A DNA stretch of 64,000 nucleotides, taken from positions 186,001 through 250,000 of the forward strand of contig NZ_LGKP01000012.1 in NCBI RefSeq assembly GCF_001306135.1, read 5' to 3'. A program made the position numbers and the translations under genes. The notes beneath the pieces were generated by a model. It saw only the letters and a list, made by a program, of their open reading frames with translations. It did no database searches and had not been told where the DNA came from. The stretch comes from Herpetosiphon geysericola (GTDB taxonomy: Bacteria; Chloroflexota; Chloroflexia; Chloroflexales; Herpetosiphonaceae). Positions 1 through 64,000 of the stretch are shown piece by piece (position 1 is the stretch's first letter; each line of letters starts with the position of its first letter).

Positions 1-846
1 GGCAATCAACTCGCCCAACGTGTAGTAAATATCAGCAAACGAGCCACGCCCGCGTTCTTCGCCATTAACCCGCACGACCATTGCCAAATCGTAGCGGCCA
101 TCGCCTAGGGCTTTATCCTCAATTTCATCGAGCGTGATCATGGCTGGTCCAAACGAGGTGGCAAAATCTTTGCCCTTGGCTGGCCCCAAGCCAACACTCA
201 TCTCGCGGGCCTGAATATCGCGCGCCGACCAATCGTTCATAATCATCAAGCCAGCAATATAATATTCGGCCTCAGCTGGCTCAATATCGCGGCATGGCCT
301 GCCGATCACCGCCGCAATTTCTAGCTCGTAATCAAGCTGGTTAGTGCGTGGCATCATCACATCAGTATCTGGCCCAACGACCGTTGTGGGATTACCAAAA
401 TAAAAAACTGGCATATCGTACCAAGAATTAGGCACGTCGCGGCCATGTTGGGCGCGAATCTCACGCACATGGTGCTCGAAAGCATAGAAATCGCGAATGG
501 TTGGAGGCTGAGGAATTGGCGCTAATAAACGCACGCTATCTGGCGGGTAAATCACAGTTTCGCCGCCCAGCGAGAGCATGCTATTGATCGCATCGGGATC
601 ATCCCATTCAATGCCATCGCCGTCACCACCAAGCACATCAACAACTGCGGCAACGATCTGGATTGCTGCATCAATGCCAAAGCCATCGGCTTCGTGTTGG
701 AGCATACTCATCAGCGACCAATCGTGGGGCAGATCCTCAAAAACCAAGGCTGCTGCCGCTTGCAGATCGATAATGCCCATCGGTAGCCAGGCGCCAGCCC
801 GCGCCTCAGAGCCTTCGCCATACCGTCGAAATGAAACAAATTTCAT
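1..846 (-). CDS. Fumarylacetoacetate hydrolase (FAH) family protein, 3' end missing
   Basis: Reads leftward from an ATG at 846 and runs off the window edge, so about 282 codons are visible. The protein begins MKFVSFRRYGEGSEARAG and has the FAH-fold core: FYAFEHHV, then a metal-site region with LDYELEIAAVIG, then GLMIMNDWSARDIQ and GPAKGKDFATSFGP. The family hydrolyses or isomerises C-C bonds in 2-oxo acids and acylpyruvates, using a divalent metal held by acidic residues. The exact substrate cannot be read from the sequence. It is separated from the next gene by a repeat-filled spacer and appears to be on its own transcript start. Family call is firm, function is generic. Confidence 0.85.
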   Translation of the reverse strand, partial: MKFVSFRRYGEGSEARAGAWLPMGIIDLQAAAALVFEDLPHDWSLMSMLQHEADGFGIDAAIQIVAAVVDVLGGDGDGIEWDDPDAINSMLSLGGETVIYPPDSVRLLAPIPQPPTIRDFYAFEHHVREIRAQHGRDVPNSWYDMPVFYFGNPTTVVGPDTDVMMPRTNQLDYELEIAAVIGRPCRDIEPAEAEYYIAGLMIMNDWSARDIQAREMSVGLGPAKGKDFATSFGPAMITLDEIEDKALGDGRYDLAMVVRVNGEERGRGSFADIYYTLGELIA

Positions 847-879
847 AAAAAGCCCCTTTTAATTGTGCTTCAATTATAG

Positions 880-1225
880 ATGAGGTGTTAGAAGAGAGAA
901 CATAGAATAGAGAGCAAAGAACATAGGAACTAGGGATCGGTTGTTGGGGGTGGGGATCAGGCTATCGGCTTTTGGCTATCGGGGTGTTGCGGTTCTTGCG
1001 TGGATGGGTTTTTAACGCAGAGGCGCGGAGCAAATGATGAGGGATGAGGGATGAGGGATGTAAGGATGAGGGGTGCGAATTCGTGGCTAAAAAAAGACCT
1101 TGGCGCTCTTCGCGGTTTCGTCTTTCGTGGAATTCGTGGCTAAAAACTCAACTTCGCGCGCTTTGCAGTTACGTCCTTCGTGCTCTTCGTGTCCTTCGTG
1201 GATCAAAAAGCGTACCCTTGCCCTG
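880..1225. repeat. Family A intergenic repeat mosaic, locus 1
   Basis: The spacer between two divergent genes holds no gene. It is built of degenerate words: AGAGAACATAGAATAGAGAG, GGGATCGGTTGTTGGGGGT, CTATCGGCTTTTGGCTATCG, AACGCAGAGGCGCGGAG, GATGAGGGATGAGGGATGAG, AATTCGTGGCTAAAA (twice) and CTTCGTGCTCTTCGTGTCC. The same words recur at about nine other sites in the window. An open frame runs from 1180 through the repeat into the CHAT gene, so automatic start calling is likely to go wrong here. Confidence 0.85.
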
Positions 1226-1284
1226 ACAAGATCTTTCAGTGTATGATGCTGCTAGTTTCGCTCTCTAGCGCCATGGAGTTGATG

Positions 1285-2739
1285 ATGAGCCAATATCTTG
1301 ATCTACGAATTAGCGTTGATGCCAAACAATCCGACCACTATCCAGTTCGAATTTCGACTGCCGATGGTCAGGAATATCGGTCAAGTTTAACGCTGCCTGC
1401 TGAAGATAATCCGATATACACAACGTTTAATATGCTGCTTGGCTATGGCAATCACAGCTTAAATGAAGATCAAGTCATTGAATTTGGCAGTTTGCTCTAT
1501 AACTGTTTGTTGGTTGGTGATGTGCGCACAGCATTTATAAGCGAGCGCAATCGGGCTAAGGCTGAGGATAAAAATATACGGATTCGCTTATCAATTGAAC
1601 CAAGCGAAGTTGATGTTGCCGCGATTCCGTGGGAGTTTGCGTGTGATGATGCGGGCACGCCATTGGTTACGCGGCACTCAATTTGTCGTTTTTTGCCCAG
1701 AAACGAGCCAGTGCCAGCATTAACCTTGGCATCTGATACACCGTTGAAAATGCTGCTCGCTTGGGCTGCTCCTAGTGAGCTTGATCAACAATTAGGCTAC
1801 AGTTTAAATATTGCTGGCGAAGTTGCTGCAATTCGTCAACAGCTTCAGCCATTAATCGAAGCAAAAAAACTTGAATTGCTTGAATTAGCCCATGTAACGG
1901 GCAGTAAGCTTAATCTCGCAATTCAAGATTACCAGCCCCATGTGCTACATTTTATTGGCCATGGCATTATGAATGGCAACACTGGGCAGTTAATTTTTGA
2001 AGATGCAAATGGCAAACGCAAGGATTTTTCGGCTCGCCAACTTTCAATTGCTTTAGAAGGTTCGCCAATTCGTTTGGTTGTGCTGAATGCATGCCAAACC
2101 GGAACGGTTGTAACCCGCTTGCTAGGAAGCATTGCTCCAGCACTGATGGCGGTGAATGTTCCAGCTGTTGTGGCAATGCAAGCTTCGGTTGCCGATAGCG
2201 CCGCTAATGTGTTTGCTAGTGAGTTTTATCGGGCCTTTGCTAGTTTCAAGCCCATTGATGAATGCGTTTCGCGCGCCCGACGCATGGTGATTGCCGAAGG
2301 GATTAATAATGTCGATTGGGGCTTGTCAACCCTTTATATGCGCGCCAAGGATGGCTTGCTCTTTACGCCACCAAGTACCTCAAGCCCGTTGAATCAGGCT
2401 GCTGACCAAACCCCAACTGACGCAGCAACAGGCAATAGCGTCAGTAATCTGGCTGGCAGTGGCAATACCTATAATGGTGATTTTAATGTTGGTGTTGTCC
2501 ATGCAGGTAGTACTATTCAGGGGAATCTCAATCAAACAAATACACCGAATCAGCGCGATAACTCAGATTTGGATAATTTAAAACAACGTTTAGCAATCAA
2601 ACGACGGAATTTGCAAACCATCGAGAGCCAGATTGAAAGTCATGGCATTCAAATTCCAGTTTATCTCGTTAATCAACGCAATAATCTGGTTGAGGAGATT
2701 GAAGCGCTTAAGCATGAAATTGCCGAATTGAGCCGCTAA
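1285..2739 (+). CDS. CHAT domain (caspase-like) protein with C-terminal coiled-coil tail
   Basis: 484 residues from the ATG at 1285, chosen because GGAG at 1275-1278 sits six bases upstream; the frame is open back to 1180 but that part is repeat DNA. The CHAT protease fold is clear: strand and His in LHFIGHG (H226), then LNACQTG (C270), the predicted His/Cys dyad, followed by VVAMQASVADSAANVFASEFYRAF. After about residue 370 comes a low-complexity GNTYNGDFNV/GSTIQGNLNQ stretch and a charged helical end (LKQRLAIKRRNLQTIESQ ... EEIEALKHEIAEL). CHAT proteins are effector proteases or scaffolds in NTPase-linked conflict and cell-death systems; the helical tail may recruit it to a partner. No STAND NTPase lies next to it. 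It overlaps mobA by one base (TAATG). Confidence 0.85.
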   Translation: MSQYLDLRISVDAKQSDHYPVRISTADGQEYRSSLTLPAEDNPIYTTFNMLLGYGNHSLNEDQVIEFGSLLYNCLLVGDVRTAFISERNRAKAEDKNIRIRLSIEPSEVDVAAIPWEFACDDAGTPLVTRHSICRFLPRNEPVPALTLASDTPLKMLLAWAAPSELDQQLGYSLNIAGEVAAIRQQLQPLIEAKKLELLELAHVTGSKLNLAIQDYQPHVLHFIGHGIMNGNTGQLIFEDANGKRKDFSARQLSIALEGSPIRLVVLNACQTGTVVTRLLGSIAPALMAVNVPAVVAMQASVADSAANVFASEFYRAFASFKPIDECVSRARRMVIAEGINNVDWGLSTLYMRAKDGLLFTPPSTSSPLNQAADQTPTDAATGNSVSNLAGSGNTYNGDFNVGVVHAGSTIQGNLNQTNTPNQRDNSDLDNLKQRLAIKRRNLQTIESQIESHGIQIPVYLVNQRNNLVEEIEALKHEIAELSR

Positions 2740-3350
2740 TGGCAATCAATTTAAGCTGTGTGATTATTGCTGGTGGTCAGGCGCGGCGTTTTGGCAGCGA
2801 TAAACGCCGCCTGCGCTTATGGGGCGAAGCAGGCCCAACCTTGCTCGAACATACCTTGGCAGTTGCCCAAACGGTCTGCGATCAGGTCGTTGTTAGCCTC
2901 AATGATCCTAGCGCTTGGCCCGAATTAGGCGTGCCCTTGGTGCAAGACCGCTATCCCAACGCAGGCCCATTGGCCGGAATTGTGGCTGGTATGCAGCATT
3001 ATGCCAGCGAATGGACGTTGGTGCTGGCCGCCGATTTGCCCTTGCTTGCAACCCCGTTTTTGGCTGAATTACTGGCCCAACCACGCCATAGCTTGGCGGT
3101 CGTACCACAGCGCCAAACAGCTGAGCAACATCATGCTGGTTGGGAGCCGTTATGTGCCCTCTATCAGCGCAATTGTTTGCCAATCTTTGCACAAGCATTG
3201 GCAGCTGGCCAGCATCAATTAATCAGGATTATTGCCCAATTGCAGCCCCAAATTTGGTCAATTGCCAACGCCAGCCCATGGTTGCAATGTTTACATAATC
3301 TCAATCGCGTGGCCGATATGCAGCAACTAGCGGCATTTAAGGTACTATAG
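2739..3350 (+). CDS. mobA: MobA-like molybdenum cofactor guanylyltransferase
   Basis: 203 residues, the usual size for MobA. The N-terminal nucleotide loop is IIAGGQARRFGSDKRRL, followed by PNAGPLAGIVAGM and the metal-binding AADLPLL, all typical of the MobA branch of NTP-transferase-3. MobA attaches GMP from GTP to molybdopterin to make the bis-MGD cofactor in the cytoplasm. Its ATG shares a base with the stop of the CHAT gene, so the two may be translationally coupled, although no functional link is obvious. No other Mo-cofactor gene lies in the window. A related nucleotidyltransferase of other specificity is possible. Confidence 0.8.
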   Translation: MAINLSCVIIAGGQARRFGSDKRRLRLWGEAGPTLLEHTLAVAQTVCDQVVVSLNDPSAWPELGVPLVQDRYPNAGPLAGIVAGMQHYASEWTLVLAADLPLLATPFLAELLAQPRHSLAVVPQRQTAEQHHAGWEPLCALYQRNCLPIFAQALAAGQHQLIRIIAQLQPQIWSIANASPWLQCLHNLNRVADMQQLAAFKVL

Positions 3351-3374
3351 CCAAAATGTTAGTTGAGGCGTGTC

Positions 3375-4730
3375 ATGCAGCGTGTGGCTTTTTGCACTCC
3401 GGTCAATCCGGTTGAATCGGGCATTTCGGATTATAGCGAGGAATTATTGCCCTATTTGGGGCAGTATGTTGATTTAACCGTTGTGGTTGATGATGAGGTT
3501 CAGCCAACCAATCAACAGTTAATTGCTAGCCTGCCAGTTATTCGAATTAGCGATTTAGCCAAGCAGCATGCGCGCCAACCCTTCGATGCAATTATCTACC
3601 ACATGGGCAACAGCCCAGCGCATAGCCGTTTTTGGCAAAGTTTGCAGCGCTTGCCGGGGATTGTAGTACTACACGATTATGTATTACACCATTTAATGCT
3701 TTGGCATGCAGCCAATCGGCTCAAAAATTTGGCCAGCTATCGCCAACAAATGCAGCACTATTATGCTGAACAGGGCCTACAGCTGGCCCAACGCATGGAG
3801 CGCGGCCAGCTTGGCGATGCAGTCTTTGATTTTCCGCTGTCTGAGCCAGTGATTGCCCAAGCCAGCAGCCTGATTGCTCATAGCAACTATGTGCTTGCGC
3901 GCGGGCAAAAGCAACGCCCCGATTTGGCAAGCTCGCTCGTGCCAATGGGCGTGCCGCTTTTGCCCCCAGCCGATCGTTTGGCTGCCCGCCAAGCGCTGCA
4001 ACTGCCCGCTGAGATTCCAATTTGGGCTAGTTTTGGCCATATCAACCCCTACAAACGGATCGAACAGGCCTTGCAAGCTTTTGCCCAATTTCGCCGCAGT
4101 TACCCCGATGCGCGTTATATATTGGTTGGCAGCGTCTCGCCAAGCTACGATCTTAAAGCATTGCTGCAACGCTTGCAGTTGGGCGATAGCGTGCAGGTGA
4201 CGGGCTATGTTGATCACGCTGATTTCAATCGCTATGTTGCTGCCGCTGATCTTTGCTTCAATGGGCGCTATCCTTCTGCTGGCGAGACTTCGGCTAGTTT
4301 GCTGCGCTTATTGGGCGCTGGGCGAGCGGTGTTGGTCAGCGATATTGCGACATTTAGCGAACTGCCCGCCGATGTAGTGGCCCATGTGCCAGTTGACCGC
4401 GATGAAGTTACTGTGATCGCTGCTTATACAGAGCGTTTATGGGCCGATGTGGCGTTGCGCGCAACCTTGGAGCAGAATGCTCGGCGCTTTGTGGCCGAAA
4501 AGCATAATTTGCCCTTGGCCGCGCGCGGCTATGCCGACCATTTGAGCAAGGTGCACGGTTGGCCGCGCCTAGAAATCCAACGTGAACCATTATGGGATTT
4601 GAATCAGGTCACGATCCAAAGCTCGATTCCCCAAGTGATAGGCCATAAAGCGGCCCAACTAGGCTTGGTTGCTGCGGATGCGCCGTTGCTTGATCGCTTG
4701 GCTGCTCGTTTGCGGAATCTGTTGGCATAA
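3375..4730 (+). CDS. Glycosyltransferase family 4 (GT-B fold)
   Basis: 451 residues from ATG 3375, which follows a TTGAGG ribosome site at 3363-3368; a TTG four codons upstream is the alternative. Residues 1-190 form the acceptor half, with FCTPVNPVESGISDYSEEL and the motif IYHMGNSPAHSRF...PGIVVLHDYVLHHL seen in many Chloroflexota GT4 enzymes. The C-terminal donor half has FGHINPYKRIEQALQAF, YILVGSVSPSYD, VTGYVDHADFNRYVAAAD and the EX7E-like region YPSAGETSASLLRLLGAGRAV. Likely transfers a nucleotide-activated hexose to a cell-surface or lipid acceptor. It ends two bases from the convergent cruF. CruG, the known partner of CruF, is a GT2 enzyme, so a carotenoid role is not implied by family. 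Confidence 0.85.
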   Translation: MQRVAFCTPVNPVESGISDYSEELLPYLGQYVDLTVVVDDEVQPTNQQLIASLPVIRISDLAKQHARQPFDAIIYHMGNSPAHSRFWQSLQRLPGIVVLHDYVLHHLMLWHAANRLKNLASYRQQMQHYYAEQGLQLAQRMERGQLGDAVFDFPLSEPVIAQASSLIAHSNYVLARGQKQRPDLASSLVPMGVPLLPPADRLAARQALQLPAEIPIWASFGHINPYKRIEQALQAFAQFRRSYPDARYILVGSVSPSYDLKALLQRLQLGDSVQVTGYVDHADFNRYVAAADLCFNGRYPSAGETSASLLRLLGAGRAVLVSDIATFSELPADVVAHVPVDRDEVTVIAAYTERLWADVALRATLEQNARRFVAEKHNLPLAARGYADHLSKVHGWPRLEIQREPLWDLNQVTIQSSIPQVIGHKAAQLGLVAADAPLLDRLAARLRNLLA

Positions 4731-4732
4731 GC

Positions 4733-5527
4733 TTAATTGGTTAATTGATCATACTTCCAATGCCAGCGTGTTTGTTGTTGCTGCAAGCGCCAGCCAAATC
4801 CAGCGAGCAGCAATAAACCCAGTGTGCCTGCGGCCAACTGTTGATGGGTCAGATTCACGATTGTAAACAAGGCCAAGTTTAGCAAATAAATCGCGATTGG
4901 CAGTGTCAAACTAGTATGTTCTGCTGGCTGATTGATTGGCGTGCGACACAGCGCTTCGGTTGCAAAGGCCAAGATCAAGGCCAAGGCCCACCAGGCCACA
5001 AAATTGGCGGTTGGAATCCCAAAGATCGGCCCTGATTCAAGCCATGTCCAATAGCGGTTGATATAAACAGCAACTGGCTCGATTACCAAATCGAACAGCA
5101 TTGCCAAGCTAGCAGCGCCCAGCACTCGTGGCCAAAACCCAGCCTTGGGCATCAGCGCCCTGCTCAATTCAAGCGCGCCTGGCACAACCAACAACCATGC
5201 AAATGGAATTGCCAAGGGCACAACTCCAACAATCTCTGGGAGCAGCACGCCGTTATATTGATAGGCTCCAAACGGCCAGCCAGTGCTCACGCCGAGATGC
5301 TCGGTTAGCCATGATCCAATGCCAATAATACCAGTGCTCAGCCAGCCCATCCTGCCGTAGCGTTGAACCAACCACCAAGCAGCTAAGCCGCCAGGCACAA
5401 CCAGCATCAAGGTTGCCATAAATTCGCCGCCAGCAGGCACAAGGTCAAACGCCAACAAGGGCACACTCCAAGCCCAAACAAATAAATAGCCTACCCATAA
5501 CCAATGTCCCAGCCGTAAAGTAGCCAC
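4733..5527 (-). CDS. cruF: CruF-like carotenoid 1,2-hydratase (DUF422 family)
   Basis: 264 residues from a GTG at 5527, which has AGGGG eight bases upstream; a GTG at 5536 in the same frame lacks ribosome-site spacing. The protein has about seven membrane segments and family signatures: WLTEHLGVSTGWPFGAYQY, PLAIPFAWLLVVPGALELS, and LFDLVIEPVAVYINRYWTW. CruF adds water across the terminal psi-end double bond of gamma-carotene-type carotenoids, giving the hydroxyl that is later glycosylated. This fits the hydroxylated and glycosylated carotenoids of Herpetosiphon-like bacteria. Converges on the glycosyltransferase gene with only two bases between stop codons. Confidence 0.85.
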   Translation of the reverse strand: MATLRLGHWLWVGYLFVWAWSVPLLAFDLVPAGGEFMATLMLVVPGGLAAWWLVQRYGRMGWLSTGIIGIGSWLTEHLGVSTGWPFGAYQYNGVLLPEIVGVVPLAIPFAWLLVVPGALELSRALMPKAGFWPRVLGAASLAMLFDLVIEPVAVYINRYWTWLESGPIFGIPTANFVAWWALALILAFATEALCRTPINQPAEHTSLTLPIAIYLLNLALFTIVNLTHQQLAAGTLGLLLLAGFGWRLQQQQTRWHWKYDQLTN

Positions 5528-5652
5528 AAAATTCACCCCTGAAATAGTAAAATCGTCTCTTGCGATCTTACTCTAGTCCCGCTACGATGGATGCATTCAT
5601 TTTAAGCTTAATCCACGTTCAGCGTTGATCGTTTGATAAAGGACGCACCTGC

Positions 5653-8600
5653 ATGGCCGCCAATCCTCAGATCAGCAGTTTTCTGCCACGCTATGTCCTG
5701 CAACGGCTCATTGACGAGCAACAACTCCGCCAACCGCTGGCCGAAGATCAATTGGCTACGGTTTTGTTTGCCGATTTTGCTGGATTCAGTCGGCTCAGCG
5801 AGCAATTTGCCTACGATCAAACCACGATTCTCGAATATATTTCTGATGTGCTCAACGATTCGTTTAGCCAATTAATTGATACCGTCATTGCCCATGGCGG
5901 CGATGTGGTTAAATTTGCTGGCGATGCATTGATCGCAATCTGGATGGCCGATGATCTTGAGCAACTTCGTCAGACAACCCAGCTTGCAGCCCAATGTGGC
6001 CTAGCGATTCAAGCAAGCTTCACCTTGCCCAGCACTGCTGAACGCTTGGCAATTCGGGTGCAAATTGGGGCTGGCTCGATTTCAAACTTTATCGTGGGCG
6101 GCGTGAATAATCATTGGGAACAATTGATTAGCGGCGAGGCCTTGCTGCAAGTGCATTTGCTTGGCTCACAAACCCATGCTGGCCAAGTCGTCATGTCGCC
6201 AGAAGCGCGCTCGTTGATTCGCCAGCAAGGCCAAGGCGAGGATTTACGTGCCCAAGCCTTTCGATTAACCGCATTAGCTGAAAACCTGCCCTTGCCTGAG
6301 ATTAATCAGCCACTGCCCAACTATCCAACTGAACAATTGACGCCGTTTATGCCAACTGCGGTGATAGCGCGCATCAATGCAGGCTTGCACGAATGGCTGG
6401 CCGAATTGCGCCATCTGAGTGTGATGTTTATTAATGTGCCAGCCTTGAGCTTTTTCACCACCCTTGAGCAAGTGCAAGCAGCAATTAGCGCCTTGCAAAC
6501 GGTTATTTTTCGCTACGAAGGTAGCATCGATAAATTATCGGTTGACGATAAAGGTGTAAGTTTGTTGGTGGCTTTTGGTTTGCCGCCGCTCTCACATCGC
6601 GATGATGCTGAACGGGCGGTGCGGGCTGCGCTCGAAGCCTCGACCGCGCTCACCAAATTGAGTTTAACTCACACAATTGGCATTGCAACTGGCCCAGCGT
6701 TTTGTGGCGAAATTGGCAATAGCCAGCGACGCGAATTTACCATGATTGGCGATGTGGTCAATCGGGCGGCGCGCTTGATGGAAGCCAATCTTGCGCCAAT
6801 TTTATGCGACCAAACCACTGCCCAAGCTAGCCAACAACAAGTACGTTTTCAAGTATTGCCACCAATTCTGATCAAAGGCAAAAGCCAGCCGATTACAATT
6901 TATCGCCCACAACAAACCAACTATAGCCCCGACCAGATTCGGCCTCGGCGCTTGATTGGGCGCCGCCGCGAGCGCGGTCAGATTGAGCAGCTTTTTACCC
7001 AAGTTCAGCCCACAATTCAACATCTGATGCTGACTGGCGAGAGTGGCATGGGCAAGTCGGCCTTATTGTATGAGGCGGTTGAAATTGCCGAGCACTACGA
7101 GCGCCAAGTCTTGCTGATTACCAGCAGCAGTTTGCGGCAATCGGCCCAATATCCAGGCTGGCGCTTGTTGCTTGAGGCCTGTTTGGCGGTTGAGCAATGG
7201 CCACATCAAGCCAGCCAATGCTATCAATTAATTATTCAACGCTTGCACTTGCCCGACCAACTGGCCAAATCGGTGCAGCTGTTGCACGATGTTTTGGAAT
7301 TACCAGGCCGCGCCGAAAGCAACGCCATGCTTGATCAAGCGCAACAAGTCCAAATCATTCATGAATTAATTGGCCATGCACTCAGCCAACTTCATCAGCA
7401 AAAACCCTTAGTGCTGTGCATCGATAATTTGCAATGGTTCGATTCACTGGCGCTCAACACGCTTGAGCAGCTGTTGCAACAACAGCCTGAAATTATTTTG
7501 ATTACGACTTCACCAGTTAAACTAGCGGGCCTTGCAGCCCAGCAGGTTTTGCACTTGCAAGCGCTTGATCCAGTGGCTTGTATTGCAGTTGTTGCCCAAT
7601 CGTTGGGCGTGCAGGCAATTCCGCCAAGTGTGGCCTCGTTTATTAATCAACGGGCGGCTGGCCATCCTTTGTGGAGCATCGAGCTTGCTCAGGCTTTGCG
7701 CAACGCCGGAATGATTCGAATTAACAACGGCATTTGCAAGCTTGATCAATTTAGCCAGCTTGAAAAACTCAATTTGCCAAGCACTATCCAAGGCGTGCTG
7801 GTGAGTCGGATTGACCAACTGCCGCCGCAGCCCCAATTGACGCTTAAAATCGCTAGCGTGATTGGACATGAATTTCAACTGGCAGTGCTTGAGGCGATTT
7901 ATCCTTTAGCCCACGAACGTGAGCATATAGCAGCCCACCTTCAATTGCTTATCCAACAAGGTTTTATTCACGAGGCCAGCGAGGGCTATCAATTTAGCCA
8001 AGCGATTATCCATGATGTGGCTTATTCGTTATTGCTCTTTGGCCAACGGCGGGCCTTACATCGAGCAATTGCTGAATGGTACGTCAGCGAACATCCGCAT
8101 TTGGTCGAAGCTGGCAGTAGCCTTTTGGCTCACCACTGGAGCCATGCGATTGATCCTGATGAGCCAGAAAGCCGCCAGCCGGCGATTGAGGCCTTGCAAC
8201 GAGCTGGCGAGCAAACGCTGCTGCGCTGTAGCTATCGCGAGGCAATTCCCTTTTTCGAGCGCGCCTTGCATTTGTTGGCGGTTGACGACGATTTTGCTGC
8301 CCAACAACAAATTGTGCGGATGCAATTCAATTTGAGCCAAGCCCGCTGGCGGCTGGGCGACCACAGTATGGCCCTGACCAATTTGGATTCGGCGTTGGTA
8401 ACTGCCCAACGGATCGGCGATGGCGTGGGCGAGGCTGATGTGCTGCGCCAATTTGGCAATATCGCCTATGTGCAAGGCGATTTGTATACCGCCCAACAAC
8501 ATTTTTTGGCCAGCGTTAATCGGGCGCGTCACGCCAACTATCACAGCGGGATTATTAGCGGCGTAAGTAATGTTGGGGTTGTGGCTTTTGCGCGTGGCGA

Positions 8601-9048
8601 TTATCAGGTTGCCCGTGAAGCCTATCGCGAAGGCTTGGCAACCTCGCGCGAGCAAGGCCACGATTTTGGCATTGCGGTCAATCAGCTTAATCTTGGCGGT
8701 TTAGCAATTGTTGAGCAAGCGTGGGACGAAGCACGTCATTATCTTTACCAAGCGTTAAACTTGGGCTATACCAAACATATGACCTTAGTATGTTTACATA
8801 GTTTGGTTGCTTTGGCAGAATGGCGTTTAGCAACCAATCAAGCTGAAGCAAGCGCCAATTTGATTCAGATCGTGCTGCATCACGAAGCAATTGATAGTGA
8901 AATTCATGCAGCGATCGACAAACTCAAACCGCAGTTGATTCAAATTCTTGGCGAGACCCAATGGCTAATTCTGAGCCAACGTCCAACCACGCCATTTGAG
9001 CAAATTATTCCGGCGATTGTGCAAGAATTGGCGACCGAACAGCCCTAA
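5653..9048 (+). CDS. Soluble-adenylyl-cyclase-like protein: tandem class III cyclase domains, AAA/STAND ATPase, TPR
   Basis: 1131 residues, the order seen in ADCY10-type soluble adenylyl cyclases. Cyclase half 1 (about 35-190) has both metal Asp residues in LFADFAGFS (D41) and FAGDALIAIW (D91). Half 2 (about 250-395) has lost the first Asp (MFINVPAL, N261) but keeps DDKGVSLLVAFG and the transition-state Asn/Arg in GDVVNRAAR (N370, R374). So one composite active site made by both halves is expected. Residues about 430-800 hold a P-loop ATPase (GESGMGKS, K468; Walker B-like LVLCIDNLQWFD), and 830-1090 helical TPR-like repeats. Cytoplasmic; probably makes cAMP. Ribosome site AAAGGA lies 10 bases before ATG 5653. 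Confidence 0.88.
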   Translation: MAANPQISSFLPRYVLQRLIDEQQLRQPLAEDQLATVLFADFAGFSRLSEQFAYDQTTILEYISDVLNDSFSQLIDTVIAHGGDVVKFAGDALIAIWMADDLEQLRQTTQLAAQCGLAIQASFTLPSTAERLAIRVQIGAGSISNFIVGGVNNHWEQLISGEALLQVHLLGSQTHAGQVVMSPEARSLIRQQGQGEDLRAQAFRLTALAENLPLPEINQPLPNYPTEQLTPFMPTAVIARINAGLHEWLAELRHLSVMFINVPALSFFTTLEQVQAAISALQTVIFRYEGSIDKLSVDDKGVSLLVAFGLPPLSHRDDAERAVRAALEASTALTKLSLTHTIGIATGPAFCGEIGNSQRREFTMIGDVVNRAARLMEANLAPILCDQTTAQASQQQVRFQVLPPILIKGKSQPITIYRPQQTNYSPDQIRPRRLIGRRRERGQIEQLFTQVQPTIQHLMLTGESGMGKSALLYEAVEIAEHYERQVLLITSSSLRQSAQYPGWRLLLEACLAVEQWPHQASQCYQLIIQRLHLPDQLAKSVQLLHDVLELPGRAESNAMLDQAQQVQIIHELIGHALSQLHQQKPLVLCIDNLQWFDSLALNTLEQLLQQQPEIILITTSPVKLAGLAAQQVLHLQALDPVACIAVVAQSLGVQAIPPSVASFINQRAAGHPLWSIELAQALRNAGMIRINNGICKLDQFSQLEKLNLPSTIQGVLVSRIDQLPPQPQLTLKIASVIGHEFQLAVLEAIYPLAHEREHIAAHLQLLIQQGFIHEASEGYQFSQAIIHDVAYSLLLFGQRRALHRAIAEWYVSEHPHLVEAGSSLLAHHWSHAIDPDEPESRQPAIEALQRAGEQTLLRCSYREAIPFFERALHLLAVDDDFAAQQQIVRMQFNLSQARWRLGDHSMALTNLDSALVTAQRIGDGVGEADVLRQFGNIAYVQGDLYTAQQHFLASVNRARHANYHSGIISGVSNVGVVAFARGDYQVAREAYREGLATSREQGHDFGIAVNQLNLGGLAIVEQAWDEARHYLYQALNLGYTKHMTLVCLHSLVALAEWRLATNQAEASANLIQIVLHHEAIDSEIHAAIDKLKPQLIQILGETQWLILSQRPTTPFEQIIPAIVQELATEQP

Positions 9049-9202
9049 ACGCGCTATCCGAATCGCTTAATTGGCATGAATCATTGTGGTCTGCAATTGC
9101 CAAGGTTGGTCAAATTGTTAAGATCCCGTCAGCAAATGGTCTAGGCACGATCTACCAAACCCGTTACAATAGACGACGGTACGATCAAGAATAGAGGTAT
9201 TT

Positions 9203-9565
9203 ATGCCGACGATTTTAGTGATTGAAGATATTCCTGACAACGCTGCTTTGGCGCGCCGAGTTTTGAATGCCTATGGCTATTCGGTGCTCGAAGCGGCTGA
9301 TGCTGCTAGTGGCCTGGATATGGCGCTCGAACAACATCCCGACCTGATTTTGCTTGATTTAGGCTTGCCTGATGCAGATGGCCAAACAGTGGCTGGGGTT
9401 TTACGCGGCACGCCTGAAACCCAAAACATTCCGATTGTGGTCTTTACTGCTTGGCCCGAAGAAACCGCCCGCCAAATGGTTCGCGCCTATGGATGTAATG
9501 GCTTTATTCGCAAACCGCTGTCAGTTGTTGATTTTGCTCAAGCGATTGCCAGTTACCTCTCCTAA
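9203..9565 (+). CDS. Single-domain response regulator (CheY/DivK-like)
   Basis: 120 residues consisting of one receiver domain. Acidic pocket and N terminus ILVIEDIPDN, phospho-acceptor in LILLDLGLPDADG, switch Thr in VVFTAW and Lys in FIRKPLS are all present. Such proteins carry phosphate from a histidine kinase to a partner by protein contact and have no DNA-binding part. AGAGGT precedes the ATG by five bases. It stands 154 bases downstream of the cyclase/ATPase gene and 26 bases before the GNAT gene. The partner kinase could be the giant kinase at 10647. Confidence 0.92.
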   Translation: MPTILVIEDIPDNAALARRVLNAYGYSVLEAADAASGLDMALEQHPDLILLDLGLPDADGQTVAGVLRGTPETQNIPIVVFTAWPEETARQMVRAYGCNGFIRKPLSVVDFAQAIASYLS

Positions 9566-9591
9566 ATAGGTTCCAGCTATCAAGGATCTAT

Positions 9592-10458
9592 ATGACAACA
9601 GATGGTTTTCACGATGGTTCGGCCATAGAGCTTACTCCCGCAGCCAGCTTTACCATTGATGAATTGGTCGCAATTTATAACCAGACTCGGATCGATTATA
9701 TTGTGCCAATGCCAATGAACAGTCAGCGGCTCGCTGAATATATTCGGTTATATGATGTTAACTTAGATGCCTCGTTTGTCGCCAAGGCCGATGGCGACAT
9801 TATGGGCCTTGCAATGCTGGGCGTGCGCCGCGACCATGCCTGGGTTACCCGGCTGGGCGTGTTGCCCAATAGGCGCAAGGGTGGCATTGGGCGAGCTTTG
9901 ATGATCGCGATGGTCGAAGCAGCACGCCAGCATTGGCTTAAATATGTGCAGCTTGAAGTTATTTTGAATAACACGCCAGCGCATAAGCTTTTTTTGGCGC
10001 TCGGCTTTGAGGAAACCAACCAACTGCTGGTGATGCGGCGACCTCCAGGCCCGGTCAAAATTCCCGCAGTTGGCTCGGTCGAATGGCTCGATTGGTCACA
10101 ACTGCAACGCCTCGTGCGCCAACAAGCGCAAGGCGTGCCATGGACCAACCAAGCTGATTCCTATGACCATATGGCTATGGTCGAAGGGTGCCGCGTGAGT
10201 TTACCCGATGGTGGTCGCGGTTGGTGCATTTTCCGGCGCCAACCGTTGGTCATGTCGCATATTCGGTTGCATACTGAAGCTGGTGATCCAACGGCGGTTG
10301 GTTCAGCCTTGCTGAGCCATGTGCACCAACGTCATAGCCGTTTGGATACCCAAGCAGAAAATATTCGCTGCGATGACCCACATTTGACCGCCTATACCAA
10401 CCATGGCTATATCGAAGCCTTCCAACGAATTGAAATGCTTTTAAACCTTATCCAATGA
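9592..10458 (+). CDS. GNAT family N-acetyltransferase
   Basis: 288 residues. The N-terminal GNAT domain (about 10-145) has the acetyl-CoA loop in RLGVLPNRRKGGIGRALM and the following VQLEVILNNTPAHKLFLALGF, the standard motif A/B. The C-terminal half (about 150-288) is a second, degenerate GNAT-like half ending TAYTNHGYIEAFQRIEM, so this may be a two-domain acetyltransferase. Substrate unknown. AAGGA precedes the ATG. Likely cotranscribed with the regulator 26 bases upstream. Confidence 0.85.
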   Translation: MTTDGFHDGSAIELTPAASFTIDELVAIYNQTRIDYIVPMPMNSQRLAEYIRLYDVNLDASFVAKADGDIMGLAMLGVRRDHAWVTRLGVLPNRRKGGIGRALMIAMVEAARQHWLKYVQLEVILNNTPAHKLFLALGFEETNQLLVMRRPPGPVKIPAVGSVEWLDWSQLQRLVRQQAQGVPWTNQADSYDHMAMVEGCRVSLPDGGRGWCIFRRQPLVMSHIRLHTEAGDPTAVGSALLSHVHQRHSRLDTQAENIRCDDPHLTAYTNHGYIEAFQRIEMLLNLIQ

Positions 10459-10545
10459 TCGGGTCAATAAATATCCCCCCCAAGTTGCAGCATAAACGGG
10501 ACTAAGGACAACCAGCAATAGCAGTCAATTTGGGTTGGAAATAGG

Positions 10546-10551
10546 TATAAT
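10546..10551 (+). promoter_or_regulatory. Candidate -10 box (TATAAT) before the giant kinase gene
   Basis: A perfect TATAAT lies 95 bases upstream of the kinase ATG in a 188-base spacer. No good -35 hexamer is found at 16-18 bases, so this is weak evidence only. Confidence 0.3.
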
Positions 10552-10646
10552 CACACAATGCAGTTGTTCTCTTTAGGTTAATCTGCAACACCTGTTGGCA
10601 GCATTCTTCCCAAGCGCAAATTTGGCACAGTATACGAGGTAGGGTT

Positions 10647-13600
10647 ATGGCTAGTGGAATCTCGCATAGCACATTGAATAACATTCGGCTCAAGCGCATT
10701 CTTCGCTTTGGTATTTTTACCATGATTGTTGGCTTCATCATGGCAATTCCCTATGGCTTAGAAGCAGCGCGCGTGCCATCGTGGCAAAATTACATGAGCA
10801 TCATCAGCATTGTTGTGGCAACAATCGGTGGCTTATGTGCAACGATCGCAGCCAGAAAAGGCTGGCTGATCGCTGGCGCCTATAGTTTAATTATCTCGAT
10901 TGCAGTTGCCACCTTCCCGAGCCAGCTCTTTATTGCTGAGTTTGGCTTTATGCTCTCGATTTTAAATGTCTTCTTTGTGCTGGTCATTTCGATCCAAACC
11001 CTCCCTGAACGCCATATTTTCCCAGTTATCTTGGGGATTATTAGCCTTGGCGTGATTGCAACCTTGCTCAAAACCTTCCTCAATATTCAAGAGGTTCGGG
11101 TTTCGGGCAATCAAGAAATTTATATGCCTGTGATGGCTATCGCAGCCATATTAATCTTGATCTTCTTTGTCTTTCGCGAATTTGGCACGCTCTCAATTCG
11201 CAATAAAATCCTGATCTCGTTTGTGCTCGTAACAACGCTACCAATTGCGATTATCTCGTTTATTACCCTGCGCTCCACCAGAACGTCGCTAACCAACCAA
11301 GCTAATAGTTTGATTTTGGTCAACGCGACCAATATTGCCAACGAAATTGACGATTTTGTCAATCGGAATATCAACCGGGTTAGCGCGCTCTCGCGGATTC
11401 CTGAACTCAGCGAATATTTGCTGGCTGCCGAACAAAACACCTTGGTTCCCGACCAAGATCGCGATACGCGTAACTTGTTTCGCGCAGTTACGACCGAAAA
11501 TAACGATACGCTTTCGGTTGCTTTGCTGAATAATCGTGGCATTGTCTTGGTCGATACGGTTCCAACCAATGTTGGGGTCAATGATTCAGGCCTGTCGTAT
11601 TATCAAAATGCGATTCGGACCGGCCAAAGCATTATTTCGCCAGTTACCTTCGGCAATGATAATTTGCCTTCAATTTATTTCAGTACACCGGTACGCAACC
11701 CGCAAAGCCAAGAAATTATTGGCGTTTTGCGGATTCGCTACAGCGCCAGCATTATTCAATCGTTGGTTGCCCGTAGCAACGACCGCGCTGGGCAAAACTC
11801 ATTCGGGGTCGTGCTTGATGAATATGGCATGCGCATCGCCCAAGGCAGCGAATTAACCCTTTTGTATAAAATTGCCGATACTTTGCAACCAGATGAAATT
11901 AAACGCTTGCAAGACGAACGGCGCTTGCAAAATATCAATGCCTCTAATTTGCTTGTACCATATCCAGCCCTGATTAATGCAATCAAGGGTGTGGTGCTCG
12001 ATCCTCAAAGCACAGGCCAAGTGATCACCATTCCAAGCTCGGTTGCTGAAGAGCAAAAACCAGGCGATCCTGATCCTGAAGGCAACGATATTTATGCCTA
12101 TACAGCGACCAAAACCGTCCAATGGCGGATTCTCTATCACCAAAGCGAATCAACCTTCTTAGCGCCAATTCGCCAATCTGAGCGTTCGACAACCTTGATT
12201 GTGTTGGTGCTCTTGGTTGGGATTAGTATGATCGCTGTCTTTGCAGCGCGCATTCTGACCACGCCAATTGAACGCTTGACCGCTTTTGTTGAGCGCTTTC
12301 GGGCTGGCGATTTATCAACCCGTGCGCCTGTAACCTCGCAAGACGAAATTGGCCAGCTCACGACAACCTTTAATAGTATGTCGGAGCAATTGGCCCAAAC
12401 GCTGCAAGGCTTGCAACAACGCACAATCGCCTTGGAAACCTCCAACGAGGTCAGTCGTCGACTGTCAACGATTTTGAATCCCAACCAATTGGTGTTGGAA
12501 GTGGTTGAGCAGCTCAAAAATACCTTCAACTACTATCACGCTCACATCTACCTGGTTGATCAGCAAACTAATGATTTTGTGATGATGGGTGGTACGGGCC
12601 AAGCAGGTCGCACTTTGTTGGCGCGCAATCACCGCATTCCGCAAGGTCGTGGTTTGGTTGGTCGTGCTGCCAGCACCAAAGATGTGGTCTTGATTCCCGA
12701 CGTAAGCAAAGAAGCAGGCTGGTTGGCCAACCCCTTGTTGCCCGAAACCAAGGCTGAAATTGCTGTGCCAATTATGCTAGGCGATGAAGTGCTCGGCGTA
12801 TTGGACGTGCAAAATGCTGAAGTCAATTCGTTGACCAACGACGACGCAACCCTGCTCCAATCGATTGCAGCCCAAGTGGCGGTTGGGTTGGAAAATGCCC
12901 AATCGTTCGAAGAAATCAATCGCACCCAAGAACTGTTGCGAATTCGCGAACGCGCAATCACCGCCAGTAACGACGGGATTGTAATTGTTGATCCCTATCA
13001 GTTTGATATGCCAGTGGTGTATGTCAACCCAGCCTTCGAGCGGATTACAGGCTATACGCCTGAAGATGTGCTGGGCAAAAACTGCCGTTTCTTGCAAGGC
13101 GATGATAGCGACCAACAAGGCTTGCGCGAATTACGTCATGCGATTCGCGAAAAACGCGCTACTCGCGTGTTGTTGCGCAACTATCGCAAAGATGGCACGT
13201 TGTTCTGGAACGAACTCGACATCAACCCAGTTTTTGATGAAAATGGCGAGTTGATCAACTTTATCGGCGTTCAGCAAGATGTCAGCGAGCGGGTCGAGGC
13301 TCAACAAGCCTTGCAAGAATCCTTGGGCTTCCAGCAAACCATGCTCGATAGCGCCAACTATATGATTATTGCAACCTCGCTCGATGGCAAAATTACCTCG
13401 TTCAACCGCACTGCTGAGCAAATGCTTGGTTACGAGGCTCACGAAGTGATTGGTAAGACTCTGGTTGAATTAGCTAATGACCCTGAAGAAGTTGAGCAAT
13501 TTTCCAATCAATTGCGCAAGCAAACAGGAATGACCTTGAGCAAACACGATGCCTTGGTCTATGATGCACAGCGCGGACGGCCATCAAACACTGAATGGAC

Positions 13601-16280
13601 GTATGTGGCCCGTGATGGTCGGCGCTTCCCCGTCTTGCTGTCGATTACGGCGTTGCGCGACCGCCAAGGCGAAGTAACTGGCTACTTGAAAATTGCCAAC
13701 GATATTAGCGCAGCCAAGCAGCAACAACAAGCCTTACGCGATAGTGAAACCCGTTATCGCTCGCTGGCTGAATCATCACGCGATTTGGTCTTCATCTTCG
13801 ACCGTGAGAATCGCTTGCAATATATCAACGATTTTGCGGCTGGGATTTTCGACAAGAAACCTGATGACTTGGTTGGCTTGCTTGATGAGCAAATTTTCTT
13901 GCCTTCAACGGTTGAAGCGCGCCGCGAAGATGCAGAAATTATTTTCAATACTGGCCAGAGCCTTACTCGTGAATCAATGTTTACCTTGAGTGGCGAGGAA
14001 ACGTGGTTCGACTTTCAGTTGCTGCCAATTCTTGATGATCAAACCAACAGCCCAGAATTGATTATGAGTGTTGGCCGCAACATTACCGACCGTAAGCGCG
14101 ACGAACAAGAACGTGAACAAACCTTGCTCGAAATTGATCGCCAACGCCGAACGCTGCAAGGTATTCTCGAAGCCTTGCCGGTGGGTGTGGTGGTCTATAA
14201 CGCACAGTTTGAAATGCAACTGCGTAACCAAAGCGCTGAATTAATCGTCGGCCAACCATTGGGTGACGTTGATTCCGAGCAGTTGGAATCGATTAGTGAG
14301 GCTTATAAACTGTTTATTCCTGGCACGGATACACCATTTGATCCTAACATGATTCCTGTGTTCCGCGCTTTGAAGCATGGCGAGCGGGGCCAAGCTGAAT
14401 TTGATATACGCCACGCTGATGGCCGCAGCTTTACAGTGTTGGCCAGCGGTGCACCAGTGTTCAACAACGAAGGCCAAGTTATTAGCGGCATTGCCTTGCT
14501 GCAAGATATTACTGACCGCAAGCTGAACGAACAAGAACGTGAACGCTTGTTGCAAGCAACAATTGAACAAGAACGCTTGCTCACAGCGATTCTCGATAAC
14601 ATGCCGATTGGTGTGTACGTGGTCAATAACAAGGGTGTCAGCCAGTTGATCAACCGCTCGACGATGGAAATCTTGGGCGTAGCTGGCCAGATGGGCGCTG
14701 CGGTCTTAGACCAAGCAGACTTGCCACGACCGAAGTTCTTGCATGAATCCACCGATAAAGAATTGGAAGTGCATGAAACTGGCTTGTTCAAAGCCCTAAG
14801 CAGCAAAAAAGTAACTCACGAGTTGGTTGATGTGCTGCGCTTTGATGGCAGTCGGGTTTCTGTCGATTCAACCTCGGTGCCAATGTTCGACGAGAACCAA
14901 CAATTAACTGGCGTGCTTTCGCTGATTCAAGATGTGACTGAACAACGTAACGCTCAGCGCGAGCGTGAACAACTGCTGACCCAAGTGGAATATCGCGCAC
15001 TCGAACTCGAAACCGTGGCCCAGGTCAGTACCTCGGCGGCTGGTCTGTTGAATGTGGAAGAATTGCTGCAAACGGTGGTTGATCTGACCAAACATCGATT
15101 CGGCCTTTACCACGCTCACATCTATTTGTACAACCCTGATGACCAACAATTTGAATTGGCCTTCGGTGCTGGCGAAATTGGCCGCACCATGGTCAAGGAA
15201 GGTCGCACGATTCCATTAGATCGCGAGCAATCGCTGGTGGCGCAAGCTGGTCGGGCACGCCGCTCAATTATTGAAAATGATGTGCGTTCAAACCCAAGCT
15301 TCTTGCCGCACCCACTCTTGCCCGAAACCCGCGCTGAAATGGCCACGCCGCTGATCGCTGGCTCGATGCTCTTGGGTGTGCTCGATATTCAATCAGACAA
15401 AGACCATATCTTTACTGATGATGACCGCAAGATTCAAACGACCTTGGCCAGCCAAATTGCGATTGCTTTGCAAAATGCGCGCTTGTTCGTGGAGCAAACC
15501 GCCACAATGCAGCGCTTGCAAGAGCTTGACCAATTGAAATCCGCCTTCTTGGCCAATATGTCGCACGAATTGCGCACGCCGCTCAACTCGATCCTTGGCT
15601 TTACCGAGGTTATTCTCGAAGGTATCAACGGGCCAATCAACGACCTGATTCATAATGACTTGAGCATTATTCATCGTAACGGTCGCCACTTGCTCAACTT
15701 GATCAACGACATTTTGGATATGGCGAAGATCGAATCAGGCAAGCTGACCTTGTTCCGCGAAACTTTCGATGTAGTTGAAGTGTTGCACGAGGTTGCCAGC
15801 ACGGTTGGGCCATTAGCCACCCAGAAACATCTGGAACTGAAGGTCGATATTGAGCCGCAGCTCAAATTGCCAGTCTATGCTGACCGTTTCCGCATCCGCC
15901 AAGTATTATTGAACATCGTAGGCAATGCTTTGAAATTTACCGAGCAAGGTTCGGTGATAATAGGCATTGACACAACGCCAACGACCCGTATGATTAAAAT
16001 CCAAGATACAGGCATTGGGATTCCGCTGGATAATCAAGATACGATTTTCATGGAATTCCATCAGGTTGACAATTCGACAACCCGCAAGGCGGGCGGTACG
16101 GGCTTAGGCTTACCAATTAGTCGCCACTTGGTAGAAATGCATGGCGGCAAACTTTCAATGGTCAGTACTGGCAATCCTGGTGAAGGCTCGCTCTTCACAA
16201 TTGAATTGCCAATCAACGCCAGCGAAGATGAAATTGATCCTAACGAAGCGCCAGCCAATCAGCCTATATCTGTAGAGTAA
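10647..16280 (+). CDS. Giant membrane sensor histidine kinase with Cache, HAMP, two GAF, LOV and multiple PAS domains
   Basis: 1877 residues. In order: five or six N-terminal membrane helices (20-175), helix 191-212, an extracellular Cache-like region (about 215-500), helix about 515-536, HAMP (535-590), GAF1 (600-755), a LOV domain (770-895), four more PAS domains (900-1440), GAF2 (1456-1620), HisKA with MSHELRTPLNSILGF (H1640), and HATPase_c with NIVGNALKF, DTGIGIP and GGTGLGLPISRH. The LOV domain has GKNCRFLQG with the photoactive Cys (C813), then NYRKDGTLFWNELDINPV and FIGVQQDV, the flavin-contact residues. The two GAF domains resemble each other (YHAHIYL...HPLLPETRAEM type), suggesting internal duplication. 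No receiver domain is attached, so phosphate should pass to the regulators downstream. Confidence 0.93.
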   Translation: MASGISHSTLNNIRLKRILRFGIFTMIVGFIMAIPYGLEAARVPSWQNYMSIISIVVATIGGLCATIAARKGWLIAGAYSLIISIAVATFPSQLFIAEFGFMLSILNVFFVLVISIQTLPERHIFPVILGIISLGVIATLLKTFLNIQEVRVSGNQEIYMPVMAIAAILILIFFVFREFGTLSIRNKILISFVLVTTLPIAIISFITLRSTRTSLTNQANSLILVNATNIANEIDDFVNRNINRVSALSRIPELSEYLLAAEQNTLVPDQDRDTRNLFRAVTTENNDTLSVALLNNRGIVLVDTVPTNVGVNDSGLSYYQNAIRTGQSIISPVTFGNDNLPSIYFSTPVRNPQSQEIIGVLRIRYSASIIQSLVARSNDRAGQNSFGVVLDEYGMRIAQGSELTLLYKIADTLQPDEIKRLQDERRLQNINASNLLVPYPALINAIKGVVLDPQSTGQVITIPSSVAEEQKPGDPDPEGNDIYAYTATKTVQWRILYHQSESTFLAPIRQSERSTTLIVLVLLVGISMIAVFAARILTTPIERLTAFVERFRAGDLSTRAPVTSQDEIGQLTTTFNSMSEQLAQTLQGLQQRTIALETSNEVSRRLSTILNPNQLVLEVVEQLKNTFNYYHAHIYLVDQQTNDFVMMGGTGQAGRTLLARNHRIPQGRGLVGRAASTKDVVLIPDVSKEAGWLANPLLPETKAEIAVPIMLGDEVLGVLDVQNAEVNSLTNDDATLLQSIAAQVAVGLENAQSFEEINRTQELLRIRERAITASNDGIVIVDPYQFDMPVVYVNPAFERITGYTPEDVLGKNCRFLQGDDSDQQGLRELRHAIREKRATRVLLRNYRKDGTLFWNELDINPVFDENGELINFIGVQQDVSERVEAQQALQESLGFQQTMLDSANYMIIATSLDGKITSFNRTAEQMLGYEAHEVIGKTLVELANDPEEVEQFSNQLRKQTGMTLSKHDALVYDAQRGRPSNTEWTYVARDGRRFPVLLSITALRDRQGEVTGYLKIANDISAAKQQQQALRDSETRYRSLAESSRDLVFIFDRENRLQYINDFAAGIFDKKPDDLVGLLDEQIFLPSTVEARREDAEIIFNTGQSLTRESMFTLSGEETWFDFQLLPILDDQTNSPELIMSVGRNITDRKRDEQEREQTLLEIDRQRRTLQGILEALPVGVVVYNAQFEMQLRNQSAELIVGQPLGDVDSEQLESISEAYKLFIPGTDTPFDPNMIPVFRALKHGERGQAEFDIRHADGRSFTVLASGAPVFNNEGQVISGIALLQDITDRKLNEQERERLLQATIEQERLLTAILDNMPIGVYVVNNKGVSQLINRSTMEILGVAGQMGAAVLDQADLPRPKFLHESTDKELEVHETGLFKALSSKKVTHELVDVLRFDGSRVSVDSTSVPMFDENQQLTGVLSLIQDVTEQRNAQREREQLLTQVEYRALELETVAQVSTSAAGLLNVEELLQTVVDLTKHRFGLYHAHIYLYNPDDQQFELAFGAGEIGRTMVKEGRTIPLDREQSLVAQAGRARRSIIENDVRSNPSFLPHPLLPETRAEMATPLIAGSMLLGVLDIQSDKDHIFTDDDRKIQTTLASQIAIALQNARLFVEQTATMQRLQELDQLKSAFLANMSHELRTPLNSILGFTEVILEGINGPINDLIHNDLSIIHRNGRHLLNLINDILDMAKIESGKLTLFRETFDVVEVLHEVASTVGPLATQKHLELKVDIEPQLKLPVYADRFRIRQVLLNIVGNALKFTEQGSVIIGIDTTPTTRMIKIQDTGIGIPLDNQDTIFMEFHQVDNSTTRKAGGTGLGLPISRHLVEMHGGKLSMVSTGNPGEGSLFTIELPINASEDEIDPNEAPANQPISVE

Positions 16281-16329
16281 TGGTTATGCGCATTGTGCCG
16301 AGGCATAAGCGCGTGGTGGTAAGGGCGTT

Positions 16330-17967
16330 ATGACAGATTTAGTTTGCCAAAACTGTGGCCATATTCAGCCATACACCTTTCGTAGCTCGAATAGCTGTGC
16401 CCAATGCGCGAATGATTGGCTTGAAACTCATTACGATTATGCAAGTTTTCGCGAGTTGGTGAGCAATCAGCAACTAACTGGCCAGACGTTATGGCGCTAT
16501 GCTAGCGTCTTGCCAGTGCCTGCGCCAAGCTCGCCAACCTATGTTGGCGGCACGCCCTTGGTGCATGCCCACCGTTTTGGCGGCTTGTTGGGCTTGCCCC
16601 GCTTGTACATCAAAGATGAGCGTTATAGCCCAACCAACTCGTTTAAAGATCGGCAGGCGGCGCTGGCAGTGGCGGCCTTGGTTGCCAATAACATTCGCGA
16701 ATGCGTGATTGCCTCGACTGGCAATGCAGCAGTGGCCTATGCAGCGGCCTGTGCAGCAGCAGGCATCAAACTCTGGGTCTTTATGACCAGCGTTGTGCCA
16801 GAGGCTAAATTGCGCGAAGCAGCCTTGTTTGGGGCCGAGGTGATCAAAGTGAGTGGCAATTATGATCAAACCAAGCAGATTGCCGCTGATTTTGCCCAAA
16901 ACCGCAATATTATCTACGACCGTGGGGCCAATAGCATTCCAGCCCGCGAAGCCATGAAAACGATTAGCTACGAGATTTGTGAGCAACTTGGCTGGCAAGC
17001 GCCCGATTGGTATATTCAGGCGGTGAGCGGCGGCCTAGGGCCGTTAGGCGTGTATCATGGCTTTGCAGAATTGCATGCCATGGGCTTGACCCAGCGGGTG
17101 CCGCAAACTGCGATCATTCAAGCTGATGGCTGCTCGCCAATGGTGCAAGCGTTTCATGCAGGCAAATCGGTGGCCGAAAAAGTAGTGCCAAACACCAGAA
17201 TCGCAATTCTTTCGACTGGCGATCCTGGCAAAATCTATACGCGGCTCTGGCATCGCATCCAAACTTCTGGCGGCACGATGGAAGCGGTGACCGATGAAGA
17301 AGCGTTTAGTGCTATGCGCTTGTTGGCCCGCACCGAAGGTATTTCGGTCGAGCCGGCAACGGCGGTGGCGTTTGCTGGTCTGCAAAAGATGGTGGCCCAA
17401 GGCCAAGTTAACCCAGAAGAACTAATTGTGGTAAATTGTACCGGACACACTTTTCCGGTCGATAAGCATGTGCTCAACGATCAATGGCACATCGATGTGC
17501 ATGTCAGCGATACGCAGCAATCAGCGCCTCAAGAAGGCCTCCAGGCAGCGCTTGAGCAATTGAACGAAAAAGCAACAACGGTGTTGTTGATTGATGATAA
17601 TCCTGACGATGCGCAGCTTGTGCAGCGAATTCTTGAGCGCCGCAAAGCCTATCGGGTCTATAGGGCCAACGATGGTGCTGATGGCGTGCGCCAAGCAATT
17701 GAGCGTTTGCCCGATGCAATCGTGATGGATTTAATGATGCCCAACATGGATGGGTTTCAGGTGATGAGCACCTTGCGCCAGCACCCTAAAACCCGTGATA
17801 TTCCGATTATTGTGGTGAGCGCTAAGGATATTACGCCCGATGAACGCCATCATTTAGCCACCCATACCCGTGCTGTGTATCAAAAGGGCTCACTTTCACC
17901 GGTTGCCTTTGTCGAACAGGTTGTGAGTGTCATTGAACACAAAGAGCGTGATAGTGAGGACCAATGA
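16330..17967 (+). CDS. Threonine-synthase-like PLP enzyme fused to a C-terminal response-regulator receiver domain
   Basis: 545 residues. Residues 1-35 form a CxxC...CxxC zinc ribbon (LVCQNCG, SCAQCAN). Residues 60-395 are a fold-type-II PLP enzyme with the cofactor Lys in NSFKDRQA (K106), ASTGNAAVAYA and the glycine loop QAVSGGLGPLGVYHG, closest to threonine synthase (O-phosphohomoserine to threonine). Residues about 418-535 are a complete receiver: LLIDDNPDD, phospho-acceptor in IVMDLMMPNMDG (D467), Ser in VVSAKD, Lys in YQKGS. The fusion is continuous; no stop or frameshift separates the parts. It starts 49 bases after the kinase gene and overlaps the next regulator by four bases, implying an operon. 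The enzymatic substrate is inferred only from family. Confidence 0.88.
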   Translation: MTDLVCQNCGHIQPYTFRSSNSCAQCANDWLETHYDYASFRELVSNQQLTGQTLWRYASVLPVPAPSSPTYVGGTPLVHAHRFGGLLGLPRLYIKDERYSPTNSFKDRQAALAVAALVANNIRECVIASTGNAAVAYAAACAAAGIKLWVFMTSVVPEAKLREAALFGAEVIKVSGNYDQTKQIAADFAQNRNIIYDRGANSIPAREAMKTISYEICEQLGWQAPDWYIQAVSGGLGPLGVYHGFAELHAMGLTQRVPQTAIIQADGCSPMVQAFHAGKSVAEKVVPNTRIAILSTGDPGKIYTRLWHRIQTSGGTMEAVTDEEAFSAMRLLARTEGISVEPATAVAFAGLQKMVAQGQVNPEELIVVNCTGHTFPVDKHVLNDQWHIDVHVSDTQQSAPQEGLQAALEQLNEKATTVLLIDDNPDDAQLVQRILERRKAYRVYRANDGADGVRQAIERLPDAIVMDLMMPNMDGFQVMSTLRQHPKTRDIPIIVVSAKDITPDERHHLATHTRAVYQKGSLSPVAFVEQVVSVIEHKERDSEDQ

Positions 17968-18344
17968 GTACAACCGTTGTCTTATATATCGAAGATAACC
18001 CTGATAATATGTTGTTGGTGGAGCGGCTGTTAATTGCTCGTGGCTGCCAGATGGTCAAAGCGATCAATGGCTCGACGGGAATTGAACTTGCGTTGGAACA
18101 TACGCCCCACATCATTTTATTGGATATTAACTTGCCGGATATTGATGGCTATGAGGTGGCGCGCCGCTTACGCGATAACCCCCTGACCGCTACGATTCCT
18201 ATTGTGGCTGTGACTGCCAACGCGCTCAAGGGCGACGCAGAAAAGGCCTTGGCTGCTGGCTGCGATGGCTATGTTTCCAAGCCAATCAACCTGCGCGATT
18301 TGTGGAACGCCATGTTGCAGTTTATTCAAGCGCCGTCGACCTAA
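17964..18344 (+). CDS. Single-domain response regulator (DivK-like)
   Basis: 126 residues, receiver domain only. Motifs: LYIEDNPDNMLLVERLL, phospho-acceptor in IILLDINLPDIDGYEVA, Thr in VAVTANALKGD and Lys in YVSKPINLRDL. The ATGA overlap with the upstream enzyme-receiver gene indicates coupled translation. Together with the giant kinase it makes a probable kinase/two-receiver set. A hairpin terminator follows. Confidence 0.93.
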   Translation: MSTTVVLYIEDNPDNMLLVERLLIARGCQMVKAINGSTGIELALEHTPHIILLDINLPDIDGYEVARRLRDNPLTATIPIVAVTANALKGDAEKALAAGCDGYVSKPINLRDLWNAMLQFIQAPST

Positions 18345-18367
18345 AGCAAGCAGCGCTGAAACAAAAA

Positions 18368-18397
18368 AGCGGTAGTTGAAGCAATTCAACTACCGCT
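18368..18397. terminator. Bidirectional intrinsic terminator
   Basis: Perfect 13-bp stem AGCGGTAGTTGAA / TTCAACTACCGCT with a GCAA loop, flanked by an A-run on the left (18363-18368) and AT-rich sequence on the right, between two convergent response-regulator genes. Confidence 0.85.
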
Positions 18398-18421
18398 ATC
18401 TATTTAATTGACGCTTGGGGC

Positions 18422-18814
18422 TTAGCTATACCATGGCTTGGATTGATTGGAACCGGCGAGCCAGAGTTTGACCTTCTCCATTAATGACATAACGTCGAAG
18501 GGCTTGCTGACATAATCAGTCCAGTCGGGGGTCATCAATTGCTTGACTTCGCCAGGGCTGCAACTCGCAGTTAACGCTACAATCGGGATATGAGCCAAGT
18601 GTGGGCTAGCTTTGACCGTTCGGCAGACCGTCCAGCCATCCATGCGTGGCAAATTCAAATCAAGCAATACAAGGTCTGGTTGGCTCTTTTGAATAGCTTC
18701 CAGGGCTTCGACCCCATCACGAGCCATCTCGGTTGTATAACCAGACCGTTGGAGCATTATTCCTAAAAGCTGACGGTTGTCAGGCATATCATCAACAACT
18801 AAGATGGTTGGCAT
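18422..18814 (-). CDS. Single-domain response regulator (receiver only)
   Basis: 130 residues from the ATG at 18814, which has AGGAG eight bases upstream; an in-frame start at 18859 would add 15 unrelated residues. Receiver motifs: ILVVDDMPDNRQLLGIML, phospho-acceptor in LVLLDLNLPRMDGWTV, Thr in VALTASCSPGE, Lys in YVSKPFDVMSL. It faces the kinase operon tail to tail. The promoter side contains an inverted repeat TACTGTAA (18863-18870) / TTACAGTA (18893-18900). Confidence 0.92.
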   Translation of the reverse strand: MPTILVVDDMPDNRQLLGIMLQRSGYTTEMARDGVEALEAIQKSQPDLVLLDLNLPRMDGWTVCRTVKASPHLAHIPIVALTASCSPGEVKQLMTPDWTDYVSKPFDVMSLMEKVKLWLAGSNQSKPWYS

Positions 18815-19328
18815 ATGGGTATCTCCTAAAATTGTACCTTCTGATCTGCTCGTATCCAAATGTACTGTAACAATCCAACCTTACTAGCTAATTTACAGTA
18901 GGACTCGTGGGCGATTGCATGGTTTGTTATGGAATGCTTGCGCCAATGAAGTGGATTAACAAGTGATGGTTGTTTAATTAGTAAAAGTATATGCAATTTC
19001 TTGCATACATGCCATGGTTCAATAGTCCGTAGCCGCTGTGGAAGGAAAGGGCTAGTTTTGCGGCGTGCGACCTCACTCCAGAGGGTGACATAGGCCTTAA
19101 CGGAGTTTGAGCTATGCGTTAGCTGATGGCCTAGGGATTGGGATATTTGCCAATCATCAGGCTGCCTGATATACTCAATGCGTCCTCAGTGTACCGTGGG
19201 TTTGTACTCCACGCGGCAACAAGCTGCGTGCATGCATTCCAAAACAAACGCTAAATTCTGCAAATCAATGAAAGGGAGTACGGTTGACGAGCGGCGTTTA
19301 ACGGCTGCTTATCACCGTAAAATGCAGT
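18815..19328. other. 514-base spacer with several potential RNA hairpins
   Basis: No convincing protein gene. The left end carries the inverted repeat TACTGTAA-N22-TTACAGTA. Between about 19030 and 19240 there are nested complementary segments: GCCGC...GCGGC, AGGCCTTAACG...CGTTA...GGCCT, GATTGG...CCAATC, and the tight hairpin ATCAGG-CTG-CCTGAT. No known riboswitch or ncRNA consensus (cobalamin, c-di-GMP, SAM, RNase P, 6S) was recognised. It precedes the nucleotide-sugar pyrophosphorylase gene. Confidence 0.4.
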
Positions 19329-20318
19329 ATGAATGTAATTATTCCTACCGCTGGTCTTGGAACCCGCCTGCGACCACATACCCATACTCGTCCAAAGCCG
19401 TTGGTTCCCGTGGCAGGTAAGGCCGTGATTGGCCACTTGCTCGATAAGCTTAAAGTTTTACCAATCGATGATGTGGTGTTTATTACTGGGTATTTGGGTA
19501 CACAAATTGAGGAATATGTTCGCAAGAACTATAACTTCAAGAGCCATTTTGTTGAGCAAACTGAGCTTAAAGGCCAAGCCCATGCCATTGCCTTGGCCCA
19601 AGATATGGTTTCTGGCCCAACCCTGATTTTGTTTGTTGATACGATTTTTGAAGCAAACCTGAATGTTTTGAACCAAACCGACGCAGATGGCGTGATCTAT
19701 GTAAGCGAAGTTGATGATCCTTCTCGTTTCGGGGTGGCATTACTCGAAGATGGGGTAATTACCAAGCTGGTGGAAAAACCAAGCACCCCCGTCTCCAACT
19801 TGGCCTTGATTGGCGCCTATTATGTGCGTGAAGTTAAAGACCTGTTTGCAGCAATCGATGTTTTGATTGAAAAGAACATTCAAACCAAAGGTGAGTTTTA
19901 TCTGGCCGATGCCTTGCAATTGATGATTAGCAATGGCACCAAATTCAGCGCTGAAACTGCGACCATGTGGGAAGATTGTGGCACGGCTCCCGCCTTGTTG
20001 CGTACCAATCGCTATTTGCTCCAACATGAAACTGGCAATGTTGAACAACGCGACGGCGCGATTATCGTTCCACCAGTGTTCATCGGCGAGCATGTGGAGA
20101 TTCGCAACTCGATTATTGGGCCATTTGTCTCGGTGGCCGACCATAGCGTGATTGTCGATTCGATTGTCCGCGATTCGATTATCAACCAAGGAGCCAGCAT
20201 TCAGTCATCAACCTTAGAAGGCTCACTCATCGGTGAAGGCGCGCATATCAGAGGCGAATTCCAACACCTGAACGTCGGCGATTCATCAGTGATTACATTT
20301 GGTAGTACGATTCAGTAA
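19329..20318 (+). CDS. Nucleotide-sugar pyrophosphorylase (glucose-1-phosphate nucleotidyltransferase-like) with left-handed beta-helix tail
   Basis: 329 residues. The N-terminal Rossmann-like catalytic domain has IIPTAGLGTRLRPHTHTRPK (nucleotide loop and catalytic Lys), FVEQTELKGQAHAI, FVDTIF and VVEKP-type LVEKPSTPVSNLALIGAYYV. From about 245 hexapeptide repeats (VFIGEHVEIRNSIIGPFVSV, IVDSIVRDSIINQGASI) form a beta-helix, as in long-form RmlA/GlmU-like enzymes. It makes an NDP-sugar (dTDP- or UDP-glucose is likely) for polysaccharide or glycolipid synthesis. No ribosome site is visible. Its stop codon abuts the next ATG without a gap. Confidence 0.87.
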   Translation: MNVIIPTAGLGTRLRPHTHTRPKPLVPVAGKAVIGHLLDKLKVLPIDDVVFITGYLGTQIEEYVRKNYNFKSHFVEQTELKGQAHAIALAQDMVSGPTLILFVDTIFEANLNVLNQTDADGVIYVSEVDDPSRFGVALLEDGVITKLVEKPSTPVSNLALIGAYYVREVKDLFAAIDVLIEKNIQTKGEFYLADALQLMISNGTKFSAETATMWEDCGTAPALLRTNRYLLQHETGNVEQRDGAIIVPPVFIGEHVEIRNSIIGPFVSVADHSVIVDSIVRDSIINQGASIQSSTLEGSLIGEGAHIRGEFQHLNVGDSSVITFGSTIQ

Positions 20319-21407
20319 ATGCATGATCAATCAGGGGACTGGATGTCCCCACCAACCAGTTTGCAGCGTGGCACCGGCTTTCACCATCTTATCGCCGACG
20401 AACATCGGTTGATAGCACAGGTGTTGACCTATTGTCATGCCGCCGGATATGCGATTCCGCCCTTGTTGGTGATTGATTATCTGATTGCAATCAAAACCAG
20501 CCCCTTTGTCTTGTTGTTTGGGCCAAGCGGGCAGGGCAAAACTGAATTGGCCCGCTTGTTTGCCCAGGCCTTGGTGCTGCCATTTGATGATCAATATATC
20601 TATGTGAATCTTGGTAGCAGCCTGCAAGCAAGCGAAATACAAGATCGGTTTGGGTGGATGAAGTTTGTCGAGACATTGGAGAATGCTGCTGCGCCAGCTA
20701 ACGCTGGGCGTTTGTTCTTCCTCTGTCTCGATAACCTACGGCCTCACGATATTTATACCTACTTTGCGAATGTTAGTCGTGATCCTGATGGGATTACCCG
20801 TTTGGTGATGCGTGGTTATCCGCCACACAAATGGCCAGCCTTGCCGAGTAATGTGATTATTACTGGTACGCTGGATGCTGAACATCCTGTTGATCGTGAT
20901 CAAAGCTCATTGTTGGCCCAAATTAACTGTGTCTATATGCAGCCGCAATGGTTGCAAAGCAACATTCGCACAGTCAAACGCCAACAACGGATGGCTCCGG
21001 TGGGCATGCAACGCTTGTTGCTTGATCAGCAATATCGGAGTGATGAGGCAGCAAGTGATCGCTTACAGACGCTGCTTGGGCCTCATTTAGATGATATTTT
21101 GCAGCCACCAAGCGAATTGATGGCGGTTCTGTGGCAAAGTAATCTGACCTATACCCAGACATGGCGCAGTACCATGTTGCGGGCGGTGGCAAATAGCTTT
21201 ACCATAGAGGGACACGGATTATTCATTCCATATGATGTGCTTAACAACGCCCAGTTTGCCTATTCATTTGTGATGGCACGCCAATTGTTGTTAAGGCTGT
21301 GGGGGCAACCGCAGCATAGTGCTGCGATTGAGGCCTTGTTGCATCGTCAACTTGCCCAACTACCAAGCACGACCTTGGTAGGCCTAACCGACTCTTTGCT
21401 CTATTAG
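20319..21407 (+). CDS. AAA family ATPase (McrB/MoxR-like) of unknown role
   Basis: 362 residues. Walker A is LLFGPSGQGKTELARLF (K74). LFFLCLDNLRPHDIYTYF supplies a Walker B-like acidic strand, followed by LPSNVIITGTLDAEH, a sensor-1 position. The arrangement resembles the ATPase half of McrB-like or MoxR-like proteins, but no partner nuclease or VWA protein is adjacent. The ATG follows directly on the TAA of the pyrophosphorylase gene, suggesting coupled translation. Function not known. Confidence 0.75.
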   Translation: MHDQSGDWMSPPTSLQRGTGFHHLIADEHRLIAQVLTYCHAAGYAIPPLLVIDYLIAIKTSPFVLLFGPSGQGKTELARLFAQALVLPFDDQYIYVNLGSSLQASEIQDRFGWMKFVETLENAAAPANAGRLFFLCLDNLRPHDIYTYFANVSRDPDGITRLVMRGYPPHKWPALPSNVIITGTLDAEHPVDRDQSSLLAQINCVYMQPQWLQSNIRTVKRQQRMAPVGMQRLLLDQQYRSDEAASDRLQTLLGPHLDDILQPPSELMAVLWQSNLTYTQTWRSTMLRAVANSFTIEGHGLFIPYDVLNNAQFAYSFVMARQLLLRLWGQPQHSAAIEALLHRQLAQLPSTTLVGLTDSLLY

Positions 21408-21422
21408 GCTAGGAAGCTACGT

Positions 21423-21662
21423 ATGCCAGTTCACACTGATCTTGATGATACTACCGTGGACATGCTGTTTCGTGATGCATTGCAGCAAGAATTAACCCAT
21501 GCAGCACCAAAAGTCAGCTTACTTCAACGATTTAAATCGACCCCAAGTTATGAGCGCCGCGTTCGTGGTGGCGGGCCAGGTGGCCAACCATGCTCAAGCT
21601 TCTATTTGCTATTTTATGTGATGAATTCATCACGGGCATCATGGAGTATTCTGCCAGCCTAG
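21423..21662 (+). CDS. Small hypothetical protein
   Basis: 79 residues starting MPVHTDLDDTTVDMLFRDAL, 15 bases after the AAA ATPase gene with AGGA upstream. The first 45 residues are charged and helical; the rest (RRVRGGGPGGQPCSSF...) is compositionally different and could result from a shifted frame or chance extension. Position suggests it belongs to the ATPase transcript. Not recognised. Confidence 0.45.
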   Translation: MPVHTDLDDTTVDMLFRDALQQELTHAAPKVSLLQRFKSTPSYERRVRGGGPGGQPCSSFYLLFYVMNSSRASWSILPA

Positions 21663-21766
21663 GCTGTGCTTGCATCCCAAAATTGTTGAAAGGGGGTGAT
21701 GGGTGACACAGCAGGGATTATCATTGTGGTGGTTTTCGTACTCGTTGAATTAAGGAGATAGCCTTC

Positions 21767-23539
21767 ATGCTCAAACGTCGTTTGACCCGCTTATTGGCCT
21801 TAATGGTATTGACCGTACCAACCTTGGCCGCTTGTGGCGCTGGGGATGCAACTCCAACGACTGCACCTGCCGCTGCGACCGCTACCAGCGCACCTGCGAC
21901 TGGTGCTGAAGCAACTGCTACGACTGCGCCTGTTGCAGAAGCAACCGCAGAAGCAACCGTAGAAGCAACCGTAGAACCAGCTGCAACTGACGGAAACATC
22001 CTTCGGGTTCACCAAGTTGCCTATCCAGATGTCTTTGATCCACAGAAAAGCTCGTACAGCGCCGAAATCGTGTTGCTGTCGCAAAACTACGAAGGCCTAA
22101 CCCGCCTCAATGACAAACTGGAAACCGTGCCTGGTGCTGCCGAGAAATGGGAAGCCAATGCTGATGGTACCGTATTTACCTTCACTTTGCGCCCTGACCT
22201 CAAATACAGCGATGGCTCGCCGTTGACCTCGAAGAACTTTGCTTATTCGATCCAACGTACCTGTGACCCAGTGACCGCTGGCGAATATCAATCAATTTTG
22301 TTTGATATTACTGGCTGTGCTGATTTCGCTGGTACGGCCATCACCGATACCGCAAAGTACGATGCTGCTAAAGCTGCTTTGGGTGTTAGCACTCCAGACG
22401 ATAAGACGATCGTCATTTCAACCGTTCAAGCTGCTCCTTACTTGCCAACGATTGCTGGCTTGTGGGTTATGTACCCAGCCAAGCAAGAGTTGATCGAAAA
22501 AGGTGGCGAAAACTGGTGGAAAGATCCTGCTGCGCAAGTTGGTAACGGCCCATTCCAATTCAGCCGGATTGCTGAAGACCAACAAATTGACTTTGTGCGT
22601 AACGAAAATTACTGGAACAAAGCCAAGCTTGATGGCATCAGCATGATCTACATCGACGATTCATCAGTTGCCTTGGAAGCATATCGCACTGGCCAACTTG
22701 ATATCTTCACTCCAGATCCAAGCCAAATTCCAGCTGTTCAAAGTGACGCTGACCTTGGCCCATTGTACATTTCGTACCCAGGTGCCAACACGACCGGTTT
22801 GCAATTCAACACCACCATGGAACCATTCAACGATCTCAAGGTGCGTGAAGCATTTGCCTACGCGATCGATCGCGATACCTTCTGTGAAGTGATTCGCAAC
22901 GGCGACTGTTTGCCAACCCTGACCTGGATTCCTCAAGGGATTCCTGGTTATGATGCAACCGAAGATCGCTTTGCCTTCGACCCAGAAAAAGCGAAAGCAG
23001 CTTTGGCTGAATCAAGCTATGGCTCAGCTGAAAAATTGCCAGAAATCACCATGGCCTACAGCAGCAACGACACCGCCAACCAAGCTCGCCACGAGTTCTT
23101 GGCCAACACCTTCCGCGAAGTCTTGGGTGTTGAAGTTAAGTTGTTGCCATTGCCAAGCAAAGATTTGACCGCTGCTAAGAAAGATAACTCGACCTATCCT
23201 CAATTGTCATTGGGTGGTTGGATTCAAGACTATCCTGATGCTCAAAACTGGTTGAGCGTGTTCTGGAACAGCAACGCAACCTTTGCCCAACGCCAAGGTT
23301 ACGGCAACCCAGCGGTTGACGAATTCTTGACCAAGGCCGACACCAGCACCGACGACGCAACCCGCTTGGAAGCCTACGGCGCTGCCCAAAAGTTGATCGT
23401 TGGTGACTTGCCAACCGCTATGATGTACAACCGGGTGAATAAATACGTGATCAACCCACGCGTAAGCGGCTTCTCAAAGACCGCTGCTGATGATCAATTC
23501 CCTGGCCAATGGACTTCATACAGCATCGAAATCAAGTAA
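21767..23539 (+). CDS. oppA: ABC transporter substrate-binding lipoprotein, SBP family 5 (OppA-like)
   Basis: 590 residues. Lipoprotein signal with lipobox LAAC (C23), then an Ala/Thr/Pro-rich linker of about 50 residues, then the family 5 domain: PDVFDPQKSSYSAEIVLLSQNYEGL, DGTVFTFTLRPDLKYSDGSPLT, NGPFQFSRIAEDQQIDFVRN, LKVREAFAYAIDRDTF. It captures oligopeptides or similar extended ligands outside the membrane and delivers them to the permeases encoded next. First gene of a five-gene importer operon; TAAGGAGATAG precedes the ATG. Nickel or oligosaccharide binding is possible within this family. Confidence 0.9.
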   Translation: MLKRRLTRLLALMVLTVPTLAACGAGDATPTTAPAAATATSAPATGAEATATTAPVAEATAEATVEATVEPAATDGNILRVHQVAYPDVFDPQKSSYSAEIVLLSQNYEGLTRLNDKLETVPGAAEKWEANADGTVFTFTLRPDLKYSDGSPLTSKNFAYSIQRTCDPVTAGEYQSILFDITGCADFAGTAITDTAKYDAAKAALGVSTPDDKTIVISTVQAAPYLPTIAGLWVMYPAKQELIEKGGENWWKDPAAQVGNGPFQFSRIAEDQQIDFVRNENYWNKAKLDGISMIYIDDSSVALEAYRTGQLDIFTPDPSQIPAVQSDADLGPLYISYPGANTTGLQFNTTMEPFNDLKVREAFAYAIDRDTFCEVIRNGDCLPTLTWIPQGIPGYDATEDRFAFDPEKAKAALAESSYGSAEKLPEITMAYSSNDTANQARHEFLANTFREVLGVEVKLLPLPSKDLTAAKKDNSTYPQLSLGGWIQDYPDAQNWLSVFWNSNATFAQRQGYGNPAVDEFLTKADTSTDDATRLEAYGAAQKLIVGDLPTAMMYNRVNKYVINPRVSGFSKTAADDQFPGQWTSYSIEIK

Positions 23540-23554
23540 TTGATTTAACCTTCT

Positions 23555-23584
23555 GGGGAGTAGCGCGGGCCTGCGCTGCTCCCC
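23555..23584 (+). promoter_or_regulatory. Stable hairpin between substrate-binding protein and permease genes
   Basis: GGGGAGTAGCGC / GCGCTGCTCCCC, a 12-bp stem with one G-T pair and a GGGCCT loop, without a U-run. In importer operons such hairpins commonly protect the 3' end of the binding-protein mRNA so it is more abundant than the permease mRNA. Confidence 0.6.
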
Positions 23585-23695
23585 ACCCAAACCTAGCTCC
23601 CACTCTTTAAATTTTTTGCAAGCACCCTGTTTAAATTGCAATCAAGGCTCGCGAGGCAACACCCCGGCTCGCTCTCGCGCCAATGGAGGCATGGC

Positions 23696-24700
23696 ATGAT
23701 TGGCTTTATAATTCGTCGCGTCTTGGCGATGATTCCGGTGTTGTTTCTCGTGGCATTAATCACTTTTTTTCTGATGAAACAGGCCAAAGGTGGGCCATTT
23801 GATCAAGAGAAAGAAGTTGCCCCGTCAACGATTGCCCTACTTAATCGTAAATTTGGCTTAGATAAACCAGCTTGGCTCAATACTGCCGAATTTAATAATC
23901 GTATGAGTTCCGATGGCCCGCTCGCGGCAGTTCGTGGCTTGTTCGATAGTCAATTTGGCAACTATATGTTGAACGCAGTCCAAGGTGATTTGGGGCCAAC
24001 CTATGCCTCAAAAGGGACCGAAACGGTTCAAGATAAAATTAAACAAACCTTTCCAATTTCCTTGCGGCTTGGCTTAATCTCGCTTACCTTTGCCTTAGTA
24101 GTGGGTTTTCCCTTAGGGATTCTCGGGGCCTTGCGCCAAAATACGATTTTCGATTACTTTAGCTTGATTATCTCGACAATTGGCTTTTCGGTGCCAACCT
24201 TCGTGACTGGTTTGGTTTTGCTGCTGGTAATGAGCAAGGTCTTTGGCGTTGCCCCGATTAAAGATCCTTCGGTCTGGGAAGGCTTTAGTATGTCATATTT
24301 CCCGCCAGCAATTATCTTGGGGCTTGGCACAATGGCGTATATTACGCGCTTGACTCGCAGTAGTGTACTCGAAGTTAAACGCCAAGATTATATTCGCACC
24401 GCCAAAGCTAAAGGTCTCGGTGATCGGGTGGTGATTATGCGCCACATCCTGCGCAATAGCCTGATTCCGGTGATCACCATTCTGGGGCCGGCGGTTGCTG
24501 GCTTGGTTACTGGTTCGTTTATTATCGAATCAGTCTTTCGAGTACCCGGCATTGGCAGTGAATTTATTGGGGCAATTGGAAGCCGCGATTATTCAATGAT
24601 TATGGGTTCGACCCTCTTTTTCTCATTGCTGGTTGCTTTGGGCAATATTATGGTCGACCTTTCATATGGCTTGATTGATCCACGGATTCGTAACAGCTAG
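23696..24700 (+). CDS. oppB: Oligopeptide-type ABC transporter permease (OppB/DppB-like)
   Basis: 334 residues from ATG 23696, preceded by GGAGG at 23685-23689; a start at 23636 would add 20 residues with no membrane helix. Six membrane segments, first one IRRVLAMIPVLFLVALITFFLM, and the EAA loop that touches the ATPase (YIRTAKAKGLGDRVVIMRHILRNSLIPV). Ends with GLIDPRIRNS as in DppB proteins. Forms a heterodimeric channel with the next gene's product. Confidence 0.93.
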   Translation: MIGFIIRRVLAMIPVLFLVALITFFLMKQAKGGPFDQEKEVAPSTIALLNRKFGLDKPAWLNTAEFNNRMSSDGPLAAVRGLFDSQFGNYMLNAVQGDLGPTYASKGTETVQDKIKQTFPISLRLGLISLTFALVVGFPLGILGALRQNTIFDYFSLIISTIGFSVPTFVTGLVLLLVMSKVFGVAPIKDPSVWEGFSMSYFPPAIILGLGTMAYITRLTRSSVLEVKRQDYIRTAKAKGLGDRVVIMRHILRNSLIPVITILGPAVAGLVTGSFIIESVFRVPGIGSEFIGAIGSRDYSMIMGSTLFFSLLVALGNIMVDLSYGLIDPRIRNS

Positions 24701-24712
24701 GAGACCCGAACT

Positions 24713-25711
24713 ATGGCAACCGCATCGAATGTGGCAGGGACGAATCCTGCCCAAGCCCAAGAATTTACGCGGCCTGTTCGGAGTCTTTGGAGCGATGCAT
24801 GGCTGCGCTTGCGCCGCAATCGCTTAGCAATGGCAAGTATTGTTTATTTGTTTTTGCTGGCGTTGGTCGCAATTTTTGCTCCAGTCATTGCCCCGCATTC
24901 GCCTGGCCGCCCAACCACAACCGAATTACGCGAACGGGGCGTTTATCGCCAAGCAGCGTGGGTTGTCGATGAGAAAACCCCTAAACGCAGTGGGATTTGG
25001 AAGTTTCCGCTTGGAACCGATTCTGCTGGCGGTGATGTGCTTAGTCGCTTGATTTATGGAACCAGGGTTTCGATGGTTGTGGGCTTTATTCCCATGATTT
25101 TTACCCTGACGATTGGGATTACGATTGGCTTGATTTCAGGCTTTGCTGGCGGCAAACTTGATAGTTTGCTCATGCGCTTCACTGATATTATCTTTTCGTT
25201 GCCCGATATCTTGTTCTTTATTATTGTGCAAACGGCCTTCAGCCAGACCGCATTTGGCAAGACGTTTAATGGCTTGCTGCTGATTTTCTTATCGTTCTCA
25301 GCTGTCAACTGGGCGAGTGTTGCGCGCTTGGTGCGTGGCCAAGTGCTCTCATTAAAAGAAAAAGAATTTGTTGAAGCCGCTGAGGCAGTTGGGGTTCGCC
25401 GTGGCTCAATTTTGTTTCGCCACATTTTGCCCAACACCTTGGCTCCAATTATTGTGGCAGGCGCGTTTATTGTGCCAAGCGCGATTGTTACCGAAGCAAC
25501 CCTGAGCTTTTTGGGGATTGGCATCCAGCCTGATACCAACCCAAATAATCCATTTCCTACCAGTTGGGGCCAGATGATTTTGGAAGGTAAGTCGGCGATT
25601 GATTCGCAACCATGGATTTTGATCGCCTCGGCGATTGCGATTGCTTCAATTACGATTGCCTTTGTGGCATTGGGCGATGGGTTACGCGACGCACTTGATC
25701 CCCGTCAATAG
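24713..25711 (+). CDS. oppC: Oligopeptide-type ABC transporter permease (OppC/DppC-like)
   Basis: 332 residues. Cytoplasmic N terminus followed by LRRNRLAMASIVYLFLLALVAIFAPVIAPHSP, LGTDSAGGDVLSRLIYGTRVSM, and the EAA loop FVEAAEAVGVRRGSILFRHILPN; ends GDGLRDALDPRQ. All are classic OppC features. Twelve bases after oppB, with AGGAG upstream of its ATG. Confidence 0.93.
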   Translation: MATASNVAGTNPAQAQEFTRPVRSLWSDAWLRLRRNRLAMASIVYLFLLALVAIFAPVIAPHSPGRPTTTELRERGVYRQAAWVVDEKTPKRSGIWKFPLGTDSAGGDVLSRLIYGTRVSMVVGFIPMIFTLTIGITIGLISGFAGGKLDSLLMRFTDIIFSLPDILFFIIVQTAFSQTAFGKTFNGLLLIFLSFSAVNWASVARLVRGQVLSLKEKEFVEAAEAVGVRRGSILFRHILPNTLAPIIVAGAFIVPSAIVTEATLSFLGIGIQPDTNPNNPFPTSWGQMILEGKSAIDSQPWILIASAIAIASITIAFVALGDGLRDALDPRQ

Positions 25712-25747
25712 ATCAAGACAAATTGCTCGACATCATGAGGAGCACAT

Positions 25748-26821
25748 ATGGCTGAAGCACCTTTGCTTGAGGTCAAAAACCTACAAGTTCAATTTAAAAC
25801 CGCTGATGGCGTGGTCAATGCTGTCAATAATGTTTCATTTTCGGTCAATCGCGGCGAAACACTCGGGATCGTCGGCGAATCTGGCTCGGGCAAAAGCGTT
25901 ACATCACTTTCGATTATGCGCTTGATTCCCTCACCCCCAGGCAAAATTGCTGGCGGCCAGATTTTGTTTGATGGCGATAATCTAGTCGATTTTAGCGAGT
26001 CGGAGATGCGCAAAATCCGTGGTAATCGGATTTCGATGATCTTCCAAGACCCCATGACCTCGCTCAATCCGGTGCTACGGATTGGCAAGCAGATGACTGA
26101 ATCGTTGCAATTGCACATGGGGATGACTGCAAAACAGGCACGCAATCGAGCCATTGACTTGCTCTCAATGGTTGGGATTCCAGCGCCCGACAAACGACTT
26201 GACGATTTTCCGCATCAATTTTCTGGCGGGATGCGCCAACGGGTGATGATCGCCATGGGTTTGGCTTGTAACCCTGAGCTGTTGATTGCCGACGAACCAA
26301 CGACCGCACTTGATGTAACTATTCAAGCGCAAATTCTTGAATTACTTAACCGTCTCAAGAACGAGACGGGGACGGCGATTATTTTCATTACCCACGATCT
26401 TGGGGTTGTGGCTGGCATGACCGACCGCGTGATTGTGATGTACGCTGGGCGGGTGGTCGAACAAGCGTCGACCAACGAGCTGTTCCGCAATCCACGCATG
26501 CCTTACACGATTGGCTTGCTCGATTCGATTCCACGGCTTGATGGAATTCAAACCCGACTCACGCCAATCCCGGGGCTTCCACCAGATTTGTTGGAAAAGA
26601 CCAATCGCTGTCCATTTGCGCCACGCTGCGATTTTGTGCAAGAGCAATGCTGGATCGAAACCCCAAGCTTGCGCCAAGTTGCGCCCGATCACACGGCGGC
26701 CTGCTTATTCGATATTGATCGTGATCAGCGCCAAGTGATGGCTGAAAAGAAAATTGCCGAAGAACAAGCAGTCTTGGATGCAGCACTTGAGGATGTTTTA
26801 GCCCACGAACAAGCATCGTAG
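25748..26821 (+). CDS. oppD: Oligopeptide-type ABC transporter ATPase (OppD/DppD-like)
   Basis: 357 residues. Walker [10 protein letters not shown]-loop [11 protein letters not shown], signature [13 protein letters not shown], Walker [13 protein letters not shown] and H-loop [10 protein letters not shown] are all intact. The C-terminal oligopeptide extension has the Cys cluster [16 protein letters not shown]...AC, which in this family can hold an iron-sulfur cluster. A further charged tail of about 35 residues is not part of the common family. Pairs with OppF as the ATPase heterodimer. Confidence 0.93.
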
Positions 26822-26838
26822 AACCAGAGGAAGGCCAC

Positions 26839-27858
26839 ATGGCAGTACAAAATGAGAATCTGCTCGATATTAACGGCTTAAAAATGCACTTCCCAGTGAA
26901 ATCCAACGGTTTATTACGCCGCACGGTTGGGGCAGTTAAAGCAGTTGATGGCTTGAGCTTTTCAGTTAAACGCGGTGAAACCCTCGGCTTGGTGGGTGAA
27001 TCAGGCTGTGGTAAATCGACGACAGGGCGGGCAATTTTGCAGTTGCATCGCCCAACCGCTGGCACGGTCAACTTTGATGGCAAAGAGTTGACCAAACTCA
27101 ACGGCGAATCATTGCGCCAGATGCGGCGCAAAGTGCAGATTATTTTCCAAGATCCGTATGCTTCGCTCAATCCACGCATGACTGTGGGCGATATTGTGGG
27201 CGAGCCAATTCGGGTGCACAACTTGCGCACTGGCAAAGAGGTGCGCACGCGGGTCGAGGAATTGCTGCGGGTTGTGGGTCTCAACCCGTACTTTATCAAC
27301 CGTTACCCGCACGAATTCTCTGGTGGCCAGCGCCAACGGATTGGGATTGCGCGCGCTTTGGCAGTTGAACCAGATTTTATCGTCTGCGATGAGCCTGTTT
27401 CTGCGCTCGACGTGTCGATTCAAGCCCAAATTATCAACCTGTTGCAAGATTTGCAGGGCCAATTTGGTTTGACCTATCTGTTTATTGCCCACAATTTGAG
27501 TGTGGTGAAGCACATTAGCGATCGGGTGGCGGTGATGTATTTGGGCAAAATGGTCGAGTTGGCTCCTTCGAAGCAGCTCTATGCCAACCCAATGCACCCC
27601 TACACCCAAGCCTTGCTCTCAGCAGTGCCGATTCCCGATCCTGAGGTTGAGAAACAACGCCAGCGAATTATTTTGCAAGGCGATGTGCCAAGCCCGCTTA
27701 ATCCACCTTCTGGCTGTCACTTCCATACTCGTTGCCCAATTGTGATCGACAAGTGCAAAGCAGAAGATCCACCATTCCAAGATTATGGTGGCGGCCATTT
27801 TGTGGCTTGCTGGCGCGCAACTGAATCGCAAGCGCAAATGGAAAAGAAGTTGCAGTAG
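26839..27858 (+). CDS. oppF: Oligopeptide-type ABC transporter ATPase (OppF/DppF-like)
   Basis: 339 residues. Walker [15 protein letters not shown]-loop [19 protein letters not shown], signature [15 protein letters not shown], Walker [16 protein letters not shown]-loop [12 protein letters not shown]-terminal [21 protein letters not shown] is the family Cys motif. Last gene of the importer operon, 17 bases after oppD with AGAGGAAGG upstream. Confidence 0.93.
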
Positions 27859-27868
27859 CAACGAGAGG

Positions 27869-28381
27869 TCGGGGTTCAGGGGCTAGGGGGCCAGTAATGC
27901 TGGCCAAACTTGCGCTTTAGATTATTCAAAGGCTCCACTCTGATTCGATGAGTGGGGCTTTTGGGTTTCTTTGATGGCTATCGGCTATAGGCTTTTGGAA
28001 CTAGTGGTATTCTACCAAACATTTTGATAGCTCAACACCTGAAGCCTTCATTTCTCTGCGCCTCTGCGTTAACGAATTGATCCACGAAGGGCACGAAGCG
28101 CACGAAGGACATTTTAGCCACAGATTTGTTTGATTCCTGTTCCAAAAGCCCATAGCATTCTTTCTCTGCGCCTCTGCGTTAAATGATTGATCCACGAAGG
28201 GCTGAAACCACGAAGAACGCGAAGAGCGCGAAGTATGGCTCTAGGTTATGGTCGAGCAGAATTCTGTGGTTTCCCACCACATGTTCCGCAAGCCAATAGC
28301 CTAGAGCCTTACTAATCATCCTATGTTCTATGTTCTCTGCTCTCTGTTCTTACTTCATCCTTCATCCTTCATCCTTTGGTT
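27869..28381. repeat. Family A intergenic repeat mosaic, locus 2
   Basis: About 510 bases with no gene. Contains GGTCGGGGTTCAGGGGCTAG 11 bases after the oppF stop, CTATCGGCTATAGGC, CTCTGCGCCTCTGCGTTAA twice, CACGAAGGGCACGAAGCGC, GAACGCGAAGAGCGCGAAG, CATGTTCTATGTTCTCTGC-type words and TTCATCCTTCATCCTTCATC. The fabF stop codon lies exactly at the right edge of the mosaic. Confidence 0.85.
27928..27966 (+). terminator. Probable intrinsic terminator of the first importer operon
   Basis: AAAGGCTCCACTC / GAGTGGGGCTTT stem with one wobble pair and a nine-base loop, followed by TTGGGTTTCTTTG, about 70 bases after oppF. Confidence 0.65.
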
Positions 28382-29650
28382 CTAGCCTTGCCAACGTTTG
28401 AAGATCACGCTGGCGTTGACTCCGCCAAAGCCGAAGCCGTTGGATAGGGCATATTCGATTGGCATTGGCCGTGGCTCTTTTGCAACCAAATCAATGCCTT
28501 CGCTAGCTGGATCAGGATTTTCCAAGTTGAGCGTGGCGGGAGCAATTTGGTCGCGAATCGCCAAGGCGGTGAAAATTGCCTCGACCGCGCCAGCAGCACC
28601 CAACAAGTGACCAGTTGATGATTTGGTGGCGCTCACGGCTAAACCTGAGTTTTCGCCAAATACCTGCTTGATTGCTGCCAACTCACCGCGATCGCCAACT
28701 TGGGTCGAGGTGGCATGCGCATTCAGATGTTGAATTTGATCGGGCGAGATTTGAGCTTGACGTAATGCTAAGCGCATTGCTCTGGCTGCGCCTGAGCCAT
28801 CTTCTGGGCCAGAAGTGATGTGATAGGCATCGGCGGTTGTGCCATAGCCAACTACTTCAACTAACGGTGTTGCGCCACGGGCTAAGGCATGCTCTAAATC
28901 TTCCAAGACCAAGACGCCTGCGCCTTCGCTCATCACAAAGCCATCACGAGCTTGATCAAACGGGCGCGAGGCACTGGTTGGATTGGCGTTAAATTCGGTT
29001 GCCAAGGCGCGAGCGGCGGCAAATCCGCCCAAACTGACTGGATCAAGCGCTGCTTCGGTGCCACCACAGACCGCAACATCGGCCTCGCCACTGTGGATTA
29101 AGCGTGCACCATCGCCAATTGCTTGCAAACTGGCAGCGCACGCGGTGACTGGCGCAGCAATTGGGCCGCGAAAGCCATAACGAATTGAAATCTGGCCTGC
29201 TGCCAGATTGATCAAAAAGGCTGGGACGGTAAATGGTGAGAGCCGCTGTGGGCCTTTGCTATCTAAAGTGCGCACTGCTTGGGTAATGGTCGAAAAGCCG
29301 CCAACGCAAGAAGCAATCAAGGTTGCTGTGCGCTCTTGGGCTGATTCGGTTTCTGGCTGCCATTGCGCTTGCTGCAAGGCCTCAGCGGCGGCTGCCAAGC
29401 CCAGAACGATAAAGCGATCCATTTTGCGTAGCTCTTTGCTATTGGCGATGGCGCTTGGCTCAAAGCCAGCCACTGGATCAGCTGCCAAACTTGGCACAAC
29501 TCCGCCAATCGTGCTGGCCAAGCCTGCGCTAATTTGCTCTGGCAATGGCCCAATTCCCGATTGGCCCGCCAATAAGCGTTGCCAAACAACCTCAACTCCG
29601 CAACCCAACGGCGAAACAATTCCCATTCCTGTAATCACAACACGACGCAT
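28382..29650 (-). CDS. fabF: Beta-ketoacyl-ACP synthase II (FabF-like)
   Basis: 422 residues, normal length. Starts MRRVVITGMGIVSPLG. The Cys-His-His set is complete: nucleophile in VTACAASLQ (C171), NAHATSTQVGD (H312) and ATKSSTGHLLGAAGAVEA (K343, H348). It condenses malonyl-ACP with growing acyl-ACP in fatty acid or polyketide synthesis. It stands alone, away from other fab genes and without an acyl carrier protein, flanked by family A repeats on both sides, so a specialised role in a secondary lipid pathway cannot be excluded. Confidence 0.92.
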   Translation of the reverse strand: MRRVVITGMGIVSPLGCGVEVVWQRLLAGQSGIGPLPEQISAGLASTIGGVVPSLAADPVAGFEPSAIANSKELRKMDRFIVLGLAAAAEALQQAQWQPETESAQERTATLIASCVGGFSTITQAVRTLDSKGPQRLSPFTVPAFLINLAAGQISIRYGFRGPIAAPVTACAASLQAIGDGARLIHSGEADVAVCGGTEAALDPVSLGGFAAARALATEFNANPTSASRPFDQARDGFVMSEGAGVLVLEDLEHALARGATPLVEVVGYGTTADAYHITSGPEDGSGAARAMRLALRQAQISPDQIQHLNAHATSTQVGDRGELAAIKQVFGENSGLAVSATKSSTGHLLGAAGAVEAIFTALAIRDQIAPATLNLENPDPASEGIDLVAKEPRPMPIEYALSNGFGFGGVNASVIFKRWQG

Positions 29651-29737
29651 AGTGCTTCCTTAACAGATGTTGCTTCGAAGCGGAGCAATCACAGTCAACA
29701 CTATACCGCAGTTTTTTAGGCTATGGGCGATTTGGTG

Positions 29738-29800
29738 TTTTGTTGATCCACGAAGGACACGAAGCGCGAGGAGTCAGGATTCAGGCGTCAGGGCCAGATT
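29738..29800. repeat. Family A repeat, locus 3 (short)
   Basis: TTGATCCACGAAGGACACG, then AAGCGCGAGG and AGGATTCAGGCGTCAGGGCC words in the 190-base spacer between fabF and the DUF305 gene. Confidence 0.75.
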
Positions 29801-29840
29801 TGCATTAAGCAACCCAATCATAATGCCTGGCCCCTGCCAC

Positions 29841-30389
29841 CTACTTGATTTCCTGTAACCAGCTCTGCATTTGTTGGTTTTCGGCAGTTTGGGCAGCGAT
29901 CACTGCATCGGCAAAGCTTTTGAGTTCATTGCGTTGGGTACTAGTTTTGATGCTCTGGGCCATCGCGATTGCCCCATCGTGGTGGCTGATCATCGCGCTC
30001 AAAAAGCGCCGATCATAGCTTTCGCTGCCTGCGGGAACATCCATCGAACCCATATGTAGCGCGCTGAGGTCGCTGGCTGGGGCATCGCCAAACCAGGCTT
30101 TGCGCCACGCTTCAAGCTGGGTAATTTCTGGCTCTTGGGCTGCGATAATTTGCTTAGCTAACTCTTGCACGCGGGGATCGCTGGCTTGATTTTGGGCATC
30201 CTTGGCCATGGCAATTGCGCCGCGATGATGTTCAATCATGCCATCAAGAAATTGGAGATCGCTCATGCTCATACTGCCATGATCCATTGTGGGAGCTTCG
30301 GTAGCATGATCGCCGCCATGATCGTCGTTGCTGGTGCTACAGCCTGCGAGCAAGAAAACAAGCATTATAACTATCATCCATCGTTGCAT
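29841..30389 (-). CDS. DUF305 lipoprotein, probable metal-binding or copper-handling protein
   Basis: 182 residues. Lipoprotein signal with lipobox LAGC (C17), a His/Asp-rich linker (DDHGGDHATEAPTMDHGSM), then two DUF305 repeats, each with a DxxFLxxMIxHHxGAIxMA motif (FLDGMIEHHRGAIAMAKD and FLSAMISHHDGAIAMAQS). Family members form four-helix ferritin-like bundles in the periplasm or outside the membrane and are often near copper genes; the HH pairs are the likely ligands. Transcribed away from the histidine kinase gene; no copper gene is adjacent. Confidence 0.88.
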   Translation of the reverse strand: MQRWMIVIMLVFLLAGCSTSNDDHGGDHATEAPTMDHGSMSMSDLQFLDGMIEHHRGAIAMAKDAQNQASDPRVQELAKQIIAAQEPEITQLEAWRKAWFGDAPASDLSALHMGSMDVPAGSESYDRRFLSAMISHHDGAIAMAQSIKTSTQRNELKSFADAVIAAQTAENQQMQSWLQEIK

Positions 30390-30490
30390 TGTTAAGTTCC
30401 TTTCAAACCAAATTTGCCTAGCCTTAACCTACCCATATTTGGCAGCGGTGGCTAGTTTTGGGCAATTTTCGGCTTTTTAACAGGATTTAG

Positions 30491-30526
30491 CTGTAGCAAA
30501 TGCCACAAACTGTAGCAAATGCCACA
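30491..30526 (+). promoter_or_regulatory. Tandem dyad operator upstream of the kinase/NtrC-like pair
   Basis: CTGTAGCAAATGCCACA occurs twice in direct orientation (30491-30507 and 30510-30526), 19 bases apart. Each copy is itself a dyad, TGTaGC-AAAT-GCcACA. This looks like two dimer sites on one helix face, centred roughly 80 and 100 bases before the predicted transcript start. Confidence 0.7.
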
Positions 30527-30562
30527 TTCTGCGCAGGATTACAGCAAGAATTCTATAAAAAA

Positions 30563-30591
30563 TTGTTTGCTAAACAGAATAAATTTACAAT
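30563..30591 (+). promoter_or_regulatory. Sigma-70-type promoter of the kinase/NtrC-like operon
   Basis: TTGTTT (30563-30568), 17-base spacer, TACAAT (30586-30591), about 38 bases before the kinase ATG. No sigma-54 -24/-12 element is present. Confidence 0.55.
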
Positions 30592-30628
30592 ACTAATAAC
30601 GATTGGCATCAAACTACGAGGCTATTTT

Positions 30629-31945
30629 ATGGTTAAGGTTGTTCAGCAACGGCATTGGTTGTGGTTTGTGCTCAGCAGCGAGCTGATTATTACGGCGCTG
30701 CATTATCTGACCAGCGCCCATCTTTTGCCCTATCATTCGATTTATCGCAGTTTGTATTATGTGCCGGTTGGCGTGGCGGCGGTGATGTGGGGCCGTACAT
30801 TTGGGCTAGGGCTGGCGCTCGTCACCGCATTGGTCTATTTGCCGCATGCCCATTGGCTTGATGCCCATGCCTCCAATAGCTTACTCGATAATACGCTGGA
30901 GATGGCGACCTTGATTGTGGTGGCAGGCTTGCTTGGCAGCTTAGCCGAGCGTGAACAACAAGCCCACAGCCGTGCTGAAGGCTTGCGAGTGTATATTCAC
31001 GATGTGCTGGCAAGCCTGCCGGTGGGTGTTGCCACAATTGAGCAGCAACAGTTGAAGTTGCAAAATCCAACGGCGCAACATTTATTGCAGCCGACTCCAA
31101 GCCTTGCCCAATTGCCCCAAACCAATGGCTATAGCGAAATGCAACTTGCTGAAGGAGCGTTGGCGGTGCGGCGCTCGGACTTACATAATGTGGAGGGCCA
31201 GCCAATTGGAGCGGTTTTGGTATTTGAGGATATTCGTGAGCAGCAAGCGATCGCCGAGCGCATTCGCCAAGCTGAACGCATGGCAGCGCTCGGTCAATTG
31301 GCTGGCGGCCTCGCCCACGAGGCTCGTAATCCGTTGGGCATTGTGCGCGCCACCAGCCAACTCTTGGGCCATAAATTGGCCCAGCAACCACAATTGGCCC
31401 ACTATACAAGCGTGATTAATAGCGAGGTTGATCGTTTGGATCGCTTGATTAGCTCGCTGTTGAACTATGCCCAGCCCCAAGCGTTGCAACGCCAGCCCTT
31501 GGCAATCAACCAATTATTAGCCGAATTTGTGGCTACCTGTGAGCCGCTGGCAGCAGAACATGGCGTTGCGTTGCAGCTTCGCCTCGATCCTAGTGAACCA
31601 TGGATTGAAGCTGATCGCGATGCAATCTGGCAAATGCTGTTAAACCTGAGTTTGAATGCCCTGCAAGCAAGCCAAGCAGGGCAAACGATTGCTATCAAAA
31701 GCCTTGTTGCGGATCAGCTTGAAATTCATGTGCAGGATCAAGGGATCGGAATCGATCTGGCGATTCGTGAGCGAATTTTTGATCCCTTTTTTACGACGCG
31801 AGACGATGGCACAGGCATGGGTTTGGCCTTGGTTGCGCGCAGTGTTGCCGAACATGGCGGCACAATTAGCCTCGAAGCTACCCCAACCCAAGGCAGCTTA
31901 GCGCGCTTACGGCTACCACTATTGCGGCAAGGAGCACAAGCATGA
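30629..31945 (+). CDS. Membrane sensor histidine kinase, NtrB/ZraS-like
   Basis: 438 residues from ATG 30629, which follows ACGAGG by seven bases; an in-frame ATG at 30500 lies within the operator region and is rejected. Residues 10-115 form about four membrane helices. A PAS-like domain covers 125-210 (VLASLPVGVATIEQ...GAVLVFEDI). HisKA has LAGGLAHEARNPLGIVRAT (H230) and HATPase has LNLSLNALQASQAG, QDQGIGID and DDGTGMGLALV. The AHEARNPLG form is typical of NtrB-type kinases that pair with NtrC-family regulators. Overlaps the regulator gene by four bases (ATGA). Confidence 0.93.
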   Translation: MVKVVQQRHWLWFVLSSELIITALHYLTSAHLLPYHSIYRSLYYVPVGVAAVMWGRTFGLGLALVTALVYLPHAHWLDAHASNSLLDNTLEMATLIVVAGLLGSLAEREQQAHSRAEGLRVYIHDVLASLPVGVATIEQQQLKLQNPTAQHLLQPTPSLAQLPQTNGYSEMQLAEGALAVRRSDLHNVEGQPIGAVLVFEDIREQQAIAERIRQAERMAALGQLAGGLAHEARNPLGIVRATSQLLGHKLAQQPQLAHYTSVINSEVDRLDRLISSLLNYAQPQALQRQPLAINQLLAEFVATCEPLAAEHGVALQLRLDPSEPWIEADRDAIWQMLLNLSLNALQASQAGQTIAIKSLVADQLEIHVQDQGIGIDLAIRERIFDPFFTTRDDGTGMGLALVARSVAEHGGTISLEATPTQGSLARLRLPLLRQGAQA

Positions 31946-33099
31946 GCAAGCGCGTCTTGGTAATTGACGATGAAGCAAATTTGCGTTGGGTGCTGAGCGA
32001 AGCCTTGAGCGACCAAGGCTATGAGGTAGCAGTCGCGGCCAATGCCAACGATGGTTTAGCGGCCATGAGCCATCAGCCTGCTGATGTGGTGATTCTCGAT
32101 TTGAAATTAAAAGGCATGGATGGGCTGGCCACCTTGGCCCGTTTGCGTGAGCGCTGGCCTGATGTGGTGGTGCTAATGTTGACCGCCTATGGCACGGTTG
32201 CGAGCGCGGTTGAGGCCATGCAACGGGGTGCTGCCGATTATTTGCGCAAGCCCTTTGATTTGGAAGAAATTGGTTTTAAGCTGCAACGGGCCTTGGAGCG
32301 CGCCGCACTCCAGCAAGAAATTCGCTATTTGCGCCAAAGCCAACAACAAGCGACGATTGCTGGTTTAATTGGTAGCCATCCTGTTTGGTTGGCCTGTCGT
32401 GAGCAACTTGAGCGTATGATCGATCGCTTGCCATTGCTTGTATTGGTTGGCGAAGCTGGGGTTGGTAAGGCCCAACTTGGGCGGTATGCGCACGCAACGA
32501 GCCAGCGCCATAATGCGCCCTTGATTGAGCTTGATGGCGCGTTATTGACTGAGCCGATGCTCGTAGCTGCGCTGAATGAGGCTGGCCAAGGGAGTGTGCT
32601 AATTCGCCATGGCTTGGGGTGGCTCGATTGGCTTTTGGACCAAACCCTCCAACCGAGGATCATAGTGACCAGCCTTAAATTGCCTGAACAACCAGTGCCA
32701 ACACTTCAGGTTCCTAATTTGAACCAACGCCGCAGCGATATTGGCTTGTTTGCCAAAGCTTGGCTTGAAGCGCAATCATTAAGTGCAGCAGCGCTCCAAC
32801 AGCTTGAGCAAAGCCATTGGAGCGCCAATCTTCCAGAATTGCGTCATGTATTGGAGCGGGCGGCGTTGGCGGCGAATGGCCAAACGATTCAGCCTGAGCA
32901 TTTACCGCATGATCTGGCCTTGGCTAGTGCCGAGCCAATTGCGTTGCCCGCAACAGGCCTGCAACTCGATTTAGTTGAGCGCAGTTTATTGCAGCAAGCG
33001 TTGCAGCAAGCCAATGGCAATAAAACCCGCGCCGCCGAATTGTTGGGCTTGTCGCGCCATCAATTGCTCTATCGGCTCGAAAAACATGGCCTCAGTTAG
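31942..33099 (+). CDS. NtrC-like response regulator with degenerate central domain and Fis-type HTH
   Basis: 385 residues, shorter than the usual 440-480. Receiver 1-120: VLVIDDEANLRWVLSEAL, phospho-acceptor in VVILDLKLKGMDG (D53), LTAYGTV, YLRKPFDLEE. Central region about 145-290 retains a Walker A-like LVGEAGVGKAQLGRYAH and PLIELDGALL, but the GAFTGA loop is absent and the Walker B segment is replaced by GSVLIRHGLGWLDW. A remnant of the helical lid follows (RRSDIGLFAKAWL, NLPELRHVLERA). The Fis-type HTH is intact (LLQQALQQANGNKTRAAELL, LSRHQLLYRLEKHGL). Without GAFTGA it should not activate sigma-54 polymerase. Confidence 0.9.
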   Translation: MSKRVLVIDDEANLRWVLSEALSDQGYEVAVAANANDGLAAMSHQPADVVILDLKLKGMDGLATLARLRERWPDVVVLMLTAYGTVASAVEAMQRGAADYLRKPFDLEEIGFKLQRALERAALQQEIRYLRQSQQQATIAGLIGSHPVWLACREQLERMIDRLPLLVLVGEAGVGKAQLGRYAHATSQRHNAPLIELDGALLTEPMLVAALNEAGQGSVLIRHGLGWLDWLLDQTLQPRIIVTSLKLPEQPVPTLQVPNLNQRRSDIGLFAKAWLEAQSLSAAALQQLEQSHWSANLPELRHVLERAALAANGQTIQPEHLPHDLALASAEPIALPATGLQLDLVERSLLQQALQQANGNKTRAAELLGLSRHQLLYRLEKHGLS

Positions 33100-33962
33100 C
33101 CGTTAATCACTTCGCCACCATTGGGGTGTAAGATTTGCCCCGCCATATACGAGGCATCGTCGCTGGCCAGAAACACATAACAATTGGCGACTTCTTCTGG
33201 TTGGCCTGCGCGTTTCATCGGCACATCGCTGCCGAAGGTCGCAACTTTTTCAGCCTCGAAGGTTGCTGGAATGAGCGGAGTCCAAATTGGGCCGGGAGCC
33301 ACGCCATTAACCCGAATGCCTTTTTCGATTAAGGATTGCGAGAGCGAGCGGGTAAATGCCACAATTGCGCCCTTAGTTGCTGAATAATCGAGCAATTGCG
33401 GGCTACCACGATAGGCTGTGACCGAGGTTGTGTTGATAATGCTGCTACCTTTTTTGAGATGGGGCAATACTGCTTTGGTCAGGTAGAACATGGCAAAAAT
33501 ATTGGTGCGGAAGGTGCGCTCCAATTGCTCGGCACTAATATCAGTAATCGATTCTTGCGGATGTTGCTCGGCTGCATTATTAATTAAAATATCAAGCTGG
33601 CCGAATTTCGCTATTGTTTGCTCGACGAGGCTTTGGCAATAAGCTTCATCGCCAATATCGCCCGCCGAGAGCAAGCAACGGCGGCCTTCAGCCTCGACTA
33701 AGCGTTTGGTTTCTTGCGCATCGTCATGTTCATTCAAATAGTTGATTACCACATCAGCGCCTTCTTTGGCATAAACAATCGCAACTGCCCGCCCAATCCC
33801 ACTATCGCCCCCAGTAATTAAGGCAACTTTATCCTTCAGTTTGTCGCTGCCTTGGTAGCGGCGATCTTGGGCTTTGGGCTTGGGCTGCATTTCCGATTCG
33901 ATGCCAGGCTGTTGATCTTGGGTTTGGGGTGGAAATTGCTGTTTTTTTTCTTCGTTTGACAT
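33096..33962 (-). CDS. Short-chain dehydrogenase/reductase, YhdF/YghA-like
   Basis: 288 residues from ATG 33962 with AAGGAG eight bases upstream; a longer in-frame start at 34019 has no such site. A hydrophilic N-terminal tail (SNEEKKQQFPPQTQDQQPG) precedes KDKVALITGGDSGIGRAVAI, the NAD(P) loop. NNAAEQHPQ, the Ser in INTTSVTAYRG, and the catalytic Tyr/Lys in DYSATKGAIVAF are intact, followed by VNGVAPGPIWTPLIP. The tail and motif set match general-stress SDRs of the glucose/ribitol dehydrogenase type. Substrate unknown. Overlaps the tail of the convergent regulator gene by four bases. Confidence 0.92.
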   Translation of the reverse strand: MSNEEKKQQFPPQTQDQQPGIESEMQPKPKAQDRRYQGSDKLKDKVALITGGDSGIGRAVAIVYAKEGADVVINYLNEHDDAQETKRLVEAEGRRCLLSAGDIGDEAYCQSLVEQTIAKFGQLDILINNAAEQHPQESITDISAEQLERTFRTNIFAMFYLTKAVLPHLKKGSSIINTTSVTAYRGSPQLLDYSATKGAIVAFTRSLSQSLIEKGIRVNGVAPGPIWTPLIPATFEAEKVATFGSDVPMKRAGQPEEVANCYVFLASDDASYMAGQILHPNGGEVING

Positions 33963-34114
33963 AATCTTTATCTCCTTAACACATAACCACACTTCCCTGT
34001 GTAGCGAAGCAAGAAGCATACCAATTGCTGAAGCTGCTTCAGGCTTGCGATGGAGTGCAGCGCTAGTCCAATCGGCTAGACTTGCTTGGTTATGCTAGAC
34101 GGGAGTCTTTGGCA

Positions 34115-35164
34115 ATGAAAGCATTTGATCAATTGACTGAGCGCGGTCAGCACCAGCGGCGGCGACGCTTGGCCGAGGCAGCCTTGGCTGCGTTTGGCAT
34201 CAAAGCCGAACAACTAACATTTATTAATCATGGCGAAAATACCACCTATCGGGTCAAAACTGCGGCAGGAGATGGCTCGCAGACTGGGTTTTATCGAACT
34301 GGCTATTATTTGCTGCGCTTACATGGCATCAACTACAACAGCGCTGCCGAAATTAATTCTGAGTTGCAATGGCTCAAAGCCTTGGCTGAAGAAGCTAAGT
34401 TGCCAGTGCCCTTGCCAGTTGCTGGCTTAGATGGTCATTATGTGCAAAGCGTGCAGATTGCCGAAATTCCCCATCGTTATAATTGCTCGTTGATGGAATG
34501 GCTTGATGGCCGTTTGCAAATCAATAATCCTACGCCAGCCCATTGCCAACAACTAGGGCTGCTCGTTGGCCAGTTGCACCAGCATGCCCAAAACTGGGTT
34601 TTGCCGCGCGATTTTCAGCGCCGCAGTTGGGATTGGGAAGGCCAATTTGGGGCTAATGTGAGCAATGGCGCTGATCATGCCACAGTTTGGGCGGCGATTC
34701 CGGCCCAACATCATCAACTTTTACAACAAACCATGGATGATTTTGCTGAAGTTGAACGGATGCTTGGCAAAGGTCGCGATGTTTATGGCTTGATTCATGC
34801 TGATCCACATTGGGGCAATATTTTATTTGCCGATGGTGCAGCACGTGCGATTGACTTTGATGATTGTGGCTTTGGCTATTGGCTGTATGATGTGGCGATT
34901 GCAGTGGGCCGTTGGCGGATCACCCCTCAGTGGGATGGTATTTGGCAGAACTTTTTGCAGGGCTATTGTCAGCTTCAACAATGGGACGAAGCCACCTCCA
35001 AGCTGCTTGATGTAATTATTGCTGCTCGCTGTACCAACGTGCTACAATGGTATGTCGGTCATGCAACCTACGATCCACTTTTTGCCAGCGATGTCCATGA
35101 GGTGATCGAAACTTTCACCACAAGGATTAGAACAATTTATCTCCATCCCCCACTTGCCCGCTAA
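34115..35164 (+). CDS. Aminoglycoside phosphotransferase/homoserine-kinase-like (APH fold) kinase
   Basis: 349 residues from ATG 34115; a TTG at 34082 is in frame but GGGAG lies between the two, favouring the ATG. Kinase motifs: FINHGENTTYRV (glycine-rich lobe), YYLLRLHG with the ATP Lys/Arg region, the catalytic loop LIHADPHWGNILF and the metal Asp in AIDFDDCGFGYWLYDVA. It most resembles the SrkA/YihE and homoserine kinase II branch, which phosphorylate small alcohols or protein Ser/Thr. No resistance gene context. Monocistronic. Confidence 0.85.
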   Translation: MKAFDQLTERGQHQRRRRLAEAALAAFGIKAEQLTFINHGENTTYRVKTAAGDGSQTGFYRTGYYLLRLHGINYNSAAEINSELQWLKALAEEAKLPVPLPVAGLDGHYVQSVQIAEIPHRYNCSLMEWLDGRLQINNPTPAHCQQLGLLVGQLHQHAQNWVLPRDFQRRSWDWEGQFGANVSNGADHATVWAAIPAQHHQLLQQTMDDFAEVERMLGKGRDVYGLIHADPHWGNILFADGAARAIDFDDCGFGYWLYDVAIAVGRWRITPQWDGIWQNFLQGYCQLQQWDEATSKLLDVIIAARCTNVLQWYVGHATYDPLFASDVHEVIETFTTRIRTIYLHPPLAR

Positions 35165-35265
35165 CTGCCCATAGTTGCTAGGCAGCTATATACCAACTGC
35201 GGTTATCCAAAAGCTACCCATGTAGATAGGGCCAACTGCATAGATTCAATAAGCGATTTTCGCGT

Positions 35266-35271
35266 TATAAT
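35266..35271 (+). promoter_or_regulatory. Candidate -10 box (TATAAT) before the AP2-domain gene
   Basis: Perfect TATAAT 79 bases before the ATG at 35350; the matching -35 is poor (GATTCA region). Confidence 0.35.
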
Positions 35272-35349
35272 CGTGCTACGTTTTACCTCTTCCTAACCAT
35301 GAGAGAAGGGTTACTGAGTAGAGGTTTACACCAACGGACAAGGATGCAT

Positions 35350-36081
35350 ATGGCAACACAACAAAAGTACAAAAACATCCGACGGATTGAGAACGTCGAG
35401 GCCAATTCGTATGGTTGGTGGGTGCGGGTGAGGATCGATGGTGAATTGTTCAGCAAGTTTTTCAGCGACAATGCGTTCAATGGCTCTGGTAATGCGCTGC
35501 GCAATGCTTTAGAGTATCGCGATTCAATTAAGCGCGAACGAGGGCGCCCCCACATTGAAACGGTTGACCCTGATGTGCATTACAAGGGTATCAGCCGGAT
35601 AGATCGTGAGATCAAACGGACACATGGCTGGTATGTGCGGGTGTTCTACAAAGGCCAACAACGAGTTAAGTTCTTCAGTGATATGCTCTACGATGGTCGC
35701 GAAGGCGCTTTGGCTGCTGCTTTGGATTTTCGTGACGAGGCCGAACGCGAGTTGGGCAAGCCACGGACTGATCGCCCGGTGGTTACGGTTAGTCGCCGCA
35801 ATGCGACTGGCAAAATTGGCGTGACCAGAGTGCGCCGCAAGGATCGCAATCGCAAAGGTGAAGTCTATCTGCGTGATGTTTATGAAATAACTTGGTGTCC
35901 GCGCCCGAATGAAATTCATCGGACTTCGGTGTCGGTGCGCAAGTATGGCGAAGAAGAAGCTCGCAAACGCGCATTTATGATTCGCGATAATAAAGAGCGC
36001 GAAATTTTCGGCAAAGTTGTTTCGCAAACCCCCAGCGCCGAAGAGTTGGCAATACTTGATCATGACGAACTATCGACATAA
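35350..36081 (+). CDS. Protein with three AP2/ERF-like domains
   Basis: 243 residues from ATG 35350, six bases after AAGGA. Three successive AP2-like units fill the protein: about 5-70 (YKNIRRIE...[19 protein letters not shown]...[10 protein letters not shown]), 78-140 (YKGISRID...[19 protein letters not shown]...[10 protein letters not shown]) and 150-220 ([13 protein letters not shown]...[11 protein letters not shown]...[19 protein letters not shown]). In bacteria AP2 units usually accompany HNH or integrase domains and bind DNA; here no nuclease is attached. Role is inferred as DNA binding or regulation. Repeats 1 and 2 are closer to each other than to repeat 3. Confidence 0.8.
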
Positions 36082-36182
36082 CCCATCACGTATTGGCTTG
36101 CGGCAGTACATGGTATTATTGCGAGAAACATGGCGGTGCCTTGGTGCATCGCCATCGTGTTGTTTTGTTGGAAGGAGCATCT

Positions 36183-37526
36183 ATGGCACTGCTGCCCTCG
36201 ATGTATATCCGCGATAGCGCCGACCACGTTGGCGAAGCGGTAAAACTTGCTGGTTGGGTCTATAACAAAACCGAAAAAGGCAAGTTGGTTTTTATTCAAT
36301 TACGCGATGGTACCGCCACCATTCAATGTGTGGTGTTTAAAAAGAACGTCAGCGAAGAGGTGTTCGCTCGCGCCAAGGAATTAACTCAAGAATCGTCGTG
36401 CTATATTCATGGCACGTTGCGCGCCGACGAACGCTCAAGCTTGGGCTTTGAATTAGATGTGACTGATATTGAAATTGTGCATCTAACCCAAAATTACCCA
36501 ATTACTCCCAAAGAGCATGGCACCCAATTTTTGATGGAGCATCGCCACTTGTGGGTGCGCTCGGCCAAACAACATGCCTTGCTGCGCATTCGCGCTCAAG
36601 TCATTGCCGCTGCCCAAGAATATTTGAATAGCGAGCATTTTGTGCGCTACGATTCGCCGATTCTGACGGCAACCGCCGCTGAAGGCACCAGCGATTTGTT
36701 TGCAACTGAATATTTTGATTTGGGCAATGCCTATTTGGCGCAAACCGGCCAGCTCTATGTTGAATCGGGCATGGCTACCTTTGGACGGGTCTATTGTTTT
36801 GGCCCAACCTTTCGGGCTGAAAAATCGAAAACCCGCCGTCACCTCACCGAATTTTGGATGATCGAGCCAGAATTTGCCTTCGCCGACCAAGACGATAATA
36901 TGGAACTACAAGAAAACTTTGTTTCCTATATCGTTCAGCGCGTGCTTGATCGCTGTGAGGATGATCTCAAAATTTTAGAGCGCGATACCTCGAAGCTCGA
37001 AAATATTGTGCCACCATTCCCCCGCATCAGCTACGACGAAGCAATCGAAAAGATCAAAGAAGGCGTGGCTGCTGGAGCAACGGTCGCTCCCGATAATGCA
37101 CCATTAGCGCCCTTGGAATGGGGCGACGACTTTGGCGCGCCTCACGAAACCTACTTGGCCAGCTTGTTTGATAAGCCCTTGTTTATCTACAACTATCCAA
37201 CCAAGGTTAAAGCCTTCTATATGCAACCAGCTGAAGGCCGCCCCGAAGTGGTGCGCTGCGCCGACTTGATCGCGCCCGAAGGCTATGGCGAGATTATCGG
37301 TGGTTCGCAACGGATTCACGATGCAGAGTTGCTCGAAGCCCGTATTCGTGAGCATGGCCTTGATGTCGCCGATTACCAATGGTATTTAGATTTGCGACGT
37401 TACGGTAGTGTACCGCACTCTGGCTTTGGTATGGGCATCGAGCGTTGTGTTGCTTGGCTTGCTGGCACGCGTCATATCCGCGAAGCCATTCCATTCCCAC
37501 GTCAACTCTATCGGATTTATCCGTAA
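36183..37526 (+). CDS. asnS: Asparagine--tRNA ligase
   Basis: 447 residues from ATG 36183 with GGAAGGAG upstream. OB-fold anticodon-binding domain 15-105 ([31 protein letters not shown]), then the class II core: [18 protein letters not shown], motif 2 in [20 protein letters not shown], and motif 3 in [17 protein letters not shown]. The EFWMIEPE stretch is shared by AsnRS and AspRS; the IEPEFAFAD and overall length favour AsnRS. Activates Asn and charges tRNA-Asn. Family A repeat begins six bases after the stop. Confidence 0.92.
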
Positions 37527-37532
37527 GACTTG

Positions 37533-37900
37533 GGGATCGGTTGTTGGGGGTCGGAGATGGGGGATTTTGAAGCAGAGGGGTCAGGATTCAGGGGCTAGGC
37601 ATTAAAACTATACTTTAATCCTAGCCCCTCATCCTTCGTGCTCTTCGTGTCCTTCGTGGATCAGTTGATTAACGCAGAGGCGCAGAGAACGTATAGCTGA
37701 GGGCTATGGGCTTTTGGATGATAATCCAATAAATCTATGGCTAAAATAATGTTTATTCGTGTAATTCGTGTAATTCGTGGCTAAAATAATCTTCATTCAT
37801 GTGCTTCGTGCTCTTCGTGTCCTTCGTGGTTCCCTAAACCCTAATCCCTCATACCTTCGTGCTCTTCGTGTCCTTCGTGGATCATAACTGGCCCCTGACC
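37533..37900. repeat. Family A intergenic repeat mosaic, locus 4, running into a coding end
   Basis: Words: TTGGGGATCGGTTGTTGGGG right after asnS, AGGATTCAGGGGCTAGGC, TCGTGCTCTTCGTGTCCTTC (three times), TTAACGCAGAGGCGCAGAG, and AATTCGTGTAATTCGTGG tandem. The final part (37841-37900) is translated on the minus strand as the C terminus of the ADP-ribosylglycohydrolase. Otherwise no gene in this 314-base spacer. Confidence 0.88.
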
Positions 37901-38836
37901 CCTTGCCAAGAGATACAATTTAACCGCAAATGTAGCAATTGTTTGTTTAAGCGCAAGTTGCTTGGCCCAGGGCGAGTGCAACACAACCTCACCATAGTAG
38001 GCGCCTGCTAGCTGGCCATAAATTGCTCCGGTTGTATCAGCATCGTTGCCCAAATTAACTGCCAATAAACAGCCTTGCTCAAATGAAGTGCTGTGATAAA
38101 ACGCCCATAATGCTGCTTCAAGCGTGCGTGGCACGTAGCCCAAGGCCTCGATTGCTGGTGGTTGGCGCTCACGGAATGAACCAGCAGCGAATTCGGCAAT
38201 CTCAGGGCTAAGCGCATGCTGCTGCCAATAATTGGGCAATGGATGATAGTTGGCTGCTAAAAGCTGCGTTTTCGGCACGCCTTGTAATGCGCCAATAATC
38301 AAGCCAGTGAAATAGCGACAGGCATCGATCGCAATTTGATTGCCATGGGTGGTGCGTGAGCTAGCCGCTGCGTAGCTATCAGCCAATTGGGGATTATTGA
38401 CATAAGCAAGCGCAATTGGTGCAATCCGCATCAACGAGCCATTGCCCGCCGACCAACGATCTTGGTCACCAGCATAGGCATCACCCGTTTGAATAAAATA
38501 GTTAATCGCCTCGCGAATGGTGCGCCCGCTATCGATATAGCCGCCAGTGCTGCTTAAATGGCCTGCTTTGAGCCAACGCCGATAGCGCTGCATTTGATCC
38601 ACTGGATCAAAGCCTTTGGATTCGATTAAACTTTCAGCAAGGCAGAGTAGCATGGCGGTGTCGTCTGTCCATTGGCCAGGAGCCAAATTGAATACACCAC
38701 CACCAAACATGTCGCTGATTGGTGCGAAGCTGCCTGGGCGCTGAAATTCTAAAGTTGCGCCGAGGGCATCGCCAATTGCTGCACCAACCAAGCATGCCGC
38801 ATAGAGTTGCCACGGAATTGTTGCTTGTTGCATCAT
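37841..38836 (-). CDS. ADP-ribosylglycohydrolase family protein with repeat-derived C-terminal tail
   Basis: 331 residues from ATG 38836 (GGA six bases before; an in-frame GTG at 38851 is the alternative). Typical ARH/DraG signatures: VGAAIGDALGATLEF, APGQWTDDTAML (first metal acidic set), GYIDSGRTIREAI, SAGNGSLMRIAPIAL and NLGNDADTTGAIYGQLAGAYYG (second metal set). Hydrolyses ADP-ribose from proteins or small molecules with two Mg ions. The last 19 or so residues, GQGPVMIHEGHEEHEGMRD, are encoded entirely by family A repeat DNA, including the stop codon, so they are almost surely a late addition. Confidence 0.9.
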   Translation of the reverse strand: MMQQATIPWQLYAACLVGAAIGDALGATLEFQRPGSFAPISDMFGGGVFNLAPGQWTDDTAMLLCLAESLIESKGFDPVDQMQRYRRWLKAGHLSSTGGYIDSGRTIREAINYFIQTGDAYAGDQDRWSAGNGSLMRIAPIALAYVNNPQLADSYAAASSRTTHGNQIAIDACRYFTGLIIGALQGVPKTQLLAANYHPLPNYWQQHALSPEIAEFAAGSFRERQPPAIEALGYVPRTLEAALWAFYHSTSFEQGCLLAVNLGNDADTTGAIYGQLAGAYYGEVVLHSPWAKQLALKQTIATFAVKLYLLARGQGPVMIHEGHEEHEGMRD

Positions 38837-38867
38837 AATTCCAATTATCACAAGGATTAAGTTTTAA

Positions 38868-39054
38868 CGCAGAGGCGCAGAGAATGAAGGATGAAATCAA
38901 AAGTCAAAAGCCGATAGCCTTACTTCGTGCTCTTCGTGCTCTTCGTGGTTTCAAGCCTTCGTGTGAAATTTAGTTCTCTGCGCCTCTGCGTTAAATTCCC
39001 CTAGGCTCTCTGTTCTATGTTCTTTGCTCTCTGTTCTTTGCTCTCTGTTCTATG
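38868..39054. repeat. Family A intergenic repeat mosaic, locus 5
   Basis: TTTTAACGCAGAGGCGCAGA, AAAAGTCAAAAGCCGATAGC, TTCGTGCTCTTCGTGCTCTT, TCTCTGCGCCTCTGCGTTAA and tandem TCTGTTCTTTGCTCTCTGTT words. The right edge overlaps the stop codon of the next gene: its TAG is the reverse complement of the CTA in the repeat word TGTTCTATG. Confidence 0.85.
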
Positions 39055-39784
39055 CCCCAAACAAATAGCTCAAGAAACGTTCGCCAACTTTTTGTTCAAC
39101 TGCTTCAGTATTATTGGCTTCTTCGCGAGCGAATTTGACTGCTTGTTGTAATTTGCTAATTCGTTCGAGCAATTCGTTAACGCGGCGAGCTGGTAATGCA
39201 CCTGAGAATTTAATCGTGCGCCAATAGCCAACAATCACATCTTCATAATACACTTCAACTTGAGCTGGGTGCTTTTCGGTTGCTTCAGCCTTAACATGGT
39301 TACGGGGGATTTTCTTGGTGCGCACGGTTTGTACTGGCTCGGTTGCCCATGTATCGGTTGATTGATCAAGATTCCAGCTTTCGGCTGCATCAAGGGTTGG
39401 TAATTTACGCACAAAGGTTTGCAAATCAACTAATTGTTTTTCTAAAAAGAGCAAATAAGCAACTGGTACATCGCTGAGCAAGGTTTGGCCATCAACCACA
39501 ACATCGGCTTTGGCAAGGCAATTGGTCCAATCTTTGGTTGCAGTAACATCAAATAAACGCGTTAAAATTGTGCTCGTTTGGCGAATAATTTCTTCAGCCC
39601 GCATTTGAACTTTGGTCGATTCTGGCGGTAATTGTTCACCTTCTTCATCTTTTGGTCGATAGGTGCGGCTAATCCCTGCCAAGAGCGCTTGTTTTTGCAA
39701 TGCTTGATGAGCTTCGGTCAGCTCGGAAAATGAACGGCTTTTGACCCCTTTTTCGACCGCGATGATTTGATTTAATTTAGCCAT
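39050..39784 (-). CDS. Conserved protein of unknown function
   Basis: 244 residues from ATG 39784, eight bases after AAGGA. Begins MAKLNQIIAVEKGVKSRSFS and is soluble, with DVPVAYLLFLEKQLVDLQTF near the middle and a helical C-terminal third (RRVNELLERISKLQQAVKFA). I recall similar proteins in Actinobacteria and Chloroflexota with no assigned role (possibly the DUF7873 group), but cannot verify it. Monocistronic; the stop codon lies within repeat DNA. Confidence 0.75.
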   Translation of the reverse strand: MAKLNQIIAVEKGVKSRSFSELTEAHQALQKQALLAGISRTYRPKDEEGEQLPPESTKVQMRAEEIIRQTSTILTRLFDVTATKDWTNCLAKADVVVDGQTLLSDVPVAYLLFLEKQLVDLQTFVRKLPTLDAAESWNLDQSTDTWATEPVQTVRTKKIPRNHVKAEATEKHPAQVEVYYEDVIVGYWRTIKFSGALPARRVNELLERISKLQQAVKFAREEANNTEAVEQKVGERFLSYLFGA

Positions 39785-39993
39785 TCTGCAATCCTTCAAC
39801 TATTGATGAATTTGAATCTGCTGGCAGTATAGCCGATGTGCCTGCGCTTGAGCCATAGCCCTCAGACCGATTGGAATCCGTCGTTGGGCTTAATCCCAAT
39901 AGATTGTTGGCGAGTTCTTCATAATCTTTGAACAATTATTTTCTAAACTAGCTTCAGCGATTTGAACAACCTTAACCATCAAAGGACGAGCGT

Positions 39994-40524
39994 ATGCAGA
40001 CGGCAACTAAGGCCAAAACTGGCAATCGAAGTAAAACAAACTATCTCGTCGATCTCGTGATCGGAATGAGCTTTTTACTCGCAACCGCACCCAACGCCAC
40101 TGGCGAGCCAATTCATGAATGGCTCAGCATGGGTTTGTTAGTAATGGTGGTGGTGCACTTGCTCTTGCACTGGCAATGGATTGTGGCGATCACGAAGAAG
40201 CTTTTTGGCAACGTGGCATGGCAACAACGAATTAATTACATGTTAAATATTGGCCTGTTTATTGATCTGACGATCATCATGTTTACTGGCGTGATGATCT
40301 CCAAAACGGTTGTGCCCTTGTTGGGCCTGGAATTACCCATCAATATGACGTGGCGCAGCCTGCACGGGCTTGCTTCCAATGTAGGCGTAGTGCTGATAGG
40401 CTTGCATTTGGCGTTGCATTGGGATTGGATTGTGCGCAGCTCAAAGCGCTATCTGCTTCAGCCAATTGCCAAACGTCTGCACAAGCCAGCCACTCAATTA
40501 GCTACCAAGGAGCAATCATCATGA
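39994..40524 (+). CDS. DUF4405 membrane protein, cytochrome-b-like helix bundle
   Basis: 176 residues, four membrane helices. His residues sit in EPIHEWLSMG, VVVHLLLHWQWIV, WRSLHGLASNVG and GLHLALHWDWIV; the paired HxxLHWxWI motifs resemble haem-ligating helices of b-type cytochromes, and DUF4405 proteins are suspected haem proteins. First gene of a four-gene set with a small membrane protein, a response regulator and a kinase; AAAGGACGAG precedes the ATG. Confidence 0.82.
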   Translation: MQTATKAKTGNRSKTNYLVDLVIGMSFLLATAPNATGEPIHEWLSMGLLVMVVVHLLLHWQWIVAITKKLFGNVAWQQRINYMLNIGLFIDLTIIMFTGVMISKTVVPLLGLELPINMTWRSLHGLASNVGVVLIGLHLALHWDWIVRSSKRYLLQPIAKRLHKPATQLATKEQSS

Positions 40525-40850
40525 AATTATTGGGACGCATCGTTATTATCGCGCTGGCTGCGGCCTTGGTAATTGGCGGTTTGGTGGCCTTGGTGCCAAG
40601 TAGCGCGGCAGCTGGCTTTGCTGCTGGGCGGCCTGAACGCCAATTGACGCTTGAGGCTGAACAATCAACAACTGATCAATCGACTAACACAGCCCGACCT
40701 GAATTTGCTGGCCGCGAGCGTGGTGGCGATCATCATGAAGGTGGTTTTGTCCATATCATTCGCAATGCTGCTATCATGGCAATTATTATTGCGTTGGTGG
40801 CGTTTGGTATGCGCCGGTTGCGTCGCCGTCGCGATCTTGTTTGGCTCTAG
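40521..40850 (+). CDS. Small two-helix membrane protein
   Basis: 109 residues from ATG 40521, which overlaps the DUF4405 gene by four bases. N-terminal helix LGRIVIIALAAALVIGGLVALV (signal anchor), an acidic and Gln/Thr-rich external linker with ERGGDHHEGGFVH, then helix NAAIMAIIIALVAFGMRRLRRRR. Not recognised. Its place between a probable haem protein and a two-component pair suggests it acts with them; the DHHEGGFVH stretch could bind metal. Confidence 0.7.
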   Translation: MKLLGRIVIIALAAALVIGGLVALVPSSAAAGFAAGRPERQLTLEAEQSTTDQSTNTARPEFAGRERGGDHHEGGFVHIIRNAAIMAIIIALVAFGMRRLRRRRDLVWL

Positions 40851-40890
40851 CTGCTTGTTTGCACCCGTTGCGGGAGATTGGAAACGCCCA

Positions 40891-41589
40891 ATGGCTCAAA
40901 CAATTTTAGTCATCGATGATGAAGCAAAGCTGCGTGAATTACTCCGCAGTTATTTGCAAAATGAAGGCTTTAACGTTTTTGAGGCCAAAAACGGTCGTGA
41001 AGGATTATATGTGGCGCGTGAGGTTAAGCCCGATTTAATTTTGCTTGATATTATGATGCCCGAGCTTGGCGGGCTTGATTTTATGCGTGCTTGGAATAAA
41101 GAAGCAGAAACGCCAATTATTTTATTAACTGCCAAAATTGAAGACCACGATAAAATTATTGGTTTGGAACTGGGTGCTGATGATTATATTACCAAGCCAT
41201 TTAATGCTCGCGAAGTTATGGCACGGGTGCGAGCGGTTTTGCGCCGAAGCTATAAAGCGCCAACCCAAGCCGATATGCTGCGCATCGGCGAGATTGTGCT
41301 CGAGCGCTCTGCTTGTACTTTGCTGGTTGGCGAGCAAATAGTCGACCTTACGCCCTCGGAATTTGAAATTTTGGCGACATTAATGGCCTCGCCTGGCCAT
41401 GTATTTTCACGCTTAGATTTGCTTGATCGCACGTCGGGGCAGGCGTATGAGGGCTACGAACGCACAATTGATGTGCATATTCGCAATTTGCGCAGCAAAA
41501 TCGAGCCCGACCCGAAAAACCCGCGCTATATCGAAACTGTCTATGGGGTTGGCTATCGCTTTGCCCGCCCGAAACGGCCTGAAGCATGA
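40891..41589 (+). CDS. OmpR/PhoB-family response regulator
   Basis: 232 residues from ATG 40891. Receiver: ILVIDDEAKLRELLRSYL, phospho-acceptor in LILLDIMMPELGGLDF (D53), LTAKIED, YITKPFNAREV. C-terminal winged helix: LTPSEFEILATLMASPGHVF, YERTIDVHIRNLRSKIEPDP, YIETVYGVGYRFA. Binds promoter DNA as a dimer when phosphorylated. Overlaps the kinase gene by four bases. Probably controls the DUF4405 set it belongs to. Confidence 0.94.
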   Translation: MAQTILVIDDEAKLRELLRSYLQNEGFNVFEAKNGREGLYVAREVKPDLILLDIMMPELGGLDFMRAWNKEAETPIILLTAKIEDHDKIIGLELGADDYITKPFNAREVMARVRAVLRRSYKAPTQADMLRIGEIVLERSACTLLVGEQIVDLTPSEFEILATLMASPGHVFSRLDLLDRTSGQAYEGYERTIDVHIRNLRSKIEPDPKNPRYIETVYGVGYRFARPKRPEA

Positions 41590-42962
41590 TACTCCGTTCA
41601 TTGACTTGGAAATTAACCATTGCCTTCTTGGGCGTTGGCTTGATTGGGGCCTTGGTCGTGGCCTTGTTGGCCCGCCAAAGTGCGCGCAACGAATTTGATC
41701 GTTTCATCTCTGAGCGCGATCAAACGGCCTTGATCACTGCCGTGACCAATTATTATGTGAGCCATGCCAGCTGGGATGGCCTAGAAAGCGAGATCAATCA
41801 AGCGCCCGATTTGGCCTTTTATCGGCGTAGCGCAACCCTGTTTGACCGTGATGGCAAGGTGGTTTTGGCTAATGGCCCGTATCTTCCAGGCGTGACGGTT
41901 GATCAAGCTATCTTGGATGCGACCCAACCGTTGACTGTTGCCAATCAAACTGTGGGCTATATTGCGTTTGGGATTATTCAAGGCGTGCAACCACCTGCCT
42001 TCAGCCCCGAAATGCTGACCAAAACTGGGCCATCGCCGGGCCAGCTTGCCTTTGATCAACGGATTACGTGGGCGATTACGATCAGTGCGATTTTTGCTAC
42101 CAGCGTTGCCTTGTTGGTTGGAACGTTTTTGGCGCGGCGGCTAACCCGCTCGTTGCGCGAGTTGACGGTGGCAACCCAAGCCATGGCTGCTGGCCATTTG
42201 GAGCAACAGGTGGCGGTGCGTTCAAATGATGAAATTGGCGATTTGGCCCGTTCGTTTAATCATATGAGTGCCGATTTGAGCAAAGCTACCCATTTGCGTA
42301 AGCAGATGACTGCCGATCTTGCTCACGATTTGCGCACGCCGCTGAGCATTTTGCGCGGCTATGCAGAAGGCTTGCGCGATGGCGTTTTGCAGCCCTCAGA
42401 GATGATCTACACTGTAATTTTTGATGAAGTGACCCATCTTCAGCGCTTGGTTGACGATTTGCGGATACTTTCGTTGGCCGATGCTGGCGAACTCTCGCTC
42501 AATCGACGTTTGGTTGATCCAGCGGCATTGATGGAGCGCACAGTCTTGGGCGCGTTTGTCCAAGCTGAGCGCCAACAACTTGAGCTTAAGCTTGAAACTG
42601 AGGAAGGCCTGCCCTCGGTGGCGGTTGATACTGATCGCATGGCCCAGGTCTTGAATAATTTGGTTAATAATGCCTTGCGCCATACCAAAGCGGGCAGCAT
42701 TAGCCTGATTGCCAAGCGCCAAGCGCAACAGGTGCAACTGATTATTCGCGATACTGGCAGCGGCATTGCTGCTGCTGATGTACCGCATATTTTTGCCCGC
42801 TTCTACCGTGGCGATAGCTCGCGCCAACGTGAAGATCAAGCCTCGACTGGCTTGGGTTTGGCAATTGTCAAAGCGATTGTTGAAGCCCATGATGGTCAAA
42901 TCGAGGTTGAATCGACCGTAGGCGAAGGAACAAGTTTTAGCATTAGCTTACCAATTGCTTGA
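41586..42962 (+). CDS. Sensor histidine kinase, BaeS/PhoR-like
   Basis: 458 residues. Helix 8-27, an extracellular sensor domain about 30-155, helix about 160-182, HAMP 183-237 (RRLTRSLRELTVATQAMAAG, DEIGDLARSFNHM), HisKA LTADLAHDLRTPLSILRGYA (H247), then NNLVNNALRHTKAG, DTGSGIAAADVPHIFARFYR and TGLGLAIVKAIVEAHDG. Partner of the OmpR-type regulator by overlap. No cytoplasmic PAS or GAF. The signal is unknown, perhaps redox or the state of the upstream membrane proteins. Confidence 0.94.
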   Translation: MILRSLTWKLTIAFLGVGLIGALVVALLARQSARNEFDRFISERDQTALITAVTNYYVSHASWDGLESEINQAPDLAFYRRSATLFDRDGKVVLANGPYLPGVTVDQAILDATQPLTVANQTVGYIAFGIIQGVQPPAFSPEMLTKTGPSPGQLAFDQRITWAITISAIFATSVALLVGTFLARRLTRSLRELTVATQAMAAGHLEQQVAVRSNDEIGDLARSFNHMSADLSKATHLRKQMTADLAHDLRTPLSILRGYAEGLRDGVLQPSEMIYTVIFDEVTHLQRLVDDLRILSLADAGELSLNRRLVDPAALMERTVLGAFVQAERQQLELKLETEEGLPSVAVDTDRMAQVLNNLVNNALRHTKAGSISLIAKRQAQQVQLIIRDTGSGIAAADVPHIFARFYRGDSSRQREDQASTGLGLAIVKAIVEAHDGQIEVESTVGEGTSFSISLPIA

Positions 42963-42981
42963 CAACACGTGTATACTGTTT

Positions 42982-42995
42982 AGAACATATGTTCT
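42982..42995. promoter_or_regulatory. LexA-like palindrome before the VOC gene
   Basis: AGAACATATGTTCT is a perfect 14-base palindrome, 21 bases before the ATG at 43016. Its core GAAC-ATAT-GTTC equals the SOS box form known for Bacillota-type LexA. A TATACT at 42972-42977 just upstream is a plausible -10, which would put the palindrome over the transcript start. Confidence 0.6.
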
Positions 42996-43015
42996 TATAG
43001 TAAAGGGTGAGTACT

Positions 43016-43399
43016 ATGCAAATCAAGATGACTAGCGTATTTGTCGATGACCAAGCCAAGGCCTTGAAGTTTTACACCGAAAATCTAGAATTTATCAAAA
43101 AGTATGAAGTGCCCGTTGGCGAATTTTTATGGCTAACCGTCGTTTCGCCCGAAGCGCCCGATGAAATTGAACTTGTGCTCGAACCAAATAATCATCCGGC
43201 AGCTAAAGCCTACCAAGCGGCGCTTAAAACCGATGGCATCCCTTGTTTGAGCTTAGCAGTTAAAGATATTGATGCAGAATATAAGCGCATGCAGGGCTTG
43301 GGCGTTGAATTTCGTAGCCCACCCACCGACATGGGGCCAACCCGCGCTGCGATCTTCGATGACACTTGTGGCAATTGGATTCAAATGTATCAAAGCTAA
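43016..43399 (+). CDS. VOC superfamily (glyoxalase/bleomycin-resistance-like) protein
   Basis: 127 residues from ATG 43016; a GTG at 43007 is too close to AAAGGG to use it. VOC motifs: MTSVFVDDQAKALKFYTENL, FLWLTVVSPEAPDEIELVLE, CLSLAVKDIDAEYKRMQGLG, GPTRAAIFDDTCGNWIQMYQ. One VOC unit with two beta-alpha-beta-beta-beta halves; works as a dimer, either as a metal enzyme or a ligand-sequestering resistance protein. The LexA-like palindrome suggests damage-linked control. Repeat DNA starts one base after the stop. Confidence 0.88.
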   Translation: MQIKMTSVFVDDQAKALKFYTENLEFIKKYEVPVGEFLWLTVVSPEAPDEIELVLEPNNHPAAKAYQAALKTDGIPCLSLAVKDIDAEYKRMQGLGVEFRSPPTDMGPTRAAIFDDTCGNWIQMYQS

Positions 43400-43597
43400 T
43401 GGGGATCGGCTGTTGGGGGCTGGGGATTGGAGCCGCGAAGAACACGAAGCATGTGCATTATGGGGAATCGAACAATCTTCATAATCCACAATGCGAATTT
43501 TCGGTTATTGGGATTGGGGATTGGAACCGCGAAGAACACGAAGGCCACGAAGAATATGCATGCTGGGGAAATCGAACGATCTTCATAATCCACCAAA
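43400..43597. repeat. Family A repeat mosaic, locus 6, with a local duplication
   Basis: TGGGGATCGGCTGTTGGGGG starts directly after the VOC stop; GAACCGCGAAGAACACGAAG and AAGGCCACGAAGAATATGC follow. A longer unit, GCATG-TGGGGAATCGAA...CTTCATAATCCAC, occurs at about 43450-43489 and again at about 43558-43594, a recent local duplication of roughly 40 bases. Confidence 0.8.
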
Positions 43598-43605
43598 TAT
43601 ATTTT

Positions 43606-43666
43606 AGGGGGTGCAGGGGGATGAAAACCCCCTGCGTTTCCCTCCGGCGGAGGGACGGAAGGGTGG
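43606..43666 (+). repeat. Family B double-hairpin repeat, copy 1
   Basis: GGGGGTGCAGGGGGATGAAA then ACCCCCTGCGTTTCCCTCC, GGCGGAGGGACGGAAGGGTG. Hairpin 1 pairs GCAGGGGG with CCCCCTGC; hairpin 2 pairs CCCTCC with GGAGGG around GGC. Two other copies lie at 58934 and 62859. Confidence 0.88.
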
Positions 43667-43690
43667 CGAACGATAGAAGTGAGCATTACC

Positions 43691-44143
43691 ATGCTTGAAT
43701 ATTGCCAAGGAAATTTATTAGCAGCTAAAACTGCGGCCTTAGTAAACCCAGTTAATTGTGTTGGATTAATGGGCAAGGGCTTGGCGCTCCAATTTCGCCA
43801 AGCCTTTCCTGCCAATTATCAAGCCTATGTCAACGCTTGTCGGGCTGGAGTGGTGAAGCTTGGCTCGATGTTTGTGTTTATTGAGTCAAGCGCTGAGCAG
43901 CCAATTACAATTATCAATTTCCCTACAAAGCAACATTGGAAGCAGCAATCGCGCTTGGCCGATATTGCGAGCGGCTTAGATGCCTTAATCACTGTAGTGG
44001 CAGCGTATTCGCTTGATTCGCTGGCGGTGCCTGCTTTGGGCTGTGGCTATGGCGGCTTAGCTTGGGCCGACGTTGAGCCACTAATCATCAAGGCCTTTGA
44101 GCGCGTGCCAAATGTGCATGTTCAATTGTACCCACCGCAATAA
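43691..44143 (+). CDS. Macrodomain protein (DarG/ALC1-like)
   Basis: 150 residues from ATG 43691 (a GTG at 43679 is also in frame). Consists of one macrodomain: YCQGNLLAAKTAALVNPVNC, the ADP-ribose loop GLMGKGLALQFRQAFP, IINFPTKQHW and SLDSLAVPALGCGYGGLAWADV. The VNPVNCVGLMGKGLA pattern is that of TARG1/DarG-like macrodomains, which remove ADP-ribose from DNA or proteins. No DarT toxin lies next to it. An ADP-ribosylglycohydrolase occurs 5 kb away. A terminator follows. Confidence 0.9.
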   Translation: MLEYCQGNLLAAKTAALVNPVNCVGLMGKGLALQFRQAFPANYQAYVNACRAGVVKLGSMFVFIESSAEQPITIINFPTKQHWKQQSRLADIASGLDALITVVAAYSLDSLAVPALGCGYGGLAWADVEPLIIKAFERVPNVHVQLYPPQ

Positions 44144-44173
44144 CCAAAACAAACCACAAACCTTTATTGGAAG

Positions 44174-44196
44174 CACGCCTTGGGCGTGTTTTTTAT
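44174..44196 (+). terminator. Intrinsic terminator after the macrodomain gene
   Basis: CACGCC-TTG-GGCGTG stem followed by TTTTTTATTTTA. Confidence 0.8.
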
Positions 44197-44273
44197 TTTA
44201 ATGGTGATCAGGCAAAATTTAACGATTAATTGCAGCTAATCTACTAACGATGATTAACGAAAGGATTATTAAG

Positions 44274-44600
44274 ATGGCAAAGTCGCTATTGTATAGCCTT
44301 CAATCGTCACATTGTTGTGCTAGCCGCAGCCTCATTGTTGTTAGTCGTGAAGGCGGATTCATCACTCAAAATTGTACAAGCTGTGACAAACCCCGCGCAA
44401 TCAGACCTGAGCATATTCCTAGTGCTCTATATACTCTTTGCTCAATTCCAATGCTTGTTAAGGTCGTTAATAAAAATTATGCCTATACTTGCCAGCGTTG
44501 TACAAATATTCATATGATCTACCAGTTAGTTCCAGCGTGGGAAGAATACTTTAAATATAACGGTTTTGCTATTCCAAATCTTGATAATTATAGCTTTTGA
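44274..44600 (+). CDS. Small zinc-ribbon-like hypothetical protein
   Basis: 108 residues from ATG 44274, eight bases after AAAGGA; an ATG at 44250 lacks a ribosome site. Two CxxC knuckles, NCTSC (C34, C37) and TCQRC (C73, C76), 35 residues apart, suggest a zinc ribbon. The rest is not recognised. Base composition is visibly more AT-rich than the neighbours, as in the next gene, and both share the leader pattern GAAAGGATTRWT before their ATG. Possibly acquired together. Confidence 0.65.
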   Translation: MAKSLLYSLQSSHCCASRSLIVVSREGGFITQNCTSCDKPRAIRPEHIPSALYTLCSIPMLVKVVNKNYAYTCQRCTNIHMIYQLVPAWEEYFKYNGFAIPNLDNYSF

Positions 44601-44632
44601 TAATTGATATAACCATGAAAGGATTGATTGTA

Positions 44633-44968
44633 ATGACTACTCAAGCTCGTCGAAAAGAAACATTTGCTAGTTATTATAAAGATTTTCTGCTGTATTTATG
44701 GAATAATGGTACACCTCGAACGATTATAAAATCACAAATCTATCAATTAGTTGGTGCGAGTGCGTATGGGAACCATAATAAACTGAGTTTAGCTCCTTGG
44801 GCATTAGTCGAAAATTGTAATAGTAATAAAGCTCGTTGTTTAAATCAGCGTGGAATCGAATTTATTCAAGGGCATTTACAAATTCCATTGACAATTGTGC
44901 GCGATGAGGCACAAATCTGGCGAGCTGACATGGGTACACGTTTAATCCATTTTCAGGATGTGGAATAA
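44633..44968 (+). CDS. Small hypothetical protein
   Basis: 111 residues from ATG 44633, nine bases after AAAGGA; in-frame upstream starts at 44597 and 44615 are less likely. Begins MTTQARRKETFASYYKDFLL and is basic, without membrane helices or known motifs. The middle part, TPRTIIKSQIYQLVGASAYG, could be a DNA-binding helix pair, but this is a guess. AT-rich; 32 bases after the zinc-ribbon gene. Confidence 0.6.
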   Translation: MTTQARRKETFASYYKDFLLYLWNNGTPRTIIKSQIYQLVGASAYGNHNKLSLAPWALVENCNSNKARCLNQRGIEFIQGHLQIPLTIVRDEAQIWRADMGTRLIHFQDVE

Positions 44969-45028
44969 GTTTAATGGAGAGAGTGCTGCTTTTGTGCTAT
45001 AAACGTTTGCAAAAGGAGCACTCAATTT

Positions 45029-45850
45029 ATGCCTGCACAAATTCTTGATGTGGTGGTGGAACGCTTGCGGACGGTGGCTGGGGTCGAGGCTTTGGTGCTT
45101 GGTGGTTCGCGGGCACGAGGCACGCATCACGCCGAATCGGATTATGATATTGGGATTTATTATCGTAGCGCTTTGGATGTTGTGGCCTTGCAAAGCCATG
45201 CACAGGCGCTTGATGATTTGCAGCGCGAGCAACTGCTGACCGAAATCGGTGGTTGGGGGCCGTGGATTAACGGTGGTGGTTGGTTGACGATCCATGCTAT
45301 GCCTGTCGATTGGCTCTATCGCGATTTGAACAAGGTTGAGCAGGTGCTGGCTGCTTGCCAAGCGGGTCAAGTGACAATTGATTATCAGCCAGGCCATCCG
45401 CATGGCTTTGTTTCGGCGATTTATCTGGCTGAAGTGGCGCTTTGCGAGCCCTTGTATGATCCCCATTCGAGCGTGGCCAACCTCAAGCAACAGCTGCACA
45501 CCTACCCACCTACGTTACAAGCAGCATTCTTGGAGCGTTTTTGGGAAGCTGATTTTGCCCTCGCTAATGCGCGCAAAGCAGTGAAACACGGTGATTCGGC
45601 GTATATTGCAGGCTGTTGCTTTCGGTCGGTTATGGTCTTGACCCAAACACTTTTTGCGCTCAATCAGCAATATTGGATGAACGAAAAAGGATCGGTTGCG
45701 CTGGCAGGTGGATTTAAGCATGTGCCAACTGGCTATGATCAGCAGGTTGCGCGGATATTTAGCCTGCTTCAGCAGCAGCCCGAATCAATTGCCCAAGCCT
45801 TAGAGGAGTTAGAACGCTTGATTCGAGCAACAGCAGCTTTGTTGGATTAG
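45029..45850 (+). CDS. Nucleotidyltransferase-fold protein
   Basis: 273 residues. N-terminal NTase motif EALVLGGSRARGTHHAESDYDIGIYY (GGS plus DxD-type acidic pair S-D-Y-D), then AMPVDWLYRDL for the third acidic residue. The C-terminal half is helical (LQAAFLERFWEADFALANARKA, FRSVMVLTQTLFALNQQYW), as in kanamycin-type and DUF4037-like nucleotidyltransferases. Might adenylylate a small molecule or protein. AAAGGAGC precedes the ATG. Its stop overlaps the convergent gene by four bases. Confidence 0.83.
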   Translation: MPAQILDVVVERLRTVAGVEALVLGGSRARGTHHAESDYDIGIYYRSALDVVALQSHAQALDDLQREQLLTEIGGWGPWINGGGWLTIHAMPVDWLYRDLNKVEQVLAACQAGQVTIDYQPGHPHGFVSAIYLAEVALCEPLYDPHSSVANLKQQLHTYPPTLQAAFLERFWEADFALANARKAVKHGDSAYIAGCCFRSVMVLTQTLFALNQQYWMNEKGSVALAGGFKHVPTGYDQQVARIFSLLQQQPESIAQALEELERLIRATAALLD

Positions 45851-46662
45851 TTGGCTTGCAAGCCCTCAGCAACTTGCAAGAGTGTCGTTTGATCAAGTTT
45901 GTAGCTCTCAACGGTGATAATTTGACCGTTTTCTTCCCAGAGAATTAAGTTAACCGAGACCGTTTCGAGATTTTCTTGATAGATTGGGCCTTCCGAATTT
46001 TTGACATATAACGGAGCTTGCTCGATATATAAACCTGGTTTATTGCGCACCGTAATTTGGGTGGTGCTGGCAGCGCCAACGCTTAAGGTGCTTCCCTCCT
46101 CAAGGCTGCGCACCCAAACAGTGATTGAATCGGCTGCGCTTTCATTGAAATAGTAGCGTCCACTGTAGCCAGGTGTGGCGACGTAGCCTGCTGGTAGGTA
46201 AGTAGCATCGAATGGGCTTGCATCGCTGAGCACTGGTGGTGCAGCGGTTGCCTGATTTGGAATTGGTGGCTCCTCGGTAGCTGTGAACACTTGTTCAGCT
46301 TTTGTAGGCCCATTATTCACGGTCAACCAACCAATTTGGTGCAAAATTTGGCTTGCATAGCTGCGTAATGGCGGTACTGCCACAGTTGCCACAACGAGCG
46401 CCATAACGAGTGCTAAGCCGATGCGCAATTTCGATTTCAACATAAAACCTCCATACAGTGGTTTGCGATTGCCAAGCAGCTGCTGTACTTGTTTGGCGGT
46501 AGCCGCCTGCTGCGTGCTGTTTGGCTGCAAACCGATTTGGCCTAACTGTTGAGCTAGCTGAAGTAGGGCTTGATGATCAGCGTCAGCGGACGATGGTAGT
46601 TGACCAGTGCTGAGCAAATGGTCAACATCAGCATTAAATTGCTGGATTTGCTTGTCGATCAT
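45847..46662 (-). CDS. Membrane-anchored anti-sigma-like protein paired with ECF sigma factor
   Basis: 271 residues from ATG 46662, overlapping the sigma gene's stop by four bases. Cytoplasmic helical N terminus (MIDKQIQQFNADVDHLL...), a single membrane helix about 80-102 (LRIGLALVMALVVATVAVPPL), a Thr/Pro-rich spacer, and an external domain (FDATYLPAGYVATPGYSGRYYF...QITVRNKPGLYIEQAPLYVK) like DUF4367-type sensor domains. The order sigma then membrane protein is typical of sigma/anti-sigma pairs. No zinc HxxxCxxC motif is present, so the anti-sigma role is an inference. Confidence 0.72.
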   Translation of the reverse strand: MIDKQIQQFNADVDHLLSTGQLPSSADADHQALLQLAQQLGQIGLQPNSTQQAATAKQVQQLLGNRKPLYGGFMLKSKLRIGLALVMALVVATVAVPPLRSYASQILHQIGWLTVNNGPTKAEQVFTATEEPPIPNQATAAPPVLSDASPFDATYLPAGYVATPGYSGRYYFNESAADSITVWVRSLEEGSTLSVGAASTTQITVRNKPGLYIEQAPLYVKNSEGPIYQENLETVSVNLILWEENGQIITVESYKLDQTTLLQVAEGLQAN

Positions 46663-47207
46663 TGTTCGTATCCTGTATTTGGCAACCATTGGCGCAGGCG
46701 TTGCAGGCTGCGATAAAGCATCACGCCTACATTGCTTTCGCTATGGCCGGTAATTTCGGCAATTTGACGATTGTTGAGGCCCACCCCAAATTTCAAGGCA
46801 ATCACATCGCGTTCATGGGCTTTGAGTTTGCCCAAGGCTTGGTGCAGTTGCTGATGGGTTTCGCCGCGCACAGTATCGGCTAGCAAGTCGCTATTATCGG
46901 CAGCATGCTCACGAATAAAATCCAATGAGAGCCAACGTTGGCGACGTTGGCGCTGAAAATGGCTATCAACACAGTGGCGGGCGATGCCAAAAATCCACGC
47001 GCCGAGCGAGCCACGCTCAGGCCGATAGGTTTCGATCCGGGTCATTGCCCGTTCAAAGGTATGGGCAACGAGATCATCACTGATGCTCGGGTCGCGTACG
47101 CGATAGCCAATATAACGATAAATTGCCGGGTAATGTTGTGCGTACAGTTCGCCAAAATCAATTTGGGTTGTGCTTGTATCAAGCGTTGGTTGCTGAATCC
47201 TAATCAT
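46659..47207 (-). CDS. RNA polymerase ECF-type sigma factor
   Basis: 182 residues from ATG 47207, five bases after GAGG; an upstream start at 47231 adds MRQISEAV. Region 2: YAQHYPAIYRYIGYRVRDPS, DDLVAHTFERAMTRIETYR, GSLGAWIFGIARHCVDSHFQ. Region 4: LKAHERDVIALKFGVGLNNR, EITGHSESNVGVMLYRSLQR. Directs core polymerase to a small regulon. Translationally coupled to the membrane protein downstream. Confidence 0.93.
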   Translation of the reverse strand: MIRIQQPTLDTSTTQIDFGELYAQHYPAIYRYIGYRVRDPSISDDLVAHTFERAMTRIETYRPERGSLGAWIFGIARHCVDSHFQRQRRQRWLSLDFIREHAADNSDLLADTVRGETHQQLHQALGKLKAHERDVIALKFGVGLNNRQIAEITGHSESNVGVMLYRSLQRLRQWLPNTGYEQ

Positions 47208-47269
47208 TACTGCCTCACTTATCTGACGCACTTAAACTACACTCAAGCAGCAAAAGTATTACAAGCAAT

Positions 47270-47450
47270 GTTTAAATTGAGGGATCAGGGATGAGCAGTC
47301 AGGGGTCAAGCACGGATTGCATCTAGGCTATCGGCTATTGACTTCATCCCTCATAATTCATCCTTCTGACTTTTGCCTTCTGCCTTTTGACTTTTGATGG
47401 GTGTTCGGTAAGCTTTTAACCACGAAGAACACGAAGCGCACGAAGTTATA
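47270..47450. repeat. Family A intergenic repeat mosaic, locus 7
   Basis: GAGGGATCAGGGATGAGCAG, TAGGCTATCGGCTATTGAC, CATCCCTCATAATTCATCC, the TGACTTTTGCCTTCTGCC word series and CCACGAAGAACACGAAGCGC. No gene. Confidence 0.82.
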
Positions 47451-47482
47451 TTGCTTTGTGGCTTATTGTATGGAGCATCAGC

Positions 47483-48982
47483 ATGGCATATGTACTTGGT
47501 TATGACATTTCGACGACGGCGACCAAGGCCCTGTTAATGGATCAACAAGGCGCGGTGGTGGCAATTGGTCAGGCGACCTACGAGTATGCAACGCCGCGCC
47601 CGTTGTGGAGCGAGCAAGCGCCGCATTTGTGGTGGCAGGCTTGTTGCGAAAGCACCCAAGAGGTCTTGGCTAAAGCAGGCGTAGCAGCCAATGAAATTGT
47701 GGCAATTGGCTTAGCGGGCCAAATGCATGGCCTTGTTTTGCTCGATCAAGCTGGTGAGGTGTTACGCCCAGCCTTGCTTTGGAACGATCAGCGTACTGCT
47801 GAGCAGTGCGAGCAAATTACCCAGCGGCTTGGCGCCCAACGCCTGATCGAATTGACTGGCAATCGCGCATTAACGGGCTTTACTGCGCCCAAAATTTTGT
47901 GGGTGCAGCAGCACGAGCCAGAGCTGTATGCCCAAATTGCCCATATTTTGTTGCCCAAAGATTATGTGCGCTATTGTATGACTGGTGAGTTTGCCAGCGA
48001 TGTTTCCGATAGTGCAGGCACGCTGTTGTTGGATGTGCGCAGCCGCCAATGGTCGGCGGAAGTAGCGCAGGCACTTGAGGTCGAGCTTGCGTGGTTGCCG
48101 CGTTTGTTTGAAGGCCCTTCGGTTACTGGCCAATTACATGCCGAGGCTGCCGCAGCTTTGGGTTTGGTGGCTGGCATTCCGGTCGTTGGCGGTGGCGGCG
48201 ATCAAGCGGCTAATGCAGTGGGAACTGGCGTGGTTGAAGCTGGCAGCATTGCGCTAAGCCTTGGTACTTCGGGCGTAGTCTTTGGGGCAACAGCCAGCCC
48301 AATTATCGAGCCAGAAGGCCGCTTGCACGCTTTTTGTCATGCAGTGCCTGGGCGCTGGCACTTAATGGGCGTGATGCTGAGCGCTGCTGGTAGTTTGCGC
48401 TGGTATCACGATACCTTTGCCCCACAATTAAGCTACGATCAATTGCTCGAGCCTGCCGAACAGGTAGCGGTTGGCAGCGCTGGCTTGTTCTTTGCTCCCT
48501 ATTTGACTGGTGAACGCACGCCGCACCCCGACCCCTTGGCCCGTGGTGGTTTTATTGGCTTGACTGTGCGCCATAGCCAAGCGCACCTTACCCGCTCGGT
48601 GCTCGAAGGTGTGGCTTTTGGGTTGCGCGATAGCCTTCAATTAATGAGCCAAGCTGGAATCGGTACCATTGGTGCGATTCGGGCTTCTGGTGGAGGCACG
48701 CGCAATCGCTTGTGGCGGCAAATTTTGGCCGATGTGCTAGGTGCACCCTTGGTTGGGGTGAGTACGACCGAGGGGGCTGCTTATGGTGCTGCTTTGTTGG
48801 CGGCGGTTGGTGCTGGCTGGTTTAGCGATGTTGATCAAGCAGTCGCGGCGACTGTGCGCTTGAGCGACCCTACCGAGCCAAGCGCCGACCAAGCGCGCTA
48901 TGCAGAATTATATGCAACCTATCGGGCAATTTATCCTGCGTTGCAACCATTGTATCCAGCCTTGGCAGCAGCCGAAGCCTAA
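47483..48982 (+). CDS. xylB: Xylulokinase
   Basis: 499 residues from ATG 47483, eight bases after GGAG. FGGY-family kinase: YVLGYDISTTATKALLMDQ, IGLAGQMHGLVLLDQAG with PALLWNDQRTAEQ, VGGGGDQAANAVGTGVV, and the family signature region IRASGGGTRNRLWRQILADV. The AGQMHG and WNDQR forms are those of XylB. It phosphorylates D-xylulose for the pentose phosphate pathway. No xylA or regulator is adjacent; a terminator follows. Confidence 0.9.
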   Translation: MAYVLGYDISTTATKALLMDQQGAVVAIGQATYEYATPRPLWSEQAPHLWWQACCESTQEVLAKAGVAANEIVAIGLAGQMHGLVLLDQAGEVLRPALLWNDQRTAEQCEQITQRLGAQRLIELTGNRALTGFTAPKILWVQQHEPELYAQIAHILLPKDYVRYCMTGEFASDVSDSAGTLLLDVRSRQWSAEVAQALEVELAWLPRLFEGPSVTGQLHAEAAAALGLVAGIPVVGGGGDQAANAVGTGVVEAGSIALSLGTSGVVFGATASPIIEPEGRLHAFCHAVPGRWHLMGVMLSAAGSLRWYHDTFAPQLSYDQLLEPAEQVAVGSAGLFFAPYLTGERTPHPDPLARGGFIGLTVRHSQAHLTRSVLEGVAFGLRDSLQLMSQAGIGTIGAIRASGGGTRNRLWRQILADVLGAPLVGVSTTEGAAYGAALLAAVGAGWFSDVDQAVAATVRLSDPTEPSADQARYAELYATYRAIYPALQPLYPALAAAEA

Positions 48983-49000
48983 ACCTATTAAGTTTGATTT

Positions 49001-49033
49001 GCGCTGCCTGAGCTTCAAGCAGCGCAGCTTTTT
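49001..49033 (+). terminator. Intrinsic terminator after xylB
   Basis: GCGCTGC / GCAGCGC stem with an 11-base loop, followed by AGCTTTTT. It reaches into the 3' end of the convergent gene. Confidence 0.75.
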
Positions 49034-49478
49034 AATAGCGTATTTTGTTGCGATTGGGAATAATCATTAATACGATCATGCCCAAAACCCCTAAGATTGA
49101 GATTAAACCCAGCCATGGCGAATAGCCCTTGCTCTTGGTTGAAAAGCACCATGCAGTGACCCACGCAACTGTGCCAAGCACAAAAAAGATGCTCGAAACA
49201 ATAGGATCGCTACTGCCAGCATTGGTATTGAGCAGCAACCCACCAATAATAATCGCCACAATACACAATCCAAAGGCAATATTCGAACGCCGTCGATCAA
49301 TTTTGGGATCGGTCTGCAGTATATTCGGCACATAATAGGGCGCTTGCGGTTGATACTGGGCTTGGTATGGGTTTTGGCCATAGGGCGCTTGCGGCTGATA
49401 CTGGCCTTGATTAGGATCTTGGTAGTTTGGTTGGTTGTTGGGTGGAGTTGACGGGTAGTAATTAGGCTGGTTACTCAT
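49032..49478 (-). CDS. Small membrane protein with Pro/Gln/Tyr-rich N terminus
   Basis: 148 residues from ATG 49478, seven bases after GGAG. Residues 1-55 are low complexity with two QYQPQAPY repeats. Then three membrane helices (IAFGLCIVAIIIGGLLL, IVSSIFFVLGTVAWVTAWCF, WLGLISILGVLGMIVLMIIP). The tail is basic. Not recognised; similar Q/P/Y-rich-plus-helix proteins are common in Gram-positive and Chloroflexota genomes. Confidence 0.7.
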   Translation of the reverse strand: MSNQPNYYPSTPPNNQPNYQDPNQGQYQPQAPYGQNPYQAQYQPQAPYYVPNILQTDPKIDRRRSNIAFGLCIVAIIIGGLLLNTNAGSSDPIVSSIFFVLGTVAWVTAWCFSTKSKGYSPWLGLISILGVLGMIVLMIIPNRNKIRY

Positions 49479-49577
49479 CATTATTCTCCTCAAAAGACGA
49501 ATGGCTGACTATAGCATTGTTGCGTTGCCAAACTAATCCCAGTTAGTGTTGATTGTAGGCGCTATCTTTTTCGGGAC

Positions 49578-49860
49578 GATAGTTTGGGAGTTGGGGATTG
49601 GGTGTTGGGGATCGGGGATCGGAATTGAGAAAAGACATAGTGGGGTTTTTGACCACGAAGAACACGAAGAGCACGAAGCAATGAACATTATTTTAGCCAC
49701 AGATTGCCCAGATTATTTTGATGACGTTCCCATAGCCCTTTATGTTCTGTGCCGCTGCGTTAAACATTAATGTGCGAAGCGCACGAAGGGCTATCGGCTA
49801 TAGGGTGTTGGCTATTGGCTTTGATAACATTCATCCCTCATCCTTCATCCCTCGTCCCTG
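49578..49860. repeat. Family A intergenic repeat mosaic, locus 8
   Basis: TTGGGGATTGGGTGTTGGGG, ACCACGAAGAACACGAAGAG, TTTTAGCCACAGATTGCCC, GCCGCTGCGTTAAACATTAA, CGAAGCGCACGAAGGGCTAT and CATCCCTCATCCTTCATCCC words fill most of the 480-base spacer. No gene. Confidence 0.83.
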
Positions 49861-49959
49861 TGCCAATGGACAGGCCCTTGCTCCATCTTGCTATTGATCG
49901 TTTACCAGCTCTAACTCGTTATAGTGAAGGCTGCACATAACTTTGCTTGGGAGGCAATG

Positions 49960-50586
49960 ATGTTAATTGGGGTTTTAGGTGCTGGCAAGGTTGGTCAATT
50001 ATTTTGTGAATTGCTGGTTGAACGTGGGCATCAGGTTTTGTTGGCAAACTCGCGTGGTCCAGCCTCGTTGCAACCACTCATCGAGCAACTTGGGCCGCAG
50101 GTTACGGCGGTTACGCCAAGCGAATTGCAACAGGCTGAAATGATTATGTTGGTCGTGCGCTGGCAGCATATTCCAGCAGCCTTAGAGCCTTTGGCTGCTT
50201 ATCAAGGCATATTAGTTGACGTAATCAATAATCGCTTTGGGCCAAAGTCAGGCGATTTTTACGATTTGGCTGGGCGTGGCTCAAGCGAAATTGTGGCTGA
50301 ACTCTTGCCGCAATCACGTTTGGTCAAGGCCTTTAATCATCAGCCATTTGCCGATTTAGCCCATTTGCAGGCAACGCCAACGCCCAAAGCCTTGTTTGTG
50401 GCAAGCGATGATCCCGCGGCCAAACAGGTTGTGATTAAATTGATCGAAGCCTTGGGCGCAACTGCCATGGATTTGGGCAACTTGCGCGAAGGCGGGCGGT
50501 TGTTCTCAACTGGAACAGGGCCGTTGGCTGGCCATGGTCGGGTTTTGAGCGTGGCGGAGGCAGAGGCGATTTTAGCTCAGCAGTAG
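49960..50586 (+). CDS. NAD(P)-binding F420-dependent-reductase-like protein
   Basis: 208 residues from ATG 49960 (GGGAGG upstream; an ATG at 49957 is adjacent). N-terminal Rossmann motif MLIGVLGAGKVGQLFCELLVERG, then VLLANSRGP for the NADP phosphate, VKAFNHQPFADL and ASDDPAAKQVVIKLIEALG. The order matches NADP oxidoreductases of the F420-binding (Fno/NpdG-like) group. Whether this organism makes F420 cannot be told from this window. Soluble. A strong terminator follows. Confidence 0.82.
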   Translation: MLIGVLGAGKVGQLFCELLVERGHQVLLANSRGPASLQPLIEQLGPQVTAVTPSELQQAEMIMLVVRWQHIPAALEPLAAYQGILVDVINNRFGPKSGDFYDLAGRGSSEIVAELLPQSRLVKAFNHQPFADLAHLQATPTPKALFVASDDPAAKQVVIKLIEALGATAMDLGNLREGGRLFSTGTGPLAGHGRVLSVAEAEAILAQQ

Positions 50587-50606
50587 GTTTCGTTCGTAAT
50601 AGCAGC

Positions 50607-50639
50607 AACCCCTCGTCCTTTTTTGGCGAGGGGTTTTTT
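50607..50639 (+). terminator. Intrinsic terminator
   Basis: AACCCCTCG / CGAGGGGTT stem with an 11-base loop, then TTTTT. Confidence 0.87.
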
Positions 50640-50650
50640 AGTTTAGTCGG

Positions 50651-51100
50651 TTATCGATCGTAGTCGGATTTTTGTTTACATGGTGGTTTTTGATAAATTC
50701 GGAAATTTTTGCGCATCAGCACTTTAACTTCACGAGTTTTGATTGTGCCATGAATAGTTATAACCATACCTGTACATAGTGAATAAGTCGTTTGTTTAAT
50801 TTGTGAGTTTTCAATCTCTGGTTGTGCTACTACAAGTTGAGTTGCAAAACTCTGCGCATACCATGCGAAGGTTTCGTCGATGCTGCTTGCGCTGGTAAAG
50901 CTGGCCTGATGTTGGTTTGATGTTTCGCTATAGCTTACTTGGCCGATTCGCTGCGGATATAGCGGGTAGGGCTGCCAATCAATCTTCCAATTATTGAGAT
51001 CTACTCCAAAAATGATGCATAAAAGTATAACTCCCATACCGAGAATAATCCCGCCGCCGCCAATTATCTCAGAGATGGTGTGCTCGCGTAATGGCTTCAT
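50651..51100 (-). CDS. Single-pass membrane hypothetical protein
   Basis: 149 residues. Short cytoplasmic N terminus, one helix (IIGGGGIILGMGVILLCIIF), then an external domain with two Cys (SLCTGMVIT, KPPCKQK). Contains SSIDETFAWYAQSFATQLVV. Not recognised; may be a small lipid- or envelope-associated protein. Convergent with the F420-like gene across the terminator. Confidence 0.6.
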   Translation of the reverse strand: MKPLREHTISEIIGGGGIILGMGVILLCIIFGVDLNNWKIDWQPYPLYPQRIGQVSYSETSNQHQASFTSASSIDETFAWYAQSFATQLVVAQPEIENSQIKQTTYSLCTGMVITIHGTIKTREVKVLMRKNFRIYQKPPCKQKSDYDR

Positions 51101-51280
51101 CTAAATCACCTTTATCAATTATTGGGCTATTTGAAACAACAAACATTGCTGATTGCTCTGGATATTTGACGCATTGTACGAGTCTACGAGTGATCAGGTG
51201 GCATGCCGTGCTGAGTCTATTAAGCTAATCTAAAGAATATGTCTCAAATCTTTTTCTAAAATTTTTAGTAAAAAAACAAC
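51101..51280. other. Spacer with no recognised element
   Basis: AT-rich sequence between divergent genes and upstream of the importer promoter; nothing else seen. Confidence 0.5.
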
Positions 51281-51308
51281 TTGACATTTAGAGCAATTCT
51301 TCTATAAT
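51281..51308 (+). promoter_or_regulatory. Consensus sigma-70 promoter of the second importer operon
   Basis: TTGACA (51281-51286), 16-base spacer, TATAAT (51303-51308), both hexamers perfect. The predicted start near 51315 gives a leader of about 395 bases before the lipoprotein ATG at 51709. Confidence 0.75.
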
Positions 51309-51314
51309 AAGCAC

Positions 51315-51708
51315 AAATTTCAATAGCTCTTCAGTGAATTTCACGTTTGCGGGACATTTAGCGACTATGGCAGTGCTAAATCGGCGGTTATCGGCTTGAG
51401 AGACCGGTCTATCGCTCATAATAAAACTGCAATAGCCTCCAGGGAACTTATTTTCTTTACTAAAAAAAGTAGTTAATCTCCCACCTAAATGTTTGGCAAC
51501 CACGACCCAGCATGCACCTGCTTGCTTCGACAACGGCATCAGAAGCACCTATCTAGCTAGCTTCTCGGTTGGAACAGGCTTGTGAGAATGATCAAGTTTG
51601 ATTGTCTCTAGCTAAGGAGGCTCATCGACGATCGAATTAGCAACCCAAACGCTTAACATTGTAGTACGTCGTTTTGGATTCAATTTGCTCAAAGAAGAGG
51701 AAATTCCC
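51315..51708 (+). other. Long untranslated leader of the second importer operon
   Basis: No gene is supported on either strand. The leader holds the palindrome AGACCGGTCT (51401-51410) inside a larger potential fold (GGTTATCGGC...GGTCTATCGC) and other short inverted repeats. No known riboswitch class was recognised. Confidence 0.45.
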
Positions 51709-53775
51709 ATGGTAAAGAAGCCAAAAAACTTGTGGGGCCTGATTGCGCTCCTGATTCTCGTTTTGCCAATCCTCGCAGCCTGTGGCGGTGCCGCCTCAAC
51801 TGCAACCACGACCGGTTCAACCCAAGCCACTCCTGCTAGCGATGCTTCAGCTACGACTGCCCCAACCGCTGGCACCGATGTCCAAGCTTCTCCTGCTAGT
51901 ACCGATGTCAAAGATGTAACCGTCACCTTGCCTTTCCAACAAGGTGGGATTACCAGCCTTGACCATGCGTACTGGTCAGCTCAATTGTTTGTCTCACAAG
52001 GGGTTGTGTTTGAAGGCTTGTATGGCTACGATCAACAGTTGAACATCGTGCCAAAAATTGCCGAAAGCGCTACGCCTTCAGCAGATAACACAGTTTGGAC
52101 GATTAAGCTCCGCAAAGATAAAAAATGGTCGAACGGCGACCCCGTTACCGCTAAAGATTTCTATGCTGCTTGGGTTCGCGCAGCTGGCCCAGAATTGAAA
52201 GATGCTCCAATGTGGGCAGGCATGATGGGCTATGTCAAAAATGGCTATGCTTTCAAAGCTGGTGCAGTTGGGGTTGATGAAGTCGGCTTCAAATTGGTCG
52301 ACGATTACACCATCGAAGTTACCTTGAGCCAGCCGAATGCTGCCTTCATTAACTTCTTGCCAGTGATGAACGCCATGCCAATCAACGCCAAGAGCTTGGA
52401 AGCAAACCCCAGCGATTGGTTCGACCCCAAGAACGCTGTCTACAACGGCCCATACGTTGTTGAATCGTGGGTCAGCGGCGGCGATATTGTGCTCAAGCGC
52501 AACCCCAATTATGTTGGCGATGGCATTGGCAACGTAGGCACGATTGTGTTGCGCCCATACGCCGATGCAAACGCCCGCTTACAAGCCTTCGAAAACCAAG
52601 AAATCCAATTCACCTTCCTTGAAGATGCCAGCCAATTGGCCTACGCTCAAGGCAACCCCGACATCAAAGACAACATCAAGAGCGAAGAAAACCCAATCGT
52701 TTGGAAGGGTATCGAATACAACCGCTCATTAGATGCTGGTCCATTGCAAGATGTGCGGGTGCGCCAAGCATTTGCCTTGTCAATCGACAAAAAAGCCATC
52801 ACCGACCAAATTTTGAAGGGCTTGGCTGTGCCAACCGACACCTTCAACAGCGATGTGCGAGTCAAGGATAAAGTGAAGAGCTTGAGCTACGATGTAGCCA
52901 AGGCCAAGCAATTGCTGGCCGAAGCTGGCTATCCAGATGGCGCTGGCTTCCCAGAATTGACCTTCTATGCTCCACCATCAAACGACCCCCAAATGCCTTG
53001 GATCGAAGCCGTCGTCAAGATGTGGCAAGATAACTTGGGCGTCAAGGTTGTGATTCAAAACAACGAAGGTCCAGTCTATTCAAACATCCAATGGGCAAAC
53101 TACAACAAAGATATTCAACCAGGCTTCGCCACCCTTGGCGGCCCAATGAACTGGTTCCAACCACTCGACTTGACCTTGGCTACCAACCACATTTGGTATT
53201 TCATGGATTACAAAGAAGGTGGCATGGCCAAGTACGCTGAATATCAAACCCAAATTGATGCTGTGAGCAGCACCGAAGCCGTTGGCGATTGGGCTGCTTT
53301 GACCACCCGCGCCGAAGCTGCTTGGGCTAAGCGCCAAGAAATTAACAAAATCGAAGAGCCAGAAATGGCCAAAATCTCGGCGAAAGCTGCCGCTGCCCCA
53401 AGCTTCAAAGAGCAATGGGATGCAATCAACGAACGCTTTACCGCTGCTAAAGACGACGCTGAAAAACTGACCGCCTACAAAGATGGCTTGTTGTTGCTCT
53501 TGAAGGAAGAACAAGACTCAACGTGGTATGATTATCGTACCGACGAAAACAAACAAGCCCAACGCTTGATGTTGAAATTGGCTGGCCAAACCCTCGACGA
53601 AGCTTGGGAAACCTTGCCCGCAATTCAACAATTGGCAATCGACTCAGCGTGGATGATCCCCATCTACTACGACAAGTTGTACTACGCAACCGATGCACGC
53701 CTCTCAGGGATTGTGATTAACAAACTGGCTTGGGGCGGGATCTTCCAATATCAATATTTACAGTGGACTGAATAA
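51709..53775 (+). CDS. ABC transporter substrate-binding lipoprotein, SBP family 5
   Basis: 688 residues from ATG 51709 (GAGGAA upstream; a TTG at 51685 is in frame). Lipobox LAAC (C25), Thr/Ala/Ser linker, then family 5 features: SQGVVFEGLYGYDQQLNIVP, NTVWTIKLRKDKKWSNGDPV, NGPYVVESWVSGGDIVLKRN, DVRVRQAFALSIDKKAI. About 100 residues longer than the other binding protein in this window, with an inserted helical stretch around 540-600. The GH5 enzyme at the end of the cluster suggests an oligosaccharide ligand, as known for some family 5 proteins. Confidence 0.9.
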   Translation: MVKKPKNLWGLIALLILVLPILAACGGAASTATTTGSTQATPASDASATTAPTAGTDVQASPASTDVKDVTVTLPFQQGGITSLDHAYWSAQLFVSQGVVFEGLYGYDQQLNIVPKIAESATPSADNTVWTIKLRKDKKWSNGDPVTAKDFYAAWVRAAGPELKDAPMWAGMMGYVKNGYAFKAGAVGVDEVGFKLVDDYTIEVTLSQPNAAFINFLPVMNAMPINAKSLEANPSDWFDPKNAVYNGPYVVESWVSGGDIVLKRNPNYVGDGIGNVGTIVLRPYADANARLQAFENQEIQFTFLEDASQLAYAQGNPDIKDNIKSEENPIVWKGIEYNRSLDAGPLQDVRVRQAFALSIDKKAITDQILKGLAVPTDTFNSDVRVKDKVKSLSYDVAKAKQLLAEAGYPDGAGFPELTFYAPPSNDPQMPWIEAVVKMWQDNLGVKVVIQNNEGPVYSNIQWANYNKDIQPGFATLGGPMNWFQPLDLTLATNHIWYFMDYKEGGMAKYAEYQTQIDAVSSTEAVGDWAALTTRAEAAWAKRQEINKIEEPEMAKISAKAAAAPSFKEQWDAINERFTAAKDDAEKLTAYKDGLLLLLKEEQDSTWYDYRTDENKQAQRLMLKLAGQTLDEAWETLPAIQQLAIDSAWMIPIYYDKLYYATDARLSGIVINKLAWGGIFQYQYLQWTE

Positions 53776-53784
53776 GTTTGGCGC

Positions 53785-53816
53785 AACTGGCGGGTGTAGA
53801 ACAACACCCGCCAGTT
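53785..53816 (+). promoter_or_regulatory. Stable hairpin between second binding protein and permease genes
   Basis: AACTGGCGGGTGT / ACACCCGCCAGTT, 13 perfect pairs around AGAACA, without a U-run; same position as the hairpin in the first importer operon but unrelated in sequence. Confidence 0.65.
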
Positions 53817-53927
53817 ACCACCACTGCACGCATTCTTCCTGACACACGGCAGTAAGAGTTGATCGCCGGCTCTGCCATGATGGAATGCACTGTTGATTAC
53901 TTGTCATTTAGCAATGGTAGGGTCGTT

Positions 53928-54914
53928 ATGCGAGTCAATTTTATCTTCTTCTTACTCAAGCGCTTGGCGATGATGGCAGTCTCGCTGGTGGTGATTATTG
54001 CAATCTCCTATACCCTGCTTGCCAAAGCGCCTGGCAATTTTATGGATGTGCAGCGAGCAGTGGCCGCGATGACCACACTCTCAAACAGTAATAGCGAAAC
54101 CTTCAAAATTCAAAAAGCACTCTTTGACGAACGCTATGGCCTCGATAAACCACTATATATGCAAATTTGGACGTATACCAAAAATGCGGTTACCTTCGAT
54201 TTTGGCCCTTCGTTTCAAAGCCCAAGCATCTTAATCCAAGATATGGTGCGCGAACGCTTGCCGCGAACCTTGCTGATCGTTTTCCTTGGGATTGGCCTCG
54301 CGCTGATCGTTGGGATTCCGCTCGGGGTGATTGCTGGGTTCCGGCGCAATTCTTGGGTTGATTACATTGTGACTGGCTTTTCGATGGTTGGCCAAGTTGT
54401 GCCCGTCTATGTCTTGGCGATTGTGCTGATTCTGATTTTCTCCGGTCAGGTTTGGAAGATTTTGCCCAATGGGGGCTGGGATACGCCGTTTCCGACAATT
54501 AAACAATTGATTTTGCCAGTGCTTACTTTAGCGCTAGGGCCAATTGCTGGGATTGCGCGCTTTACCCGTAACCAAGTTGCTGAAACCATGAGCCAAGAAT
54601 TTATTCGCACTGCACGCTCGAAAGGTATTTCTGAACGCCTCGTGATTATGCGCCACGCGCTACGCAACTCCTTGATTCCTGTGGTAACAACAACTGCGCC
54701 CCAAATTGCCTATGCGTTGGTTGGCTCAGTTTGGATTGAAAATATCTTTCGGATTCCAGGGATTGGCCAATTGTTTGCCACCGCGCTTGGTGCCCGCGAT
54801 TACCCATTGGTGATCACCAGCACGGTTATTTTGGCCCTTGGGGTGATGTTGGCCAACCTTTTAGCCGACATCCTGTATAGCATCCTTGATCCGCGGATTA
54901 AGCTCGAAGCCTAA
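53928..54914 (+). CDS. ABC transporter permease (OppB/DppB-like)
   Basis: 328 residues from ATG 53928; in-frame ATGs at 53859-53880 would add a non-membrane stretch and are not favoured. Membrane helices begin FLLKRLAMMAVSLVVIIAIS. EAA loop FIRTARSKGISERLVIMRHA followed by LRNSLIPVVTTTAPQIAYAL. Ends LYSILDPRIKLEA. Forms the channel with the next gene's product. Confidence 0.92.
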   Translation: MRVNFIFFLLKRLAMMAVSLVVIIAISYTLLAKAPGNFMDVQRAVAAMTTLSNSNSETFKIQKALFDERYGLDKPLYMQIWTYTKNAVTFDFGPSFQSPSILIQDMVRERLPRTLLIVFLGIGLALIVGIPLGVIAGFRRNSWVDYIVTGFSMVGQVVPVYVLAIVLILIFSGQVWKILPNGGWDTPFPTIKQLILPVLTLALGPIAGIARFTRNQVAETMSQEFIRTARSKGISERLVIMRHALRNSLIPVVTTTAPQIAYALVGSVWIENIFRIPGIGQLFATALGARDYPLVITSTVILALGVMLANLLADILYSILDPRIKLEA

Positions 54915-54950
54915 TTTGTTGCACGCTAGTCTCAAAGGAGAGCTTGTATC

Positions 54951-55844
54951 ATGGCAGTTAATCAGCTTTCACAACCCCAAACCCAAGATGAGCTTCCGGT
55001 TGCGGAATCGCTGCTCAAGGTGTTTTGGCGGCGCTATCGCCGTAATACCATGGCCTTGGTTGGCTTAGTTTTGGTCATCCTTTTTGTCATCATCGCCATT
55101 TTCGCCCCATTAATCGCGCCCTATCACTATAATGATCAGAATTTGGCTGCAACATGGCAATTGCCTTCCAGCGAACATTGGTTTGGAACTGATGATGTTG
55201 GCCGTGATCAATTAAGTCGGATCATTTATGCGGTACGGACGGCAGCGATTGTTGGCTTAGGCACCTCGATTCTTTCGCTGATTATCGGGGCAGCGATTGG
55301 CTCAGTCTCGGGCATGCGCGGTGGCTTAGTTGACACCTTTTTGATGCGTTTGGTTGAGATTTTCAATTCGTTTCCTTCAACCTTGTTGGCGATTATTTTG
55401 GCAACGACCCTCGGCCAAAAAGTAACTACGATTGTGATTGCCTTGGCGATAACCAACTGGGCTGGCTATGCGCGGTTGATTCGCGGTCAAGTGCTTTCGC
55501 TCAAAAATCAGGAATATGTGCAGGCTGCCCGCACCTTGGGGGCAAGCGAATGGCACATTATTACCAAATATGTGCTCCCCAACATTCTTGGCCCAATCGC
55601 GGTGGCGCTGAGCTTTGGGATTCCCTACGCCATGGTTGCCGAAGCTGGGCTTTCGGTCATTGGGGTTGGGATTCGGCCACCAGAGCCATCGTGGGGCAAT
55701 TTGATTAACTTGGGGATCAACAAAATGCGTGGTTTTCCCCACTTGGCAGTTTGGCCAACCCTTTTGTTTAGTCTCACGCTCTTAGCCTTCACATGGTTTG
55801 GCGATGGCTTGCAAGAAATCTTCAACACGAAAGGGGAACGCTAA
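54951..55844 (+). CDS. ABC transporter permease (OppC/DppC-like)
   Basis: 297 residues. VFWRRYRRNTMALVGLVLVI, FAPLIAPYHYNDQN, WFGTDDVGRDQLSRIIYAVR, EAA loop YVQAARTLGASEWHIITKYV, end WFGDGLQEIFNTKGER. AAAGGAGAG before the ATG. Its stop overlaps the next ATG by one base. Confidence 0.93.
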   Translation: MAVNQLSQPQTQDELPVAESLLKVFWRRYRRNTMALVGLVLVILFVIIAIFAPLIAPYHYNDQNLAATWQLPSSEHWFGTDDVGRDQLSRIIYAVRTAAIVGLGTSILSLIIGAAIGSVSGMRGGLVDTFLMRLVEIFNSFPSTLLAIILATTLGQKVTTIVIALAITNWAGYARLIRGQVLSLKNQEYVQAARTLGASEWHIITKYVLPNILGPIAVALSFGIPYAMVAEAGLSVIGVGIRPPEPSWGNLINLGINKMRGFPHLAVWPTLLFSLTLLAFTWFGDGLQEIFNTKGER

Positions 55845-56887
55845 TGAGTGCGCCATTGTTAGAAGTCACGGATCTCAAAGTTGAGTTCAAACGGCCTGGT
55901 GGCGTGGTGCATGCGGTCAACGGGGTGAATTTTACGCTTGAGGCTGGCCAAAGCCTCGGCATCGTCGGCGAATCAGGCTCGGGCAAATCGGTAACGATGC
56001 TTTCGTTGCTTGGTTTGATTGGCCGCACCGGACGGGTTGTCGGTGGCTCGGCGGTGTTCAATGGGGTTGATTTGGTCAAAATGGCGCCGCGCGAGTTGCA
56101 AGATGTGCGTGGTCGTGATATTGCGGTGATTTTTCAAGACCCAATGACCAGCCTCAACCCAATTATGAAGATTGGCGCGCAGATTACCGAAAGTATGCGC
56201 ATGCGCAAAATTTATTCACAAGCAGAAGCCAAAGAACGGGCGATTGAACTGCTGGATCGGGTCGGGATTCCCCAGCCTGCCAAGCGGCTCAACGATTATC
56301 CATATCAATTCTCTGGCGGCATGCGCCAACGGGTGATGATTGCCTTGGCTTTGGCGCTCAAGCCCAAATTGCTAATTGCCGATGAGCCAACCACAGCACT
56401 TGACGTAACCGTGCAAGCCCAAGTGCTGGATTTGCTCGAATCGTTGCAGGATGAAACTGGCATGGCCATGATTATCATTACCCACGATTTGGGCGTGGCC
56501 ACCAACTATTGCGATAAATTGGCAGTGATGTATGCTGGCGAAATTGTCGAAATGGCGACGGTTGATCGCTTGGTTGAGCACACAGCGCACCCCTATGCCT
56601 TGGGTTTGCTCAACAGCACTATGGAAATTGGCCATGGCAAAACTGCCATCCAGCCAATTCCTGGCAACCCGCCAAGCGCCTTGAAAGTGCATACTGCTTG
56701 CCCGTTTGCGCCACGCTGTAGTTTCAAAACCAGCGTTTGCCAAGAGCGCAAGCCCGAATTAGCCACAATCGAACCGAATCACCTGGTTGCTTGTTTCCAC
56801 GCCGATGAGGTGGTGAAGGCGGCGCAACAAGGTGATGCAGCAGCAGCGGAGGTGATGCTCAATGTCGCTCAACCAATCCACGCCTGA
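55844..56887 (+). CDS. ABC transporter ATPase (OppD/DppD-like)
   Basis: 347 residues from ATG 55844 (TAATG overlap, AAGGGGA upstream). Walker [14 protein letters not shown]-loop [12 protein letters not shown], signature [15 protein letters not shown], Walker [15 protein letters not shown]-loop [11 protein letters not shown]. Oligopeptide C-terminal Cys cluster [15 protein letters not shown]. Overlaps the next ATPase gene by 26 bases. Confidence 0.93.
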
Positions 56888-57719
56888 AACAGGCCAGCCC
56901 TTACTCAAAGTTGAGGGCGTTTCCAAATATTTTATGCGCGACAAAAGCCGCTTTGCCGCAGTCGAAGATGTTTCCGTAACCCTGAATGCTGGCGAAACTT
57001 TAGGCATCGTCGGCGAATCTGGGTCGGGCAAATCGACGCTTTCGCGCTGTATTATTCGCTTGTACGATCCTGAGAAAGGTCGCATTTTCTTCGATGGGGT
57101 TGATTTTACGTCACTCTCGCCCAAAGCCTTGCGCACCAAGCGCCGCAATATTCAGATGATCTTTCAAGATCCATTGGCCAGCCTCAACCCAATGATGACC
57201 GTGCATAGCGCGATTGAAGATCCGATGTTAATTCATAATGTTGGTTCTGCGCGCGAACGCACCAAGCGCGTGCACGAGTTGCTCGAACTGGTTGGGCTCG
57301 ATGTTGGCGCCGCCAATGCGTTCCCATTTGAGTTTTCTGGCGGCCAGCAACAACGGATTGGCATCGCCCGCGCCTTGGCCTTGAATCCCAAATTGTTGAT
57401 TTGTGATGAAGCTGTGAGTGCGCTCGATGTTTCGATTCAGGCCCAGATTTTGCGCTTGCTGCAAGATTTGCAAAAACAATTGGGCTTGGCCTATCTGTTT
57501 ATCTCGCATAATTTGGCTGTGGTTGAGCATATGAGCGACCAAATTGCCGTGATGTATCATGGCAAAGTTGTTGAATATAATACAGCTGAGGAAATTTTTC
57601 GCGCACCCAAACAAGAATATACCCGTAATTTGATTGATAGTGTGCCGAAAATTCCGCGCTCGGATACGATGCGCTTCAAACGCCCGCGCCTCAATAAGGA
57701 CGCAGCCGAAGCCAAATAG
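56862..57719 (+). CDS. ABC transporter ATPase (OppF/DppF-like)
   Basis: 285 residues, about 50 shorter than the other OppF here because the C-terminal Cys extension is missing. Walker [15 protein letters not shown]-loop IFQDPLASLNPMMTV, signature [15 protein letters not shown], Walker B LLICDEAVSALDVS (Ala replaces the usual Pro after the Glu), H-loop ISHNLAVVEHM. Ribosome site GGAGG lies inside the preceding gene. Terminator downstream. Confidence 0.92.
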   Translation: MSLNQSTPETGQPLLKVEGVSKYFMRDKSRFAAVEDVSVTLNAGETLGIVGESGSGKSTLSRCIIRLYDPEKGRIFFDGVDFTSLSPKALRTKRRNIQMIFQDPLASLNPMMTVHSAIEDPMLIHNVGSARERTKRVHELLELVGLDVGAANAFPFEFSGGQQQRIGIARALALNPKLLICDEAVSALDVSIQAQILRLLQDLQKQLGLAYLFISHNLAVVEHMSDQIAVMYHGKVVEYNTAEEIFRAPKQEYTRNLIDSVPKIPRSDTMRFKRPRLNKDAAEAK

Positions 57720-57730
57720 TTTGTCGTTCA

Positions 57731-57762
57731 AACACGAAGCCTTGGTTGCTTCGTGTTTTTTT
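57731..57762 (+). terminator. Intrinsic terminator between importer and GH5 gene
   Basis: AACACGAAGC / GCTTCGTGTT stem with a CTTGGTT loop, then a T-run. It should reduce but perhaps not abolish readthrough into the GH5 gene 16 bases on. Confidence 0.85.
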
Positions 57763-57777
57763 ATGTGAGGAATAATT

Positions 57778-58860
57778 ATGACAACGTTGTCGAACCCACA
57801 AACTGCAATGAGCGATGCGCGGTTTGCCAAATTGGCACGGGGCATCAATTTGAGCCATTGGTTTGCCCAAGATTATAGCAACCAGTATAGTTTGGAGCAT
57901 TTGCGCAATTACAATAGCGAAGACGATATTGCGCTGCTAGCCAAGATCGGTTGTAGCCACCTGCGTTTTACGCTCAACCCAATTTTGCTGTTGGATGAAA
58001 GCAACCCAAGTGTGTTGAATCCAATCTATTTGGCCGAAGTTGATCGCGCAATCGATCTGATGTTGGCGCATAATTTGGCAGTCATTGTCGATTTGCATCC
58101 CGAGGACGATTTCAAGCAGCGCTTGTTTAACTCGCCAAGCTTGGTCAAAATCTTTGCTAGTTTTTGGCAAGCGTTGGCGGCGCATTTGGCCCAGCGCGAT
58201 CCAGAAATGCTCTTTTTAGAGGTTTTGAACGAGCCAGTTGTGACCGATGCCCAACAATGGGCCTTTGTGCAGGCTGAATTATTGGCCGCAATGCGCGCTG
58301 GTGCGCCCAACCACACCCTGATTGCGACTGGCCATAAGTGGTCGAGCATTGCCGAATTGATTGAACTTGAACCTTTGGCTGATCCAAATATTATTTACAA
58401 TTTCCACTGCTATGATCCACATACGTTTAGCCATCAGGCAGCAACCTGGGGTTCGCCCTATTGGCAACATCTCGAATATTTGCCCTATCCATCAAGCCCT
58501 GAAGCCTTAGCACCGATTGTTGCCAACATTCACGATGAAGTTGCGCGTGAGGCTGCTTTGAGCTATGGCGAAGAGCGCTGGAACTGCGCGGCGCTGCGCG
58601 AGTGGATTGGCCAAGCAGTGGCGTGGGCCGAAAAGCATCAGGTGCGTTTGACCTGCAACGAATTTGGGGTTTATCGCTTCAAGAGCAAGCCTGAAGATCG
58701 CGCTGCATGGTTGCACGATCTGCGCAGCGTGCTCGAAGAATTCAATATTGGCTGGACGATGTGGGACTATGCTGGCGGATTTAGCATCGTGAATCACGCC
58801 AATGGCCAGCGCGAAATCGATGCGTTGACAGTTGAAGCTTTGGGCTTCAATCATGAATAG
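57778..58860 (+). CDS. Cytoplasmic glycoside hydrolase family 5 (cellulase-like)
   Basis: 360 residues with no signal peptide. (beta/alpha)8 fold motifs: RGINLSHWFAQD, HLRFTLNPIL, AVIVDLHPEDDF, acid/base in FLEVLNEPVV (E152), YNFHCYDPHTF, nucleophile in LTCNEFGVYRF (E295), and WTMWDYAGGF. The catalytic pair is complete. It probably hydrolyses imported beta-linked gluco- or manno-oligosaccharides in the cytoplasm. Placement right after an importer operon supports this. GTGAGGAA precedes the ATG. Confidence 0.9.
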   Translation: MTTLSNPQTAMSDARFAKLARGINLSHWFAQDYSNQYSLEHLRNYNSEDDIALLAKIGCSHLRFTLNPILLLDESNPSVLNPIYLAEVDRAIDLMLAHNLAVIVDLHPEDDFKQRLFNSPSLVKIFASFWQALAAHLAQRDPEMLFLEVLNEPVVTDAQQWAFVQAELLAAMRAGAPNHTLIATGHKWSSIAELIELEPLADPNIIYNFHCYDPHTFSHQAATWGSPYWQHLEYLPYPSSPEALAPIVANIHDEVAREAALSYGEERWNCAALREWIGQAVAWAEKHQVRLTCNEFGVYRFKSKPEDRAAWLHDLRSVLEEFNIGWTMWDYAGGFSIVNHANGQREIDALTVEALGFNHE

Positions 58861-58933
58861 AGAACATTTCCTTATATGAATCGTGCCATGCTGGTTTTAT
58901 CACTTGATGTATTCTGCCCACGATATGTCCTTG

Positions 58934-58995
58934 AGGGGGTGCAGGGGGATTAAATCTCCCTGCGTTTCCCGCCTTGAGGCGGGACGGAAGGGTGG
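58934..58995 (+). repeat. Family B double-hairpin repeat, copy 2
   Basis: GGGGGTGCAGGGGGATTAAA, then TCTCCCTGCGTTTCCCGCC, TTGAGGCGGGACGGAAGGGT. Hairpin 2 is CCCGCC / GGCGGG here, against CCCTCC / GGAGGG in the other copies: a compensatory T-A to G-C change. The rest of the 289-base spacer (58861-59149) has nothing recognised. Confidence 0.88.
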
Positions 58996-59149
58996 TGAAA
59001 ACAAACCAACAATTAATTACTAACCAAATACATGCCAGGAGCGTCGATCAGGCAATTCAAACCATAACTTTAGCCAATTTGCCCACTTGATCTTTATCAA
59101 AAGCAGCATAAGATAAGCCAATGGATTAGTCCTATGTAGAGGAGGATCG

Positions 59150-60367
59150 ATGATCCATTCGACCTATGCAGAGGTATTTAATCAGCAATTCGTCCAAGAT
59201 CCCTTCCCAACCTATGCTGCACTCCGTACCGAAGCCCCTGTTCACCGCATTACCCTACCCGATGGCCGTGGTTTATGGATGATTACCCGTTTTGAAGATG
59301 TTAAGGCCGCGCTGAAAGACCCACGTTTTATCAAAAATTGGCGCAAAGTGCTTACCCCTGAAGAGCAAAAGCTCATGCCCGTGATGCCTCCAGTCGTCCA
59401 ATTGTTGTTCAAACATTTGTTGGCGATCGATCCGCCTGATCATACGCGGATTCGCGGCATGGTGCATAAAGCCTTTACGCCCCAATTGGTCGAGCAACTG
59501 CGGCCACGGATTCAGCAAATTGCCGATGAGTTGCTTGATGCCATGCTGGCTGGGCCACGCAGCACCGATTTGCTCACCGCTTATGCCTTTCCCCTGCCAT
59601 TAACCGTGATTGCCGAATTGTTGGGCATACCATTAGATCAGCGCGAGAAATTTCGCTATTGGTCGGGCTTGGTGGTGACTGTCGATCCCGCACCAGATCG
59701 CTTTACGCGCATGGCGGGCGAGATGGAAGAATTTGGCAATTATCTGCGTGAGTTATTTGCGATAAAACGGGCCAATCCGACCAACGATTTGACCAGCGCT
59801 TTGGTGCAAGTTGAAGAAGCTGGCGATAAACTGACCGAGCAAGAAATGTTTTCGTTGGTGTTTTTCTTGTTGATTGCAGGCCACGAAACCACCGTTAATT
59901 TGATTGGCAATGGTATGTTGGCGTTGTTGCAACATTCTGAGCAATTGAAATTGTTGCGCGAAAATCCCGACATGATTCGCAACACCGTCGAAGAATTGCT
60001 ACGCTTCGATAGCCCAGTTGAAACCTCAACCCTGCGTTGGGCGCGCGAAGATGTTGAATTTGCTGGAGTAACGATTCCGCGGGGTGAGCAAGTGCTGGCC
60101 GTAATTACCTCAGCGAATCGTGATCCGAACTATTTTGTCGAGCCTGATCAGCTTGATATTACGCGTAGCGAGCACAACCATATTGCCTTTGGCCATGGCA
60201 TTCACTATTGTTTGGGCGCGCCATTGGCCCGCCTCGAAGGCGCAATTGCGATCAATTCGTTGGTGCAACGGTTGCCAAATTTACGTTTGGCTGTGCCAGC
60301 CCAAGAGCTGATTTGGCGGCCTGGCATGCTGATTCGCGGCATGATCGAACTGCCGGTTGAGTTTTAA
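59150..60367 (+). CDS. Cytochrome P450
   Basis: 405 residues, soluble bacterial type. I-helix oxygen site LLIAGHETTVNLIGNGML (A243-T248), ExxR-region helix with SPVETSTLRWAREDVEFAGV, and the haem loop IAFGHGIHYCLGAPLARLEG (C354). Close in look to CYP107-like enzymes that hydroxylate macrolides, fatty acids or terpenoids. No ferredoxin or reductase is adjacent, so electrons must come from elsewhere. Substrate unknown. Ends at a perfect bidirectional hairpin. Confidence 0.93.
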   Translation: MIHSTYAEVFNQQFVQDPFPTYAALRTEAPVHRITLPDGRGLWMITRFEDVKAALKDPRFIKNWRKVLTPEEQKLMPVMPPVVQLLFKHLLAIDPPDHTRIRGMVHKAFTPQLVEQLRPRIQQIADELLDAMLAGPRSTDLLTAYAFPLPLTVIAELLGIPLDQREKFRYWSGLVVTVDPAPDRFTRMAGEMEEFGNYLRELFAIKRANPTNDLTSALVQVEEAGDKLTEQEMFSLVFFLLIAGHETTVNLIGNGMLALLQHSEQLKLLRENPDMIRNTVEELLRFDSPVETSTLRWAREDVEFAGVTIPRGEQVLAVITSANRDPNYFVEPDQLDITRSEHNHIAFGHGIHYCLGAPLARLEGAIAINSLVQRLPNLRLAVPAQELIWRPGMLIRGMIELPVEF

Positions 60368-60409
60368 CAAGTAATGCCGTCGAGTTGAATGCTCGACGGC
60401 ATTACTTGT
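60367..60409. terminator. Bidirectional terminator between P450 and amidase genes
   Basis: ACAAGTAATGCCGTCGAG / CTCGACGGCATTACTTGT, 18 perfect pairs around TTGAATG, followed by TTCTTATTT on the right; its left arm begins at the P450 stop codon. Confidence 0.8.
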
Positions 60410-60412
60410 TTC

Positions 60413-62656
60413 TTATTTGCCAACTACTGGTAAGAAGCTTGGCATGCCAAGCTGCGAACGAAGTAGCAGAACAGCGCTACGTGGTTGGTCGGCGCTTGTT
60501 TGCGCTTTAACCCAAACCTGATCGCTGCTCGGGTTTTGGCCTGCTGGCAGATCGACGCGTAGCGTGATCGTTTGGCTGGTGTTTGGCCCAAGGCTGCTTG
60601 GCACGGCGCTGGTGAGCGTGGTTGGCCATGTATTGCCTGTGAGGCTGAGGCTAATCGGCACGGTTTGTTGGCTAAGATTGCGCAAAGTTAATGTGTAGGT
60701 AATGCTGTTGCCACTGATGCTGCCTTGCTCAGTTTGTGGCGTGGTTAAGCTCAGCACGCTCGATTGCACTTCAACATCGCTTGCTTTGACAAAGCCAAAG
60801 CGATGATTGAAATTGATTTGATAATACTTGGTTTGGCCGCTCACCACGACGTGTGAACGTGGATCAAGCGTTGGCGTGTAGACTGGTGATGAGTAGTAGG
60901 TGCTGGTGTACAGTTTGGTCGCCACCACCACGTTATCAGCAGGCAGGGTGTAAATTGGCGTAATTGCTTGCGGCGTGATGCCTTGTGGATAGGCGGCTGC
61001 CTCAGGATAGGCCCGCCCATAGACCGGAATGCTGGCTTGGCCAACTTTGGGCCGAACTTTTAGCCCTTGGCCAGCAGTGGTGTTCACGCCATTTGGGTTG
61101 TAAAACCATGCCTTTTGACCGCCAAAATAAATTGCTTGCCACGCGTCTTGTTGCCCAGCCACAACATAGGTTTGACCAGTAACCGCTTTATTGGCCCAAT
61201 TATTGGCGTGGGTTGGCGTTGACCCAATGTATTGATTGCTAATTAATGGCGCGTTGGCGTTAGGCTGGGTGTGTAAATAGACAAAATTAGCGCTTTGGGT
61301 TGGCACAGCGCGACAATCATTGCTGGTGTAGCAGTAGGTCATGGCTGGCATGTTGGTTGCAAAATCAGGGTTGATCGTTACCAATTGTGGGTCGGGATTG
61401 CTGATTTGGGCGGGGCCGCCACGCACTAAATCCATATAATGCGCCCAATCCCAAAACGGACCTGGGTCCCAGTGCATGCCTGCTTGATGCTGTGGTAGCG
61501 GGCCGGGCAATTCATCGTGGCCGATAATATGGCTGCGATCAAGCGGAATTTGGTATTTATCGGCCAGATAGCGGGTGAGGCGGGCCGAAGCTTGATACAT
61601 TGCTTCGCTATACCAGCTTGCGCCTTCGATTGCATAACCTTCGTGTTCAAGCCCAATCGCATGGCCGTTCACATCCCAATTGCCTGCGTGCCATGGCACA
61701 TTCTTGTTCTCGACCATTTGAGCAATGTGGCCATCGCTAGCGCGAACGACATAATGCGTCGAGGCCTTGGTTAATGGGTTTTGAAACACATTTATGGTCT
61801 GAGTATAAGTAATTTCGGTGTCGTGAATCAAAATGTAGCGATAATCCAAGCCATCAGTTGGGCGATTGGCTAAATCGTAGTTGCCATAATTGCCACGATT
61901 GTTGGGGTCGTTCAAGGCATAGGCAGCAGGAATAACTTCGCAATCAAGCGTCACTGGGCAATCCAAGGGAAAATCATCGCTCTGCAAGAGTGGCAAATTG
62001 GCGGCGCTTTGACGATTGAGCGTAACTGCCTGTGATGCAAGGCTCAGCTGTTCACCATTTTCAAGCCGACGGCTGGCGCCTTGTTGTAGGGTTGCATATA
62101 CCCGATCAGCGAAGCCAAAGGCGGTCGAACGCTCCTTGCTGCCACTATACAAAACGACAGCACCATACCAATCGGCTAGGTTGGTTGGCAATTTGGGGTT
62201 GATGCTGCGGCTATATTCCGCCAGCAGGGCCGCGCCACCACGAATATTCTGTACTGGATCGTTGATCAAATTGCTGGTTGGTTGATCAAGTAATGCGGCA
62301 GCTTGGGCGAGGGTTTGAAATTCGGCAGGCTGTGCAAAGGGTGTAGCCCAATCAAGCCCTTTGCTCGCCTGCCAATGGTCAAGATCGATTTGGGTTAAGT
62401 GCATAACCCCGTAGCCGCCGCTGGTGCTTGGTTGGCCTGAATGATGCTCCCAGCGCGAAAGATTGTAGCTCAAGGCCAACAGCAATTCGCTTGGCACAGC
62501 AAACTCGGCAGCAGCCTGATCAAAGGCAGCTTGCAGCGTCGTTGGAGCGGGTGTTGGCGCGTTGGCGAAGCTTGGTAGCGGCAGATAGCCCGCTAGCAGG
62601 CCTAAAACCATAACAACGATCACGATTCTTGATCGTAACCACAATCGGTTCATCAT
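60413..62656 (-). CDS. Secreted N-acetylmuramoyl-L-alanine amidase (amidase_2) with lysozyme-like N-terminal region
   Basis: 747 residues. Signal peptide 1-31 (IVIVVMVLGLLAGYLPLPSFANA). Residues about 40-200 are helical and resemble a transglycosylase-like domain (FDQAAAEFAVPSELLLALSY, GYGVMHLTQIDL, ADWYGAVVLYSG). The amidase_2 domain (about 270-410) has the zinc ligands in YILIHDTE and MHWDPGPFWDW, with STHYVVRASDG, PWHAGNWDVNGHAIGLEHEG and HIIGHDELPGP. The C-terminal 330 residues are SH3-like or beta-rich repeats ending in a Ser/Thr-rich beta-sandwich (SVLSLTTPQTEQG...). Cuts the amide between muramic acid and the stem peptide outside the cell. GAGGA before ATG 62656. Confidence 0.9.
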   Translation of the reverse strand: MMNRLWLRSRIVIVVMVLGLLAGYLPLPSFANAPTPAPTTLQAAFDQAAAEFAVPSELLLALSYNLSRWEHHSGQPSTSGGYGVMHLTQIDLDHWQASKGLDWATPFAQPAEFQTLAQAAALLDQPTSNLINDPVQNIRGGAALLAEYSRSINPKLPTNLADWYGAVVLYSGSKERSTAFGFADRVYATLQQGASRRLENGEQLSLASQAVTLNRQSAANLPLLQSDDFPLDCPVTLDCEVIPAAYALNDPNNRGNYGNYDLANRPTDGLDYRYILIHDTEITYTQTINVFQNPLTKASTHYVVRASDGHIAQMVENKNVPWHAGNWDVNGHAIGLEHEGYAIEGASWYSEAMYQASARLTRYLADKYQIPLDRSHIIGHDELPGPLPQHQAGMHWDPGPFWDWAHYMDLVRGGPAQISNPDPQLVTINPDFATNMPAMTYCYTSNDCRAVPTQSANFVYLHTQPNANAPLISNQYIGSTPTHANNWANKAVTGQTYVVAGQQDAWQAIYFGGQKAWFYNPNGVNTTAGQGLKVRPKVGQASIPVYGRAYPEAAAYPQGITPQAITPIYTLPADNVVVATKLYTSTYYSSPVYTPTLDPRSHVVVSGQTKYYQINFNHRFGFVKASDVEVQSSVLSLTTPQTEQGSISGNSITYTLTLRNLSQQTVPISLSLTGNTWPTTLTSAVPSSLGPNTSQTITLRVDLPAGQNPSSDQVWVKAQTSADQPRSAVLLLRSQLGMPSFLPVVGK

Positions 62657-62739
62657 GAATTCCTCAACAACTAAAAGACCCTACTCATGCAATTAAGTAT
62701 AACTGTTAAAATCAATTAATAACTGAGAACTTATTGAGG

Positions 62740-62812
62740 AGTTTTGATCCACGAAGGGCACGAAGCGCACAAAGAGCTGAAACCGCGAAGGGCACGAAGC
62801 TGGTGAACAAGA
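62740..62812. repeat. Family A repeat, locus 9
   Basis: TTGATCCACGAAGGGCACGA, AGCGCACAAAGAGCTGAAAC and CGCGAAGGGCACGAAGC words upstream of the amidase gene. Confidence 0.78.
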
Positions 62813-62858
62813 ATTCTGGGGATTAGCAATTGCAATAACAATTCTATAAACGAAGATT

Positions 62859-62919
62859 AGGGGGTGCAGGGGGATGAAAACCCACTGCGTTTCCCTCCAG
62901 CGGAGGGACGGAAGGGAGG
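62859..62919 (+). repeat. Family B double-hairpin repeat, copy 3
   Basis: GGGGGTGCAGGGGGATGAAA, then ACCCACTGCGTTTCCCTCC, AGCGGAGGGACGGAAGGGAG. Hairpin 1 has one mismatch; hairpin 2 (CCCTCC / GGAGGG) is intact. Confidence 0.88.
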
Positions 62920-62969
62920 AGAAACACAAAATCAAACATAGGGATAGATTACGAACGATCCAAACATCT

Positions 62970-63165
62970 ATTTTTAGCCACGAATTCCACGAATAGTTAT
63001 TGTTGTAGCCACCGATTGCACAAAGTACTGTTTTATCTGCCAAAAGCCTATATCATTTGTATCTGATTCAAGGGTTGACTTGGAGTTCTTAGCGATCTTC
63101 GTGGTTTCGTTGCCTCATCCCTGACCCCTAATCCCTCGCCCCTGACTCCTAATTGCCATTGCAAC
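62970..63165. repeat. Family A repeat mosaic, locus 10
   Basis: TTTTTAGCCACGAATTCCAC, GATCTTCGTGGTTTCGTTGC and CATCCCTGACCCCTAATCC, CTCGCCCCTGACTCCTAATT words before eutB. Together with copy 3 of family B and locus 9 these fill the 561-base spacer; no gene. Confidence 0.8.
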
Positions 63166-63217
63166 TGATAAAAAAGAATGCCATAATTGACCATTCTTGC
63201 GCTGTAGGAGGCTGTTT

Positions 63218-64000
63218 ATGACCATCTATCAGCATACAATTCGCCAAAACCGTTATCAATTCGATTCGCTTAAAACCCTGTTGGCCAAGGCAACCCCTGA
63301 GCGTTCAGGTGATGCTTTGGCTGGCTTGATCGCTGCCAATGCAGAGGAACGAGTGGCGGCGCAATGGTGTTTGGCTGATCTGCCATTAACCACGTTTCTC
63401 AACGAAGTAGTGGTTCCCTATGAAGCCGATGAAGTTACCCGCTTGATTATCGATAGCCATGATCAACAGGCGTTTGCGCCAATTCGCCATTTGACGGTTG
63501 GTGGTTTGCGCGAGTGGTTGCTCGATTATCGTACTGACAGCCAGCAGTTGGCGGTGGTGGCGGCTGGTATTACGCCTGAAATGGCGGCGGCAGTTGCCAA
63601 AATTATGCGCAACCAAGATCTGATTGCGGTTGCTAAAAAATGCCAAGTCATCACCCGCTTTCGCAATACCTTGGGCTTGGCAGGCCGTTTTTCCTCGCGC
63701 TTGCAGCCCAACCATCCCACCGATGATCCGCAGGGCATTGCGGCGGCAATTTTCGATGGTTTGCTGTATGGCTGCGGCGATGCAGTGATTGGGATTAATC
63801 CGGCGACTGATAGCCCGCAAGCCATGACTAGCCTCTTGCATTTAATTGATGAATTACGTCAGCGCTATGCCATGCCCGTGCAATCGTGTGTGTTGGCCCA
63901 TGTCACCACCGCCTTGCAGGTGATCGAGCGTGGCGCTCCGGTTGATTTGGTGTTTCAATCGATTGCTGGTACCGAGGCTGCCAATCGCAGTTTTGGCATC
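63218..64000 (+). CDS. eutB: Ethanolamine ammonia-lyase large subunit, 3' end missing
   Basis: The first 261 codons are visible and run off the window. GTAGGAGG precedes the ATG. Matches EutB: LKTLLAKATPERSGDALAGL, the NPATDSPQ motif of the TIM barrel (GINPATDSPQ), PVQSCVLAHVTTALQVIERG and GAPVDLVFQSIAGTEAANRS. EutB with EutC and adenosylcobalamin splits ethanolamine into acetaldehyde and ammonia. No microcompartment gene is seen before it. eutC is expected just beyond the edge. Confidence 0.92.
   Translation, partial: MTIYQHTIRQNRYQFDSLKTLLAKATPERSGDALAGLIAANAEERVAAQWCLADLPLTTFLNEVVVPYEADEVTRLIIDSHDQQAFAPIRHLTVGGLREWLLDYRTDSQQLAVVAAGITPEMAAAVAKIMRNQDLIAVAKKCQVITRFRNTLGLAGRFSSRLQPNHPTDDPQGIAAAIFDGLLYGCGDAVIGINPATDSPQAMTSLLHLIDELRQRYAMPVQSCVLAHVTTALQVIERGAPVDLVFQSIAGTEAANRSFGI

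Follow-up and report, generated by a model that had tools for sequence, protein, structure and literature searches.

Within the window analysed here, by which we mean the whole stretch of 64,000 nucleotides of Herpetosiphon geysericola DNA, a threonine-synthase-like PLP enzyme and a complete response-regulator receiver are encoded as a single protein, and this fusion recurs in other members of the phylum in the company of an adjacent sensor histidine kinase. Read from the sequences, the conservation of the fusion together with a sensor kinase suggests that a metabolic reaction may be placed under the direct control of a phosphate signal in many Chloroflexota. We consider it probable, though by no means assured, that the protein is a response regulator with an amino-acid-type PLP enzyme as its output, in which the adjacent kinase would control a working enzyme. 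Most characterised response regulators target DNA, partner proteins or cyclic dinucleotides, and a widespread, operon-conserved PLP-enzyme output would mean that histidine kinases control primary metabolism post-translationally.

Architecture of the fusion gene

An earlier note on this DNA had described one continuous frame that joins the enzyme to an intact receiver, and this description is borne out. Positions 16330-17967 of the forward strand form a single open frame of 545 residues, with an ATG at 16330 and the stop at 17967, in which Pfam recognises both PALP and Response_reg (PF00072; residues 418-509, E 1.6e-18). The residues K106, D467, S497 and K519 all lie where that note had placed them and, with D423 also present, the receiver of the window protein is complete. 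The enzyme portion is a fold-type-II PLP domain that retains its Schiff-base lysine, on the combined evidence of PF00291, K106 and a fold match to 1uim and 2c2b. The predicted structure (mean pLDDT 76, pTM 0.66) gives both domains, with pLDDT below 50 in the region of the linker (residues 374-414). The features of the operon are collected in Table 1.

Table 1. Features of the fusion operon, in positions of the window.
Feature	Position	Strand	Basis
Fusion gene, 545 aa: zinc ribbon, PLP enzyme, linker and receiver	16330..17967	+	ORF, Pfam, phylum search, alignment
Zinc-ribbon cysteines C6, C9, C23, C26	16345..16407	+	Zinc ribbon by inspection; invariant in 95/95 distinct fusions
PALP domain, residues 71-372, with K106 as Schiff-base lysine	16540..17445	+	Pfam PF00291, E 2.5e-73; K106 invariant; predicted fold
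Linker, residues 384-417	17479..17580	+	Identity medians versus relatives; low model confidence at 374-414
Receiver domain, residues 418-535, with D467 as phospho-acceptor	17581..17934	+	Pfam PF00072; D423, D467, K519 invariant, S/T at 497
Histidine kinase, 1877 aa: dCache_1, HAMP, GAF, PAS, HisKA, HATPase_c	10647..16280	+	Pfam; lies 49 nt upstream of the fusion gene
Stand-alone receiver, 126 aa	17964..18344	+	Pfam PF00072; overlaps the fusion gene by 4 nt

Distribution of the fusion and reality of the joint

A search of 399 Chloroflexota genomes (E <= 1e-60, with the best three first-look candidates per genome scored) found the fusion in 49 of them, as two fused subfamilies. Members of subfamily A are 58-67% identical to the window protein, apart from the Herpetosiphon copies, which are 96-99% identical to it and include the proteins of three named species; members of subfamily B are 43-52% identical. 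The 49 genomes hold 65 matches of at least 489 bits, all of which extend beyond query residue 525, and the next match below these, at 237 bits, is an unfused protein that ends at query residue 398. With the best three candidates scored in each of the 399 genomes, no unfused member of the fused subfamily was seen, and from its sequences the subfamily looks to be always fused in the genomes sampled.

The earlier note had allowed for related genomes that encode two separate proteins; the opposite is seen, in that all 65 strong matches cover both domains. One stop inside the aligned stretch is reported for 16 of the 65; eight of these were examined as loci, and there the stop falls behind the receiver, the frame being open up to query residue 535-538. 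In a contig scan of the best 80 of 147 relatives, the fused ORF stays in one frame to at least query residue 519 at every one of the 80 loci, and the view that the joint carries no stop or frameshift thus holds for the relatives as well. Together, the 80 in-frame loci and the 65 spanning matches exclude a sequencing error, a frameshift or a chance joint.

All 14 non-Herpetosiphon genomes in which the 399-genome search found A also carry B, and around one carrier genome a match is present in 23 of 41 genomes, the carrier included (E <= 1e-100). Within the window's own class, matches at E <= 1e-80 are limited to its own genus (6 of the 158 genomes searched), a presence that fits either an acquisition of the fusion by Herpetosiphon from Anaerolineae or its repeated loss; between these two the tree of fusion relatives does not choose. 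The phylum is named for 79 of the 91 distinct tree rows, all of them Chloroflexota, and the other 12, the window included, carry no phylum. In the plasmid collection eight records gave partial matches, to the enzyme domain only, and none of them covers 80%. One record titled Herpetosiphon sp. (MAG IMS_BF, locus L102) is only 63% identical to the window protein and has an operon that resembles the Anaerolineae loci; it is possibly mislabelled or a mixed bin.

Conservation of residues and linker

Conservation was assessed over 95 distinct fused proteins, 82 from A and 13 from B. C6, C9, C23, C26, K106, D423, D467 and K519 are invariant throughout, position 497 is S or T and position 422 is D or E in all 95, and the response-regulator receiver signature (acidic pair, phospho-Asp, S/T, Lys) is present in every fusion. 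The enzyme also retains its ASTGN loop and its T/S-G-H region. For the 76 non-Herpetosiphon proteins of A, the linker (residues 384-417) has a median identity of 65% to that of the window protein, somewhat below PALP at 70% and above the receiver at 57%; for the 13 B proteins the linker identity is 32%.

The adjacent kinase and stand-alone receiver

Neighbourhoods were counted over 91 distinct loci (78 A and 13 B), with ORF starts chosen mechanically. An ORF that matches the histidine kinase core of the window lies directly upstream of the fusion, or overlaps it, on the same strand at 78/78 A loci and 10/13 B loci; the fusion itself, tabulated across genomes as the earlier note had proposed, is present in 49 of 399 Chloroflexota genomes. 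Among 20 fetched B loci, a set that overlaps the 13, a kinase adjoins the fusion in 18. In A, a median of 2 nt separates the kinase gene from the fusion gene (70 pairs within narrower limits). On the evidence of position, the neighbouring histidine kinase may be regarded as the cognate kinase of the fusion. Its input domains (dCache, GAF, PAS) differ between loci, with dCache present or absent in the same protein.

A stand-alone receiver ORF follows the fusion at 75 of the 78 A loci and at 5 of the 13 B loci, and of the three A exceptions two (L046 and L097) have it by tblastn and the third (L078) lies at a contig end. D54 and K106 of this small receiver are invariant in 80/80 aligned relatives. 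The core of the window kinase is 52-61% identical to the kinases beside A fusions outside Herpetosiphon, whereas no paralogue in the same genome exceeds 48%, and since its identity to the fusion-linked kinases is the higher, the kinase seems to travel with the fusion. For the small receiver, identity to paralogues of its own genome does not exceed 50% and identity to the operon copies is mostly 57-66%; where two such genes stand in tandem, one of them or both give lower values, of 45-56%. Judged by these identities, kinase, fusion and small receiver seem to descend as a unit. The three adjacent genes offer a simple test system, two of them being of a size that can be expressed routinely.

Within its own genome, the fused receiver is closest to the receivers that stand last in hybrid kinases (40% identity over 131 residues, part of the linker included, for that of L003, and 37% over 119 residues for that of L004). 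Plausibly, the PLP enzyme acquired its receiver from the end of such a hybrid kinase. Another stand-alone receiver gene lies convergent with the operon at 18422-18859 on the reverse strand (Response_reg, E 3.6e-27); it is also found at the Herpetosiphon loci L026-L028, and the neighbour lists of the other loci do not contain it.

Metabolic neighbour genes

An unfused threonine-synthase-like gene stands downstream of the fusion on the same strand at 32 of 80 loci (77 A, 3 B), 258-826 nt after it; where at least 2 kb of downstream sequence is available (68 loci, 65 A and 3 B), it is present at 29 and absent at 39. Three of these adjacent synthases were tested and score 563-575 bits on NF006050, which has a cut-off of 303. 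For B, the neighbourhood sample comprised 20 hand-picked matches of the 45 found in the 399-genome search. An EamA-family transporter is encoded directly downstream in 13 of these 20 loci and nearby in two more, once on the opposite strand, and none was seen in the remaining five. All four transporters checked by Pfam match PF00892, and the one tested on TIGR00950 (amino-acid/amine transporter) scores 62.8, far below the cut-off of 230.2. EamA-family proteins include amino-acid exporters. The adjacent unfused synthase is missing in Herpetosiphon, the window locus included, and no neighbouring transporter was found at the window locus either. At one locus (L159, 7661-9145) a PAS-GAF-STAS protein is encoded between the fusion and the EamA transporter, and may be a component of a partner switch.

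Identity of the enzyme domain

The earlier note had termed the enzyme threonine-synthase-like, and this likeness stands with respect to fold type II, K106 and the fold match; as a name for the fused enzyme, 'threonine synthase' is not established by the sequences. The predicted structure matches the plant threonine synthase 2c2b (Z 40.5), the cysteate synthase 9k3c (Z 39.1) and, at Z about 32-34, bacterial threonine synthases. On TIGR00260, with a cut-off of 167.1, the window protein scores 170.2, two other fusions score 159.6 (L052) and 160.3 (L121), and other fusions fall on both sides; on NF006050, the three fusions tested score 239, 242 and 250, all below its cut-off. A cysteate synthase was considered and rejected, with a score of 131.3 on TIGR03844 below the equivalog cut-off of 324.9.

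Thermus position 160, which we take to be the arginine that binds the substrate phosphate, is R in 4/4 solved enzymes, in 16/16 adjacent synthases and in the window genome's own ThrC, and is A, S, G or C in 95/95 fusions. None of the 20 fetched unfused relatives has R there either (Y in 19 and M in one, while 19 of them carry an arginine three residues before it), although L138, which belongs to these 20, reaches 277 bits on TIGR00260, so that R160 may not define the family. R198 is kept in 82/82 A proteins, as is R or K at 206, and B keeps neither throughout. The residue equivalent to Thermus Asn 188 of the phosphate loop is G in 21/21 fused rows and in 16/16 adjacent synthases, and as such does not separate the two groups.

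Other synthases were sought in 44 of the 49 genomes with the fusion, the other five being further Herpetosiphon. In 43 of the 44, a gene other than the fusion exceeds the TIGR00260 cut-off, and the remaining genome (G262) has one at 165.1 against 167.1; with a further match in all 44, the fusion is never the only synthase candidate. The ordinary ThrC of Herpetosiphon sits elsewhere in the genome and scores 323.7 bits on TIGR00260. Homoserine kinase (TIGR00191) is present in 34 of the 44 genomes and not in the window's own, and is uninformative on the pathway. In the tree, the 21 fused rows form one clade on a long stem (SH-aLRT 100) and stand clear of both unfused kinds. Since the long branches adjoin one another, as the program itself cautions, the sister group that the tree gives the fused clade is tentative. 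An origin of the fusion by recent tandem duplication of the adjacent synthase is unsupported, as the 16 synthases and the 21 fusions are separate, fully supported long-stem groups.

Proposed mechanism and alternative readings

In the reading that we prefer, the kinase would sense a signal through its variable Cache, PAS and GAF domains and would pass phosphate to D467 of the fusion and also onto D54 in the small receiver, perhaps a competing target or a phosphate sink. Phosphorylation would then be relayed through the linker, which is conserved within A, and would alter the activity or the assembly of the PLP enzyme. The retained PLP lysine and the metabolic neighbours favour a PLP domain that is an active enzyme. 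Its reaction is likely to form or degrade an amino acid close to threonine metabolism, although the active site is unlike those of the solved threonine synthases; the product would be an amino acid or a near relative of one, presumably exported in B. A threonine synthase with threonine-deaminase activity is reported in PMC12172450, and provides a lead on possible substrates. We would offer only as a tentative extension that this two-component system acts directly neither through transcription nor through a second messenger, its output being instead the controlled synthesis of an amino-acid-type metabolite, which B would also export; the PLP enzyme would then be of new specificity, and the product may signal between cells.

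A different reading takes the protein as a true threonine synthase acting on O-phosphohomoserine, a second isozyme controlled by the kinase while the ordinary one provides the basal supply. The nearest solved relatives are indeed threonine synthases, the window protein is just above the TIGR00260 cut-off (170.2 vs 167.1) along with several other fusions, and an unfused synthase-like gene follows on the same strand at 29/68 loci. Position 160 is not arginine in any of the 95 fusions and B does not keep R198 or R206 throughout, whereas in A these two positions (R198 and R/K206, 82/82 each) could bind phosphate instead, and the absence of R160 is not decisive when it is shared by 20/20 fetched unfused relatives, L138 at 277 among them. 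L052 and L121 score below the TIGR00260 cut-off, the three tested fusions score below that of NF006050, and the fused clade stands on its long stem apart from both unfused kinds. On balance, we judge a kinase-controlled isozyme to be unlikely.

It is also conceivable that the PLP domain is a sensor, which would bind an amino acid or phospho-amino acid and thereby gate phosphorylation of the receiver, with the protein reporting the level of a metabolite to the kinase and the stand-alone receiver. The protein keeps its PLP lysine, its ASTGN loop and its T/S-G-H region, which goes beyond what a sensor would need, and the transporter and synthase neighbours suggest flux, so that we hold this reading to be quite improbable, even with a second receiver, a possible output carrier, adjoining nearly all A loci, a linker that within A comes close to the enzyme domain in conservation, and another synthase over the cut-off in 43/44 genomes. 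A purely structural receiver, one that serves to build oligomers in the manner of the receiver-derived wing of acid-induced decarboxylases, has a precedent in the receiver-like domain known on PLP decarboxylases (PMC8503589); with D423, D467 and K519 invariant, S or T at 497 in 95/95 and a kinase adjoining 78/78 A loci, we give it very little credence.

Comparison with known systems

Receivers on standard metabolic enzymes are known in bacteria and archaea, the archaeal cases being narrowly distributed (PMC5847659). The response regulators with enzymatic output in that source, such as KaiC-REC and the BcsA-like glycosyltransferase-REC, likewise combine an intact receiver with a metabolic-type enzyme and are thought to be environmentally controlled. 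Compared with the cases in PMC5847659, the present fusion has a fold-type-II PLP enzyme, spans many families of one phylum where the archaeal cases are at family or genus level, and comes with a conserved adjacent kinase and, in A, with a second receiver. The rarity that the earlier note had claimed for a receiver on an amino-acid biosynthetic enzyme is to be qualified, as the fusion recurs across Chloroflexota and receivers on metabolic enzymes are published (PMC5847659). In short, the logic of the fusion is ordinary, and what is unusual about it is the kind of enzyme, how widely it is spread and how fixed its neighbourhood is. The listings of the literature searches contain no publication on a threonine-synthase-receiver fusion; Galperin's two output-domain surveys might contain one.

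With ThrC (TIGR00260, NF006050; 1uim, 2c2b) the fusion shares the fold, the Schiff-base lysine and the ASTGN loop, and its four-cysteine N-terminus is as in the adjacent NF006050-type synthases. Unlike ThrC, it has TGHTFPVEKH or a similar stretch where the GLK ending stands, and it carries the receiver; unlike the solved ThrC enzymes, it is without the arginine at Thermus position 160 in 95/95 proteins. The cysteate synthase CapA2 (9k3c) is alike in fold over 370 residues (Z 39.1), but differs in sequence (23% identity, TIGR03844 131 vs a cut-off of 325) and in the receiver attached to the fusion. Caution is due in naming, as similarity alone is insufficient to call these fusions threonine synthase. 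The AAT fold is fold type I. The winged lysine/arginine/ornithine decarboxylases resemble the fusion in pairing a PLP enzyme with a receiver-type domain, but theirs is an AAT fold with an N-terminal receiver-like wing (PMC8503589), whereas the fusion has fold type II and a complete C-terminal receiver. Assignment to the winged AAT-fold decarboxylases was accordingly rejected, the fusion being a PALP domain with its receiver at the C-terminus.

Variation among the B loci

Some B fusions carry two receivers in tandem at the C-terminus, as in L105, in which Pfam finds two Response_reg matches; by reading, the fusions of L103, L104, L120 and L122 have a second C-terminal receiver as well. The kinase of B is a hybrid with receivers of its own in the two whole or partial kinases that were scanned (L121 and L163). 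Upstream of the kinase in L163 is a gene for a ParA/MinD-like ATPase (1996-2784; Pfam AAA_31), and genes of the same size occupy this position at other B loci, with a similar-looking one, by reading, at the A locus L029 (1873-2853). At a further B locus, the gene after the fusion (L158, 4739-5989, identical with L127, 239-1489) encodes its receiver in one protein with the core of a histidine kinase (Response_reg, HisKA, HATPase_c).
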